DNA of 64,000 bases from positions 725,881 through 789,880 of the forward strand of contig MU001681.1 of NCBI GenBank assembly GCA_010093515.1, in the 5' to 3' direction. Within the stretch, counting starts at the first letter, position 1. Each line of letters begins with the position of its first letter. Position numbers and translations under genes: made by a program. This DNA is from Lineolata rhizophorae (Eukaryota; Ascomycota; Dothideomycetes; Lineolatales; Lineolataceae). This document shows, one piece after another, positions 1 to 64,000 of this stretch. The notes under the pieces were generated by a model. It had not been told where the DNA came from. It ran no database searches and worked only from the letters and a program-made list of their open reading frames with translations.

Positions 1-1833
1 TGCAACCACCCGGACCTCTTCGAGCGCGCCGACACGACTTCTCCCTTGTCGTTTGCGTACTTTGCCGAGACGGCGTCGTTCCTGAGGGAGGGCCAGAACG
101 TCAATCTCGCCTACTCGGTGCGGAACCTCATCGAGTATCGCCTGCCTCGTCTCGTCTACAGCGAGGGCGGGAGGCTGAGCGTCCCAGGCCCGAACAATCC
201 GACCGCGGGCACGAAGTCGAAGTACTTGGATCACCTCATGAACATCTGGTCTGCCGACAACGTCCTCGAGAGCTCCAACAAGGATGGCACCTTCTCGTTC
301 CTGCGGTTTGTCGATCACTCGGCCAGCGAGGCGTCCGCGGCGGGCCGTACCGATGCGTTCCAGCGGGCCGTCCAAATCCGCCAGAGGGAGCAGGAATTCG
401 GTTTGCGCAAGATCGCGTATGACGCCGAGGACGGCATCGAATGTCCCGTTCACGCTATGTTCAACATTGTCGAATGCAGCAACAACCGTCGTCCGCCTGC
501 TGAGATCGCGACCGAGGGACGCATGCGCGAGCTCTACAATGTCGCGAGCACCGCGTACGAAGAGACGGGGCTCCACATACTCGAGGCCGCGGCCGCGCCA
601 GCCGCTTCGGCGCCGCCTATCGAGCTGTTCTGCTCGGACCAGCGCCACAACTTCGAGAAGGAGAACATTCTGTTCAACCGCGGGATGCGTCGGGCGCTCT
701 TCGGCATGTCGGAGCAGATGGAGGAGGCGATTCTAGAGGCTAAGCTGGACCCGGCCACGCTAGCCGTGACGGGGATGCTGCCGCCGCCCGGCCAGCTCAA
801 ATCACGCTACAACCACATCCGGGTGCCGTCGATGCGGCGCTTCGTGACGGACTCGGGCAAGCTGGCGCAGCTGGATGCGCTGCTCAAACAGCTCAAGGAA
901 GGCGGGCATCGGGTCCTGCTCTACTTCCAGATGACGCGCATGATCGACCTGATGGAGGAGTACCTGACGTACCGCAACTACAAGTACTGCCGACTAGATG
1001 GGTCGACGAAGCTGGAGGACCGGCGCGACACGGTCGCGGACTTCCAGACGCGGCCCGAGATCTTCGTGTTCCTGCTGTCGACGCGCGCCGGCGGGCTCGG
1101 CATCAACCTGACGAGCGCCGACACGGTCATCTTCTACGACTCGGACTGGAACCCGACCATCGACAGCCAGGCCATGGACCGGGCGCACCGCCTCGGCCAG
1201 ACGCGCCAGGTGACGGTGTACCGGCTCATCACGCGGGGCACCATCGAGGAGCGGATCCGCAAGCGGGCGCTGCAGAAGGAGGAGGTGCAGCGCGTCGTCA
1301 TCCAGGGCGGGGCGGGCGCCCAGGTCGACTTCAACACGCGCTCGCGCGAGAACAGGACCAAGGACATCGCGCTCTGGCTCGCCGACGACGACCAGGCGGC
1401 GGCCATCGAGCGGAAGGAGGCCGAGATGGCGGAGCAGGAGAAGAACGCGCCGCAGGGGGGCAGGAAGAGGAAGGCGGCTGGTGGTGGTGGCGGTGGCGGG
1501 AGGAAGAAGGCCGATGTCAATTTGGATGATATGTATCACGAGGGTGAGTTCTTTTTTTTTAATTTTTCTTTTTATATCTGCCTATTTTGGTTCAACTCGG
1601 CGCAAGAGGGAAGATGCTAATGCGGCTTTTCTGTCACCATAGGCGAGGGCCACTTCGACGACAACAGCGCCAAGCCGTCGGGCGCGGCGACGCCCGTGTC
1701 GACGGCCGAGGGGGGCCCAACCAAAGGCAGGAAGAAGGGCGGTGCCGGCTTGTCGAAGAAGGCGAAGACGATCAAGCAGAGGTTGGCGATTGCGGACGCC
1801 GAGGGGGATCTGGGCATGGGTGGGGGGGTGTAA
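1..1833 (+). CDS. INO80: INO80 chromatin-remodelling ATPase, C-terminal part (5' end outside window)
   Basis: This is the catalytic ATPase of the INO80 nucleosome-remodelling complex, a nuclear enzyme that slides nucleosomes and exchanges histones. Only the last 577 residues are present. The open frame runs from base 1 ([10 protein letters not shown], the end of the SNF2 N-lobe) to 1543. An intron at 1544-1642 (GTGAGT...CATAG) follows, then a 63-codon last exon (1643-1833). The helicase C-lobe is clear near residues 270-430: [24 protein letters not shown] (motif V) and [12 protein letters not shown] (motif VI). The block [17 protein letters not shown] is characteristic of INO80 rather than SWR1 or ISWI. 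The tail is basic and Gly/Lys-rich. SNF2 subfamily assignment is from memory of the family; the helicase motifs are seen directly. Confidence 0.95.
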
Positions 1834-2684
1834 GATTAGTAGGACCTTGGGAGCTGTGGTCGGTTGAGGGCAGGGAGAGTGAGCGTTGAGGGCGAAGTTT
1901 TGCGCGTGCTCTGGCAAGGGGGAGCGCAAAGGGGAAGAAGGCATCACGCGTTCAGGGCCTTCGTGCCTTGTTACAGTGCTGGCTTCTTTTCTCTGAGGGG
2001 TTCGAGGGAGGTGCTGGTAGTGGCGTGGTTGGCAAGTGTAATCCTCACACCTGTCTTTCGGCAAAACGGGGCGCCTCTGGTGCGGTTCTTTTCCTTTGGT
2101 GTTTCTTCCAACAAAGCATGGTTTTTATTCTGCCCTTCTTTTTTTCTCTGTTGTGTTTTTTTAAGGCATAGCTGGTTTTTTCTTTCTTTTTCTTTTTCCT
2201 TTGCAAGCACAAATGCGCGCGTGCGCGCACGTGGCCTATGGTCGGATGAGGGAAGGATGGTCAGGCACGTTGTCAAGACACAGGCGACATCCATCGCCTG
2301 CTACAGAGTGGTGGTGGTTATCGAGGGTTTGCTTGGTAATTTTTGCGTCGGAGGCTAGAGTGCGTGTCCGAAGAGAGGAAAGAGAGGTTAGTGTGCTGCG
2401 TAGCAAAAGAAGCTTTCTCGGGGAGCATTTTCCATGGCCATTCTGAAGTTGTTTGTTTCTTTCTTTTTCCTTTTTCTAGAAAAAATTAGCCGTAGCTAGG
2501 CTGGATCGGTTATTTGCTTCTTTTTTCCTTTTTTTTTTTCTTTCCCCTGGTTCATGTTATGGCTTAGGGGTGTTGTGTACAATTAGTTCCGGCTTCTTTG
2601 CAGGGTTGCTCTTTTTCTTCCAAGGGAATAGAAAAAGTTTGAGAGCTTGATTATGAAAAGGGGGTCGTGGGGGGGTTTTGGGGG

Positions 2685-2694
2685 NNNNNNNNNN
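2685..2694. other. Assembly gap (10 N) inside a poly-G tract
   Basis: Ten N bases are flanked by G runs on both sides (2680-2684 and 2695-2710). The gap length is probably a fixed placeholder. Reads or scaffolding likely failed at a long G homopolymer, so the real length is unknown. Confidence 0.95.
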
Positions 2695-3321
2695 GGGGGG
2701 GGGGGGGGGGCTGGTTGGTGGTGGTGTAACTGGCTGGATGGGTTTTCGGATTCGGTGGTGCGGAATTGTGCTGTGGCTTTGCGAGTGAAGAGAGATGATG
2801 TGCGGGAATTGTAGGTTGTTAAATAGAAGTAATGGCACCCATGTGTTTTGAACGTTCACGTGGTTTGTGTAGGACTAGGAGAGGGCGCTGCTTACCTTGT
2901 GACCGGGGCACCATCTTTTATGCAGAGGGTCCTGCCCCAAACTTCCGTAGAAACTCGAGCTTCTTTTATTCGTACCGCGACCTATCTTGCCTTCGAGTCG
3001 TGATCCGAGTGAGTTCCACTTTTCAGAGCGACATGCTGACCACTTACTTCCCTCGGCTTAGCTCTATTCCGCATCGTAATAGAGCATCTACCTTCTACCT
3101 TGTAACTTTAACTGCTGTTTAGCTTCTTTTAAAGTTATGTTTAGCTACAATGGTCGAAATTATCAGAGGAGACATATTTTGAGCACTGGAAAGGTTTGGT
3201 TGGAGAAAGCTATTCGCCTATAAAGGGATGAACGCACGGCTGTATCGGATGGAACCTTCGGCCACCTGAGTAGGGCTAAAGGTGACTAGGTGGGGGGGGA
3301 GCATTGATCGTAAATTTATAT

Positions 3322-3342
3322 CTCCGGCACTACGTGCCGGAG
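3322..3342. repeat. Perfect 9-bp hairpin with 3-nt loop
   Basis: CTCCGGCAC, TAC, GTGCCGGAG: the arms are exact reverse complements. It sits in non-coding DNA 489 bp beyond the stop codon of the CDF gene. It could be a terminator-like or transposon-derived palindrome. No flanking terminal repeats were found. Confidence 0.6.
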
Positions 3343-3830
3343 GAGGCCATTGTTGGGAATCGCTTCCTATAGTTACCACCGATTAGTTTACAGCTAATGA
3401 TTTATGCTCGTCCCCTGAATGGCGCTTGCCGGATTCAGTATCTCAAGTACGCCTTGGAACTTAATGCTGGAAGTAGCTATAAGATAGCCATCAATAACAA
3501 GCTTTTGAAAAACTGCAAAACCCCGCATCTCCATTCATCAGTCTATGCCTGTTGGGAGATTGCTTAGGCTCAAAAGTGCATTCGCTTCCGATGTGTACAA
3601 AACCAAAACACCGCATTCAGGAGCTAAATTCCTGGTGTCCTATGTTTCCAAGGTAGGCCACCACAACCATGTACCAACACCGTGCGCTCCGAACCGATGA
3701 ACGTATCTACAAGTCACGAGTCGACCAAAGCAAAGGGCCGCCCCACGGAACCAGTGCAAATCACACAAGTCAGACCAGCCGAGCACCGGAACTCCACCGC
3801 CGTCCCCTATTGCTACTGGAAGAACAACGT

Positions 3831-5815
3831 CTACTCCTCCTCCTGCCTCATATGACTCGGCAAATTCCAGCTCGCGTAATCCTGATGCACAAACGCCCGA
3901 TCGACCATGGGCACGCTCTCGAGCACGTACTGCAGGCTCTCGCCCAAATCGTGGCTGTCCCTCAGGCTGGTGCCCTCGTCCAGGACGATGTCGACCTCGA
4001 CGTTGAGCTTGTCGCCGACGTGGTAGGCCTGCAGGCCCTGGATCTGGCGTATCGTCTTGGCGAAGCGCATCGTCAGATAGAGCAGCACGTTGCGCTCGTC
4101 GGCCGACGCGGCCGCGCCCGACAGGTTGCGGATGTGGGTGAGCGAGGTGCGCGACCAGTTGGCGATGACGTAGAAGGAGAGCGCGATGCCGCCGACGGGG
4201 TCGAACCACCAAACGTTGGCGTAATAGCCGACTGCGGGGAAGCGTGTCTTGTCAGCTGGCCGATCGTGACATGGAACGATGCGGCAAATGTGCAGGAGCC
4301 GGATTAACTTGTCGAAGCGGAGCCCGGTCCGGACTTACTGAGCGGGAAAATGATGCTGAAAATGTTGAACACCACGTCCGTCATGGCGTCCTGCGCGAGC
4401 GCCTGCACGCTCGAGTTCTTGATGAACCGGCACCAGAGCCAGCAGAGGAACTTGACGACGACGGTGGAGGCCATGATGGCGACGGCGGGGATGGTGAGCT
4501 CGACGAGCGTCTCGTCGCCAGACGTGAGGCGCGAGAAGCCCTCGATGGCTACCTGGACGAACGAGGTGATCATGATGATGGAGAAGACGAGCACGCCGAT
4601 GGGCTCGAGCCGGCGGCGGCCCACGGGGTACGCGTACTGGTCGCGGCGCGAGATCATGCGCGTCGTGGTCCAGACGATGGCCGTGGAGAGGAAGTCGAGG
4701 GCGGCGTCGACGAGCGAGGCCAGTACCGAAATGGACGAAGTCAGCACCGTGACGATGATCTTGAGCACGAGCAGGATCGAGTTGGCCGCTAGGTTGATGT
4801 AGATGGCCACCTTAACGATGTTGTCCTGCGAGTCCGTCTCGTCGTCCGGGTCGTACTGCGGGATCTTGGTCAGGTCCTCCTCCTCCCCGCCGTCCTGCTC
4901 GTCGCCTTCCACTTGGCCGAGCAAGGGCGACTGTTCGTCGGGCACTTTGTACAGGTTTCGAGGCGTGCGCTTGACCTTGACGGGAGGCGTGTTGTTGCTG
5001 TTGGCACTCGACGTCTTGTCCACGCTCTTGGTGCTCGTGTTGAACAGCTCCGCGCCATTGAGCTCCGGCGACGACGGCGACGAGTTGCTCGACTCCTCCG
5101 CAATAGTCGGCGGCACGTCGATGCCTTGCTGCGGCTGATTGTACTCCTGGATCAGGCTGTGCGGGATCGACGAGTCGAGCAGCCGATCGATGTAGATGTA
5201 CTGCTGGATTAAGAAGTTGTTCCGCTCGTAGTACTTCCGGATCGGCTTCTTCATCCTGCTCAGCTCCTCGTCCGTCTTGAAGTACTGCGCCCACTTGTAC
5301 CGCGGGTTGCTGTTCCCGATCAGCCGCTGGCTGCGCATCTGCGGCGTCATGAGCACCTGCGCGCCCATGCTTATGCGCCGGTCGTCCCTGTCGCCGCCGC
5401 CCCACGCCGCGCCCAGCCCCAGCGCGCTCGCCTGCCTCCCTCCTATCCCTCCTCCTTCAGACTCCGCGCCGCCAACATCGCCGTTCCCGAACTCCAGCCC
5501 CGCCTCCAGGTCCCCGTGCTCCCCCTCGCTCGCCCAGGGCCCCCTCGCCCTCGTCACCGGCGCGCCTTCGCTCGCGCCCCGTATCGAGCTCGGCCTCCGT
5601 GACACCGCCCTCGCTCCCGCCTGGTGATGCAAGTGCGAAAGATTGGAGCTTGAGAGCGACTGGATGAGCCCTGGCAGCGCTTGGCCACGCGTCGACAGCA
5701 TGGAGCCGCCGGCGGATTCGGAGCCCGGGCCCCCGCCATCCGCGGCGAGCGGAAGGAAGCCTTTCAAGCTGGGGAGGCGGTATGTTCTCGGCGGAGACTC
5801 GTCGTCGGCGGCCAT
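3831..5815 (-). CDS. Cation diffusion facilitator, Mn-type (CDF) metal transporter
   Basis: Two exons (5815-4339 and 4231-3831; intron 4232-4338, GTAAGT...CGCAG) encode 625 residues. A long, low-complexity cytosolic N-terminus of about 330 residues precedes six membrane segments and a C-terminal cytosolic metal-binding domain. The TM2 motif DAALD and the TM5 motif DAMTD are both DxxxD. In CDF classification this points to the Mn-CDF group (plant MTP8-11-like) rather than the Zn group with HxxxD. WWFDPVGGIALS marks TM6, and the C-terminal domain (HVGDKLNVEVDIVLDEGTSL) has the usual CDF ferredoxin-like fold signature. It probably moves Mn2+ out of the cytosol across an endomembrane, in exchange for protons; metal and location are inferred. 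The ATG at 5815 is the first in frame and opens a continuous exon. Confidence 0.92.
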
Positions 5816-6927
5816 TATGGGTGGGTGGTGTGAGGTAGCGGGTCGTCGTGATGGACTCGAAGGTACGCGGAGTCGCGACTCGAATGTTGGGACGGCGCGT
5901 GGGTGGACTGGGGGGATGTGGTCGAGGTGAAATGTAGCGTCTTGCGTTCGACAGGACAGCTGTCATTCAGACCTGGACAAGCTGGACTACTGCGCGGCGC
6001 AATGCGGCGCAAGCAAATCGCTCGCCTGGTGGAGCTGCCGCTAGCTTTCTGGAAGTGGCGAGCTAAGGGCGGAGGCAATGGCGCCGGTATCGAGGAGCGA
6101 GCGTGCAATCCGGCCGCGCTGTCGTAGAGTGTCGCGTAGAGCGAGCGGCGCGCAGATCCTATCGAGGAAGCATGGCGGGCGCCATCGAACACGTTTGGCG
6201 TGTAGAATTGGCCTGAGGGAGCGGCGCGGCTGGGCTCTTAACAGAACCATCCTGTTCTCTTGGCGTTGGCGGACTGACGGAGGGCGAAGCTCGACGCCGA
6301 GTGGATGGGCCGGTCCGCTCTGGCGCGCACTTTGCTTATTCCCTGCGCGCTGCTCGTATGACTCGGAATTTATTTTTCAAAAGCAACAAACTCGGCTTTT
6401 GACTTGTGTTTGTGGCAGTCACGCTTGGACATGCCTAGAATAGCACGTGGAATGACTTGAATGAATTAGCTTGAACTTTTGAAGGACAAGCCTAGAGGTT
6501 CTGCAAATCTGATAATCTGCAGCCAGCAGTTAATCTGTCTGTGTGCCTCCTGTCCCTGAATCTAGCTAAAAGAAAAGAAAAACCATTAAAGCACGCCTGC
6601 ACTGTCCGCGCCGTTTTCTTTCTCCTCCAGCTGCCCGTGTCTACTCTAGACTGGTAATTGCATTGCCGGAAATGGAAGAGTCTAGACCGAGTTTTCTCTC
6701 CTCACCGGTCGAATGAAAGCTGCCGCCTGAAGAAAAGCCTTGCTTGAAAGGAAAGGAAAAAAAAAGAGCACTGCCTTGGAAATGCATCGAGGACTTGGCT
6801 GCTCTAAGCTTGATGCTTCCGTATATGATACCACACAAAACTCGTACAAGTATACGCTTTTGGTTTTTAGCATTGAAGCCGCAGCCCGAACCCAGCACCG
6901 ACGCGGAGCAAAATGAATTGCCCGCAT
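5816..6927. other. Intergenic region; CDF promoter and RAD16 3' flank
   Basis: The GC-rich half next to 5816 is the likely CDF promoter and 5' UTR. The AT-rich half next to 6928 is RAD16 3' UTR. Short ORFs on both strands are out of keeping with any conserved family. Nothing else is seen. Confidence 0.6.
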
Positions 6928-9900
6928 TTAAGTGCCGCGGAAGAGGAACTGAAGGTCCTCGGGGCTGAGCTTGTCCATAGCCACCTTGTCGTGGTTGATG
7001 GTGCTGTTGATCATGTTGGCCTTCTTCTCCTGCAGCATTACCATGCGGCTCTCGACCGAGTCCTCGATGCATAGACGGGTGATGACGCAAGGACGCTTCT
7101 GGCCGATGCGGTGGCAGCGGTCCGCGCTCTGCCACTCCGCTGCTGGATTCCACCACCTGTTTGTCTTATTGTTAGAATTGGAATTGAAATGATGGTCCGC
7201 GATACTTTATGACTAGCAGATGGGCCGGACTTACGGATCAACAATAAACACGCGGCTCGCCTCCGTCAGATTGAGCGCCACACCGCCAGCCTTGAGGCTG
7301 ACCAGGAAGACCTCGACGTCGGCGTTGTTCATGAAGTATTCGATGCTCTTCTGGCGCTGCGCGGGGCTCATGCTCCCGTCCAACATGACCGTATTGAAGC
7401 CCGCGCGGCGCAGGCGCCACTCGATGAGCTGCAGCATGCTGGTGAACTGGCTGAAGACGATGGACTTGAGCGTCTGCTTCTTGGAGCGCAGCTGGAACAG
7501 ATCGTAGATGAGCATTTCAATCTTGGTCGACGACGTCCAGTTCTCCATCTTGATGCGGTTGATGATGGAGTTGGAGTGTACGAGATCCGTGTCCTGCTCG
7601 ATGTCTGGCTGGTCCAAGTCAATCTCGAGCGCGATGTGGCAGCGAGGGCAGTCGGCCGAACTGTCATTGCCTTCGCACGTCTCGACGTAGCTCAGAACGC
7701 ACGAGCGGCAGAACTCGTGCTTGCAGCGCGAACGGATCGCACCTTCGGCCGGCTCGTCGCAAATGTTGCAGACGAGCACGTTTTGACCGTCTTCGGCGTG
7801 CTTCTTGAGGAGAAGGTCCGGATGATCAGCAACCTGGCGCATCTGCATGATGAGACCGAAAATGTTGGCATAGTTGTTAAGCATCACACCGCGAGAAACG
7901 TAGGTGTCGAATTGGCGTGAGCTGTTCGTCATGATGCTGCTCGAGAAGTCGCGTTCAATCTCGCCGAAGAATTCATTGCGCAAGACAATCTCTTTGGCCG
8001 GGAGTTCCTGGTGGGGTTTCAGCATTAGATCTCGAGTCCAAAGATATGCATGGCGCGACTTACCATTGAAGACGTGTGATCGCGCTTGACACGGCGCAGC
8101 ATGATCCGCGACGTGATCAAATGCAGCTTGTCCAGGGCTTCTTCACGAGCTTCGGCATCGTATCCAGTGATGGGGTTAAGGAGCTCCTGGTTAAACACCG
8201 ACACGTGTTCTGAGCCACTATGTTTGCAGTAGCTGCAACGGTAGTCCTTGTCCAAAGACCAGTGGATCTGGGCGCACTTGCAGCGCTTGCAGAAATAATC
8301 TGCAAAAGGCCGAATACCGAGGAACCTAATGAGCGAGAAAAATTCGCCGATGCGGTTCTGCACTGGCGTTCCAGATAAGCACCACTTGTACGTGCCTTTC
8401 AGAGCAAAGCAGGCCTTTGCAACACCAGTTGTGCGCTGCTTGATGCTATGCGCCTCGTCAAGAATCAAGCGATGGAAGTGAATGGCATGTAGCGGCGACA
8501 TTTCCTTAACGAGATCTTCGCCTCGGCTCCATCCTTTCGTTTCCTTGCGGTGCAAGGATTCCAAGCTGTTGTAAGAGACCATGATAACGTCAAACTTCTT
8601 TAGTTCCTTCACAGTCATCTTCTTCGTTTTCGTGTTTGTCGAGTGGTAAACAAGCACCTTGAGCTTGCCGTCCGTATATTCACCGATCTCGTTCGACCAC
8701 TGCATCAACGCCACAGGAGGCACAACAACCAGAGTCGGGTTCTTCGCGGGATAGTCTGACATGATGAGAGACACGGCCTGGATCGTCTTGCCCATGCCCA
8801 TCTCGTCACCGAGAAGGCCGCCCTTGTACTGCGTTTTTTCCTGCTTAATCATCCAATTGAGACCCTCAAGCTGGAATCCCTTGAGCTTGCGGGAGATGGA
8901 TGCGGGTTGCTTGGCCTTCTCCGTGGGAATGATGGGCACCTTTTCGAGATCGTCCCACATCGAATTCAATCCCGGGTGGGCAGTTTCAAGCTTAATACGC
9001 TCGCGCTTCTTCCGACGCGCAACAGGATCCCACTCGTAGCCGTTATCCCGATAGTCCGCGGCCATTCGTGAGGCGACAATCACATTGAGATCCTCACGGG
9101 CCCGAGCATCATCAATGGTGTACGTTGCGGGCGCTGGGCGAGCGGGCAAAGCACTTCCACCATTGGAACGACGCTTAGTACCGGAACGTCCCTCAATAAA
9201 CTCCGCCTCATCGGATTCAGCGGAAGAGAGATCATCATCATCATCGGATTCCTCAAATTCGGACCCGTCGCTGAGGAGGACGTCCATGTCAACGTCTGGA
9301 TCGAGCACAATCGCTTCACGCTTGCCCCGCTTCGCGGGCTGTTTATGCTTTTTTGACTTGGCCTTGTCGAGCAAAGTACTAGCTTTGTCCTCTTCGTCGT
9401 CTTCTTCCTCATCCAATTCAGAGTCAGGCACGTCGAAGTCATTCTTCTTGGAGGCACTCGAGTTCATCTTGGGACGCTTGGCGCCGACATCCTGGTATTC
9501 TTCTTCTTGCAGACGGCGCGCGAGCTCCTCGTCGCCTAGGGTGTCATCGTCGTCAACATGGTAACCGTTGGTCTGCCGCTTCCTCTTGGTGTTGTTTGCC
9601 AACGACTCGGACAAGGACATGGAGCCAAAATTCGGGCGATGCTTCTCGCTGCCGCCGGTCGCCGGCGTTATCGAGGCGCTCGTGGCAGGCGTTTCGTAAT
9701 CGGCCGAGTTATCGCGGGTAGACATGGCTCCGATTTCGAGCGAAGAAGCCGAGTCCCAGGCCTTGTTACCCCTACGGGTCCTAGAGGCAATGCTTGTGGT
9801 AGGCGACGCCTTGGATGAGCCGCTGTTGTCGATGATCACGCCGGCAAATTGTCTGGAAGTCCTGGGTGGTTGCTTGGAGACGGCGGGTCTGGGACGCGGT

Positions 9901-10253
9901 TCCACGCTTTCCGGCTCGCTCAACCTGTCGTCGTCACAGCTGTCGTCAACGACCTTGGAATTACGCAGGCGACTCGGACGGTTGGCCGAGCGCGTAACTC
10001 CGGCCGAAAGCCGCGTCGAACGTCTTGCAGGCGATGATGCCTTGGGGGCTGTGGTGGAGAAGCTGAGTGTAAGTGGAAAGGTTTCGGAGGCAAACACGAA
10101 GAAAGAATGTAATGAGGCCGCCTAAGAACCTGCTAGGCAGCAGCCAGCATCGGCGGCCAAAAGGGCCACGGCAGAAATGGGGCGGGGGCAGAGGGCACGA
10201 TTTTCCTTACTTGAAGAGGCCGCCGAGAGGTTAGGCTTCGCCGGTCGGCCCAT
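6928..10253 (-). CDS. RAD16: RAD16-type SWI2/SNF2 ATPase with RING finger (global-genome nucleotide excision repair)
   Basis: In yeast, Rad16 pairs with Rad7 and remodels chromatin to find lesions in silent DNA; a nuclear role is inferred here by family. Four exons: 10253-10211 (43 nt), 10048-8064, 8007-7235 and 7156-6928, giving 1009 residues. An acidic disordered N-terminus of about 280 residues precedes the ATPase N-lobe ([18 protein letters not shown]). The Rad16 Cys-rich insert ([11 protein letters not shown]...CSYC) and a C3HC4 RING (CNICDEP...CRSC...CPRC) interrupt the two lobes. The C-lobe follows ([27 protein letters not shown]), and the protein ends [13 protein letters not shown], as Rad16 proteins do. 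The short first exon ([14 protein letters not shown]) is joined at the CCACCACAG acceptor, the only one that keeps frame. The GTG start of the longest single open frame lies inside that intron. Confidence 0.95.
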
Positions 10254-11343
10254 GGTGAGCGTCAGGTGCGAACTGCAATCACGAACGCAGTGACACGTAG
10301 GCTCTGCAGGCAGCCGGCAGCACCGGGAAGCACGAGCTGCTGGAAAGCCAAAAGAGGGGTGAGGCGTAGGTTGGGAAAGGCGCATGCAGTCAATCAGCTA
10401 CTGGAGGGGGTGGATGGTGCAGGTTCACTCGGCCGGAGGGCACCCCTGGGACGAGACGGCTGGGTGCCGACTTAGCCCGCGGGAGACGCGCCAGTGGCCA
10501 AAAAGATCACCCGCCCCTCGACGCGCCTTGCACGCCTTCTGCAAGGCGATCCCGCTCGCCCGCACGCAAACTTGGAACTAGAAAGCCTCGCGACGCCTCT
10601 GGATGTCTCAAACGGGCCAACGAATCCCTGAACCGACAGTTCTTGAGTCCTGCTGCCGCGGGCCGTCGCGGTAATGCAGCCTCCCACCAAACGCGGTCGC
10701 GACCGGAGTCACGTGGACGCTAAGCCCGGTCTGGATTACTTATGGACGCTAAGGAGAGTAGGGTTGAGATGAGTTGCACAGTCGGGTGTCAGTTCAGCCA
10801 CTCCGGCAGATGAGGCTGTTACAATAAGCCTCCTGGCCAGCTGGAGATTACCTCTGTTTTACGTAGTGGGCGTGAAACTATGTTCTATATATTATCAACT
10901 GCTTGAAGAGCAGGGTATGTTATCACTTGTCCCGCTGCACGCTATGATGGTGAAGGTTTGAGTGTATTGAGGATGTCTGGTGCTATTGGACCTTGTTCTA
11001 AGTTTCGTTAGCCCTGCCATTAGAGTGACTATTAAATTTGGAGAGTCAGCTAAGGGTTTTTAGACCTCCTGATTCACAACACCTAGCTCTAGCTAGGTCC
11101 AAGTAACCCATCAAAAAGCCATATCGATTAAGCTCAAAATAACCATACCAATAATTAAACATGCTAAGATAATGGACTGAGTTCCATGAGCACGAGGAAG
11201 CTCTCACCGCAGCAAACGCTCTAATGGAATTCTTGAGGCTTGGTTTTAGTGTGCGTTGACACATGATAATGCAGCGACACGTCTATATGGTTTTATACAT
11301 ACGATGAGACAGTATTGTACACTGTGCCACTAGCAGAGAGAGA
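10254..11343. other. Intergenic region; RAD16 promoter and uL5m 3' flank
   Basis: GC-rich up to about 10,700 (likely RAD16 promoter), then AT-rich down to the uL5m stop codon. No ORF has recognisable domains and no RNA gene was found. Confidence 0.6.
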
Positions 11344-12586
11344 TCAGTCCACGAGTTTACCATAAAACGGCACTCCCATGGATCGTAACAACATCCTCGC
11401 ATCCCTGTCTGTGACAGCCGAAGTCTTGATGGTGACGTGGGCACCCGGAATCATCTTGGCCGGATACCTGATTATCATCATAGTCAGCAACCCTCATTCA
11501 ATCGTAATATGCAACAGACCAAAATTGCCAAGCACTTACATATCATAGTTGACTTCAATCTCCGGGAACATGGCCACCTCCTCGGGAGTCAAGCCAAACG
11601 TGATATTCCCATAGCTATCCCCCGACGTGCCCTTGATCCCCTTGAAATCCCTGATGCGCGGGAACACGACCTCGACAACCTTGGCCAGGAAATGATACAT
11701 ATCCTCGCCCTGGAGGTCCACCGTGACCGACACGGGCCGGCCCTTCTTGACGCCCCAGTTCTGGACGCTCTCCTTGGCCTCGTGCACCTGTGCCCGCTTG
11801 TTCGTGATGGCCTGGACCGCCATGCCGGCCACGTGCAGGTAGCCGCTGTCCTCCATGGCCTGCCCGACCATCGAGTGCACCGTAATCTCGCGCAGCCGGG
11901 GCACGTTGCGGAACGTGATGGGCTTGCGGGCCGGCAGGAACATGCCGCCGCGCGGCGGCCGCGGCACCCGGTTCTTGAAGTACGGGTTGTCGCCCACCCA
12001 GGGTCGCAGGCCGCGCGCCTTGGCCACAATCTCCATGCCCGGCGGCGCGTGCTGGTAGTTGAGCGTTAGGAGGTCCGGCGCGATGGTCGACTCCCACGTC
12101 TGCTCCAGGCGCGGCAGGCTGAAAGGCCCGGGCACGAATTCTCGCGAGGACGGATCGGTGGGCGGAGGGGGCTGGTGCGGATGCAAAGGACCGCGGTAGT
12201 ATCGCGGGGAACGGAACTTGTACCTGTGGAATTCGGAAGTGGCAATCGTCAATTGAGGGAAGGTCTGGCGCCGCCGAAATTGTCCGCGCTTCGTTGAAGG
12301 GATTACTGCCGCAATCCCGACCCCTGGGAAATGATAAGACCTACCTACTCGACGGCAACTGCCTTCTCCGCGATCGAGCGCGCGCAATCGGATCGTAATT
12401 CTTGACAAGCTCCTCGTCCGGCCCCGTGCTGTTGAGTGACGCCTCCGTCTCGATATCCGGGTCCGCTGCCGTCGTCGCGAGTCGTCGGCACTGCTGCTGC
12501 GCCGGCCACGCCGGGCGAAGGGATAATGATCTGGCGTCTTGCGACAAGGAAGCCCCCATTCGGGAGCAAAACTCCCGCAGAGCCAT
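11344..12586 (-). CDS. MRPL7: Mitochondrial large-subunit ribosomal protein uL5m (MRPL7)
   Basis: A structural protein of the mitochondrial ribosome central protuberance, expected in the matrix. Three exons: 12586-12345, 12223-11540 and 11467-11344, 349 residues. Of two overlapping donors at 12344 and 12348, only GTAGGT at 12344 restores frame (LPSSR joined to YKFRSPRYYRG). The N-terminus is Arg/Ser/Ala-rich with few acids, fitting a mitochondrial presequence. The uL5 core follows: KARGLRPWVGDNPYFKNR, FRNVPRLREITVHSMV, FPRIRDFKGIKGTS. The last exon adds YPAKMIPGAHVTIKTSA and ends FYGKLVD. The presequence role is inferred; the uL5 family match is strong. Confidence 0.93.
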
Positions 12587-14459
12587 TGCGGACGCGACGG
12601 CGGCCTCGATGCGGATGGGTTGAAGGGACGAAGCTTTCGAACGTCGACAGCTTCAGGCGATTTGCGGGATGCGGCCCTTGCAAGCATCGGCGCGCTAGCC
12701 TCGCGTGGCTGTGCGTGTGGCTTGCCCTTCTCATACGCCACACTAGTCACTCTAAACTTCGAATTAATTTATTTCGAAACTGAAAATTTTGCTATATTTG
12801 AGGAACGCCTCATTGGAACAGTTGCAACTACTATCGTGGATTATTTCAAGTCTAGTCCCCATTGGACATGGCTATTGTTGTGTTCATAATCTTCTTCAGC
12901 GGGTACATAACTTCCCAGCCCAATAATTCTACATGTCGAGCTCTTCTAGATAATGTACGAGACAACAACCGCGGTAAACCTACAAGGAACGAGTATTTTC
13001 AAGCACTTGCCTGGTCAAGCGCAGCTATAAGCGGAATTCGCAATAGCGATTGAGTAGTCGGTATCGAAGCTAGTTGAGGAGATTTGCTCTGGCAAGGCTG
13101 AAGGTGGTCCAGAAAGTTAAACATATTCGTACTAATGCAGCTACATGGGCAAAAGCTTACGAAGTAAAGGTCGTAAGGGATTACGGCTTAAGGTGACTTA
13201 CTTCCTGTAGGATCGCCGTGAAGTGGAGGATCTGTCTCCCGGACAGTCGTCGCAACTGAACGCGTCGAGTCTCCCGCAGAGCTTGTGGTTGTGCCGCCTG
13301 TGCATGAGCGAGGAGTAGTTCCGGGTTCGTAACCAGCTTTCGAGCAGTAGTTCATATATGGATCCATTTATGGCCTTGGCTCCGAAGGTGGTGCTCCAAA
13401 TACCGCCTGCAAAAAAAATCCGTTGCGAAGAGCCCGACAGCCGAATTAAAATAGAAGAAGAAAAAGAAAAGAAAGGTCCGTATCTCAGCTCACCAACTCA
13501 TGAAGAATACCTCCATGTCCCAACGGTATATCTAGTTCTGATGTTGGAGTCAAATCCCAAGTAAAGGGCCCCAACGCGCATTCACTGCTGCTTTGTACGA
13601 AGTCAAAAAAGCCAACAACGCAAGGCCAACAACCCAAACTCCCAAACTAGCACTCCACTTAACCTTCCCAGCTCAGCATAACATAATTCCGCATCCCTCA
13701 CCTCATCAACAGCATTCTCGATCCTCGATTCTCACGTCGAGCATTCTCTGCCGGCCGCCACGTTAGTAAGGCTGTGGAACCAAGCACTGCCAAGCCGGCT
13801 CGCCCGTCCGTTTCCGGGGTAGAGTAAATCAGTAGCGCAGGCCTCGACGCCAGTAGGCAAGTCTCAGGGCCGATTTACGTTTCACATGGCAGGCATATCT
13901 GTGGGCGCGTTCACTTGGCTTATCGTGTAGGCGTCGTCCTCACAGCTTGGGTGCACAAAAGTCTCGTGTCCACCCGACACACACAAGTACTATCAGTATG
14001 TATCCCTTTTCGTCTAGAGTCCCACCTTATCTTATAGAAAAGCCACACGTCTGAGCTCTCCATGTCCCTCGTGTGCTATGTACGTTTTGCCCAATCAACC
14101 AAATACAAACATGGGGTATACACATGATGCTCCAGCCTAAGTAATAACAACAGGTACAGAACCTAAGAATATACCAGGCCGCGCAAATCGCACCCAAACC
14201 AGCCCGTCCTCGAGCAAGTTTCCACCACCACTTCTCGCGAGCTACGAGTATGAAAATTACGAAAACAAACAAGAGCGCCTAAGTACTCCGCAGGCAATGC
14301 AATAAACGCCACGCTCGTTTTTGTGCGTCCGCTCACGCCAACGCCTCGCCATACGCCGCTTTCCCACTGCTGGTCGGGCACCCTCCTCCCATTATCCACT
14401 CGGGGGTTAAGCGTCATCCTGACCTTTTAGCTTCTCATCTACGGCTGCGCCCATTCATC
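12587..14459. other. Intergenic region with no supportable gene
   Basis: AT-rich 1.9 kb between the uL5m start and the deubiquitinase stop. A minus-strand stretch at about 13190-13410 reads openly behind a T-rich acceptor-like site, but it lacks a start or conserved domain. The part next to 14460 is probably 3' UTR. Confidence 0.55.
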
Positions 14460-17400
14460 TCACATAACAACACACTCCCTCTCTGGCCTCTCACCCTTCC
14501 TATTCTTCCGCCTGCCCATCCCCTGCAACTGATCCGCGCCCAATCTCAACCTGCTCGAGCTCCTCTTATGCCCCCCTTTCTCCTTGTCCCTCTTACTCTT
14601 ACTCCTCGCGACCCGTCCCGCCTTCTCGTCGCCCGGTCCTTGCCCCGTCGCGCCCGACCACGCTTCCTCCCCACCACTCCCCAACAAGCCCTCCCTGCTC
14701 ATCTTCACTGCCAACCTCGACATATTGAATGACAGCCTCGACGCGCTCATACCGCTCCCGGTACCCCCACCGCCGCCACTATCCAGACTTCCCTTCCCCA
14801 CGCTCACCTTGCCCTCCTCAGCCCGCCCGCCACCACCACCACCGCTACTCCCTGGCCTCTCCTCCTTCACTGGACTCCCCTGCCGACTCCTCGCCGCCGA
14901 CCCAACAACCTGACTCTTTGGCCTCGACCTCGACCCGCGCCTCGACCCCGCCGCTGCGCTCAACAAGAACCCACCCCTCCCCCCCGCACTCTCATCCACA
15001 GCCGCCGGCGTCGACGGCGCCGTGTGGGCCTTATGCGCTCCGACGCCGGCGACAGCCGACGCTGATACCGACCCAGAACGCAACGCGCCGAGCGCCTGGG
15101 CTAGCGCGCCATGGCTCTGGCTGTGGAGGTCGAGTTGCGGCACGGATCCCGCATGCCGCGGCGAGAGCCCGGCAGGCGTGTTACCGGCGGCGGCAACGGA
15201 GGGGGAAGCGGTAGCGGCCGCGTCGTCAAGCGTCACGGAGCCGCGCCGCAAGCTTGACGCAGTGGATCGGGAGACCGCGTGCGCGAGGTCGACGCTGTTG
15301 GAGCGCGACCAGTCGACGGCGTCGCTGTTGGATGAGGCTCCCACCGTATGTTGTGGCGCCGCGGCCGCGGCCGCGGCCGCGGACGCCGACGAGTGTGTGC
15401 TCATCGGGGCTAGGTGCGTGGTCGACGGGTGCGCCGTGGCCGGCTCCGTGGGCACCTCGCTGGGGGGCTCCTCGGACCCCGCGAGCTCCGGGTCAGTTTC
15501 GCTGTAGGCGGGTAGGTTCTCGCTGGTGTCGGAGCCGGTGCCGGTGCCGGGCCCGCCGCTGTGGTGGTGCCGGTCGCGCGTATCCCCTAGGGTGTCGTCG
15601 TCGATGGGTTGCACTTGGTAAAAGAGCAGGTAGGGCGATTCGTCGTGGAGCGCCTTTGTGATGTCAACCATCCTAACGCGCTCCTTGGCGAGGTCGTCAA
15701 AAAGGAACCATTTCGGCGGCGAAGGGTCCTCGAGGTGCGTGCTGCTAGCATTGTTGTTCGTATTGCTCCCGGCGCTGCTTGGCCGGTGCTGCTGTTGATC
15801 GGGGGTTTCCAAACTGACGGTGCTAGGTGTCTTGGCGCCTGATAGGTCCTCGTCGCCGCGCACTAGCGCCACGTAGTGTCCGGAATCGACCGACACACCA
15901 CGATGGCACACGACGGACTGGAGCGAAAGCTTGAAGTTGCCGAAGAGTGGGCCGTCATCTTCCATCTTGTCGTCCGAAATGAAGTGGGGGAGACCGATTT
16001 CTAGTGGAATATCGACGTACGTGTCGAGGCGCTTCGGCGTGCCGTTCGGGTTCATCATGTAACGCTTTAGGCAGATCCCGAGCACCGGGCGCTTGGCAGA
16101 GAAATGTGCTGCGACTTGAGCGTCGCTGGTAGGCGCGTTGTCCGTGTACCACGCTTGTAACTATTAGCATTGGATGATTCCGGATAGTCGAGAGCCTAAA
16201 TATCAAAGGGCTCAACGCAACGGCGTAAGGATACGTCAAACTCACGAATTAAGCTGAAGAACTGCCACGCCGGCATCAAGACCTCCTTTCTTGAAAAGTT
16301 GGAGTTCCCCCGTCGTCGAGAAGGCGGTAAATAGCTGTCGTCCCACGCTTTTTTCTCCGACATGTCTGACGAAGTGCGGTATACCATACGTTCGCTGAAG
16401 ATACTATCTGCACGACGCCGGTCCGCCCCTGGCCTGCGTGGAGATGTCGGAGTTGCTGGCGCCGGTGAGCCTGGTCTCGACGTGCCGACCTCCACACTCT
16501 CAATATGTAGAACTTGACCTTTTCCCATTTCCATGGATCTTATCGACTGTGTAGTGTTCCGACGTTGCAACTGGAGGTGCCGCTTAACTTCGATCCTGTT
16601 ATTAAAATATGTCTCTAGGCAGTCCTCCAAAGTGACCGGAGAACCGTCCGGGTTGCCTTCACTCGGAATAGCCACTTCTAGAAGGCGCTCGTTCACAAAC
16701 TTGTGGTCGTCGTGAATATCCTCCTTGCCGGTATGATATATGTCCATCTTGAGAGTGAGTAGAGGTAGCTCGAGCTTGCCCGTAATGAACGTAAACGCCT
16801 CGGATGCATCTTGCTGCATGATTTCGGCCGCTTCGGACCACCCACATCTACTGAGGGCGTTTTGCAGGTGCCGGGTCTGGGTAGAAGGTTTAGTAAGTGC
16901 AAACGTCATTATCCGGGGAAGGGCACCATATCCGTACCACATCCGTTGTAATTAACTTCCCGCCGCGAAGCATGTTCACCCATAGCCGCAACATACCCGC
17001 TAGGTTCTTCCGCGGGTCGTCCGAAAAGTTGTTGTACAACATCCCTTCAAAGCTGTCCAACCTAGCAAACATGGCAAAGAGCAGAGCGTCCAGGTAGCAT
17101 GTCGTCTTTTCCCTATTCTCCGCACCTAGCATTCGGACATTGGTGCTGTATTCCTTCAGGATCCCTTCAGTGGAATCTTCGAACAGGACGAGCAGGTCCA
17201 AGGACTTGTCGACATCTCCCTTGGAGTAGCGCAGCGCATATCTGATGTGCGAATCCGAAAGTGACGTTATACCGAGCGCGGCAAGTCGTTGAGTGATAGT
17301 TTTAACCTACGGAACAGAAACCACCAAAGATCAGCAACTGCCATATTTAGGTTTCTGGAGATGCCTCTCGCCTACGAGCTTGTCCTCGTCCTTCTCCGGC

Positions 17401-17948
17401 TTGTTTCTCGCATCGTCGACATTGAAGACGCCCGGAAAACGGGCGACGGGGGTTCGCGACTGGACCGCGCCATCGGCGCCATAGTTAGCACGTGTTGCAT
17501 AAGCCGTGTAATCAGAGAGAGCCGTCGTCGGGCGTTGCTTCGCGCCGTAAGGGTGGCGGCTTCGGCGACGGCACCCGGGGGGAGAGCGGCAGAAGGCGGC
17601 GCATAACGCGACGGCGACGGACGGACACCGGAATGGCGAGCATCGTCCCGTAGCGGAGGACTCCTCCTCTAGCGGTGCCGGCGACACTATTGCCGAGTCG
17701 CTATGCCACGGCGGCAGGGCCGGAGGAGGCGGCTGATTGGTAGCATCGGGAGCCTCATCTGCCACGGTGGTGCACTCAGACGAATCGCTGTCGCTGTCGC
17801 TGCCGATGCCGGAGCCGCTGCTGGAGGAGTCGTCGCGCAGCCTGGAATAAGAAAACGAACGATGCAGGAAGGGTAGAAATACTTTGCTAGAGTTGCGTTG
17901 GTGTGAACGCTTCTCGCGCCGGCTAAGGAACCGGGAGACGCCGTTCAT
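14460..17948 (-). CDS. Ubiquitin-specific protease (USP) with UBA-like segment and C-terminal CaaX box
   Basis: A cysteine protease that should remove ubiquitin from substrates. Four exons: 17948-17376, 17306-16938, 16876-16246 and 16153-14460, 1088 residues. A Ser/Asp-rich N-terminus leads to RFPGVFNVDDARNKPEKDED. A UBA-like helical segment follows (about residues 192-235: ITQRLAALGI...YSKGDVDKSLDLLV). The Cys box is ENREKTTCYLDALLFAMF (Cys about 261) and the His box HRGVSVDSGHYVALVR (His about 617), followed by WFLFDD. The last 400 residues are low-complexity and basic near the end, closing with ECVVM. CVVM fits a farnesylation CaaX motif, which would anchor the enzyme to membranes (inference). 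The Cys box differs from the classical GNTCYMNS and marks a mould-specific USP group. An alternative 41-nt intron at 17844-17884 was rejected because it breaks the frame. Confidence 0.9.
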
Positions 17949-19619
17949 CCTGGTGGTGGTGGTCGGGCTGGAAGGACGTTGGGCTTGGCCATCAATCCAT
18001 CTGCAGCGGGTGTGGCACGGGAAGGAGAGAAGTCTGCGCGGTCGACGGCAAGGAGGGAAGGCAAAGAGAGTCGGAGGCGGAGGGAGGGAGCGGCCCGCTT
18101 GCTTCCCGCTTGCTGTTCCCACGCGACGAAACAGGCAGGAAGGAGGCTGTCTGTGTCCAGGACACGCCACGCCCTCGCGTCGCAAGGCAGCCGCAAATGG
18201 ACGATGTGCACCGCGCCTTCGCAACGCAGTACGAGGCAAGCAGCACCGCCGACGGTGACGTTGCCGGCCCAAGGCGGACGGCGCGAACAGGATGCCTGGG
18301 GTTGGCGAACTCCCGGTAAACACGAGGGAAGCCAAGACAAGGACAAACTGCTTAGGGATTCGTCAAGAACCAGGAGGCTCGGTAGTAATGATGACAGTCC
18401 GGCCAGGGGATGTAGGCAATTCCAGGTAGCCACCAAGAAAAAAGAGACGGCGTGTTGCCGCGTGGCGGCGGAAAGGGCGATATTGCCGCCCAGACGACAG
18501 TCCCAGAGATTCCCCATTATCCCACATCGGTTCTTGGGCCGGACGCCCAGGGTCCGGCGGGGCGCCCGAGGGGGCGATTTGGGGGGGTTGGGATCGCCAT
18601 CCGCCCTTGTGATTGGGCCGTCGGGCGCCGGGATGCGCAATTCGATCGCGCCTTTCCGTCCAAGTCCCTGGTGCAGAGGCGCGGGGCGCAAAAAGTGGTC
18701 CGGTCCGGACTCTTCTCCTCTTTCTGTCCGGCACGTGTGGACGAACACGTGAACCGGAGAACATCCACCGAAGAGGAGCTCTATGGGGTCCCAGAGTGGA
18801 GACCTCCCATAGCAAGACGGCTCGGAGAGATGTACCCGTACAATTCTTGGCATTTCAATCCAACGAGCAAAACTGGCCGCCTTCGAAGTTTGGGATGGAA
18901 CGTACGTCTTTGCACTGCGAATATTTTGTTCAGTGGTGTCGGTAGAGCTATATACTCACTCCTTTTGGAGGCTACCTAAAACGAATTTCGTTCTTCAATT
19001 TTAGAAAGTCGGAAACACCGTGGTAGGCAATTGATGAACACACACTTTTGATATACTTAAGATGGCCTCAATATTACGTAGAAAATGAACACACTGAAAC
19101 TCTCAAGTACACGCATTTTTCTTATGAAGGCACTATAAGTAAATGATCGTAGGACCTTGAGCCAAGATAACTTCGTATAGCTAGCCCCTAAAATTTTAAC
19201 GGAGGAGACGTTGGACACAGTGTCCGAATCCCAAGTTAGTCATTTGCATAGAATTATGATTTTAAAATCCACCATGTGTTTGCGAGAGCAACTTAACATC
19301 AAAAGCCTTCATCAATCCTATTAGCCTACAGACAAAAGGACACGAGCAAAAAAAACGCCTAGCCTAGATGCAATGCCTCGTGTACCACCGGCAGTCCATC
19401 TTCCACTCGTACCAACTAGGAAAGGCTTCAGTTTTCCAACCGCCTCCGCAATTCACAACGGTCCATGGCCACCCACACCTCCGAAAGAAGAAAGATCCTT
19501 CAAAACGCACGCCCAATTGCTCCAGCGATAAGCGTCCAAACGCCCCAAAGCGAAATCCGCCGAGCCGATCACGCGTCCTCGTCGTCATCGTCACCCCGAG
19601 ACCTTAGCCCCCTAGCGCA
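17949..19619. other. Intergenic region; deubiquitinase promoter, then AT-rich DNA
   Basis: The GC-rich part (17949 to about 18850) is the likely 5' leader and promoter of the USP gene. Long frames there exist in several phases at once, as expected of GC-rich DNA. From about 18900 to 19360 the DNA is AT-rich with no ORFs. The last 250 bases are RVS161 3' flank. Confidence 0.55.
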
Positions 19620-20734
19620 TTAATTAACCGTACCCGCAATGTTCAACTCCCGAATCTCCTGCAGCACCTGCTCGACCCTAGCGTCCAACTGGCCCTGGGC
19701 ATACTGCTCGCGGGTGTCCGCGTCGAGATACTGCTGGACCTGTGCCATGCGGGAGTAAGCCTCGGCGCAGAAGCGGAGCTGGATCTTGACGAGGGCCTCG
19801 AAGGACGGGTCGAGGTACGGCACGCGCATGTCGATGAGCTGGGGGATCTCCTCGGTGAGCTGCGTGTTGAGCTGCTCGTAGGCCTGCTTGGCCATCTCCG
19901 TCTCCTTCTCCGTCCGTGGCAGCTTGGTCACGTCCTTGTCCGGTTTGTTGACTAGCTTCTGCACCTTGGCCCGCAGCGCGTCGTAGTCGAGCATCTTGTG
20001 CTCGCGCTTCGTGATGCAAGCGTTGACATCCGGGAAGTAGGCGCAGAACCGCGAGATGGGCTCGAGCACAGTGGTGCTGGCAGGGTTCAAATATATGGCG
20101 TCAGAAACATGCAAATGTGGTTTCGTTGCTCGCTTCGAGTCATAGCTTACCGATATGGTCCGTCAAGAGCTTTGATCGTCTCGGCGTCAAGATCTTGCAC
20201 CGCCTGCTTGTAGCTGCGGCTGACGCCGTCTCGCGCGCCTGCGTCGCCATAAAAAGCGTCGATCGTTTCAGCGATGCGCATCTGCGAGGCCGTCATGGCG
20301 CGCAGCGAGTCGAGGTAGCCCTTTGCTTCCGACTGCAACTTGTTGGCTGCCGTCTCGAGTACGCGGTAACGGCTATGATCCGAAGGCGATTTCGAGTTCA
20401 TGGTTAGCCTGAAGACAACCCCTTGCAAGCGAGTGGGAAGGAAGAGAAGGTAGGCCCATAGAAGCATACCGTAACTCGGTCTCGAAGTCCCGGTCATTCG
20501 TCTTCTCGACATGACCTATCTCGGCGCCCTTTATCAGCCCTACCACTAAAGCGGCAATTCTCGTCGGTATATGGTGTAATAGGACGAACCGGTCTTCATC
20601 ATAACCTGCGTCGTCGCGCGGTTGACATTCTTCTTGAAGCCTGCACGCCCAATGTTAGCACCGTGCACCTAGACGCCGGACATGCGAGATTCACGCCCTC
20701 GTGGCGTCTGCGCATGCGTACCTGACCATGACAT
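19620..20734 (-). CDS. RVS161: RVS161-type BAR-domain protein
   Basis: A membrane-bending BAR protein of the amphiphysin/endophilin class. In yeast, Rvs161 and Rvs167 form a heterodimer at endocytic vesicle necks. Five exons: 20734-20722 (13 nt, MSWS), 20640-20590, 20515-20470, 20372-20151 and 20076-19620, 262 residues, close to the 265 of yeast. The BAR domain fills the protein: GFKKNVNRATTQVMMKTG, GYLDSLRAMTASQMRIAETI, AIKALDGPYR-type helix end, then FCAYFPDVNACITKREHK and VPYLDPSFEALVKIQLRF. There is no SH3 domain, as in Rvs161 and unlike Rvs167. The tiny first exon is supported by the invariant MSW start and the GTACGC donor. It is divergent from MSW1 with 377 bp between starts. Confidence 0.95.
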
Positions 20735-21111
20735 GTTTGCAGCGGAACTACCGGGATTATACTGCAGGAGCGTGTGGTCTCGAAGGAAAGGACCGCGGGA
20801 GATCGTGCGGTGAAAGCGTTAAGCGGTCGAAGAGAAGGCGGAGAGCGCGTCGGAGTATTATTGGGAGGACCAGCGAGGTCGGGCGGCGAGAAAGTGAATT
20901 GGTGGCACTGGCGCGTGGCTGTGCGCGATGACGATGGCGCCGGTCTTGGCAAAGCCACAACTAGCCTCCCGTTAGCGACTGCGGAACTGGCTTGCTCACT
21001 CTGAGGTCTGTTCTTGATAGCTCGGTAATTGCTGCGCCGGAATCGTTGGGAAATTCTTTTTGACTTTCGCGTTATGACTCTCACGCGCTGACAGCATCAC
21101 AACTTCGAGCA
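20735..21111. promoter_or_regulatory. Shared divergent promoter RVS161 / MSW1
   Basis: 377 bp separate the two start codons, so both genes must be driven from this stretch. It is moderately GC-rich with no clear TATA box. No specific operator can be named from the sequence. Confidence 0.6.
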
Positions 21112-22491
21112 ATGCTCCAACCGCGCCCAGCGGCAGCCATCCGCCGCGTCCGCTCTTTTACAAGAACATCCGTCCGATCCTTTCATCTCACGCGACAATG
21201 CCGGAGCACCGATTCCGCACTCGATTCCTCTCCTAGCGCGACCCAACCAGTGCTGAATTCTCTCTCGACGAAGCGTACAATCTTCTCAGGTATCCAACCG
21301 ACTGGGATCCCGCACCTAGGGAACTACCTCGGCGCGCTGCAGCAATGGGCAAAAATACAAAACGAGTCCGCGCTAGACGCAACACTGCTATTTTGCATTG
21401 TCGACTTGCACGCCATCACGGTGCCGCAAGACCCAGTAGCACTACGTGAGAGTAGGCGGCAGATGCTCGCCTCGCTAATGGCGGTCGGGCTGGACCCGCA
21501 GAGGAGTATACTGTTTTACCAGAGTTCGGTGGGTGAGCCTCGGCTTGGAGATTCAGACGGGTGAAAGCCCAAGGATCTAAAGTGGGATTGGATATGTGCT
21601 TCAATGGTATCGACGGCTGATAGGCTTGGTTATGCTCTTTGATACAGGTCCCGGCGCACGCAGAGCTCATGTGGATACTGAGCTGCCAGGCGTCGGTGGG
21701 GTATCTATCACGCATGACACAGTGGAAGGTTTGTGCCTCCAAGGCAATAATGAGTCCTTGTCGGATGCGCGCCTGATCGTATCTAGAGTAAAATCGGCGT
21801 CGCCGATTCTGCCTCCCTATCGGATCCCGCATCTCGCAAAAAGCTCAAGCTCGGCCTCTTCTCCTATCCCGTCCTACAGACCGCCGACATTGTTCTCTAC
21901 GGTGCAACGCACGTCCCTGTCGGTGCTGACCAGGCCCAACACATCGAATTTGCCCGCGAATGCGCCAACTCGTTCAACCACGTATACGGCCCCGTCCTCG
22001 CCCTGCCGCAAACCATCCTCTCCCCAGCCAAGCGCGTCATGTCACTAGCGAAACCGTCGGCCAAGATGTCCAAGTCGGACCCAGATCCCAAGTCACGCAT
22101 CCTCATCTCCGATTCGCCCGAGACTATATCGGCAAAGCTGCGTGCCGCCCTCACGGACAGCGTGCCCGGGGATGTGTCGTATGACACTGCGGCAAGGCCT
22201 GGGGTGAGCAATTTGCTCGAGATTTTGTGGCATTTGTCGCCGGAGGGGACGTACGAGGGTATAGAGGATGTCGTGAAGGACTGCCAGGGCTTAAGCCTAA
22301 GGGCATTTAAGGAGAAGGTGGCTGGGGTCGCGGAGGTGCATTTGAGGCCGATTAGGAAGAGTTACGAGGAGGCCTATAAAAAGGAAGAGGGCAGAGCGTT
22401 GGATGAGGTTGAGAAGAATGGGGCGGAGAGGGCGAGGGCGGTGGCAGCGAAAACCATGGTCGATGTAAAGCAAGCGATGGGATTGGCATAG
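21112..22491 (+). CDS. MSW1: Mitochondrial tryptophanyl-tRNA synthetase
   Basis: Charges mitochondrial tRNA-Trp with tryptophan using ATP. Three exons: 21112-21528, 21648-21728 and 21787-22491, 400 residues. The N-terminus (about 50 residues) is rich in Arg, Ser and Thr and lacks acids, like a mitochondrial presequence. The class I HIGH-type motif is [13 protein letters not shown]. The Rossmann-fold core continues with [15 protein letters not shown] and [12 protein letters not shown]. The second signature is AKMSKSDPD (KMSKS). The bacterial-like TrpRS core, without the N-terminal extension of the cytosolic enzyme, supports the mitochondrial paralogue. Donor GTGGGT at 21529 was chosen over GTGAGC at 21533 because only the first keeps SS-VPAH in frame. 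Confidence 0.95.
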
Positions 22492-22870
22492 GTCGTTCTT
22501 GTATTTTTATTGTTTCCTTCTGCTTAGGTGAGTGATGTGCAGTTAGTATCTCGGCACTGGCTTAGCATGGCAATGGAGTAGGGAAAAGGGTCTGGGACTG
22601 GGCAGAATATGGACATCCTAGTGTAAATATTTCCTGAGGATTGTATAGCTATAATACCTACCTGAGCATCAAGTCCTCTCTTGTAGATTTGTGCTCTCCA
22701 CTAAGTCCTGTTGTCAACTCCATTTCTCAAGTACCACCTACATGATGCAGTGCATCGAAATCGACGTGCTTAGTTGGTTCTGAGTTCATGTTCTGGGTAC
22801 ACGAACATTCCACGTGGGCCCTCGGCAAAGCCACATTCCGAGTAAACGACATGTTTATTTGTCACGAGAG

Positions 22871-22920
22871 CTTTCAAATAGGGAAATCTTAGCAGTCAAC
22901 GACAAAGAATCGAACGTGGA
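22871..22920. repeat. Diverged direct repeat, copy 1
   Basis: The 16-nt core AAGAATCGAACGTGGA (22905-22920) recurs exactly at 23330-23345. The upstream block CTTTCAAATAGGGAAATCTT resembles ATTTCAAAAGGGGAAACTCG at 23301. The spacing is about 425-430 bp. Confidence 0.5.
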
Positions 22921-23300
22921 CAATTTTTTGTGGTTTAATGTCAGAGGAGCCTCGCGTGGCGATCAATAATGGTCAGCGCAAGACTTATCCTATCGTGACG
23001 ACAAGCGCAAACTTTAATAACTCATGAAGCTCCATTTTGGACATAGGGGGTCCGGAGAACTTTGGAAAATTAAACCTAACCTTCATTAGCTAATCATAAT
23101 GCATCACGAGGACGCTATCTCACCGGACTTTGCGAGCTGCCTCGTTAATTAGTCCCAAATGGTCTAGCCCTCACCTGTTAATCCTAGCCCTAGCTAAGGT
23201 AACGCTCTTAGGTAAATTCGCTGTTCAAGTTGACTCCTGTGATACGTCGACTCAATTTTACCAATCTTTACGGGCTGTCAGACCTCCGGCGAGCACTCGT

Positions 23301-23345
23301 ATTTCAAAAGGGGAAACTCGGCTCTTGTGAAGAATCGAACGTGGA
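23301..23345. repeat. Diverged direct repeat, copy 2
   Basis: Second copy of the repeat at 22871-22920; see that entry. Some differences are C/T transitions. It may be a long-terminal-repeat fragment, but no element ends could be set. Confidence 0.5.
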
Positions 23346-24010
23346 TTGATTTTTCTCTGTTCATGTCATTTTGAGTCGAGCCATAGGTGACGTGAGATGA
23401 GGCTTTTCGCGGAGGGCCCAGCCTGTTGAATAGTAATCCCATCAGCAGCGCCAGTCTCCATCCTCACCTGATCAAAAAAAAAGCGAAAGCCCGGTGGTGT
23501 CGTGGGATTAGGCAATTCCGCATCTTGCGTGAGGGGCTTCGCTAGGAGATGAACGCACGGGCTTGTTTAGTATGGTCATGTGCGTGGGCAAGTCAGCTTT
23601 GGGCCGTGGGCACCAAAAGAAGTCTTTCATTGATCATGAGGGGAGGACAGAACTAAAGGGTGTATCCGGAACGCCTCCTCTCAAGTGATCTGGATCTCAT
23701 CCACGTCATCACTTAGTGCCCGGCCAACAGTACATCAACCCAATTGGTATCTCAGAAGAAGAAAAACGCCCAAGGCAGGACGCAGAAGAGAAGAGCAAAA
23801 GTTTCTTAATCGGAGACTTTCAAAGGCATACAGACAAAACCCAAGAACTCCGCCTGTCCAACCAACCATTTCCCGCCCACCCAACCGTGTGGACCGAGAA
23901 AAAAAATACCAGCGCTTTTGTAGCTCCGCCGACGTCGCAGGCCACATTAGCCACAACAGCGAGGGTCTATACTATATAGGTAACCCCATCGACTGGTGTA
24001 AGCGGGAAGC

Positions 24011-24542
24011 TTAAGCCTTCTCGGTGGTGTCAGGGGGGTTCGAATCGGAGGAACACTTGTTGGGTATGTCACCGAACATCGCCGTGGTCGCGTTGGAGAC
24101 GGCTACGTTCTTCTGACTGGTCTTCGCAAACAAGGTTTGAGGCTTGGACCTAGTACAGCCGGATTGTTTTAGCAATTTAGAAGCGTGGTCTAAATTATGT
24201 GAGCGTGCAACTTACTTCTTCATGGCGTGCTTGGTCTTGAACGCGTTGAGCTTCTGGGTCGCGGGAGACTGGATGTTGTCCGAGGGCGAGATGTAGCTTT
24301 TAAGGGCTCTATTGACGGGATTGTCCTTCCTATTAGAAATAACATTAAGCCATAGATAAGATCGGCTCTATTGTGGGAAGACAAAAGGAATAGCTGGAGC
24401 TGAGGCTACTAGGGACTTACCGGCCGTCCTTGAGCTTGGCGTTGAGCATCTCGCGTTGGTACTCCAATGACTTGGACGGGCTGGCCGGGACGTTGGCATC
24501 ACGGTCGGCGAGAGCCGTGGCATTTGGGCGAGGAGAAGACAT
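24011..24542 (-). CDS. SPO12: Spo12-like mitotic-exit regulator (small spliced gene)
   Basis: Three short exons (24542-24421, 24329-24216 and 24149-24011) encode 124 residues, so no single open frame reveals the gene. Exon 1 starts MSSPRPNATALADRDANVP. Exon 2 carries LKSYISPSDNIQSPATQKLN, which matches the conserved Spo12 family core (pattern S-P-T/S-D-N-x-x-S-P-x-T/S-x-K-L). The two SP sites are potential CDK targets. In yeast, Spo12 and Bns1 act in the FEAR network, promoting Cdc14 release from the nucleolus; that role is inferred. All donors are GTAAGT and all acceptors TAG, and frame is kept throughout. The family call rests on this one motif and on the small size. Confidence 0.78.
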
Positions 24543-25826
24543 GGCTGACTCGCTCGGCTTCTGCGAGGAAATGTGGCTGACGGCCGATCCCACTGCGAGC
24601 GTAGTAAGAACGGAGTTGAATCAGGGTACTTGGTTATACGGTACTCTTGAATTGCAGATGCAACTGGCAACGATGAGAAGTATGAGGGTTGCGAAGCAAA
24701 TGCTTTGTAGAGAAGTTGAAAGAAATCGATCAGGTTTGCTTGTTGAGGAGTTTGTGTGCGTAGAGGAAGGTATTTTTGTAGCCTTGGTGGGGTCGGATCG
24801 GAGGGACGCGCGAATTCGGAAGTTTCCAAACATTGCGTTGCGGGGCAACGGGCTAGCGTGGCGCGCGAACCGGAGACGTCACCTCACTCCAGCACGCGAC
24901 GCGACAACCACACCGCGGCGGAGTTAATATACAACTGTCACCATTCCTTCATCATCGGATTGACTGTTGTAACTTTGTTGTTCCTGCTGCTGTGCACTCA
25001 CAATATTCGGATTCTCCTCTACCATAGTTTTAGTCTAGTCTCGTTGTATTTCCAAGGTGTTTACTGCGGACGTATATTTAACCCTTGCATGTGAGTTCCT
25101 TACTCCTCCACTTTTTCACCTCTTGCTTTTTTCTCTTAGAATCATGATCCACGGGTGTTGAATATGGATCTGTTGCGGTCTTTTTATTCCAATTTGCTGC
25201 TCATAGGCCTCAATGATTAGGGTGCTCATGTGTTGATGTTGGATTTGTCAATTAGTCACATGGAATCATGGATTTGCTCTACAGCAGGCATTTATCGCAT
25301 GTGTAGCCGCAGCACTGGTACACGCTTTCAGCAACTAGCTTTGTATTAAGCGGAGCGCTTTGTAAGATATTGTCAAACGACCTTGATGTTTCCTGTCTAC
25401 CAATGGATATAATCTGACATGTTGTTTACCCTCTAGTAAAATGTTCATAGAACCCGGCTTAGGCAGTAGTCTTTGGTTGCTAAATACAGCTTGTTATTGG
25501 GCGTTATGCAGTGCTATGCATTGTGTGCTAAGCTAATTGTGTCATTGGCACACTAACCTGCAGGAGTTGCGGTGAGTGCGTCTAGCACCAAATCAAGAGC
25601 AATGAAGGCAGGCCGGCCTCTCCGCTACAAGAATACGATGTGCTATTCTAAATATCGTGTTACTTTAGTAGCCTAGATGTGGTTCTATAGGCCGTTGTAG
25701 ATTTCTCCAAGCCGTCTGACTATTGTTCTAGGCAGAAATTTAGTAGAAACTTTAGCGCTTATGTTCCTACCAATGAATGAAATTGCTGATGTTTGTTTCT
25801 AGTATGCTATGCAAACTACAATGGCA

Positions 25827-25847
25827 TTTTTTTTTTTTAAAAAAAAA
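25827..25847. repeat. T12A9 homopolymer foldback
   Basis: Twelve T followed directly by nine A form a perfect self-complementary tract in AT-rich non-coding DNA. A similar tract lies at 26450-26474. Confidence 0.7.
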
Positions 25848-26449
25848 GATTACAATAAGGTTGGCAAAGCCCATGAAGAATGTGTCAATAAGGTTGTTTA
25901 GGCTTACTAGCTTAGACATCGTGGCGATATTTTCACGAGATATCATTGCAAGTTTATTGCATTCGCATTTTACTGGAGTAACCTTAGCAATAGTAGCCGC
26001 CATGCAACTAGTCCGTGATTATGATACAGAACACAACGTTAGATCTACAAATGCGAGATGACATCGTCGATTCAGACGCCTTCCCCATATCGCAATATGC
26101 CTAAGGCCTATCCATTCCCTATGGCAGACATCTTGGCGGATTCAAACTTATCCATGCACGCTGCATCAGTTGTTCTAAGCCGAGGATAATAGAGTGCCTT
26201 TTGATCGCAAAAGCGTACGAAAACATAAAAAAGCCATGGAAAAAATTGGGCTGTTGAAGCTGGATCAATGCACTCTCGAAGACCTGCACTACCCTTCATT
26301 CCCATGTCACTTGTCTGTCTGTTATGCGGCTAGGCAGACCCAAAACCCCCAAATTGCTCGTAGTTCTGTAAAGAAATGGCCACACTGTAGGTTAGTTTCG
26401 AGCATTCAAAGTTGATAAAAGCATACCTTGCTTTCTTCGTAGGTTATTC

Positions 26450-26474
26450 TTTTTTTTTTTTTTTTAAAAAAAAA
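26450..26474. repeat. T16A9 homopolymer foldback
   Basis: Sixteen T followed directly by nine A, about 620 bp from the similar tract at 25827. Flanking sequences of the two tracts do not match each other. Confidence 0.7.
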
Positions 26475-26750
26475 TAGGACTTTTACAAATCAAAGTTGAT
26501 CTTCTAGTTCTTCAGGGTCGCATCAAGCCCGTAATTCTCTAAAACTTGTCGTACGGTTAGAAGCCGAGCGCCAGGCCATGAAAAGCTAGAAAAGACATCC
26601 TCCACCACATAGAACTCCAACTTGAAAAGTACAGCCATTGCTCCACAGCGCCCTAAACCAACGTCAGATAGTTGCAATTGTAAAAAATGGATCTGCATAC
26701 CGGATCCTACAAAGTCTCCAAACACGCCATCAAACCCCCATCAAACCCGC

Positions 26751-28005
26751 TTACCTCCTCCTTGTCCCCCCGAACCCCGTACTCTGATACCTCTCCCCAT
26801 CATCTCTCGCCGACGGCCTTCCGCTCCCGCTCCCGCTCGGACTCCCACCTCCCCACCTCGACGGCCCCGCCGCGTACTGCCTCTGCGGCTCCTCTCTCAC
26901 CACGCGTCCTCCATTCCCTCCCGCGCCCCTGCCGGCCGCATACCCGGCCGCGGCGCCGCCCAGCGCGCCGGTCCAGAACCCCGGCGTCCAGCCACCGCCG
27001 GCTTGCTGCTGGCGCGGCGCGCCCCAGCCCGAGCCCCAGCCCCAGCCAGAGGAGGAGCGGCCGCTACGGCGGGGCCCGGCAGTCCACGGCTTGCTCCTAG
27101 GGCCGGAGGGCCGCCAGTCGTAGGGTGGCGGGGGGTCGTCGTCGGGCCCTCCTCCTCCGCCGCCGCCGCCGCCGCCGTACCACGGCCGCCACGTGTCGGG
27201 GCGGCGCGGGTCGCCGCCGCGCACGACGCACGCGGCGAACAGGATGTAGGCGAACACGGCGCAGAACAGGGCCCAGAAGAGCCAGGTAACAAGGGTGTCG
27301 AATACGGTCTTCCGCGAGCCTCTGCCCGAGCGCCCGAGGTACTCGTCCCAGGCGCTGGCGCCGCCGCGGCCGTACCTGGCCTCGCCGGCCGGCGTCAGCA
27401 GCAGGCGGTACTGGCAGGCGCAGGAGCCCTTGAGGACGTAAGGGTCGTCGGGCGAGTCGTAGCCTTCGCAGACGATGTCGGTGGAGCCGAGCTTGAAGGA
27501 GGGGGGGAGAGAGGCGGTGCATTTCCACTGGATGTCTTCGGGCCCGTACTCGGAGCCTGCGTTGGTGCATTGCATGGCGTCGACGGTGTAGAGGTCGCAG
27601 GCGTCGCCGCCGATGCATTCGAGCTGCAGGAGAAAGGAGTGTTGTTAGTATGGTGGTGTATCTCTCTTTTCCCTCTCGCTTTCGGGCTTCTTCTTTTTAA
27701 AAACAACATTTTCAAAATAAAAAATAAGGAGCGAAATATCAAAAGAAGTTCGAGCGCATCACATGACCAGTTTTGCAACAGCGAAACTGGAGGATGGGCC
27801 AAAAGAGGATAAGAGAAAGCTTGCGTCGTACCTGAGGCATCGCTTCGACCCGTCGATGACTTGTCATTCGCCCGGCCCGCAGCGTCAACGTCTCCACGTC
27901 GGACAGCAAGATCGCGTTCGAAGACTTCCTCGCCGCCCCCGCCGTCGCGACGAGCGCCGCGAGAAGGAGGAGCACGGTTCTGCGACGCAGTCTCGACGGA
28001 TGCAT
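26751..28005 (-). CDS. SARAF: SARAF-like store-operated calcium entry regulator (TMEM66 family)
   Basis: Two exons (28005-27832 and 27623-26751), 348 residues. A signal peptide (first about 24 residues, RRRTVLLLLAALVATAGAA) leads into a luminal domain with the family blocks ILLSDVETLTLRAGRMTSHR, LECIGGDACDLYTVDAMQC, WKCTASLPPSF and IVCEGYDSPDDPYVLKGSC. Its paired cysteines fit an ER-luminal fold. One membrane helix follows (about 168-192, LVTWLFWALFCAVFAYILF), then a cytosolic Gly/Arg/Pro-rich tail with a run of Gly and DPPPPYDW (about 219-229). PPPY is a PPxY motif of the kind bound by WW domains such as those of Rsp5. In animals SARAF restrains STIM/Orai calcium entry. Fungi lack a classical STIM/Orai pair, so the role here is open. 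Confidence 0.9.
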
Positions 28006-28579
28006 TTTTTTCTTTTCTTTTTCCCTCCAACTTTTGTGGAGCGTGTGTGCAGCTGCGGAATTTGAAACGACTGGCCTACAAGTCGGCCGCGGGCAGACTG
28101 ACTGCGGGATGAAGACGAGTCGGTCTATTGCACAGAGGGAGGCCGCCCTTTTGAGTGGGCGAGTGAGGCTGTGAGCCGTGACGGCGCGGTGGCGCTACAT
28201 ACGAGGCTATTTTAGAGGACACGGTGGCACCTCATCAACGCCTCGGCGGGCGTTGCTGCGCGAGGCTTCTAGGCAGCAGCAACCATCGCGTATTGTGTTC
28301 CCAAGGCGTGATCGTCTTTCCCAGAAATGATTCCTGAGGGAAGAGGCCATTGGGTGCGAGCCAGGTGCGTGGTGCAACGGTTAATTACGCGCTAACGCGG
28401 CAGTAGTGCCGGTCCGGGGTCCGTGGCTTGACGACTTCACTCCTTCATCCCCGGCCGGACTTCGCAATCATCGCCCGTGCAGATACACACACTCTCGGCG
28501 CCCGCTCGCCAGTCACTCTTTTGTCACCTTTCCCAAACCGAAAGGAAAGCAGTAAACAAAAAGGAAAAGAGAAGAAAAG
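28006..28579. promoter_or_regulatory. Divergent intergenic region SARAF / PBN1
   Basis: 574 bp between the two starts must hold both promoters. It contains a 74-nt segment (28357-28430) whose ends can pair like a tRNA acceptor stem, but the inner arms do not fold; see rejected items. The last 60 bases before 28580 are A/G-rich leader. Confidence 0.55.
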
Positions 28580-30650
28580 ATGCGCGAGCGGATAACGTAT
28601 CTGCTGCGCGACCCCGAGCACGACGGGCCCGACCCCTCCAAGATTAATGTGTCCAAGGACTCGTTGACCGTGACGGGCCTGGACGCAGCCAAGGAGCACC
28701 GCGTGACTTTCGGCTTCTCAGAGTTGTCCCAGGAGGTGCGCTTTTCCTTTCACCCTGCGGGCGTGTATCCCCACGGAGAACTGCTGGTGGTTGACGCTCT
28801 CTGTCGAGTAGCTATGGCGGGCCCTGAAGCAGTGCCACGAGCTCCGCATCCGATGGGTGTCTGAGTCGCCCTACGACTCCACCCCGCCCTTTGTTGCCCG
28901 GCTTTCTCCTGGCCTGCACGTCTTCTTTACGCCGCGTAGAGATGAGTTGGCGTGAGTGTGGGCATTTCGCACCACCCCTTGTGTTCCGTAGGCCGTGTAG
29001 CTCATTCTTATATCCGCCCGTCAGAGACTCCCTGTGTCCGATGCTGAAGAAAGTGTTCGGTCAAAATTTGAAGTGCACTTCTCCAACGGTAAAACCAGCT
29101 CTTTGATATATATGTGCTTTACTATATCTGTTCTTTTCTGCCAGTTTTCTCTCCTCAATTGCTCACGTGTCCTCAAAATTGCAGGAGACCTTCACTACGC
29201 CTCCAATCCTCTCTCCACGCTTCTCCCAAACTTCTCTCCAATATCACTCCCTCCTTCCCTCTCTCATCGACCTCACCACCTATATCGCCGAAGCCGTCTG
29301 CCCCCCGGCCGACCAGCACTGCCGCTCCCAAGCCGCCGCTCTCACCAGCGCAAGCTACGTCGACATAGACTTCGATGCCATCTCGCACTCAGTGATCGTC
29401 AACGCTTTCTGGAGCGCTCCGCCGACCTCCGCCTCCGCCTCTGATGAGAACCTCTGGACCGAAACCATCTTAAAGCGGAGCAAGGAAGACACTGTCGAAG
29501 TGGGCGTTCTCGGAAACGAGCGGCCAAGTGAGAAGGAAGAGCTGTCCCTGAGCGGCTTCTTGACAGTGCTCGGACAAGACGATCACCCTAGTACGTGTCA
29601 CTTTATTGCTTTGCGCCTGTCTCTATCACCATCCGTTAACCAAGCCAAACCAAACTAACCACTCCTCCCGCCCACACCACAGAGCCAACATTCTTCTCCT
29701 TCCCCTCCCGACACCACCCGTTTCCTTCCTCTTCCCCACAAACCTTCACCGCCACCCTTCCCCCTCCAACCGGCCTCCATCCCACTCTCCACCTCACCTT
29801 TCCCCTCCCTCCAACCCCGCCTCCTTCCTCCTCCTCATCCCCATCCGACTGCGCCCTCCTCGCCTACCTCACCCTCCCTTCCCCCTTCTTCCTCGACCGC
29901 CACCAACTCGCGGACCCGCTCTTCCTGGGCGCCCACCGCCTGCGCGCTCTCCGTGCGCTGGCCGGCGCCACGGACCTGGAGGCGCCCGACTGGGTCGTGC
30001 CCGAGTGGGGCAGCGCGGCGTTGGTGGAGCTAGCTCCGCCGCTGGAGGCGGGGCCTCGCGCGGCGGGGAGGGAGAAAGGAGAGAAAGAAGGCGCGCAGCA
30101 GTGGACGGCGGAGATCCCGCTGCACCTGCGGTACATGGAGCCGGCACGGTCATCCGGGGCGAGCGACGGGAGCGGCGGCAGCGGTGGCGGCGGCGCGGGG
30201 CCAGGACCGGCCGTGGCGCGCGACCGCCACGGCCCTCACGCCGGCGTTGCCCTGCCGTTCCCGGCCGTCTTCTGGGCCTGTCCGGCGCGGGACGGCGCGA
30301 AAATGTCGGTCAACCCGTTCGATCGCGCCGCGCTAGGCTTCGACGCCCTGTTCGGGCCCCGCACGCTGTTCTACCACGTTCCGCCGGCGCAGCCCGGCGC
30401 TGAGTTGGGGACGGCAAGGCCGTTGGTGCTGGGGGCGAAGGTGCCAGTGCTGGATGCGGATAGGGCGGCGCTGGTGGAGTTGGGGACGGTGGTGGTGGTT
30501 TTGCTGGGCGCAGCGTGGGTGTTGTGGAAGGTGGGTGGAGTTTTGGCGGGAGATTTGAGGGTGGGTGGTGGGGCAACGGGGAAGGGGGGAGGTGTTAGTG
30601 GGCGTGGAGATGGGGAAGAGAAGGTGAGGGAAGGGAAGAAGATGCGCTAG
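28580..30650 (+). CDS. PBN1: PBN1/PIG-X, stabilising subunit of GPI mannosyltransferase I
   Basis: An ER membrane protein that, with Gpi14/PIG-M, adds the first mannose to GPI anchors. Five exons: 28580-28735, 28812-28951, 29025-29088, 29185-29590 and 29683-30650, 577 residues. The start MRERITYLL is typical of fungal Pbn1. Family blocks follow in order: CHELRIRWVSE, SPGLHVFFTPRRDE, LCPMLKKVFGQNLKC, SLSGFLTVLGQDDHP, PLHLRY, VFWACPA, NPFDRAALGFDALFGPRT and LFYHVPP. One membrane helix lies near the C-terminus (VELGTVVVVLLGAAWVLW), giving a mostly luminal protein with a short tail. There is a Gly/Ser insert around the PLHLRY block. All five joins keep frame. It is divergent from SARAF. Confidence 0.92.
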
Positions 30651-32112
30651 GACGGCGCGTGGCGAACTGGAAGTGGGCTTTTGTAGGAGAGGTAGTTGGG
30701 AATGGAATTGGAACTGGTCTTGGAGCGAGTGTGGCGTGGAAGTTGTGCGTGACGGGCATGGAAAAGTAAGTTGCGTCAGCTCGGCCGCCGGGTTAGTGGG
30801 TGGGTAGAACCTCAACACCAAGGCCAGGATCGTGGGGTGCGCGCGTGCGTGCGCGCTTGCACAGCAGCACCGCCTAGCGATGACGACAGGATGGCTCCAA
30901 CAGCGCTCCGCCGTCGCCGCGTAGGCCCTCGCGCAGTGCCGGGGCCATCGCCTAAGTCATGGTGTTCCTGCTTTTCATTGCAACACAATGCGTCGCTTTA
31001 GCCGTTCACGGGGCTAAAGAGAAACGACAGTTTCAAGTTGGGGTGTGCATGCCGCAGCTGTGCGGCAGTGGTGTGGAGAGAACGGATGTATGCGTATGTA
31101 GTTGGCTTCACGCTCGGGCGGGGCGCTACGCAGCGGCCTCGCAGAGACGTGGGGCGCAACACCAAAGATGGGGAGCCCGCGACGAAGCTCATGGACGCGG
31201 ACGGCTTCACGGAAGAAGCATCGAAGGGCTGCTCAATGAGAAGGACCGCGAGTATAGGCATGGGCACCCTTCCTCCCCCCCTCTACCGGGCCTCTATGCC
31301 CGATCGGGCAATCGGATTGTCGAATATTCGAATTCCCCAAACTTATCGAGTATATATACCATTTAGTTCAAACAATTCACCGTCTCCTCACATTCGCGGG
31401 ACGCAGTCACTGGGAGCAGCTTCGGCCTATGCCTGGTGCCGTCGTGGTGTTTGTTGGCGTTCTCAACATCATGTGACCGCTACGCGGGGAGGCACCCATC
31501 TTTTGCGTGTTCGAGTCCCGGCCGCATCGTCATTTTTTTTAATTGCTTCTTCTATTTTGCAGTCGGGGCAACTGGGGCGTCAGGAGATAGAACAAAGTCT
31601 GGCGATTCTGATTTTGGTGCGCAGAATGCCGTGTATACGGGGCGGAGGTGGGGATCAGCGGATTTGTTTTCGTGGCGTTGGGGTGAGTGGGGAGGCAGGG
31701 AAGGGTATCGTGGACTGGGGAGATGACCATCAATCCGCGGCTGCCGCGGCAGAGCCAAAGGCGGATAGCAATGGCAACTATACCGAAAGATGATGCATAC
31801 ATCTGCTTTACTTACACAGCGAGTAGGCAGGCGCGACTCAATGGCGCGAGAGAGCCAATGTGCTAAAGACTCTGCTTCGTTTTTGATCAGAAATGACCTG
31901 AAAAGGTATATGAGCGGGTAAATTACTGATGATGGGCAAAATCAGTAGCAGTCGCTCCAACTGGCCGAGTACCTCTCGTAATCTTTTCGTTTCCCCAACC
32001 GTGGAAGCCCATTTCACGTCTATACTCCCCAGCTATAGCATGAAGTAGAGCAGGTTACCAAGCACTATTGTGATAGAATAGCAACAGGAATTGATAAATT
32101 ATCAATAGAATG

Positions 32113-32142
32113 GAGTGTATTTTCCTATCTAAAGAAATATGA
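32113..32142. repeat. Diverged direct repeat B, copy 1
   Basis: Starts GAGTGTATTTTCCTATCT and continues with an A/G-rich segment. Copy 2 starts at 34031. The similarity is partial and gapped. Confidence 0.35.
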
Positions 32143-32565
32143 CAAGGGGAAGTTGGAAGCTGGTCTTAGAAGTTGAGTTGAGGAGGAAGGGAAGATAGCG
32201 ACGGGTCCCGTTTATTCAGCAAAGCCTATCGAGACTTGACACTCTACTATAATATAGGTTATGCCACGTTGTCTCTATTCCTACCACAAGAAAGCACTTG
32301 CAAACCCTTGCGTTACTATTTTCTGTTCTAGAGACCATTGCACCTTTCCTATATACGCGTCTCCTGTGGCTGGAACTGAGGAACAAAGAGCTTGAAAGCA
32401 CTCTGAGAGTGCTAGTTGTTCTGGAGTCATGTTTATTCTGCAGGGCCTCTCCGGCAACGATGGCCGCCTTGGGTGACCACAAAGGCGAAAAACGGATTCA
32501 AAGGGGCTCCAGGGGCCCAAAGAGATCGGACAATATAATGACGGCACCGCCCTATATAGGTTTTA

Positions 32566-32611
32566 GTGAAGACCGTTCATTAAAGGACAAAGTTTGAGCA
32601 TATACCTCGAC
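32566..32611. repeat. Diverged direct repeat A, copy 1 (possible LTR fragment)
   Basis: AGTGAAGAC then TTTGAGCATATACCTCGAC. Copy 2 at 33280-33322 has AGTGAAAAC then TTTGAGTATATACTTCGAC. Within the 19-nt block the two differences are both C to T. Confidence 0.5.
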
Positions 32612-33279
32612 ACTCGGTATTTTCGTTCAGGTGTAAGATGTCCCGATTTCAAGTAGGAAAGAGGAGCTGGCACAACACATGCTCGGTTGGCAGAGGAGTA
32701 CATAAGTACCCTACTCGGATTTCGATCCACGGAAGCAAAGGCGAGACGGAAGTTTGGCGTTTTGTGGGACTTATAGTGGGGTCATTCCCAAGCTGGGTGG
32801 GCGATGGGATGGCTTCGAATGTGTGGATCGAGGCCGAATCAAGTCCTGCCAAGGACGCCACCCTTGTCCAGGTGGAGCATAGGTCTCCTGTTGCGCGAGC
32901 TGGCACAATCCAGGGCTGGTAGAGGGCCTGTGAACTGTGTCCTAGGCCAGCTACCAATTGCTAAGCTCTCAATAGCGGGATTATCCGCGTAGAGGGCGCT
33001 GACTGATGCTCGACATGCCCACGTCTCGATCATCATCAGAATGCTCGTGACGTGGTCTGACTTTTGTTTGGCGCGACGTTCTGACCGACTCACTCTCAAC
33101 CAGGTCTCGTTCCAATTTGGACCGAGTACCATGGGACGCTTTACCCTCCTTACCGATGTAAGGAGCTCGTGTTTGTGTGTGCCGACCACTTTGAAAGCAG
33201 AGCTCCGCAACAGAGCCCCGCAACAGAACATAGTGACCCGGAAATAAAACCGATGTTCTGCCTGACTTACTTAGACATT

Positions 33280-33322
33280 AGTGAAAACTTTCAGAGGAAG
33301 GAATTTGAGTATATACTTCGAC
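33280..33322. repeat. Diverged direct repeat A, copy 2 (possible LTR fragment)
   Basis: Same order and spacing of blocks as copy 1, about 712 bp downstream. The CpA to TpA change matches the preferred RIP context. Confidence 0.5.
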
Positions 33323-34030
33323 CCTTTGTACTTTTGTAGAGACTCTGGATGTCGCGTAGCTCGGCGATCCGCCGGGCAACCGGGTGGTGGAAGCGGAACC
33401 GCTTCACTAGAGGGCGATCAGAGCGCGATTTAGAGTCGATCGGTGCACGATCGACTTACGGTTGAATGATAAGCACGCAACAGGGTGTGCTTCAGTCAAC
33501 AAGGCAAGTCAGAATGTGTATTCAATCTAAGTTGGATCGGAGCTACATACCTATATACCTGGATCTAACCCCGATTACGTATCGCGCAGGTGCGTAGTAC
33601 ATGCCTGGGCATGACGCTGGAGGAAGGAATTGGGCCGACGCAGATGGCCAGGCGGGCGGGAGTGTTGCCGGCTCGTGGGAGCTGGTGGATTCCTGTAGTT
33701 CGGCTAAGTGCTGGTCGGTTGAGTGGCGCTGCGCAGGCTTTGAGGGCTTCGAGGGCTGCGTCGGCTGAGGTGCGTGTCGGTTGCGCGGTGTTAGGCTGTG
33801 CGTTGGCCTCGCCAGTAGTAGCAGGCAATGTGTTCGGTGCGTGGATCTCTTGATTTCATAGGACTCTAAGTGGATGCGGAAAATTGATTGTATACAATCA
33901 ATGTTTGATGATGGGGACGAACAAAGAACGTCGATGAGACAAGAAGCAGTAGAAGCCGGCGGTGGCTTGACATTGCTACACGGCCCTCGCTCGTAGTAGA
34001 ACCAGGAGTCGATAATTGAAAAGAAGAAGC

Positions 34031-34060
34031 GAGTGTATTTCTTATCTGAGGAACATGATG
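34031..34060. repeat. Diverged direct repeat B, copy 2
   Basis: Starts GAGTGTATTTCTTATCTG, similar to 32113-32142, about 1.9 kb apart and in the same orientation. Copia-type LTRs often have such segments, but this is only suggestive. Confidence 0.35.
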
Positions 34061-34652
34061 AATTGAGGATGGAATTGAAAAGTTTGAGTTGGAAAGGCTG
34101 GTTGAAGAAGAGAGAGGAGACAGCAACGACAGCAACGAGTCCCTCATGTACGCAGCAGGGCCTGGTCCTGTGCTGCACCTACTATGTTGGCTGATGCGGC
34201 AATGGCGGCTTCCTACTTCCACAGCTGCAAAGTACGCTCTACACGGCAGGAGGAAGCCTCCAAAGCGGGGTAGAGGAAAGCGCATCTTATACTTACTATC
34301 TAGGGCAGCAGCTACAACTAGAGTCTGCGTCAGCTGCTGACGCGGGCAGGCACTAATTCGCCTAAAGTAGAAACTCCACCTCCCAACCGCATCCGCCCCT
34401 TCTTGCTGTCCCATTTCCGTGGTGTTGCGGACACCCAACCAATCCCCCATCCCGGACGGCCCAATTCCCCTTTGTTCCCATGGATGTTTCTCGAAAAATC
34501 TGATAAGACACGCCTGTCCAAAAAAAAAGGAAAGGGAAAAAAAGCCCTTTAAATGTCCTTCAACGCCATGCCCCCACCAACCTGCCTCCTTAGCCCCAAT
34601 TTTCTCCTCTTTGCCTATCCCGGACCTCAAAAACCTCCCACCACAACAAACC

Positions 34653-37600
34653 TCACAACAGCTCACAAGCCGGCAAGAACCTCTTCCCCGCAAACCCCGA
34701 GACCGCGACTCCCTCAACATCGATGTTGCCCCTCTTGTGCGGCGCCCACAGCTTCAGCAGCACGTAGCGCGCCGCGCGCGGCGGGTCAAACCGCACTACG
34801 ACCCGGCTGCGCCCCTGCTCAATGAAGAACTGCGCGTCCGGCTCCGGGGCGGTCCGCCCCTTGCGCGCCAACTCGTCCGTGCGCGCCGCGCTGCGCTCGA
34901 TGCGCGTCGGCGCCCCCGATGCGCCCCGTAGTAGCGTGTTGCGGCGGGGCGGCGCCGGATGCGCGGCGTCTGCGGCGCCGCTGATGTTGTTGCTGCTGCT
35001 AGTGTTGTTGTTGCTGTCACGACGGTCTTGGTGCGCACCACTATCGTCTCCGTCGTCGTTGCCGTTCTGCGCTGCCGGGGTGGCGGCAGTGGCGCTCCCC
35101 TCTCGGTTCGCTCCTGGCGGGCACGGCTCCGCAAACTCATCTTCGAAGAGGGCCGCGACGCCCGGCTGAGAGATGTACCTCGTCCACCACCTCGGCGGGC
35201 TTTCCCGCGCAGTCCGATCGGGATGCGCGTTGCTATCCCCGTTCTCACCAGCGTCCGCTTCCGGGGTGTCGCTGTTCTCCTCTCCAGATAGAAACTGCCA
35301 GATAGTCATGCCTCCCTCGTCTGCAGCGTCGTCATTGTCCTCGGCAGCCCTGCCCCTCTCCCTGTTCCCGTCCCTTGCTCGGAACGTGACCCCCCTCCCA
35401 AGAGCGCGCGTCAGCCTGCCCATCCGCCCGCCTAGATCTCTACTACCGGCCCTCCTCCGCAAGCGCGCGGCATCTCCCGCCGCAATGGCAGCCCGCACAC
35501 CCGGCTCAGCTCCATCGGGATCCTCGCCTTCATCGTCATCGTCGCTGTCGGTGGCGCGGTTCCTCGTGCTTCCCAGAGGCCGCGATGACAGCGGAGGCAG
35601 TGGCTCCCACGGCGGGAAGTCGCGCGGCATGGCCTGCTCCCATTCTGGCGACATGTAATCCTGCGCCTGCGTCGGGTCCTCGGACCAGTCGAAGCGGAGG
35701 TCAAAACCGGAACCTGCGGTACCACCGTAATCTAATGATAGTGTGCGCTCGTCGGCCGAGCCGGCCTCGTCATCTGAGTTGTGCGCCGGCGCCGTGAAGA
35801 CGATGGTGGGTGGGATGGGGCTCTCGGGTCGGACCCGACGCGGTTGCCGAACCGGCCAATCGGCCGTCGTAGTGCGCAGGCGGTCGGAGACGCCGCTGTA
35901 CGCAGCGCCGCTCCCGTCAGCCGGAGTGGCAGCCGCGGCGGTTGTCGGCTCCGCGGATTCGTTCGCAATATTGGCGAGGTCCCAGTCACGCTGGCGTGGC
36001 TGCCGACTGCCGCGTCCGTGTCTATTTAGCAGCGAGAGCGGGTCGTCAGAACCAAACCTGTCCGCACGGCGTGCTAACCGCGAGGCGGGTTGCGGGCGCA
36101 GGTTGTCCAGGAAGGAGAGGCGGTCGTCGTCGCCGGGGCCCGCTCTGGCACGCTCGCGGGCGCGGTTGCGAGCCTCGTACCGCGCGGGGACTTGATCGCG
36201 GATGCCCGGAGGCGGGGCCGGAGGGCACGGCGGGAGGGTGACGGGAAGCGGAGCGCTATAGTCTATCATGTAGGGCCAGGTGGCAGAGAGCAGATCCGCA
36301 GGAGTGTCGCTGACGGATAGGAAGACGAGGCCTTCTTGGAGTCTGCCGGGACGAAGTAGGAGTTAGGAGAGGGCAAAACGCGACTGTGGAGACTGATGTG
36401 AATAGAACAAAAAGAGCTACTTACGGGCATGTGAATCCTTCAGATGGCGCCTTGATCACTAGCTTCGAGATCTCAAATGGAACATTCCCCTCGTGCCGGA
36501 GCATCATGTTGCAGTCAGCAGCCTCCGTGCAATATACACTGCTGTCGTTCTTGAGCACGTTTTCCGGCGGGTGCTCAGACATTCGCATTGACGTCGTGCT
36601 CCTCTCAAACTCGCCGCCGTCACACATTTCTATTTCCATACGTAGTTTCCCTGGGACAACTTGGCCGTAGTGACCGTACGGAACGAACTCCTTTCTCTCC
36701 GGTACCATCTCGTTCGAAATGTCGTTGCCTAGGCGGCGCCGCTTCACGCGCCGCGGGCGCGTTTCATCTTCATCAGGCTCTCCCATAGCCAAATCACCAC
36801 CACCTCCCAATCCTAACCCCGGCAGCGTGGGTGGCTGGTCGTTCAGTAAGCTGGGCAAGCTCGAGCTGATCTGCGTGAGGCGCTCGCCAGCCTCCTGGAG
36901 CTCATCCAAACCCGTCGATCCGCTGGCGCCAGTACCAGTCGCGCTTTCCGCCTGCTGCTCTCCACGGCGCTGCTCGTTCTCCCCGCGTTCGCGGTCGCGC
37001 TCCAGATGCCGGCGCCAGCGCAGGTTTCGGAACCGCTCCGTCGGCGCGGCGATGCTGCGCTGGCGCTGCTGGCGTTCCTCGGCCCAGCGCTCACGGTTCG
37101 ACACCAGCTCTTCGGCCGCCAAGGGCCCGTTGCCGCCCCGCTCCGCAATCGCCGCGTCCACCGCCGTTGGCAGATATCCGGGTAGCAGTTCTCCGTTGGG
37201 CCCACGCGGGCGCTGCAGGTTTTCCACGGCGGCCGCTCTGGCGAGCATGCTCGCGCGGATCTCGCGGTTGCGAAGGCGGTCAAGCTCGCGGGCGGCCCAG
37301 TCGCGCTGTGCCTGCGAATGCGACTGGGATGGAGACGACGAGCCCCACGGAACCGAGGGCAAGGTCGAAGACGCGCGCTGCCGCTCCCGCTGCCGCTCCG
37401 CAAAGGCCGCGTCGCGCGCGCTGCGATCGGCGGCAATCTCTGCCTCGACCTGGCTACGAATGCGGACGAGGCGCTCGATGAAGCTGGTGGGCGAGGAGGA
37501 AGGCTGCGGGACCGTGCCGGTTGCGGTGGCGTTTCCGCGGTGGGAATCGGACGCTTCTTCAGTTGCTATCGCCGCGTTACTGGGCGTCTGGTCGGCTGCG

Positions 37601-37719
37601 TCGGCGTTGGGCGGTGGGGATGTGGCGGCTGCGGCAGTGCGGGCGGAGTGGTCGTCGGACGCGGGCGGGAAGTCGAAATTGCCGGACACGGTGATGAGAC
37701 GGTTCGGTCGCGGTGGCAT
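34653..37719 (-). CDS. Large disordered protein with conserved terminal beta-type segments, function unknown
   Basis: Two exons (37719-36425 and 36342-34653) encode 994 residues; the intron has GTAAGT and CGGCAG. Most of the protein is low-complexity, rich in Arg, Asp, Ser, Gly and Pro, with Arg/Gln/Glu-rich helical stretches in the first third. Two ordered islands stand out. The first, about residues 350-465, includes VPYGHYGQVVPGKLRMEIEM, DSSVYCTEAADCNMMLRHEG and QEGLVFLSVSD. The second is the extreme C-terminus, RVVVRFDPPRAARYVLLKLW then NIDVEGVAVSGFAGKRFLP. Together they read like two halves of one galactose-binding/discoidin-type beta sandwich split by a disordered insert. I do not recognise the gene and assign no function. 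It is divergent from AOS1. Confidence 0.8.
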
Positions 37720-38259
37720 GGTGCTATCAGATGCAGGAATTGGCCGCAGAGATTGCTGCGGACGCGGATGAAAGAGGAGGACTTGGTCGACGTGAGTAAG
37801 CTTCGCGTGTGCAGTGGGGAGGGTCGGGTGGGATGGCTTGGCATACGTGGTTTCCGCCTCGCACCGGGGAACTAGTGTGCGGCCGTATCAACGGTGCGAG
37901 GGGGACGAGAAGCGAAGGAGCTGAGACGTCTGGTCTCTGTACGGAAACGGGGCGTCCACGCACGTGATGGTGGATGATGGTGCGTAAGAGCAAGAGGAAG
38001 GAAGCCGTCGTGAAGCCCGAGCAGGGAAGCACGCAAGGAGTTTGAGGCAAGTGGGATGGAGAGCAGGTGACCCCGCCTCGCCGCTGCAGCCGGCCACCAC
38101 CGCTGATTGGCCCGCGTTGCACGGAGCCGCATGTCTTGGCTCCAGGAACAAACCTCCCGAGCTCTCGAGCCGAACAACGCTCATGCTCCGCAACGTCGTT
38201 CTCGCCTCTGAGCTTCTCGCTTGCACTTCACTTGACTCTCTCCTCCTTTGAGTACATCG
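37720..38259. promoter_or_regulatory. Divergent intergenic region, unknown gene / AOS1
   Basis: 540 bp separate the two ATGs and should contain both promoters. The DNA is GC-rich; no TATA box or other named site is evident. Confidence 0.5.
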
Positions 38260-40418
38260 ATGAATTCCTCAGATGCTCCTGCAGCTTCTTCGCCTGCAGA
38301 AGCGAACCACCGGGCCACTGTAGCGCACGATATGACATCAAACACGGCCCAGGAGCAGCAGCTTCCAGGCCAGCATATTACAGCTGGTAATGAACACGAT
38401 CTGCCGCTGCGCCAAAGAAGTAGCATCACAATGCATTGAATATGTCTAACGCATGCTCTATGCAGACGAAATTGCACTATACGATCGGCAGATACGACTC
38501 TGGGGCGTCAAGGCGCAAGAGCAGTAAGACCTGCCGCCATATATAAGGATCACGTGACCAGATTGCTTTTGCTAACTACTTTAACCCTAGAATACGAACT
38601 GCCAACATCCTGCTCGTCTCGATAAAGGCGCTGGCGAGCGAAGTCGCTAAGAATCTGGTCCTGGCCGGCATAGGCTCACTGACTATCGTCGACCCGGAGC
38701 ATGTGACCGAGGACGACCTAGGCGCCCAATTCTTCGTCACCGAAGATGACGTCGGCAAAAATGTACGCCCAACTCCGCCCCTCTCACGCCATCGCCATCT
38801 CGTTATCTTTCACATCAACAGAACCACAAACTAACTCTGGTTCTTTCCACCCCCTCCTTAGCGCGCCGAAGCCGCCGCTCCCCGTATCCGCAAACTAAAC
38901 CCCCGAGTCGCGGTCCACACCCACAACATCCCCCTAACAACACAACCGCCATCCTTCTTCTCTTCCTACCAGCTCGTAATCGCCTGCGACTTGCCCTTCG
39001 CGACGCTCTGCGCCATCGATGCGGCGGCGCGGCTCGCAGGCACGCCCTTCTACGCCGGCGGCGCGCACGGCATGTACGGCTTTGTGTTCGCAGACCTTGG
39101 CGCCGCACACGATTTCGTCATCGAGCGGGATCGGCCAAACGTGGCAACCAGGGTGGGCACGCGCGAAGGTCCCACACGCACTATCGTCCACGTCGCTAGC
39201 AAGAAGGACGGCGACAAGGTCAAGGAGGTCGTGACGAAGCGCGAAACGTACTGCGCGCTGCTCCTGGCCAATGCAGCACCGCTGCCCGAGGCCTGGCGGC
39301 GCAACCGCCGGAAGTTGCGCACAGTCACGCCGTTGCTAACGTGTCTACGCGCTTTGTGGGAGTTCGAAAAGGTGACGACGGGGCCGGCGGGCGTGGAAAA
39401 CGGCCTCGGAATGGGCGCTATTAATCCATCAGCTCCTACCCCTACGACAGCGACAACGACAACGTCCACAGCAGCAGCAGCAGATCCCGCGAACCCTACG
39501 ACGCAACAACCCGCCTTCCACCTCTCAGGTCGCCACCCCTCACCCCTCTCCCCGCCCGACCTCCAGCTCTTCACCCGCCTCGCAACGACCAAGCACTCAG
39601 AGCTCCTCCTCCCGGCCGAGACGCTCCGCTCTGCCTTCCTGCGCTCCTTCCTGCAGAACCTCGACGCCGAGCTGGCGCCCGTGACGGCGTTCCTGGGCGG
39701 CCAGCTCGCGCAGGAGGCCATCAACGTGCTCGGGCACCGCGAGCAGCCCATCCAGAACCTGCTGTGCTTCGACGGCGAGGAGAGTGTCGGCATGGTGGTG
39801 CAGCTGAGCCCGTTCGTGGGGGAGGATGGAGCCGGCGGCGCTGTGGCCGGCAGCATAGACGTTGGCATGGATGGTATGGGCGCAGGCGGGACGGGGAAGG
39901 ATGTAGGCATGGGTTTCGGCATCGGGCCGGGTATGGGTGCGGGTGCGGGTCCGGTAGGCATGGGGACGGGAATTCCCGGCTTGGCTATGGATATGGCAGG
40001 TGGTGGCCCGGCGGCGCCCATGGCCGGCGGCATGGATGTGGGGATGCAGAACGTCGGCGCTGACATGGGGGGCGTGGACATGCACAACATGCCCGTATCT
40101 GGCGTTGGGGGCATGGGCATGGACATGAACATGGGCGCGGGCATGGGTGTGGGCACAGGTATTCCGGGCATGGCCGCCGGAGATCCCGATATGCAGACCG
40201 CCGTCCAGAACATGGACCCAACGGGCGTGGAGGGCATGAATGCTGGGTTTGGTGCGGGTCCCATGGGCGCAGGAGCGGGGGCTGGCGTGGATGCCTTGGG
40301 CTTGGCTCCTGGGATGGAGAACGCGGCTTCTGCAGTAGGAGAGGTGGCTTCGGCGACAGGGATGGAGGGTCAGAGTGTAGAAACAGGTGCGGAGGTGCTG
40401 CCAAATCCAGGCACTTAG
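38260..40418 (+). CDS. AOS1: SUMO-activating enzyme subunit AOS1 with unusual Gly/Met-rich C-terminal extension
   Basis: AOS1 pairs with UBA2 to adenylate and load SUMO; it is nuclear by family. Four exons: 38260-38386, 38466-38523, 38591-38762 and 38862-40418, 637 residues. The ThiF-type fold opens with DEIALYDRQIRLWGVKAQEQ, IRTANILLVSIKALASEVAK, IGSLTIVDPEHVTEDDLGAQ and AAPRIRKLNPRV. AFLGGQLAQEAINVLG and NLLCFDGEE close it. No catalytic Cys domain is expected or seen. A Thr/Ala/Pro insert lies near 305-340. From about residue 436 a 200-residue tail of Gly, Met, Ala and Asp repeats (GMG, GAGAG, MDVGM) follows. Usual AOS1 length is about 350-450. The frame stays open without stops across the tail (39810-40418), so it is probably real coding sequence. 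Confidence 0.92.
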
Positions 40419-40833
40419 ATCAGGGTGCCGCTGAAAAGGGGCTTCGTTGTACAACATCTTGTGGAATGGGCTATGGAGTACGTCGTGGGGATTGAGCCTG
40501 GCGTTTTAGAGAAGAAACAAGTGGGAGCTGAGGGAGTTGGGCTGGACTGGGTTGGAAAATGGGTAGCAGGCAGGCACGTAGTGGGTCGGAATAACTGGTT
40601 ACGATCACTTGATGCCATAAATAAATGGATCTGAAGATGGGAATATGTAAGTTCCAGCATTACCTCGAAGAGAAAGAGCTCCCAAGCTCTGCATACACAG
40701 CTTCTAAAATTTTGATTACCTGATGTCGAGAAATACGTACAGCCGTGAGAAACTTATCAAACTACCAATACTCTATCTAACCGAAAGCCCTCCACTAATT
40801 TTGACCAGCGTCCTCTGTCTCCTACATCAGTCT
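40419..40833. other. Convergent 3' intergenic region
   Basis: 415 bp lie between the AOS1 stop and the stop of the giant helicase gene. It is AT-rich and should contain both 3' UTRs. No other feature is seen. Confidence 0.6.
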
Positions 40834-43800
40834 TCACAGCCCCAGCGCCTCATTCCCAACAAAGTGCGATCCACCCGCGCACCTATACCCACTCCGTTGC
40901 TTTATCCACCGGAACCCCACCGGACACACACCCATGTGCCTCAACTTCGCCTGCGCCTCCGCCTCCTTTTTCCGCCGCGCTTCCTCCTCCTTCCTCTTCC
41001 TCTCCAACTCCCTAAGCAGCTCCTCCCGCTCCCGCGCCTCGATCTCGCGCCGTATGCGCTCGCGCTCCAGTTCGCGCAGCGCCTCCTCGTCTTCGTGCCG
41101 CTGCTGCTCTTGCTGCTCCTGCTGCTGCCGCGCTGCCGCTTCCTCCTCTTTCTGCCGCGCTTCGTCTAGCGCGGCTTGCACGGCGCGTAGGGACTCTTGC
41201 TCGTCGCGCAGACGGGAGAGGAGCATGGCGTGGGCAAGTGAGCGCGAAGACTGGGCGGCCATGTCGGACTGCAGCTGCTGCCAGGTGGCGTCATCGACGC
41301 CGGCATCGCGAGGTGTGGTAGACTCCTGGAGGTTAGGAGGAGGGTCACAGTTCTCTGGTGGCGGCGGCCAGTTTTGAGACTCCTGGTTCTGCGTTGTGGA
41401 TGTGCTGATCGTTGTCGTTGTTGGGGGACGAGATGGGGTGTGCGAGTCCGCTTGCATGGGTTGGCTTTGGACAGCTTCGCTGCGGAATCCTGTTTGTTTC
41501 CGGTTGCTACGTTCGCTGATCATCGCGTCCACTTCTATCAGAATATACTCTTTGGTCAGACCAGAAGACGTGGGCCTTGGGGCCTTCAGCACCGCGCGGT
41601 ATATGTTCTGGACCAGTGTCTTCACGTCTCTAGCGTTTCCCCAGGATGGTTGCCTAGCCAGCTCCGCAAACCGCCCAATGAGCTCTGCACGTAAAGAATC
41701 CGCCATGGGATCTAAGATCGATGTATCGATCTTCTTCTTTCTAAATGCCTGCACGAACAGCGTCAAACACTCTTCCGGTCTCATGTGGTTGAAAGTCACT
41801 GTCTCGGGAAATCGACTGGTCAGTCCGGGGTTAGTAGCCATGAGCCTGTTAATATCCTCATCGTAACCGGCCAAAATAACGACGAGTTTGCGGGCATAGT
41901 GCTCCTTTGTTAGAGAGTCCACCAGCTCATCCATGGCTTCCTGAGCAAAGTGGCCTTCGGCGAGCCGGTAAGCCTCGTCGATGAAGAGGACTTTGCCTAG
42001 GGCCTTGTCAAGCTGCTGCCGCGTCTTTGGTCCTGTCTGGCCAATGTATTGGGCGACAAGGTCGGATGAAGAACATTCTACGACCTCGGCCGTCGCGAGG
42101 AACCCCATGTCGTAGTAGATCTTTCCCATTTTGCGAGCTGTCGTTGTTTTGCCCGTGCCTACAGCCGAATTAGTTCCAGCCTACAGCAACGTAATTGAGG
42201 GGGTGAAGAAACGCGTAAAATAAAAGATAGAAAACGTCTTCATACCTGGCGGCCCGCGGAAGAGGAAGCTGAAAGGAATTTCCTCCCTAGGATCCTCGCC
42301 GATTTCCTTCAGCCGTGCCACTATCTTTTGGTAACCCTCGAACTTTTCGACTACATCCTCACACCCTACAATGTCTCTGAAAAGCAGCCGGCAATTCGTC
42401 ACAGCCCTTTCTGCGCGGTCAAAATCTTCGTCAAAGTCCTTGGCCTCGAAGGTATCGAACTTGGTGGTCTCGTTAGCCATCAGGCGAGTTTGATGAACAG
42501 CTTTAGCTTTGTCGAGAAGAATGTCGATTTCCCCTGCATTTCCAAAGTTTGGCCTGTTCCTAGCTCGCCGAAGGACTTCGAGTGCTACCCTCTTCCCTTG
42601 GTCAGTTACTTTGAATTGGATCTTGTTAAGCTTCAAATCCAAGATCTCCAAAAGTTCATCGTCTGAAAAGTCTTCAAAGTTGAAAGCGGAGGCGATCGGA
42701 AACCTTCGGGAGAGACCCGGGTTCACGTTGCGGAACATTTCTTCCATTTGGTCCTTGTAGCCGAGAAGAAGCACGCAGCGATCATCGCCTGGGTTACTTT
42801 GCACTTCCGCGACAATGGTGTCGATTACGGCTGTCTTGTACGGGTCAGATGCTGCCCAGCCCGCCCCAGCATTGCTGTTGTAGAGCATGTAGGCTTCGTC
42901 AATAACAAGAACTTTTCCTTGTGTTGCTGCTAATATTCCCTTAGTAGTTTCTTCTGATTGTCCAAGGGCACCACCAACAAAGTCCGCTGGATTTTTCACG
43001 ACGACTATCCGATGATGTTAATTTCACTCTCTTAGCCGGCGTTCAGGGTGCCCACATACCTTCCCCGTTTGACAGGAGCCCGAGATCTGCAAGAATTGCT
43101 CCGTAGAGTTTAGCTACGGACGTCTTTCCAGTGCCAGGAGATCCAATAAAGACCCGATTGAGCGAAAACTCCACGATGACCTTTTCTTCTAGCTCTCGCT
43201 GGTAGTTAAGCTTGATAGTTTCAAGCAGGACCCTAACAGAATGTTTGACAGCACTGAGTCCAGTAAGACTCTGGAGCGTCGTAAGGGCAGGCATGTCCTT
43301 GAGAGCGGTTGATGGGTCTGGGCCGATGATATCTTCCTTAGTGAAAAGATAGTCGTCAGGCTGTTTTCCAGCCCTTCTTTCCAACACTAGCCTCCGAGAC
43401 TGGCGCTCAGACATACGCTGGAATGCGTTCTGCATTGCTCTGGCGTTACCAAAACCGTTCCGGCCTCGACCGCGGCCAACTCGCCTAGCAGCAATTCGAA
43501 TGTAAAGCCCACGCAATCCCCCTTCTACTTTCATAGAATTGCGGTATTTCTTCTTAATCAAACCGCCAAGAATTTCAGCCAGTTCTTTGTCTTCATAGTC
43601 TGGAAACTGTATTGATTGCGGAATGCGACTGGGAATCCCGGGATTGTGGGCAAATAATTTCTCCATTTGCTTGTTGTATCCGGCCAAAATGAATACGACC
43701 TTGCCAGTAAGATTTTCCATTTCTGCCAGAAGGAAGTCGAGAACTTGAGCTCCGCCATAGCTTGTACCGGAGACGAGCTGGTATGCCTCGTCAATGAAAA

Positions 43801-46800
43801 TCGCACCTCCGCCATTTTTCACAATATCCTCGATATGCTTCTTACACCCGGACACTCCATCGTTGGCAAGTCGGGAACCAGACGTTTCAATAAACTCATT
43901 TCCTGGGATAGCACCAACAGATGCTAGGAAGTCCCCATACAAACGAGCAACGGTAGTTTTCCCTTTCGCAAGTTATTTTGTCAAAAGGCCATGCTTACAA
44001 GATGCACACATCAGATAACTTACCGGTACCGGGATTGCCAAGAAAGGCAGCTCCAAACCGTTCGTCCTTAAGACTGATGCGTTGCCTGATGGTTGTGTCA
44101 ATTGTGGCCTTGATGTCCAAGAATTTCTGTTTGACGTCTTCTAAGCCTATCATATTCATTAGGACGTCCATCGCATCGTTTGATGCGCCTTCAAACTCTT
44201 TTTGACGTTCCCATTCGTCGTACGCGCTTGAGCATAAGAAATTTGGAGTCTCATCTGTCACCGGTGAACTGGTAGAAGCAACGTTGCTAGACGCTGAGGT
44301 GTTGTGCGAGCGTGTTTTGTTTGCCCCGAAAGTCGTAGATGGCTCCGATACCTGTTCCCGAGCAATAGGAGGAGTATTGTTAGCGCGACGTTTGGAAACT
44401 GCTTCTTTGGCCTTCGCAAGGTCCGCTTTGCGCTGGGCCATCGTCTTAACCCTGTCTTGCTGATCATCCTCCTCTTTCAGAAGCCGACGTTGGAATTCTA
44501 TTTCTTCCTGTATTTCTGCGAGTTCATTGGCATATGCCCGCTGCCTTTCCTGCCTCCTCTGCTCGAGCTCCATTTCCTTTTTCAATCTAGCTTCGCGAGC
44601 TTTCTGCTCGGCCTCGCATTTCTGACATGTCGGCCCTTTGTTGACACCGCATTTCCGATACATTTTGTGCCCCTTTGGGCAAGTAAACTCAAGCGGGACT
44701 TGACACTCAATTTTCGAGTGGTCCACGATTTGATGACAACGCTGTGGGCATGCGTGGACATTGCAATTCAGCAGTTTGGTGCTGCACGAGTAAAATGGTC
44801 AGAGTGCTAACAGCATGTGAAAAGCCTCGAGTATGCACTAGCATCAGCTTACCACTGTTCGGAGCATCCTCCATCGGGACATTCTGAATCGAACTGCTCC
44901 TTCCTCTCGATTAAGACCTTCCGGTCCGGATGTCGCTCACATTGGAGCGGGAAGCCATTGAAAATGCAGTTGTTGGATTTGAGGTGGTTAAAGAATTTTG
45001 ACCAGAGATCTTTGCCCTTTTTGCTTTGAATGAGCGTTTTCGAGTTTCCCATCATAATAAGCCCATTTCGTGACCTTGAGACGAGGACGTTTAGCCTTTG
45101 CGGAGCCGCCATGAATCCGATCTCTCCGCTTTCATTGCTACGAGTTAAGGTCGCAATCACAATGTTGCTCTCCTCTCCCTGGTAATTATCTACAATTAAT
45201 TAGCGAATATAGGCGAAACAAATGCGACAAATAAATCATGCACATACCAATGGTTGAAATGCGGATCGGTCGTTTGGCCACGTTAGCACTACCGGCTGGC
45301 ATGAGCCCAGCGCGAACGAGGTCGTAAGAATCGAGATCGTCCAAATAGGGATCATTCTCCTTTTTGAGGACGGTGTAGAGAAGTCGCAGTTGTCCCAAGT
45401 ACGGCGTCAAAACAACAATGTCGTCTGTTCTGTAGCCCTGTTGCCCCAGATAACGCACACACTTCAAGATCATTTCCGCCTCGAAGAGGTTTTCCTTGCT
45501 TGACTTCGCCCCTTCGTCGCGATGGTCTGCAATTCTCTGGAAATTGTTTTCCATGTATTCGTGATTAAAAAAAACGATCTTGTTCTGGAAGCCGCGTAGT
45601 CTCGGTCGATTCTTAACTGATGGTGCGTCTTGTAGGTTAGGATACGTCAACAGCCTTGGAATTGACGATATTTCGGGGCACATTCGGTGTTGCTTTACAA
45701 GCGTCTGGTGAGGAAATCCAGAAAGAACCAATCTTTCAAACAGTGAGCAATTGAGATTGTACCCTAATCCCTTCTCAATAGTGAGGTTATAATTGTTGAC
45801 CTTTGGACGCAACTGCTTGTGATCACCAATGAGAATCAACTGCTTGGTTTCATCTGTGATGGAAGCAAGAACGTGGCTTTCAAGAATTTCTCCAGCTTCT
45901 TCGACCATGATGATTCCAGGCGCTGCTGTCTGAAGAGTGCGAAAGTATTTCGAAGCTCCGGTTGTTGTACATCCAATAATTCGTTTATTCTTCAGAACTT
46001 CGGTGCGTTTCTGGCCACGGACTATCTCATATTCTGACTGCGACTTCTGATATCGCCTCATGCATTCCAAAAAGGAGTTGGCACGCTCTCGGAGGATCTC
46101 AGTTTCCCACGTTGATGAACGGGAAAGACGCGCGTCCTTGCTCATGTTCCAGACGTTCGGGTATTTAGAACGCACATCCGTTTTAAAGACACCACCATCA
46201 CTACCTGAAATCCATCTAGAGTAGAGATAATTCGGCCCCAGGCGCTTGCCTCTATGATCCACGACAGTCATTCCATCAGAGGTTTCTGGTATCTGAAGAG
46301 CGCTGTGGAATTCCGAGTCCTCTGAGTGAAACTCAAGGTGTAACATGAGTTCTTCGTAGGAAATTTGACTGTGGCAAAAAGCCTTCGCGGCTCTAACTAG
46401 AGGCTGATTGTGGAGTTCTGTCTCGGTTTCTAGAAGCGTCACGGCGGCGAATGAATCCCGAGTTCTCTTAATCTGCGCTGCTTGCTCGTAGAGATTCAAA
46501 TGCTTCGTTGCCGGAGTGCTCTTCGACCCAAGCCGAACCATGGCATCGCTCGGTACGCCGATTTTCATAATGTCTTGGAGAAATTGATCCAGGGCGTGAT
46601 TGGTGTAGCAAAGGACGAGGATCTTTTCGCGGCAATGGTCAACTAGCGCCTTTGCTATAAGGGCACCAATGAAGGATTTGCCGGTTCCTAACGAAGGATA
46701 TTTAGCACGTCAATTTGAGAGATTGGAACCGCTCTTGACTGCCCACCTGGAGGCCCTTGGATGTTGCAGACACGATTTCTCAACCCCTCTATGAGGGCAG

Positions 46801-48214
46801 ACTTCTGAGACGAGTCTAGCACAACTGAGGTACTGCACCCTAGGAGTGGCCCGACATCATCATCGGGACAAGATTCGATGCTCTGGATTAAGTGACTCAG
46901 GGGAACGGGAGATTCTGCCGATCTATTTTGGTTGGAGGAGGGCCACAACTCTTCGGCCAAGGGCATTGCCGTTTTCTCTTGCAAACACTTCAGCACTGGC
47001 TCGTAGGCGAAAATTGCAGTATCAACCTGAACAAAGCTGAAAGCAGTTCCTCGTCTCTTTGCGGCTAGCAGTGTTGCCAAGCGACGCTGTTCGCCGTCGA
47101 TGTACAATACGAGGACCGGCTTGTCATCCAGAAGTTTATCTTCCATTCTATCGACTGTAACGAAGGCGATAGGATTGGCATTTTCCATCAAACAGCCGGC
47201 TGATTGATGCTTCAGGAAAGACTTGTTTTCATCAAGAAATTTCTTTCTCTCAGCTCGAGATCGACGTCTGAGTTCAGGTAGGCCTCCGTAGAACTTGAAA
47301 GCAAACCTTGGAGGCCTCCAATTTGGAGATGAGCCGCATTCAACGCCGACCAAAGTGAGACCGTTGAGTATTCGTCCAGAGGGTCTTCTAGCAGTTTTCC
47401 CCATCGCAATTTGAAGATCAGATTTGAGTTCTTCAAGCATGTCCTCTCTTGTAAGCCTGAACTGGTTGTCTAGATGGATTGCCAAACGAGCTTCGGGGTC
47501 AGCGTCGTCGACATCAGTAGCTCTGCGATAAAACGCCCTCTCTTGAGAGACTAGTTCGTCCGGAGTCGGGAGGATTGAGATTTGCCGAAAGTCTTCGAAA
47601 TCATTATCGTGTCTCCCGCCAGGATGGAAGTACCCCAGTTGAGTTACATTACTGCCAGATGAGGTCGTCTTGAGGACATGTCTGATCTTGTGGCCGAAGT
47701 TCCGAGTTTCCGAGCAATCCGAGTTCAAAAATGACGCGTTTGCCGTTACTCGTTCAGCCACCTGGCGTGAATTTGTTGGCACATCGAGAGGGGAAGAAAT
47801 CAAGAAAAGCAGAAGTTGGGCGAAAGCTCGAGTGGTAGCAGAGTCCAGGTGATCTTCCCCATGCGCATTGACAAGTGCGTCCCAGAACGTCGGGGGTTCC
47901 ATGACCACTTCTATGGCCTTTCTGAGAAATGAACCGCCACAGATATCCCTTAAGTCAGGCACCATGAGGAATCTGAGGAAGTCGCCGGCCGAAGTGTTTA
48001 GGAATCCATAGGAAACGTCGACTCTGACGGCTTTGCCCAGTGCGTTCACTCCTTCGGGCTTGGCCATAATCTTTTCCAGACATTGTGATGGCTCGTTTTG
48101 GACACTAATCGACTGTATGAACAATTTTGCATCGAAGGAGTTTTGGACCTTGCGCTTTCCATAGAGCACTGCCCAAAAGAGCTTGGATAGTTGATCGCGA
48201 CGGGACTGATCCAT
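40834..48214 (-). CDS. Giant ZNFX1-like SF1 helicase fused to three CbbX/SpoVK-type AAA+ ATPase modules
   Basis: Seven exons: 48214-46747, 46687-45248, 45189-44853, 44781-44024, 43962-43060, 43004-42246 and 42158-40834, 2329 residues. The N-terminal 480 residues precede an UPF1-like helicase: GPPGTGKS (about 487), MVEEAGEILESH (motif II, about 750), IGDHKQLRP, KQHRMCPEI, TIDNYQGEESNIVI and RLNVLVSRSRNG. This is close to ZNFX1 and S. pombe Hrr1. A short Cys/His region (ECPDGGCSEQWC..., CNVHACPQRCHQIVDHSKIEC) and a long coiled coil follow. Then three AAA+ modules: GNPGTGKT with IFIDEAYQL, GSPGTGKT with LVIDEAYML, GPPGTGKT with LFIDEAYRL. All Walker A and B residues are intact. The protein ends in a 90-residue Glu/Arg coiled coil and a small CPVGFRW...YRCAGGSHF module. 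ZNFX1-type helicases act in RNA silencing and RNA-virus sensing; the AAA+ role is unknown. Confidence 0.92.
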
Positions 48215-49355
48215 GGATGGCGAGGTTGTAGTTTCAAGGCGCTTTTTTAAAAACCCTAGCGATGGACGCTCGTTAGTTCATCGGACCTCTTAACCTACAA
48301 GTAATGTACAGACATACTTCGCTATTCTGAAATTCAAACTTGTAGGCTGAAGTTCTGGTGAAGGTATAAGTAACGATCAGCCCTCCGACATAGTTGTACC
48401 ATTCGGGATCCTGTGTCGGTTGGAAAGCCTCTCGTACGTTCAATCGACAAACTTGAGGTATGTAGGTCGAAAGGAAGAATTCGGAGGGTAAAACTTCGGT
48501 TATTTAAGCGACTTACTCTTTCCTGTACATAGCATGACAAAAGCACCTAATAAGCACAAATCCGGACAGGTGTACCAGCATAATAGTAATATTTGTCTTG
48601 TTCATATAGTTTCCACACACTGGGCTTGCATCGCTAGCCGTTTACAAGCTTACTATTAGGAAGAGTATACAACACGGGGATGAGCGTAGGGAGGAGTAGA
48701 GAAGATTACGCAGCATTGGCTATTCGCATTGATTGCCCAACAGCAAACTTCTGCAATGAAACCCTAGGCTGCTGCAACCAATTTGACCCACACTGGCAGA
48801 GTATCGCAACTTGGCGACTACTTTGGGTACTCAGGAGCTATACATTGTTAACAATTTTAGCTTCTTATTCATGGCGAATTCTGGCAAGATCATAATAGTT
48901 TTAAAACAGGCCAGCCTTGCCCATCAGTAAAACTCCTTTTTTACTTCATTAACTTTCCGGCCCTAAAACGACATCTACCTATTTGTTGTAGAGCTATTCC
49001 TTTGTTTGTACTTCCTTTCAGCTTATTTGTCATTGCGTGGCTCCGCTATCTGTTCCGGGGGTTGTTCCACCGTGGCAGCCGTGGATTGGTGGTCATCTCA
49101 CCGGTTTGCTTTGGAGCCTATCAATTCATGTCTGCCCGTATGCTGTGTAACCGACAGGGTGCGTGCATTATCTTTCAGCGCACTGTGTCATTGCATTGCA
49201 CTGTGGTTTAGCCGTGGGTTAAGTGTTATTTCCACTGCTGGATTTGCACCTTTCTTTTCGTTCATCTGTTTTTCTTGTCTTTTGCTCTGCCCTCCGTTTG
49301 GTCAGCCGTTCCCGTCGCCCAGAACTTTTGTCAAATCTTCCATCTGAATTTCCTT
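48215..49355. promoter_or_regulatory. Divergent intergenic region between the giant helicase and its neighbour
   Basis: 1.14 kb, AT-rich between about 48,240 and 49,000, with no ORF carrying recognisable domains. Both genes start outward from it, so their promoters lie here. Pyrimidine-rich DNA precedes the 49356 start. Confidence 0.5.
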
Positions 49356-50853
49356 ATGGACCAACGGGGTAATGAGAACTTCAGACCCTACCGTGGGCGA
49401 CGGGGTTGGAACAGCGCATCATGGCGTATCGAGCGCGGCGCTCGGCAACATGACACGCCACGCGGGGGCAGCTGGATATCTCCAGAGCCAACGGTGGACC
49501 CCAAACCTTACGGGCCTCTTCTAAAATCGATCACGATTGAAGACCTCGACAAGGAGGCGCAGGAATCGGAGTCCATCACCTCCATAAAGAACTGCATATA
49601 CGCTGCGTCCTACAGCTGGCTCGAGAAAAGCGATCCCGGCATAGTCGTTCCTGGTTAGCATATCACTTCCAACGATTCAACTGATCTCTAACGCGATGAC
49701 AGGCAAACCTCCAACATGGACGCCTTTAAAAGGGAGTCACAAAATACCACAAGACAACGGCGAATACTTCCGCGACAAGAACAGCGCCAGGTATCCGAAA
49801 TATCCAATGGAGCCGGCAGTTCAGAGCGTCTTGAAGATGAACCAGGGATTCCAAACCAACGAAGTCGACGTCTTCGGATGTTCGAGCACTATCGGAAACC
49901 TTCTACACTTCGCACGGTCAAACCCGAAATCGTTCCGCATGCTAGTAGAGGCAGTCGGGGACACTGTCTTTTTCCTTCGCCAGGAAAATTCGCCCAGAGA
50001 GCTCATCCCAAACGTGAAGGGTTGTGGCCACACATTTCCTGAAGCGTACACGACTTGGGACAGTGACGTCAAGGGGTCTGCCTGTCATGCACGGATCGTC
50101 AAATACCAGCTTGGTGGAATGACCTTCCTTGTCCGTTTCGGGTGCGATGGATACATACGGGAATACGCAGAGGCTGGTCAACATCAGAAACTTGGTGAAC
50201 CCAAAAAGGGGGGAATCACTGCGGAGGTCCTCGATCAGTCTGACCTCTTGGGTGATCCAGAGTCGCTCGCGATAAGCAGCAAAAATGCCCCAGGACCCGG
50301 ACCGCTCGCCATTTCTAGTGCTGGCAAAATCATCCCACAACACGCCATCTTTGACCTGAAAACAAGGCTACAGGGGAAACAAGTCAGAATGGAAGATTTA
50401 CTTCCCCGGCTTTGGATTTCGCAAATTCCCAACCTCATCACTGCGTATCATCGCTGGGGCGAATTCAATGATGCAGAGATTCACGTCGAGAGTGTTGAAG
50501 ACCGAGTTCGAGAATGGAAAAAAGAAAACGAGGTTGGACTTGAGAAGTTTGTCAGGCTCCTTCGCAAGGTTGTCGAGATCGCAAGAGCACGAAAAGACGG
50601 AAAGATCGAAATTTGCCGAACGGAAGATGGCGCTCTTGAAATACGAGCGCCGGCGGATGCTGATCGCGACGTGCTCCCGGAGCCTTTGAAGAAGATATGG
50701 TCGCAGAAGCTGCCGCCGAGTGATGCGCTTAAGCCCAAAAGGGATGAAGAGGGCGCTGATACTAAACCTGAGAACGATGAGGAAGACAATGAGCCCGATT
50801 ACACCGCTTGCTCTGCAGAAGGGTGTGGTTACTGCGGTCAATGTACGTACTAA
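49356..50853 (+). CDS. Conserved fungal protein of unknown function with RG-rich N-terminus and Cys cluster
   Basis: Two exons (49356-49653 and 49703-50853; donor GTTAGC, acceptor GACAG), 482 residues. The N-terminus is Arg/Gly-rich (NFRPYRGRRGWNSASW), like RGG-type RNA-binding tails. A conserved core of about 200 residues follows: KPPTWTPL, DNGEYFRDKNSARYPKYPME, VDVFGCSSTIGNLLHFAR, VGDTVFFLRQENSPRELI and GCGHTFPEAYTTWD. A second conserved block is LLPRLWISQIPNLITAYHRW. The C-terminus is acidic and ends CSAEGCGYCGQC, a possible Zn-binding C-x4-C-x2-C-x2-C knuckle. As I recall, relatives are often labelled geranylgeranyl pyrophosphate synthetase in fungal genomes. No DDxxD prenyl-synthase motif pair is visible, so that label looks wrong. 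It is divergent from the giant helicase gene, and a shared role in RNA metabolism is conjecture. Confidence 0.85.
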
Positions 50854-51516
50854 AGCTGCGCTGGATGCAACTCTAGTTGTAGGGGACTTGTTTTTGAAAT
50901 AAGCACTGGAAAAGCGTGAAGTCGGAGCGAGACCACGGGGGTCTCCGGGCGTTGTAAGAGGCGGTCTTGTAGTGCGTACGCCCGTGCACCAACTTGAAGC
51001 ACACAAGTCAGATGTACGAGTCAGGCTGGCTGGAAGTGCATTGCATATTCGCAGCTCTTTTCTTGCCTACTTACCTATTTATTTTAAATATTTCACAGCC
51101 AATTAGCTTTCGTAGCCTACTTTATCTATCAAACCATTGAGAAATAATCGCACTGACTGCGGCCCATTTAGCCGCCCTACTAGTTCATCATTGTTGTTCA
51201 ATGGGATACCATTAGATATTATTTTCGCGCGCGTTGATTTCGAATCTGGGTCGCCAGCGTACCTAGGCTCGAGGTTTACAGGGTACACGTGATGCTAGCG
51301 TGTGGTTTCGATCAGGCCGAGCCAAGCCCGACTGCTCCGACAGCTCTCAAACGTCGACTCGTCATCAGGCGGCAAGGCAGTCACGACCGCAACACACTCT
51401 ACGACTACTCTCCATCACCTCTGTGACTTTGTGAAATTTCAGCAAGCCATCCGATCGTGCTGTCGCTGCCCTTGTCTTGCCGTCGGAGCTACGGAGTTAC
51501 TAGTTGATACGCCGCC
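50854..51516. other. Intergenic region; 3' flank and V-ATPase f promoter
   Basis: 663 bp with an AT-rich middle and no ORF of note. The last 200 bp are the likely promoter of the next gene. Confidence 0.55.
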
Positions 51517-52021
51517 ATGAAGCCCGTTGTATCTGCTTTGAATGCATGGACATGGTGAGGCCCACATTCGGAGTACCTCTTTATGGTCTTGTACTTACTT
51601 TTGCAAGCATTATCGTGTCCATTTTCGCTATCGTGATTCTTTCCATCATCGGCGCCCTTTTCAAGGTGATTACGCAACCTCCTACCTAACGTCGCAACAT
51701 CCCTTCATCCTTCGCTTGTATGCGAGCGGAGCGGATATGATGAAACGGCAAAGAGTGCACTGCTTTGGGGAGTGTTTCTGACGAGTTTTTAACTTTTAGA
51801 CCGAAAATCATACGATGATGGGCTCGACGGAAGATCCGGAAGATGGTGGCGCTGTCGCAGGCGCCGTTTTTGGCGCTGTCATTGTCTACGCGGTAAATAC
51901 GGCTCACATTAGAGAGTTGGTGGCAGATGCTTATAAGATATAGGTTTTCCTCGTCTTCTGCGCAAGCCAGGCGTGGCTGCACATCCGACAGAGCCGCCGT
52001 GGTGCGATTTCGCTGTCATAA
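51517..52021 (+). CDS. V-type ATPase V0 subunit f (RNASEK / yeast YPR170W-B homologue)
   Basis: A small two-helix subunit of the membrane V0 sector of the vacuolar proton pump. Four exons: 51517-51554 (38 nt), 51608-51665, 51800-51892 and 51944-52021, 88 residues (yeast about 85). The spliced N-terminus MKPVVSALNAWTC continues into helix 1 (IIVSIFAIVILSIIGALF). The loop GSTEDPEDGGAVAG and helix 2 (VFGAVIVYAVFLVFCASQAW) follow, and the protein ends RRGAISLS. The yeast protein has the same MxPVVS...AW start and SxxDPEDGxAVA loop. Reading the longest single frame instead (from 51504) would give a false N-terminus that crosses intron 1. The ATG at 51517 sits in a good GCCGCC context. Confidence 0.93.
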
Positions 52022-52816
52022 GCGTTCGCCTTTCCTTTTCCTGCCTGTCCTTGCATCCTTTCAAACATCATGTCCTTCTAAGCTCTTTCGATAGAAGCTT
52101 TGCCTTATGACAGCCTGCCCATATTACTTCGAATGGGTAAAGCTGTGGTCCGGAAGTCGAGGTTGGAATGGTTTGACCGATTGTGTATGCGAGACGGGGC
52201 TCGGATGGACTCTAGGCTAACGGTATACTTTTATATCATTATCCCTGTGTAATGGCTGGATAAGGGTTTATTGTGGAGTACGTTCTTGACGGATATGTTA
52301 ACTCTCGGTTCAGGTGGGCGTTTGAGAATTTTCTAGTTTACCAATTAAGGCAACACATAGATCGGTTCCGGAGACGTTACCTTGAGAACCTCGTCTTGGT
52401 TTCATAGTTTTATGGGATCTAATTAGTGTGCTTCAAGGATGGGTGAGCCGCCGTCAGCCGTTCATAGAACTTATTAGATTTGATAACAAGCAGATACATC
52501 ACTGAGAACCTTTGGAATCACCCGTCCGAGATGCTGGAAAAATTGTTCGACCACGAAATGTGATGTCAGACAATTGCAAGGCAGACTAGACGCTTTCGTA
52601 ACCAATTAGCAGGTTGGAGATAAACTAGGTAGCGTAAGACGTTTTTCTTTGAGTCATTCGTAACGATCACAGTAGAAACAAATGTTCAAGCTCAGCCTCT
52701 ATCACTGAGTCAGCCTAGTCTCATTAACCAACAAAACGTCGGAAACGACTTGCAAAGTCCCGAGGCCTACAATGCACAATGCTAATTTTGACAAGTCGAT
52801 TCACCTTCGTCAAAGT
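52022..52816. other. Convergent intergenic region, V-ATPase f / ELP3
   Basis: 795 bp of AT-rich DNA between two stop codons, holding the two 3' UTRs. No ORF or repeat of note was found. Confidence 0.55.
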
Positions 52817-54600
52817 TTAGTCATCGGCTCTACCCTCTGTCAGATCCTTCGACATGTACGGCCCATCCAACCAGTATCCCAGCTTGGCATAATAACTCCT
52901 GACTCCCACACCTGAGATGACACTGATTTTAGCGCTTCCATGCTCCTCCATAGCAATCCTCTCTGCTTCTTCCATTAGGAGTGTACCGTATCCTTGATGC
53001 TGGAACTTTCTGGGGTCTCGCGCGTGCACTGGAACCGCAGACCCGTACACATGGAGCTCGCGGACAAGGCTAGTCTGCTGGCTCGTCAGTTCCGGCCGAA
53101 ATGTGTGCGTGCAGCTGCACTTCCGGAGCCGCAGCAGGGCAATGAGGATGTCCTGCTTCGGATCCTCGTATGCGAGGAATGTCTCCCAACCCCCGTTTGC
53201 GGTGTAGTCTCGTCGTACTAGTTCTACTTGAGAAGGCCTGATCTTATTTTTGACTTCGTTGATGCCCACTTCGCGGGTCCGCACGTCCCGACAAGTCGTG
53301 CCAAAGTCCTTCATGCGCGCAAGAGCAAGCTCTCGCAAATTCCCGTTCTCCACGCCGGCAGTGACAAGTGGCATCGGAATGTCTCGTTGGACACGGTAGA
53401 TGCGGGTCCATGGCGGAACCAACGCTAGGATACGAGCCACAAGATCAATCAAAGCATTTGGCGTGTAGTTCTTGTATCGACCCGTTCGCCATAGCTCGTA
53501 AAGACCAGTACCGCGAATGACCAGCGTTGGGTAGATTTTGAGGCCGTCAGTACGGAAATCTGGGTTCGCGAAGTATTCTCTGAACTGGTCTAGGTCCCGC
53601 TCCATACCTACGTTTGGTAGATCCGGCATCATATGACTCACCACCTTGAAGCCAGCGTCTTTTGCTAGCTTGAAGGTCTCTGCCACGGCGGCGACCGTGT
53701 GACCTCGATTCGTATCTCGTGCGACGTCCTCGTACAGAGACTGGACGCCAATTTCTAGCCGAGTGCATCCATACCGTAGCATACTATTAAGATGCGTGTC
53801 TAGGCAGTAATCGGGCCGTGTTTCGATGGTGATGCCAACACACTTGACGTTGCTCATTTCTCCAGCAGCAACGGCCTCATCCACATTTGTAGTTTGGTAT
53901 CCGCTCAGGGCGTTGTGTAGCTGTGCAATAAACTCTTCCCGGTAATTCTCCGGTAAAGACATAAATGTGCCGCCCATTATGATATATTCAACCTTATCCA
54001 CACTGTGCCCCAATGACTTGATCTGATCTACTCGTCCTCGCGCTTGTTCGTATGGGTCGTAACGGGCTCGAATGGCGCGCATGGATGTTGGCTCATAGCC
54101 AGTGTAGGATTGGGTTGAGTATTCAAAATCGGAGTCGGGACCGCCGGGGCAGTACACGCATATGTTGCCGGTATAGGAAATATGGGGACAGCGATGAGGC
54201 TTGCACATCACGGCGACGACGGCGATTCCAGATGAGGTTCCTAAGATAGTAAGCATCTGAAATTGGGCCTCATTATTCGAACTCAAGGGGCCTTACTGAT
54301 AGGCTTTGCTATTAGCTTTGGCAGAATATATCTCTTGTAATGTTCCGGAACGGCAGCAATAATCGCCGTTAGAGGTGGTTGAGTGCTGAGGTAATGCTTT
54401 TTCGCCATTTGGCCCCGGAGGGCATTCAAATTAATGTCTCTCTTCGGCTTTGAGCCGCTGCTGCTGGCCTCGTAGTCCTGAATGAGCGCGTTGGCGATGT
54501 CCGCACAGGCGCGCATATAGCGCTCGTTCTCCGGCGGAAGCTTCGCATTTTTTGGAACGCTCCGCGGCCGCACCTCACTTATCGTTGCGGTAGCAGACAT
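52817..54600 (-). CDS. ELP3: Elongator catalytic subunit ELP3 (radical SAM / acetyltransferase)
   Basis: Catalyses carboxymethylation of wobble uridine (cm5U precursor) in tRNAs within the Elongator complex. Two exons (54600-54297 and 54240-52817), 575 residues. The N-terminal tRNA-binding region (residues 1-100) has [17 protein letters not shown]. The radical SAM cluster is [14 protein letters not shown] (C-x9-C-x2-C) near residues 120-140, followed by [20 protein letters not shown]. The core continues with [28 protein letters not shown] and RLEIGVQS. The C-terminal GNAT domain shows [13 protein letters not shown] and [15 protein letters not shown] (acetyl-CoA loop), ending [17 protein letters not shown]. 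All expected residues are present. It is divergent from LSC1 across 308 bp. Confidence 0.97.
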
Positions 54601-54908
54601 GGTGGAGATGTGTTGCGACAGCTGCTAGCCGCGAAATTAAATATTTGGTTGGGATTTTAGTTCGATTGCGAGGCAAAATTGACGAAGTAACGGGTCAGAG
54701 TCTGCAAACAAACCAAACATCAAAGCGCTCTCCGGCAGGTGCAGGGTCGGAGATCGAGTGCCAAGACGCTCGGCGGACGCCATGAGCGTCTGGGTCGCAA
54801 CGGCCCCCTCCGTATGTATCAACTTCCGGCCGCAACCCTCCAACACCATACTTCCTCACTTTCATCTCCCGTTTCCTTTTATGCTCGAAGGTCGCGGGTC
54901 GCCTCAAG
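54601..54908. promoter_or_regulatory. Shared divergent promoter ELP3 / LSC1
   Basis: Only 308 bp separate the two ATGs, so this short stretch serves both genes. No TATA box stands out. Confidence 0.6.
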
Positions 54909-56255
<1,347 letters not shown>

Positions 56256-56924
56256 GAGGCTCTGATGATGAAGTGTGTGGAATGCGCATAATGTTTACTA
56301 TGCGCTTTGCTTGTGCTTGTTCTGGTTTCTGTCCCGCAAACCTTGTTCAGCATTGTACCAGCTTATATCCACGGCCTACCACGTTGAGCTCGTGCTTGTA
56401 CACTTAAAGCTTCCTCAGTAGAAACCTAGTTTTCTATCTGCCAGTCGCAAGCTGTGTGGATGATACTGTATGTATAAAGCATTTTTAGACCAGACCCTTC
56501 GGGATGAGAATTCTACGTGACAGACAATTGGAGAGCTCAGCGAACTATAGCCCCGCATTATGGTAAATACTTTACGGGGAACAGCAATCGGAAAGTTCAA
56601 GTAAAATCTCGTCAGGCGGACTCTAGTAGAACGGCCGAAGATTCAACGTCAAGTTACGCAGTAAATCGTCGTGGAAGCGTATCAGGTCCTCGGGTCCGTT
56701 CGACTGGACCCGACATCCCGGGCGGCGCGACGCGTCTTGGCAGCAGCCCTGCGCCGCGGCGCCCAACGTACTTAGCAGAGCTTCAACCTCCACCACCGAT
56801 CTCCACCGTCTTTCGTAGTTCGTCGGCCTTCAGAATCGCGCAGTGCTGTTCGATACGCAACCCTGACCCATCTGCCGTACCCCGTTTTTAACTTCTTCTT
56901 CTCTCCGGTCTCGCCCTGCACAAA
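56256..56924. promoter_or_regulatory. Intergenic region; LSC1 3' flank and AP-2 mu promoter
   Basis: 669 bp between tandem genes. A GC-rich stretch at 56,680-56,880 directly precedes the AP-2 mu start and probably holds its promoter and leader. A 124-codon frame there (56517-56891) has no conserved features. Confidence 0.55.
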
Positions 56925-58398
56925 ATGTTGTCCGGAATTTTAATCTTCAACCAGAAGGGCGAGAACCTCATTTTCCGCGCTTTCCGCAACGACTGCCGGC
57001 CGCGCCTCGCCGACGTTTTCCGCATCCAAGTCATATCGAACGCACAGGTGCGGTCGCCGATCCTCACGCTCGGCTCCACCACCTTCAGTCATGTCAAACA
57101 TGAGAATATCTATCTGGTCGCTGTCACAAAAAGCAATGCGAACGCCGCGCTCGTGTTCGAGTTCTTATACAGGCTGGTAGCGTTGGGGAAATCGTACTTC
57201 GGGAAATTCGACGAGGAGGCCGTGAAGAATAATTTCGTACTGGTCTACGAGCTACTGGACGGTAATCAGTCTCCGTTCTCCGTCTGCTTTGGGCTCTGCT
57301 AATTGTTCTATGGCTTAGAAATACTCGATTTCGGATACCCCCAGAACACCGAGACGGACACGCTCAAGATGTACATTACGACCGAGGGTGTCAAGTCGGA
57401 GCGCGCAATGGTACTGCACACAATTTGCTGAAGCAACACGGCCGGGAAGCTGATATATTGCAGGAGGACTCGTCCAAGATCACAATGCAAGCCACCGGTG
57501 CGCTGTCATGGAGACGTGCGGACATCAAGTATCGCAAAAACGAAGCTTTCGTCGACGTGATAGAAGACGTCAATCTCCTCATGTCCGCGACCGGGACCGT
57601 ACTGCGCGCCGATGTGAACGGACAAATCATAATGCGGGCATATCTTTCCGGGACACCAGAATGCAAGTTCGGCCTGAATGATCGTCTTACACTTGGCGAA
57701 GACGGGCTTGCACAGCCATCGGGCAACCGCGCAGGAACTAAGGCGACTCGCGCCGCAGCAGGAAGCGTGACCCTCGAGGATTGTCAGTTCCATCAGTGTG
57801 TCAAGTTGGGCAAGTTCGACACCGATCGCATCATTTCCTTCGTGCCCCCCGACGGCGAGTTCGAGCTCATGCGCTACCGCGCGACCGAGAACGTCAACCT
57901 GCCGTTCAAGGTGCACGCCATCGTCAACGAGATCGGTAAGACCAAGGTCGAGTACAGCATCGCCATCCGCGCCAACTACGGCAGCAAACTTTTCGCCACA
58001 AACGTGATTATCCGGATCCCGACGCCACTGAACACCGCGAAGATCACCGAGCGTACGAGCCAGGGCAAAGCCAAGTACGAGCCTGAGCACAACAATATCG
58101 TCTGGAAGATACCGCGCTTCACCGGCCAGAGCGAATACGTCCTAAGCGCTGAAGCGTCCCTGACTAGCATGACGAACCAGAAAGCGTGGAGCCGGCCGCC
58201 ACTTAGCTTGAGCTTCTCACTTCTGATGTTTACTAGCTCCGGATTGCTCGTGCGATACCTCAAGGTGTTCGAAAAGAGCAACTATAGTAGCGTCAAATGG
58301 GTTCGCTACATGACCCGCGCTGGTAACTACGAGATTAGGTATGTAAATGCCACTCCATTTGCCGGCTGAACGTTGCTAATGATCTATATAGGTTCTGA
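56925..58398 (+). CDS. APM4: AP-2 adaptor complex mu subunit (clathrin endocytosis)
   Basis: The medium subunit of the plasma-membrane clathrin adaptor, which binds YxxPhi cargo signals. Four exons: 56925-57261, 57319-57410, 57464-58338 and 58392-58398 (7 nt), 436 residues; animal AP2M1 has 435. The N-terminal longin fold begins [20 protein letters not shown], which is AP-2-like rather than AP-1-like. A linker with [20 protein letters not shown] opens the mu homology domain. [37 protein letters not shown] and [19 protein letters not shown] follow. The protein ends [12 protein letters not shown]; the last Arg codon is split, and the 7-nt final exon supplies its last base, Phe and the stop. Without that exon the frame would run on into intron sequence. 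Confidence 0.95.
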
Positions 58399-58942
58399 AT
58401 GCTTCGACTTCCGATTTTGGGATAGGATGGCACGGAACCGGGGAGTAAACGGTTTTTGCGGGTACGGCGTTGGACATGAATAGAGTGCGAAATTAGCATA
58501 CGGCAAAGGAGCATCTAGCGAACTCGATTAGGTTTCACGACAGCTTGGCTTGTGCTTACGGCACATGGCCTGGGCCGTCCTGTATTGCGTCCTAACATGC
58601 ATGTTGTAGCTCTCGGACACTTCCACAGGTCTGAACTTGGTTTGATCTAATCACTTGAATAAGCTAGGTTTCGGCCAGTTTGTGAAGCAAGGGTATTTTA
58701 GTAAGTATATACAAGATTTTTTTCTTTTTAGAAAAATTATGCACAGGTTTTAAGTAAACCCAAAACGTGCAAGTGCTGACATTAGAAAATTACAGCAGTA
58801 GCCCTAGTAAGACAAAATGCTCAAAGAAGCAGAAGAACTGAACAAAAACGCCATATCTATGCAAATGCAAAAACGAGATGAAGGTAGAACACAGTTATCA
58901 GAGCTCTAGTTCATCGGACATCCTTCCATCCGCCCCCGAAAA
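58399..58942. other. Convergent intergenic region
   Basis: 544 bp of AT-rich DNA between the AP-2 mu stop and the DUF3455 gene stop. It contains only the 3' UTRs as far as can be seen. Confidence 0.6.
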
Positions 58943-59707
58943 TCAGGCCCAGAACCAGTATTGCGCAGCGTAATCGACCGCGATGACCGACTCCTGACCC
59001 TCGCAACTCGCCGGCGGCTTCCCGCCCGCCGTGACGATGCGTGCCACCTTTGAGAACTGGTTCGAGGGCTCGACGGCGTCGATGAGCAGCCAATCGACGG
59101 CGGCGGCGCCGTTGGGCGACGCGGCGGCGTCGTCGGGCGCGGGCACGTTCTCGAGCTTGGCGCCGGACAGCAGCCCGCGCTCACCGAAGTCGAAGGTGGG
59201 CACGCCGTCGGCCGTGAAGAAGTGGTGGGCCACGGGTGCGAACTGGCCGTTGAGCGGGAAGAGCGAGGCGAGGGCGTCGGCGGCCAGGTCCGGGCGCGGG
59301 TTGCCGACGGCGACGTTGGTCACGGCGTCCACGAGCGGCTGGTTATTGGCGACTTCGGCGGTGGCGTCGAAGAGCTGGGCGACGGCGCCGGCGGCGGGGC
59401 CTTTCTGCACGGGCGCGTCCGAGGGCGACGCGCAGGTGTAGTTTTGCACGCCGCGGCCGATGGTGACGAAGCGGAGGGTGGGCAGGTCGGCTTCGGAGAA
59501 GGAGAGCTCTTCGCCGGCTGCGGGGAGGGGATGTTAGTTTGGGAGTTCGGGGCTGCGGGACGGAGCTTGTGGATTGGGAAACGTACTGCCTGTCTGAGGG
59601 ATGCCGTAGGAGAGGGTGACTTCGCGGGCTTGGATGCGATCGCCGAGCGCGAGGGCGGAAGTGCTCATGGCGGCGGCAGCCAGGATGAGGCTCTTGAGGA
59701 CGGCCAT
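58943..59707 (-). CDS. Secreted DUF3455-family protein
   Basis: Two exons (59707-59587 and 59517-58943), 231 residues. The signal peptide is MAVLKSLILAAAAMSTSALA. The mature part follows the DUF3455 pattern: LRFVTIGRGVQNYTCASP near residues 60-77, then FPLNGQFAPVAHHFFTADGV and VDWLLIDAVE. The closing block is ARIVTAGGKPPASCEGQE and DYAAQYWFWA at the C-terminus. The two Cys residues probably form a disulfide. Family members are secreted or wall-associated proteins of unknown function. As I recall, some are wrongly called malate dehydrogenase in fungal genomes; no nucleotide-binding motif is seen here. A TTTTTTTTTT run lies directly upstream of the start. Confidence 0.9.
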
Positions 59708-61780
59708 TTCTTTTTTTTTTTAGAGTGATTTAAATATTATAGAGAGGCTAAATGAGAGACTGTAAAGACAGTAACTAACAGATAGGAAAATGATTAAGAA
59801 AAAAGGAAATGTTCACTGAGTGTGCGGCTCTAGACGTGCTGCTGGATGAGGATTTCGACTGGGTGGAGATAACTACTCCTTATATGCTACTACTACTGCT
59901 CTCATTGTTGTTCCAACAACTACCACCGGTAAACGACACCGCCGTCCTATTTTGGGCCTCTACATAATCCCTTAGCAAGCTCCTCCTCCTCATTGTCCCT
60001 CTTGGGGAAGAGCGATTTCCGCAAGCGCGCGAAAGGATGGAGGCCTCAACGGCTGTGCGAGGCCGAGTACATACATTACGCAGCAAAGGGCGTCAGGCCC
60101 GGGGGCGCGCCGCCCAAAGTGCCCGAGAAACAAAGCACCAATGAACGGAAGTCCGAACTGCCACCCGCAAACGGCAGTCTGGCTTTGTGCGTTTCCTCCC
60201 CGCGCCGAGACACACGCCGTCTGTGCACCGCCATAAGCGCCATAAGCCGCGTCTTTTGTTAGGCCCCCTCGCCGCACAAAACGTGGGTGTTTGGGCGGCA
60301 CCAAATTTAGCTCCCGCAAGCGAAGCCGCAAGCGTTGCCTGTGCCCCCGCGCAGGCGTCGGGACGTCGCCGACCCGTTCGGGCGCCCAACGTCAGCGGCC
60401 GGGCGGCCCTACCGCTGCAAAGGCAATCCTTCCACCAAGACCGGGGTCCCGGAGCCCTGCCACGGTGTCGCACGTGTCTTGCAACGGTGCACTCGGCTGA
60501 CTCCGGCCAATTCTGCGCCGGAGTAGACGGGTTCCGCGGTTGCGGGAAGAAACAAGCTTATTCCGACGAAGCAACGCCCGGCGACGTCTGAGGCCGAGCG
60601 TCTTAGGGGCTAGCCCATCCCCGGAAATGCAGTCGAGATTAACGTCTCACCAAGATCAGCTACAACCACCGCCGAGCGAAGCGCGCGCGATGTATTGGCT
60701 GCCCTTCCATGCGGTGCTCCGGCCCACGGCGAGATCTGCGATGGGATGTAAATTGTTTAAAGGGTGCGTGAGAGACCGACGTAGCCGGACTTTGTCAATC
60801 GATGCTCTGCGCCTCTCCGAACCAGGAGCTTCGCAGGAGCAACTCTCACTCTGTCATTGACCTCTCCGAACGCATCCCATGGCCGACATACACCGACCGA
60901 CGACAACCATGTTGAAAGCGAAGTCATTCGTTCATTTCGATTACTCCGGAACGACGTCCGTCAAAATTGAACTCTTGGGAGATAGTAGAGGTTAGCGGGT
61001 TTAGTCTCTCGAGAGGACGAGACGTACTATGTAGAGCCTTCACTAGCAGCTGGGTGAGAACCTAGAAAAAAGTGAGTACACGATTGAGTTCCACTTAAAT
61101 GCTCTTAAGCACGTGGCAAGCTCTAGTCACGGCAAGTCCCGTGTCCAAGTTCCCACTTCTCCAACCACTTGGCAGTGGGGCGATTTTCAGTGTCCCGAGC
61201 TCCCCACATTACCGAGGCTCAACAGGGGTTTATCACGGCGATTTTGATTACACATCGGGCACCCGCGGGCTTCAGAGCCAACTATCTCACCGACTTGAGA
61301 CAACGTCAACTGCGGAAAGATGTGCAGACGTACACCAGTTTAAAGGCGGGGGAAGCGGTAAGTGATGCAAACATCCCGTGATGTTGTCGGTGGGCGCTGT
61401 ACGCCGTACGCCGACGCCGAGGCTCGGGACCCTCGAGAAAGAAGAAAGTAACCGCAATGGCGCCTCGCCCCTCTCGGAAGTACGGCACAGTTAACTCCAC
61501 ACCCCTCAGGGAAAAGATGGAGTCACCTACATTTTACAATAAAAACAATATCGGCCCCCGCCGATTGTCCACTCCTTTTCGAAGACTTCTCTCCTGTGTT
61601 CCTTTTTTTGCTGTGGTCTAGACGCCTACTTTTACGGAAGTGACTTCTAGCAACTTGCTCAAGTTTAAAGCTTCTATGAACCGAGTTCATTGGTCAATTG
61701 TCCGAGTCAGCTAGAGATCTCGGCGTACGCATTTGTATTGGTTTAGGCTAGGCACGCGGCCCTAAGCAGTCCCGGAGCAG
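59708..61780. other. Intergenic region with no supportable gene
   Basis: 2.07 kb between the divergent DUF3455 and MFS genes. Mixed composition: GC-rich at about 60,000-60,650, AT-rich elsewhere. Frames of 60-135 codons overlap on both strands and lack domains, splice pattern or matching neighbours. The ends must contain the promoters of both flanking genes. Confidence 0.5.
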
Positions 61781-63617
61781 ATGGCCGGCAACGCCGAACA
61801 CCACCACGCCGCACAATCTCCGGAGGAGCAAAAGGAAATCATAGAGCTGGCGGCAGCCGAAGGCCACGATGCAGACATCCCGTCAAATCTAGGCGCCCTG
61901 CGGGACTCGTTCGAGAAGGACCTACCCGGGGACTTTTCCGGCAATGATGTCGACGTGGAAAAAGCCGAGCTTTCGTCGCAACTCACCGAAGATGGGAGAG
62001 AACAGGCATCGGCCGACGAGAATGATCCGAACGTGGTGTTTTGGGATGGACCGGATGACCCCCAGAATCCAATGAATTGGTCGGCGTTCATCAGGTGGGG
62101 CAGCATCTCGGTCATCTCGTGCATCACCTTCGTGACTCCGCTGGGCTCGGCCATGTTTGCACCGGCCGTTCCGGAGTTGATGGAAGAGTTTCAGTCTACG
62201 GATGAATTACTTGCTGGTTTTGTTGTGTCCGTCTATGTACTAGGTTTCGCGTTCGGGCCTCTGGGTACGTGAATTTTTTTTATTTTTTTATTTTTTTTTT
62301 TTACGAATGTTGAGGTACCGGGATACGGGCACTTACGATTTCTTTCAGTAATCGCTCCAATGTCGGAAATGTACGGTCGATTACCGCTCTATCATTCCTG
62401 CAACGTTCTGTTTGTTATTTTCAATATTGCTTGTGCGGTCAGCAATTCCATGGGGCTTTTTATCTTTCTCCGATTCATGGCTGGCAGCGTCGGAGCGGCG
62501 CCGTTGGCGTTGGGAGGCGGAACCATAGCGGATCTCATCGCGCCGGCGCAGAGGGGAACGGCAATGGCAGTATATGTGATGGGTCCTTGTATAGGTCCTG
62601 TTGTTGGACCGGTGATTGGCGGTTTCACCACCGAAGCCAAAGGCTGGCGATGGAATTTCTGGGTCGTTGCGATTGCGGTTCGTACCGAGATTCCCCATAG
62701 GATCTTCTGGCTGTCGAAATACTAATTTCGAGCAGGCGGCAGCTGCGACGATTGGCGGATTCATCTTCCTGAGGGAGACGTACGCGCCCACAATATTAAC
62801 CCGGAAAGCGAAACGGCTGCGCAACGAAACGGGGAACGAAAAGCTGCGCTCGAAACTCGACACCGGTCTAGGCGCGAAAGACCTCTTCCTGTACTCGATC
62901 GTCCGGCCGACGAAGATGCTTATATTCTCGCCCATCGTCCTCTCGCTCTCCGTCTACGTCGCCATCGCCTACGCCTATCTCTACATGTTCTTCACTAACA
63001 TCACCCCCGTATTCGAGAACCAGTATGGGTGGCCGAAGAACCTGGTCGGGCTAGCCTTCATTGGCCTCGGCATCGGCCAGTTCATCGGTCAGGGCTTCTT
63101 CATCTACTTCGGCAACCGCACCGTCAAGAAGCACCTCCGGAAAGGCGACTTCCGGCCCGAGCATCGCTTGCCCATGATGGTGCCAGGCGCCATTCTGCTC
63201 CCGATTGGCCTGTTCTGGTACGCGTGGTCGACGGACGCGGCGGCACATTGGATCCTGCCGGAGATTGGGACCGTCATCTTCGGTCTGGGCCTGTTTTGGA
63301 CTTGGGTAAGTGAAGCTGAAATGTGCTTTTGCGATACAAGAAGTTTTGTTCTGACACGGAGTTTGCAGATGCCGTCGAATACGTACTTAGTGGATGCATT
63401 CACGCTTCATGCTGCGTCTGCTATGGCTGCGAACACGGTTTTGAGGTCCGTGGTCGCGGCAGTTCTACCCCTGGCTGGACAGGATATGTACGCGACATTA
63501 GGTCTTGGGTGGGGGACGTCTCTGCTTGCGTTTATTTCGCTCCTGTTGATTCCGATACCTTTCTGGTTGATGAAGCATGGTGAGAGCATAAGAGTTAATC
63601 ATCCGGTCAAGTTGTGA
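61781..63617 (+). CDS. Major facilitator superfamily drug:H+ antiporter (DHA1 type)
   Basis: A 12-helix plasma-membrane exporter of the fungal multidrug group. Four exons: 61781-62264, 62349-62677, 62736-63305 and 63369-63617, 543 residues. An acidic cytosolic N-terminus of about 95 residues ends in DGPDDPQNPMNWS, the usual DHA1 entry block. Motif A is APMSEMYGRLPLY between TM2 and TM3. RFMAGSVGAAPLALGGGTIA is TM4. Motif C is YVMGPCIGPVVGPVIGGF in TM5. FLRETYAPTIL starts the central loop, and PSNTYLVDAF lies in the C-terminal half. The third intron (63306-63368) is 63 nt and has no in-frame stop, so it reads through in the long frame. Substrate unknown; no biosynthetic cluster genes are adjacent. 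Confidence 0.94.
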
Positions 63618-63763
63618 GCAAATACCATGGGTAAAGCGGCGTCGGTGACTTTGGAGATAAATGCCAAATAATAGAAGAAATAACGTGTTTCATCACCGAG
63701 TCGTCAATATCACCGAGCCGACAGCGCCCACCGATCCCGCATCATCCCAGACGAACCAGTATA
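63618..63763. other. Short intergenic / transposon left flank
   Basis: 146 bp between the MFS stop and the transposase start. It should include the left terminal inverted repeat of the element, but with no right end in the window the repeat cannot be set. Confidence 0.4.
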
Positions 63764-64000
63764 ATGCCTCAACAACCACGCAAAGATATTAATGCGCAGG
63801 AAGCTAGGATTAAGCTTGCTCTTCAAGCTATCGAGAAACGCGATATTAAATCAGTACAAGAGGCTGCCCTGGCCTACAACGTCCCCCGAACCACGCTAAT
63901 CGACCGACGCGCTAAAAAATCCTTCCGACGCGATTGCCAACCCAACTGCAAGAACCTCACGCCTATAGAAGAGCAGGCGATAATCGAACACATACTCAAC
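63764..64000 (+). CDS. Fot1/pogo-type (Tc1/mariner) transposase, N-terminal part, cut by window edge
   Basis: 79 codons are open from ATG to the window end. The frame begins MPQQPRKDINAQEARIKLAL. A helix-turn-helix follows, with AIEKRDIKSVQEAALAYNVP and RTTLIDRRAKK, typical of the psq/CENP-B-like DNA-binding head of fungal Fot1/pogo transposases. LTPIEEQAIIEHIL matches the start of the second HTH. No stop or frameshift is seen in this part, unlike the decayed repeats elsewhere in the window. The catalytic DDE domain lies beyond the window, so activity cannot be judged. Confidence 0.8.
   Translation, partial: MPQQPRKDINAQEARIKLALQAIEKRDIKSVQEAALAYNVPRTTLIDRRAKKSFRRDCQPNCKNLTPIEEQAIIEHILN

What the first reader, a model, noticed from the sequence alone, without database searches (positions are those of the whole stretch)
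40834..48214. Giant ZNFX1-like helicase fused to three intact CbbX/SpoVK AAA+ modules
One 2329-aa reading frame (seven exons) joins an UPF1/ZNFX1-type RNA helicase, a small Cys/His segment, coiled coils and three AAA+ modules, each with intact Walker A and Walker B (IDEAY). ZNFX1-type proteins in animals and Hrr1 in S. pombe act in RNA silencing and RNA-virus sensing. CbbX/SpoVK modules usually remodel protein complexes as hexamers. One polypeptide with four ATPase engines could sense RNA and then remodel a partner, a plausible antiviral or genome-defence machine.
Basis: partly seen in the sequence, partly recalled or inferred. Interest (0 to 1): 0.8.

Follow-up and report, generated by a model that had tools for sequence, protein, structure and literature searches.

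The report
RNA helicase fused to triple AAA+ motor
This fungal gene encodes one giant protein that joins an RNA helicase of the kind used in antiviral defence and gene silencing to three linked ATP-driven protein-remodelling modules; the same unstudied protein occurs in many filamentous fungi with its motor residues preserved.

Summary
A minus-strand gene at 48214..40834 (seven exons, six GT-AG introns) encodes 2329 aa: N-terminal region, ZNFX1-type SF1 helicase, Cys/His block, coiled-coil-like stretches, three CbbX-type AAA+ modules and a conserved Cys/His C-tail. The fusion is real: 120 of 120 listed relatives, mostly filamentous ascomycetes by name, carry helicase, AAA1, AAA2 and AAA3 in that order. 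AAA Walker lysine, Walker B acids and arginine finger are kept in 118-120 of 120.

Refinements: (1) It is a ZNFX1-class paralogue; the genome holds a ZNFX1-domain helicase and an RZ-finger helicase locus elsewhere. (2) The AAA modules are unequal: only AAA3 regularly keeps an aromatic pore-loop residue, and AAA2 lacks the sensor-2 arginine. (3) The 3xCbbX module plus tail also occurs without helicase, and bacteria carry tandem CbbX proteins. (4) The likely Neurospora orthologue, NCU09357, is induced during conidiation.

Antiviral or genome-defence function is plausible but untested. I rate it a new variant of a known kind. No structure could be predicted (tool not ready).

The parts
40834..48214 (-). 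whole gene: 7 exons, 6 introns, 2329 aa
   Evidence: spliced translation; relatives
46747..48214 (-). exon 1 (aa 1-489 and part of codon 490): N-terminal region and start of the helicase
46688..46746 (-). intron 1 (59 nt), inside the helicase Walker A
45248..46687 (-). exon 2: helicase
45190..45247 (-). intron 2 (58 nt)
44853..45189 (-). exon 3: helicase end and start of Cys/His block
44782..44852 (-). intron 3 (71 nt)
44024..44781 (-). exon 4: Cys/His block, coiled-coil-like stretch, start of AAA1
43963..44023 (-). intron 4 (61 nt), inside the AAA1 Walker A
43060..43962 (-). exon 5: AAA1 and start of AAA2
43005..43059 (-). intron 5 (55 nt)
42246..43004 (-). exon 6: AAA2 and start of AAA3
42159..42245 (-). 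intron 6 (87 nt), inside the AAA3 Walker A
40834..42158 (-). exon 7: AAA3, charged stretch, C-tail, stop
47552..47623 (-). GGRHDNDFEDFR motif (aa 198-221), strongly conserved; weakly aligned to ZNFX1
   Evidence: alignment A2; 9.8-bit local match; coordinates
44978..46834 (-). ZNFX1-type SF1 helicase (aa 461-1040)
   Evidence: Pfam; PDB ZNFX1 9q9z; coordinates
44592..44935 (-). Cys/His block (aa 1055-1145), aligned with ZNFX1 zinc-finger region
   Evidence: coordinates
44382..44591 (-). charged coiled-coil-like stretch (aa 1146-1215), composition only
   Evidence: coordinates
43286..44150 (-). AAA1 (aa 1293-1560), CbbX type, non-aromatic pore loop
   Evidence: coordinates
42391..43240 (-). AAA2 (aa 1576-1840), CbbX type, non-aromatic pore loop, no sensor-2 Arg
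   Evidence: coordinates
41494..42375 (-). AAA3 (aa 1846-2110), CbbX type, aromatic pore loop QYIGQ
   Evidence: coordinates
40939..41226 (-). charged coiled-coil-like stretch (aa 2200-2295; 68% E/K/R/D/Q over 2201-2295), composition only
   Evidence: coordinates
40864..40926 (-). conserved C-tail C-x2-G-F-x-W...G-Y-R-C-A-G-G-S-H (aa 2300-2320)
   Evidence: coordinates

Best explanation
It is a ZNFX1-class RNA helicase whose C-terminal effector is a tandem three-module CbbX-type AAA+ remodelling motor, where ZNFX1 carries an RZ-finger (ubiquitin-ligase type) end. Shown: one polypeptide by gene model and relatives, four intact ATPase sites under strong conservation, and a pore-loop aromatic kept regularly only in AAA3. 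Inferred: the helicase and Cys/His block bind RNA; two chains pair, so that two times three AAA modules close a six-membered ring; AAA3 grips and pulls a protein partner on the RNA (a ribonucleoprotein coat, or an RdRP or Argonaute complex), while AAA1 and AAA2 provide ATP-driven ring motion without gripping. RNA engagement licenses the pull. The most likely use is surveillance of aberrant or selfish RNA alongside RNA silencing.
For: Architecture and order conserved in 120 of 120 listed relatives. Catalytic residues conserved. AAA1 (65%) and AAA2 (69%) are more conserved than the helicase (54%), which argues against decaying add-ons. Aromatic pore residue in AAA3 in 163/163 helicase-bearing proteins with that column; AAA1 is Gly in 163/165; AAA2 is Val or Ala in 143/163. 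Helicase best match ZNFX1 9q9z; AAA best match CbbX. The helicase of relative P0001 also matches the bacterial defence helicase MkoA (235.5 bits); Mokosh is described as degrading viral transcripts (PMC11291487, passages). The genome has Argonaute, RdRP and Dicer-like matches. ZNFX1 relatives act in silencing and RNA-virus response (PMC9276528, passages).
Against: No functional, RNA-binding or ring data. The likely orthologue NCU09357 is induced in conidiation (PMC6468284), which fits development equally well. Single copy here and broad conservation look like housekeeping. Pairing into a hexamer is guessed from recalled CbbX knowledge, and no structure could be modelled. Nine of 163 helicase-bearing proteins have Tyr in the AAA2 pore position. 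Helicase-free relatives suggest that the AAA module does not need the helicase. PMC11291487 also says that eukaryotic defence homologues of MkoA lie elsewhere in the MkoA tree.
Confidence: 0.36

Rival explanations
1. A developmental or housekeeping mRNP remodeller: it strips or sorts proteins on host mRNAs during conidiation and sexual development, without any defence role.
For: NCU09357 (called stage V sporulation protein K) is expressed late in conidiation and is lower in the ada-6 deletion (PMC6468284, passages); it is cited as a late conidial gene in PMC11708020 (passages). Single copy here and broad conservation.
Against: NCU09357 is listed among rapidly evolving sex-associated genes beside QDE-2 and an RdRP (PMC3571971, passage), although the excess was significant only on the N. 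intermedia branch. ZNFX1-class relatives are silencing or immune factors.
Confidence: 0.3
2. The AAA array is an ATP-gated switch or scaffold rather than a pulling motor: nucleotide state in AAA1-AAA3 changes shape and exposes the C-tail or coiled coils to a partner, somewhat as ATP binding to the AAA core activates RNF213.
For: AAA1 and AAA2 mostly lack aromatic pore residues yet are the most conserved AAA modules. AAA2 lacks the sensor-2 Arg in 120 of 120. The tail is 68% identical to relatives and close to the C-terminus. RNF213 activation by ATP binding is from an abstract in a search listing (PMC12075652).
Against: Walker B Glu and arginine fingers are intact in all three modules, which suggests hydrolysis, not mere binding. 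AAA3 keeps the aromatic loop.
Confidence: 0.22
3. A fungal sensor family comparable to NLRs: the 3xCbbX-tail module is a shared signalling or effector part combined with different sensors, of which the ZNFX1 helicase is the commonest.
For: Helicase-less 3xCbbX proteins are named from both Ascomycota and Basidiomycota, and 34 of them split over 11 maximal clades in a tree of 137; their N-termini differ, and one has C-terminal CCCH fingers (P0224). Bacteria hold tandem CbbX proteins with differing N-termini.
Against: Most alternative N-termini looked at appear disordered or have no Pfam domain, and some may be wrong gene models; three of the 11 clades rest on such doubtful models (P0132, P0139, P0133 with P0136). 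No effector activity is known.
Confidence: 0.2
4. Artefact: two separate genes or a broken gene joined by the reader.
For: Seven exons and no RNA-seq here.
Against: 120 of 120 listed relatives carry the fusion, among them P0022, P0042 and P0048 from contigs of 9.7-15 kb. Five junctions match nearly all 120 relatives, and the third matches the ten viewed.
Confidence: 0.02

Closest known systems
ZNFX1 (PDB 9q9z; species not shown by the call)
   Same: Helicase core, the start of the zinc-finger region and a short pre-helicase stretch (9.8 bits) align
   Different: No PF25396 ZNFX1 domain and no RZ finger found; a 3xCbbX array follows instead
SAD-3 / Hrr1 / RnhA silencing helicases
   Same: ZNFX1-class helicase; a likely SAD-3-like paralogue (L027) lies elsewhere in this genome
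   Different: Those proteins are 999-1231 aa (PMC5384783), with no AAA array mentioned in the passages read; NCU09357 lies outside their cluster in that paper
N. crassa NCU09357
   Same: Annotated as stage V sporulation protein K in one paper and as ATPase, DNA/RNA helicase in another, so it is very likely the orthologue (inferred)
   Different: Sequence not fetched, so not compared here
CbbX, SpoVK, EccA AAA+ proteins
   Same: AAA core and AAA_lid_6; best PDB matches CbbX and EccA1
   Different: Three divergent modules in one chain, two without the aromatic pore residue, fused to a helicase
Bacterial tandem CbbX proteins (e.g. L030, L031, L033, L034)
   Same: Head-to-tail CbbX modules in one chain: 14 of 21 bacterial ORFs examined have three or four Walker A matches
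   Different: About 30% identity; no helicase noticed by eye in the seven ORFs printed (not scanned); fungal AAA1, AAA2 and AAA3 each form their own group
Mokosh MkoA helicase
   Same: Helicase region of relative P0001 matches PDLC03920 (E 3.5e-70)
   Different: AAA array is not part of that match; no MkoB partner was sought
RNF213
   Same: Giant multi-AAA immune protein that shares the RZ finger with ZNFX1 (PMC11959080)
   Different: No sequence comparison with RNF213 made; RZ finger not found here

Membership tests
ZNFX1 family | ZNFX1-type SF1 helicase core | tested here: met
   9q9z 283.7 bits versus 115.3 for UPF1
ZNFX1 family | Pfam ZNFX1 domain PF25396 | tested here: not met
   no match (E<=0.01; first 434 aa); found only at C25 (L027)
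ZNFX1 family | C-terminal RZ-type zinc finger PF20173 | tested here: not met
   no match; the only RZ match in the genome is at C1 (L026)
ZNFX1 family | NFX1-type zinc fingers | tested here: inconclusive
   Cys/His block aligns with the ZNFX1 zinc region but Pfam names none
ZNFX1 family | N-terminal armadillo-type fold | not tested
   structure tool took no jobs
CbbX/SpoVK-type AAA+ | AAA core with Walker A, Walker B and arginine finger | tested here: met
   three modules
CbbX/SpoVK-type AAA+ | AAA_lid_6 lid | tested here: met
   PF17866, 58 bits, two stretches
CbbX/SpoVK-type AAA+ | aromatic pore-loop residue in each module | tested here: not met
   AAA3 only in this protein; the pore-loop assignment is recalled from CbbX
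CbbX/SpoVK-type AAA+ | hexameric ring | not testable with these tools
   no model obtained
SpoVK equivalog (TIGR02881) | score over the curated cut-off | tested here: inconclusive
   window protein not scanned; relatives P0001 (433.9) and P0216 (439.3) pass the 422.95 cut-off, P0294 and P0258 do not; three matched stretches each, so the pass probably reflects adding up copies
SAD-3/Hrr1 orthologue | closest ZNFX1-domain helicase of the genome, SAD-3-like size | tested here: inconclusive
   L027 (1364-aa frame, PF25396, 375.7 bits to 9q9z) fits better than the window gene; SAD-3 and Hrr1 sequences not fetched

The most novel reading that the evidence does not exclude
The 3xCbbX array plus its Cys/His C-tail is an ancient, swappable effector motor of fungal RNA immunity: a tandem AAA+ ring that different sensors plug into, with the ZNFX1 helicase as the dominant RNA sensor. 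It would be a remodelling counterpart to ZNFX1's ubiquitin-ligase arm, in a combination whose named hits are all fungal.
Probability: 0.2. Interest if true: 0.85.

Novelty: new variant of a known kind. Interest (0 to 1): 0.58.

Why it matters
ZNFX1-class helicases guard animal cells against RNA viruses and sustain silencing in worms and fission yeast, but what they do to the RNA-protein complexes they find is still being worked out. Many filamentous fungi keep a version welded to a three-part protein-remodelling motor, two parts of which are better conserved than the helicase itself. If it works on silencing or viral RNA, it gives a genetically easy handle (one gene, likely NCU09357 in Neurospora) on how an RNA sensor hands over to a protein machine. 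It also flags a misleading database name, since some of these proteins are called stage V sporulation protein K.

Tried and rejected
Structure prediction: five attempts were not accepted because the tool was not ready; no fold search was possible.

RZ-finger reading of the C-tail: the tail looks faintly like an RZ finger, but Pfam gives no PF20173 match at E<=10 (its filters drop most weak matches); not claimed.

Exophiala HMPREF1120_08154 (PMC7835796), a radiation-induced 'SpoVK-family' ATPase, looked like a relative but the paper calls it a YTA12 homologue; rejected. The Magnaporthe MGG_11779 'ZNFX1' (PMC11091397) could not be assigned to one of the three paralogues.

TPR reading of the N-termini of P0195 and P0216: seen by eye, no TPR among the Pfam families shown (best 25 of 27 and of 37); not claimed.

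Genomic neighbours: nine of the 20 long ORFs listed were scanned; six gave ordinary genes, two no match, one only a match below its cut-off. No silencing gene among these nine.

Literature: ten searches ran; none of the listings showed a paper that describes this fusion. The library is open-access only and the lists were capped. Of the papers cited I saw passages found by term or an abstract in a listing (PMC12075652), none whole. Grabarczyk et al. 2025, titled as ZNFX1 ubiquitinating and clustering single-stranded RNA, was seen only as a reference-list entry in PMC13061254.
Full report
Gene. The finding lies on the minus strand of a 31-Mb, 48-contig assembly. Stop-to-stop frames joined at six GT-AG introns give a 2329-aa protein with no internal stop. 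Introns 1, 4 and 6 cut the P-loops of the helicase, AAA1 and AAA3, so three of the four Walker A motifs are complete only after splicing. Mean identity to relatives within ten residues of the junctions is 61-86%. At five junctions 0-5 of 120 relatives show an insertion and 1-2 a gap; at junction 3, 116 and 119 do, but the ten relatives viewed there have equal length.

Domains. Pfam gives AAA_11, AAA_12, three AAA stretches and AAA_lid_6. Against the PDB, residues 1-1137 match ZNFX1 9q9z best (283.7 bits; UPF1 115.3), in three pieces: a weak pre-helicase piece (9.8 bits), the Walker A region (44.7) and the helicase running on into the zinc region (221.0). The triple-AAA piece matches CbbX (130.7 bits) and EccA1 (114.9 bits) best. 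The first 434 residues have no Pfam match at E<=10, with the caveat that the filters drop most weak matches. Sixteen Cys or His positions between alignment columns 1190 and 1275 are at least 90% conserved in a 49-row alignment whose first row is exon 1 only.

Relatives. A search with the full protein found 1239 proteins at E<=0.001 among 7992 scored; the 120 listed are 47-58% identical over the aligned part, which is the whole query for most but 45% and 57% of it in two. Those with species names are filamentous ascomycetes (my reading of the names) except one basidiomycete (Botryobasidium, P0115). One search listed further proteins with helicase and AAA domains from fungi that I know as basidiomycetes, for example Somion (P0241), Marasmius (P0244), Mycena (P0248) and Suillus (P0257). 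In the 120, helicase, AAA1, AAA2 and AAA3 are present and in order in 120; 113 also have N-terminus, zinc block and tail by my half-coverage rule, 5 miss the zinc block and 2 the tail. These are the best scorers and were filtered by length, so this does not measure how often the fusion is lost.

Conservation. In the 120, Walker Lys, Walker B Asp and Glu and arginine-finger Arg are 120/120 in AAA1 and AAA2; in AAA3 they are 119, 118, 119 and 119. The helicase Walker Lys is 118/120 and its motif II Glu-Glu 119/120. AAA2 has Gly where AAA1 and AAA3 have the sensor-2 Arg, in 119/120, and Ser in one. Mean identity to the window protein: AAA2 0.687, tail 0.675, AAA1 0.654, AAA3 0.565, helicase 0.536, zinc block 0.488, N-terminus 0.402, linkers 0.30-0.33. 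Among all 303 proteins fetched, 165 bear the helicase by my rule; in these the pore-loop position is Tyr or Phe in 163/163 for AAA3, Gly in 163/165 for AAA1, and Val or Ala in 143/163 for AAA2, with Tyr in 9. In 36 hand-picked helicase-less proteins the arginine fingers are looser: AAA1 28/35, AAA2 35/36, AAA3 22/35; there the AAA3 pore position is Tyr or Phe in 33/36. The pore-loop position is assigned from recalled CbbX knowledge.

Paralogues. A six-frame search of the own genome with the triple-AAA piece finds only this gene and one weak hit, to what looks like an ordinary AAA protein by its frame; the tail is found only here. Two other ZNFX1-class helicases exist. L027 (C25) has a single 1364-aa frame, the PF25396 ZNFX1 domain and 375.7 bits to 9q9z, and fits SAD-3/Hrr1. 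L026 (C1) has 9q9z as best PDB match and an RZ finger (86.2 bits). That the L026 RZ frame and helicase frame are one gene is inferred from position and strand. RZ and PF25396 each match once in the genome.

Silencing machinery. Piwi matches lie at three places, RdRP at three, and RNase III pairs at two (Dicer-like, inferred) plus one single. This permits but does not prove a link. No control was made against fungi that lack RNA silencing.

The AAA module by itself. Of 303 proteins, 138 lack the helicase by my rule, but many of these are fragments. Of them 34 picked by eye were put in a tree of 137 (midpoint root) and fell into 11 maximal helicase-less clades, the largest of 12 (support 1.0). 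Three of the 11 rest on doubtful gene models (P0132; P0139; P0133 with P0136). The N-termini looked at are mostly disordered or unnamed; P0224 has C-terminal CCCH fingers.

Origin. Of 21 bacterial ORFs examined, 14 have three or four Walker A matches in tandem; the two viral ORFs have one each. In a tree of 77 modules (36 fungal, 41 bacterial) the fungal AAA1, AAA2 and AAA3 each group together (1.0, 1.0, 0.85); backbone supports run from 0.317 to 0.946, so their relation to the bacterial modules is open. The triplication therefore predates the fungal spread of the family; descent from a bacterial tandem protein is possible but not shown.

Name and literature. NCBIfam SpoVK (TIGR02881) exceeds its cut-off in P0001 and P0216, with three matched stretches each, but not in P0294 and P0258; adding up copies probably explains the database name. 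N. crassa NCU09357 is called stage V sporulation protein K (PMC6468284) and ATPase, DNA/RNA helicase (PMC3571971), so it is very likely the orthologue. It rises late in conidiation and is lower in the ada-6 deletion, and it appears in a table of rapidly evolving sex-associated genes beside QDE-2 and an RdRP, significant on one branch only. In PMC5384783 it is the first N. [quoted passage not shown] None of the ten search listings showed a paper on the fusion.

Mechanism. Best supported is an RNA-licensed protein remodeller; RNA binding, the ring, the gripping role of AAA3 and the silencing context are inferred. Rivals are a developmental mRNP remodeller, an ATP-gated switch, and a swappable sensor family.

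Noticed in passing
L026 (G000:C1:2082500-2089500, - strand): A ZNFX1-class helicase locus with an RZ-type zinc finger frame, the only RZ match in this fungal genome: apparently an animal-like ZNFX1 architecture in a fungus, if the two frames are one gene.
   Followed up: partly
L027 (G000:C25, locus 1629-5720, - strand): Single-frame 1364-aa ZNFX1-domain helicase, likely the SAD-3/Hrr1 counterpart.
   Followed up: partly
window 46688-46746, 43963-44023, 42159-42245: Three of the six introns interrupt Walker A P-loop codons (helicase, AAA1, AAA3).
   Followed up: no
L029-L044 (bacterial contigs): Unnamed bacterial proteins with three or four Walker A motifs in tandem; L031 has a long N-terminus that looks like Sel1 repeats (by eye).
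   Followed up: partly
window 40864-40926: Extreme C-tail with strongly conserved C, G, W, K, Q, G, Y, R, C, G, H positions and only three possible metal ligands; also present in many helicase-less relatives.
   Followed up: partly
window protein aa 1009 (exon 3): Helicase motif VI has Ser where all 120 listed relatives have Ala.
   Followed up: no
window 49645-50853 (+): Divergent neighbour frame of 402 aa with no Pfam match over its cut-off.
   Followed up: no
fungal database names: The stage V sporulation protein K label on some of these proteins probably comes from adding the scores of three AAA copies.
   Followed up: partly
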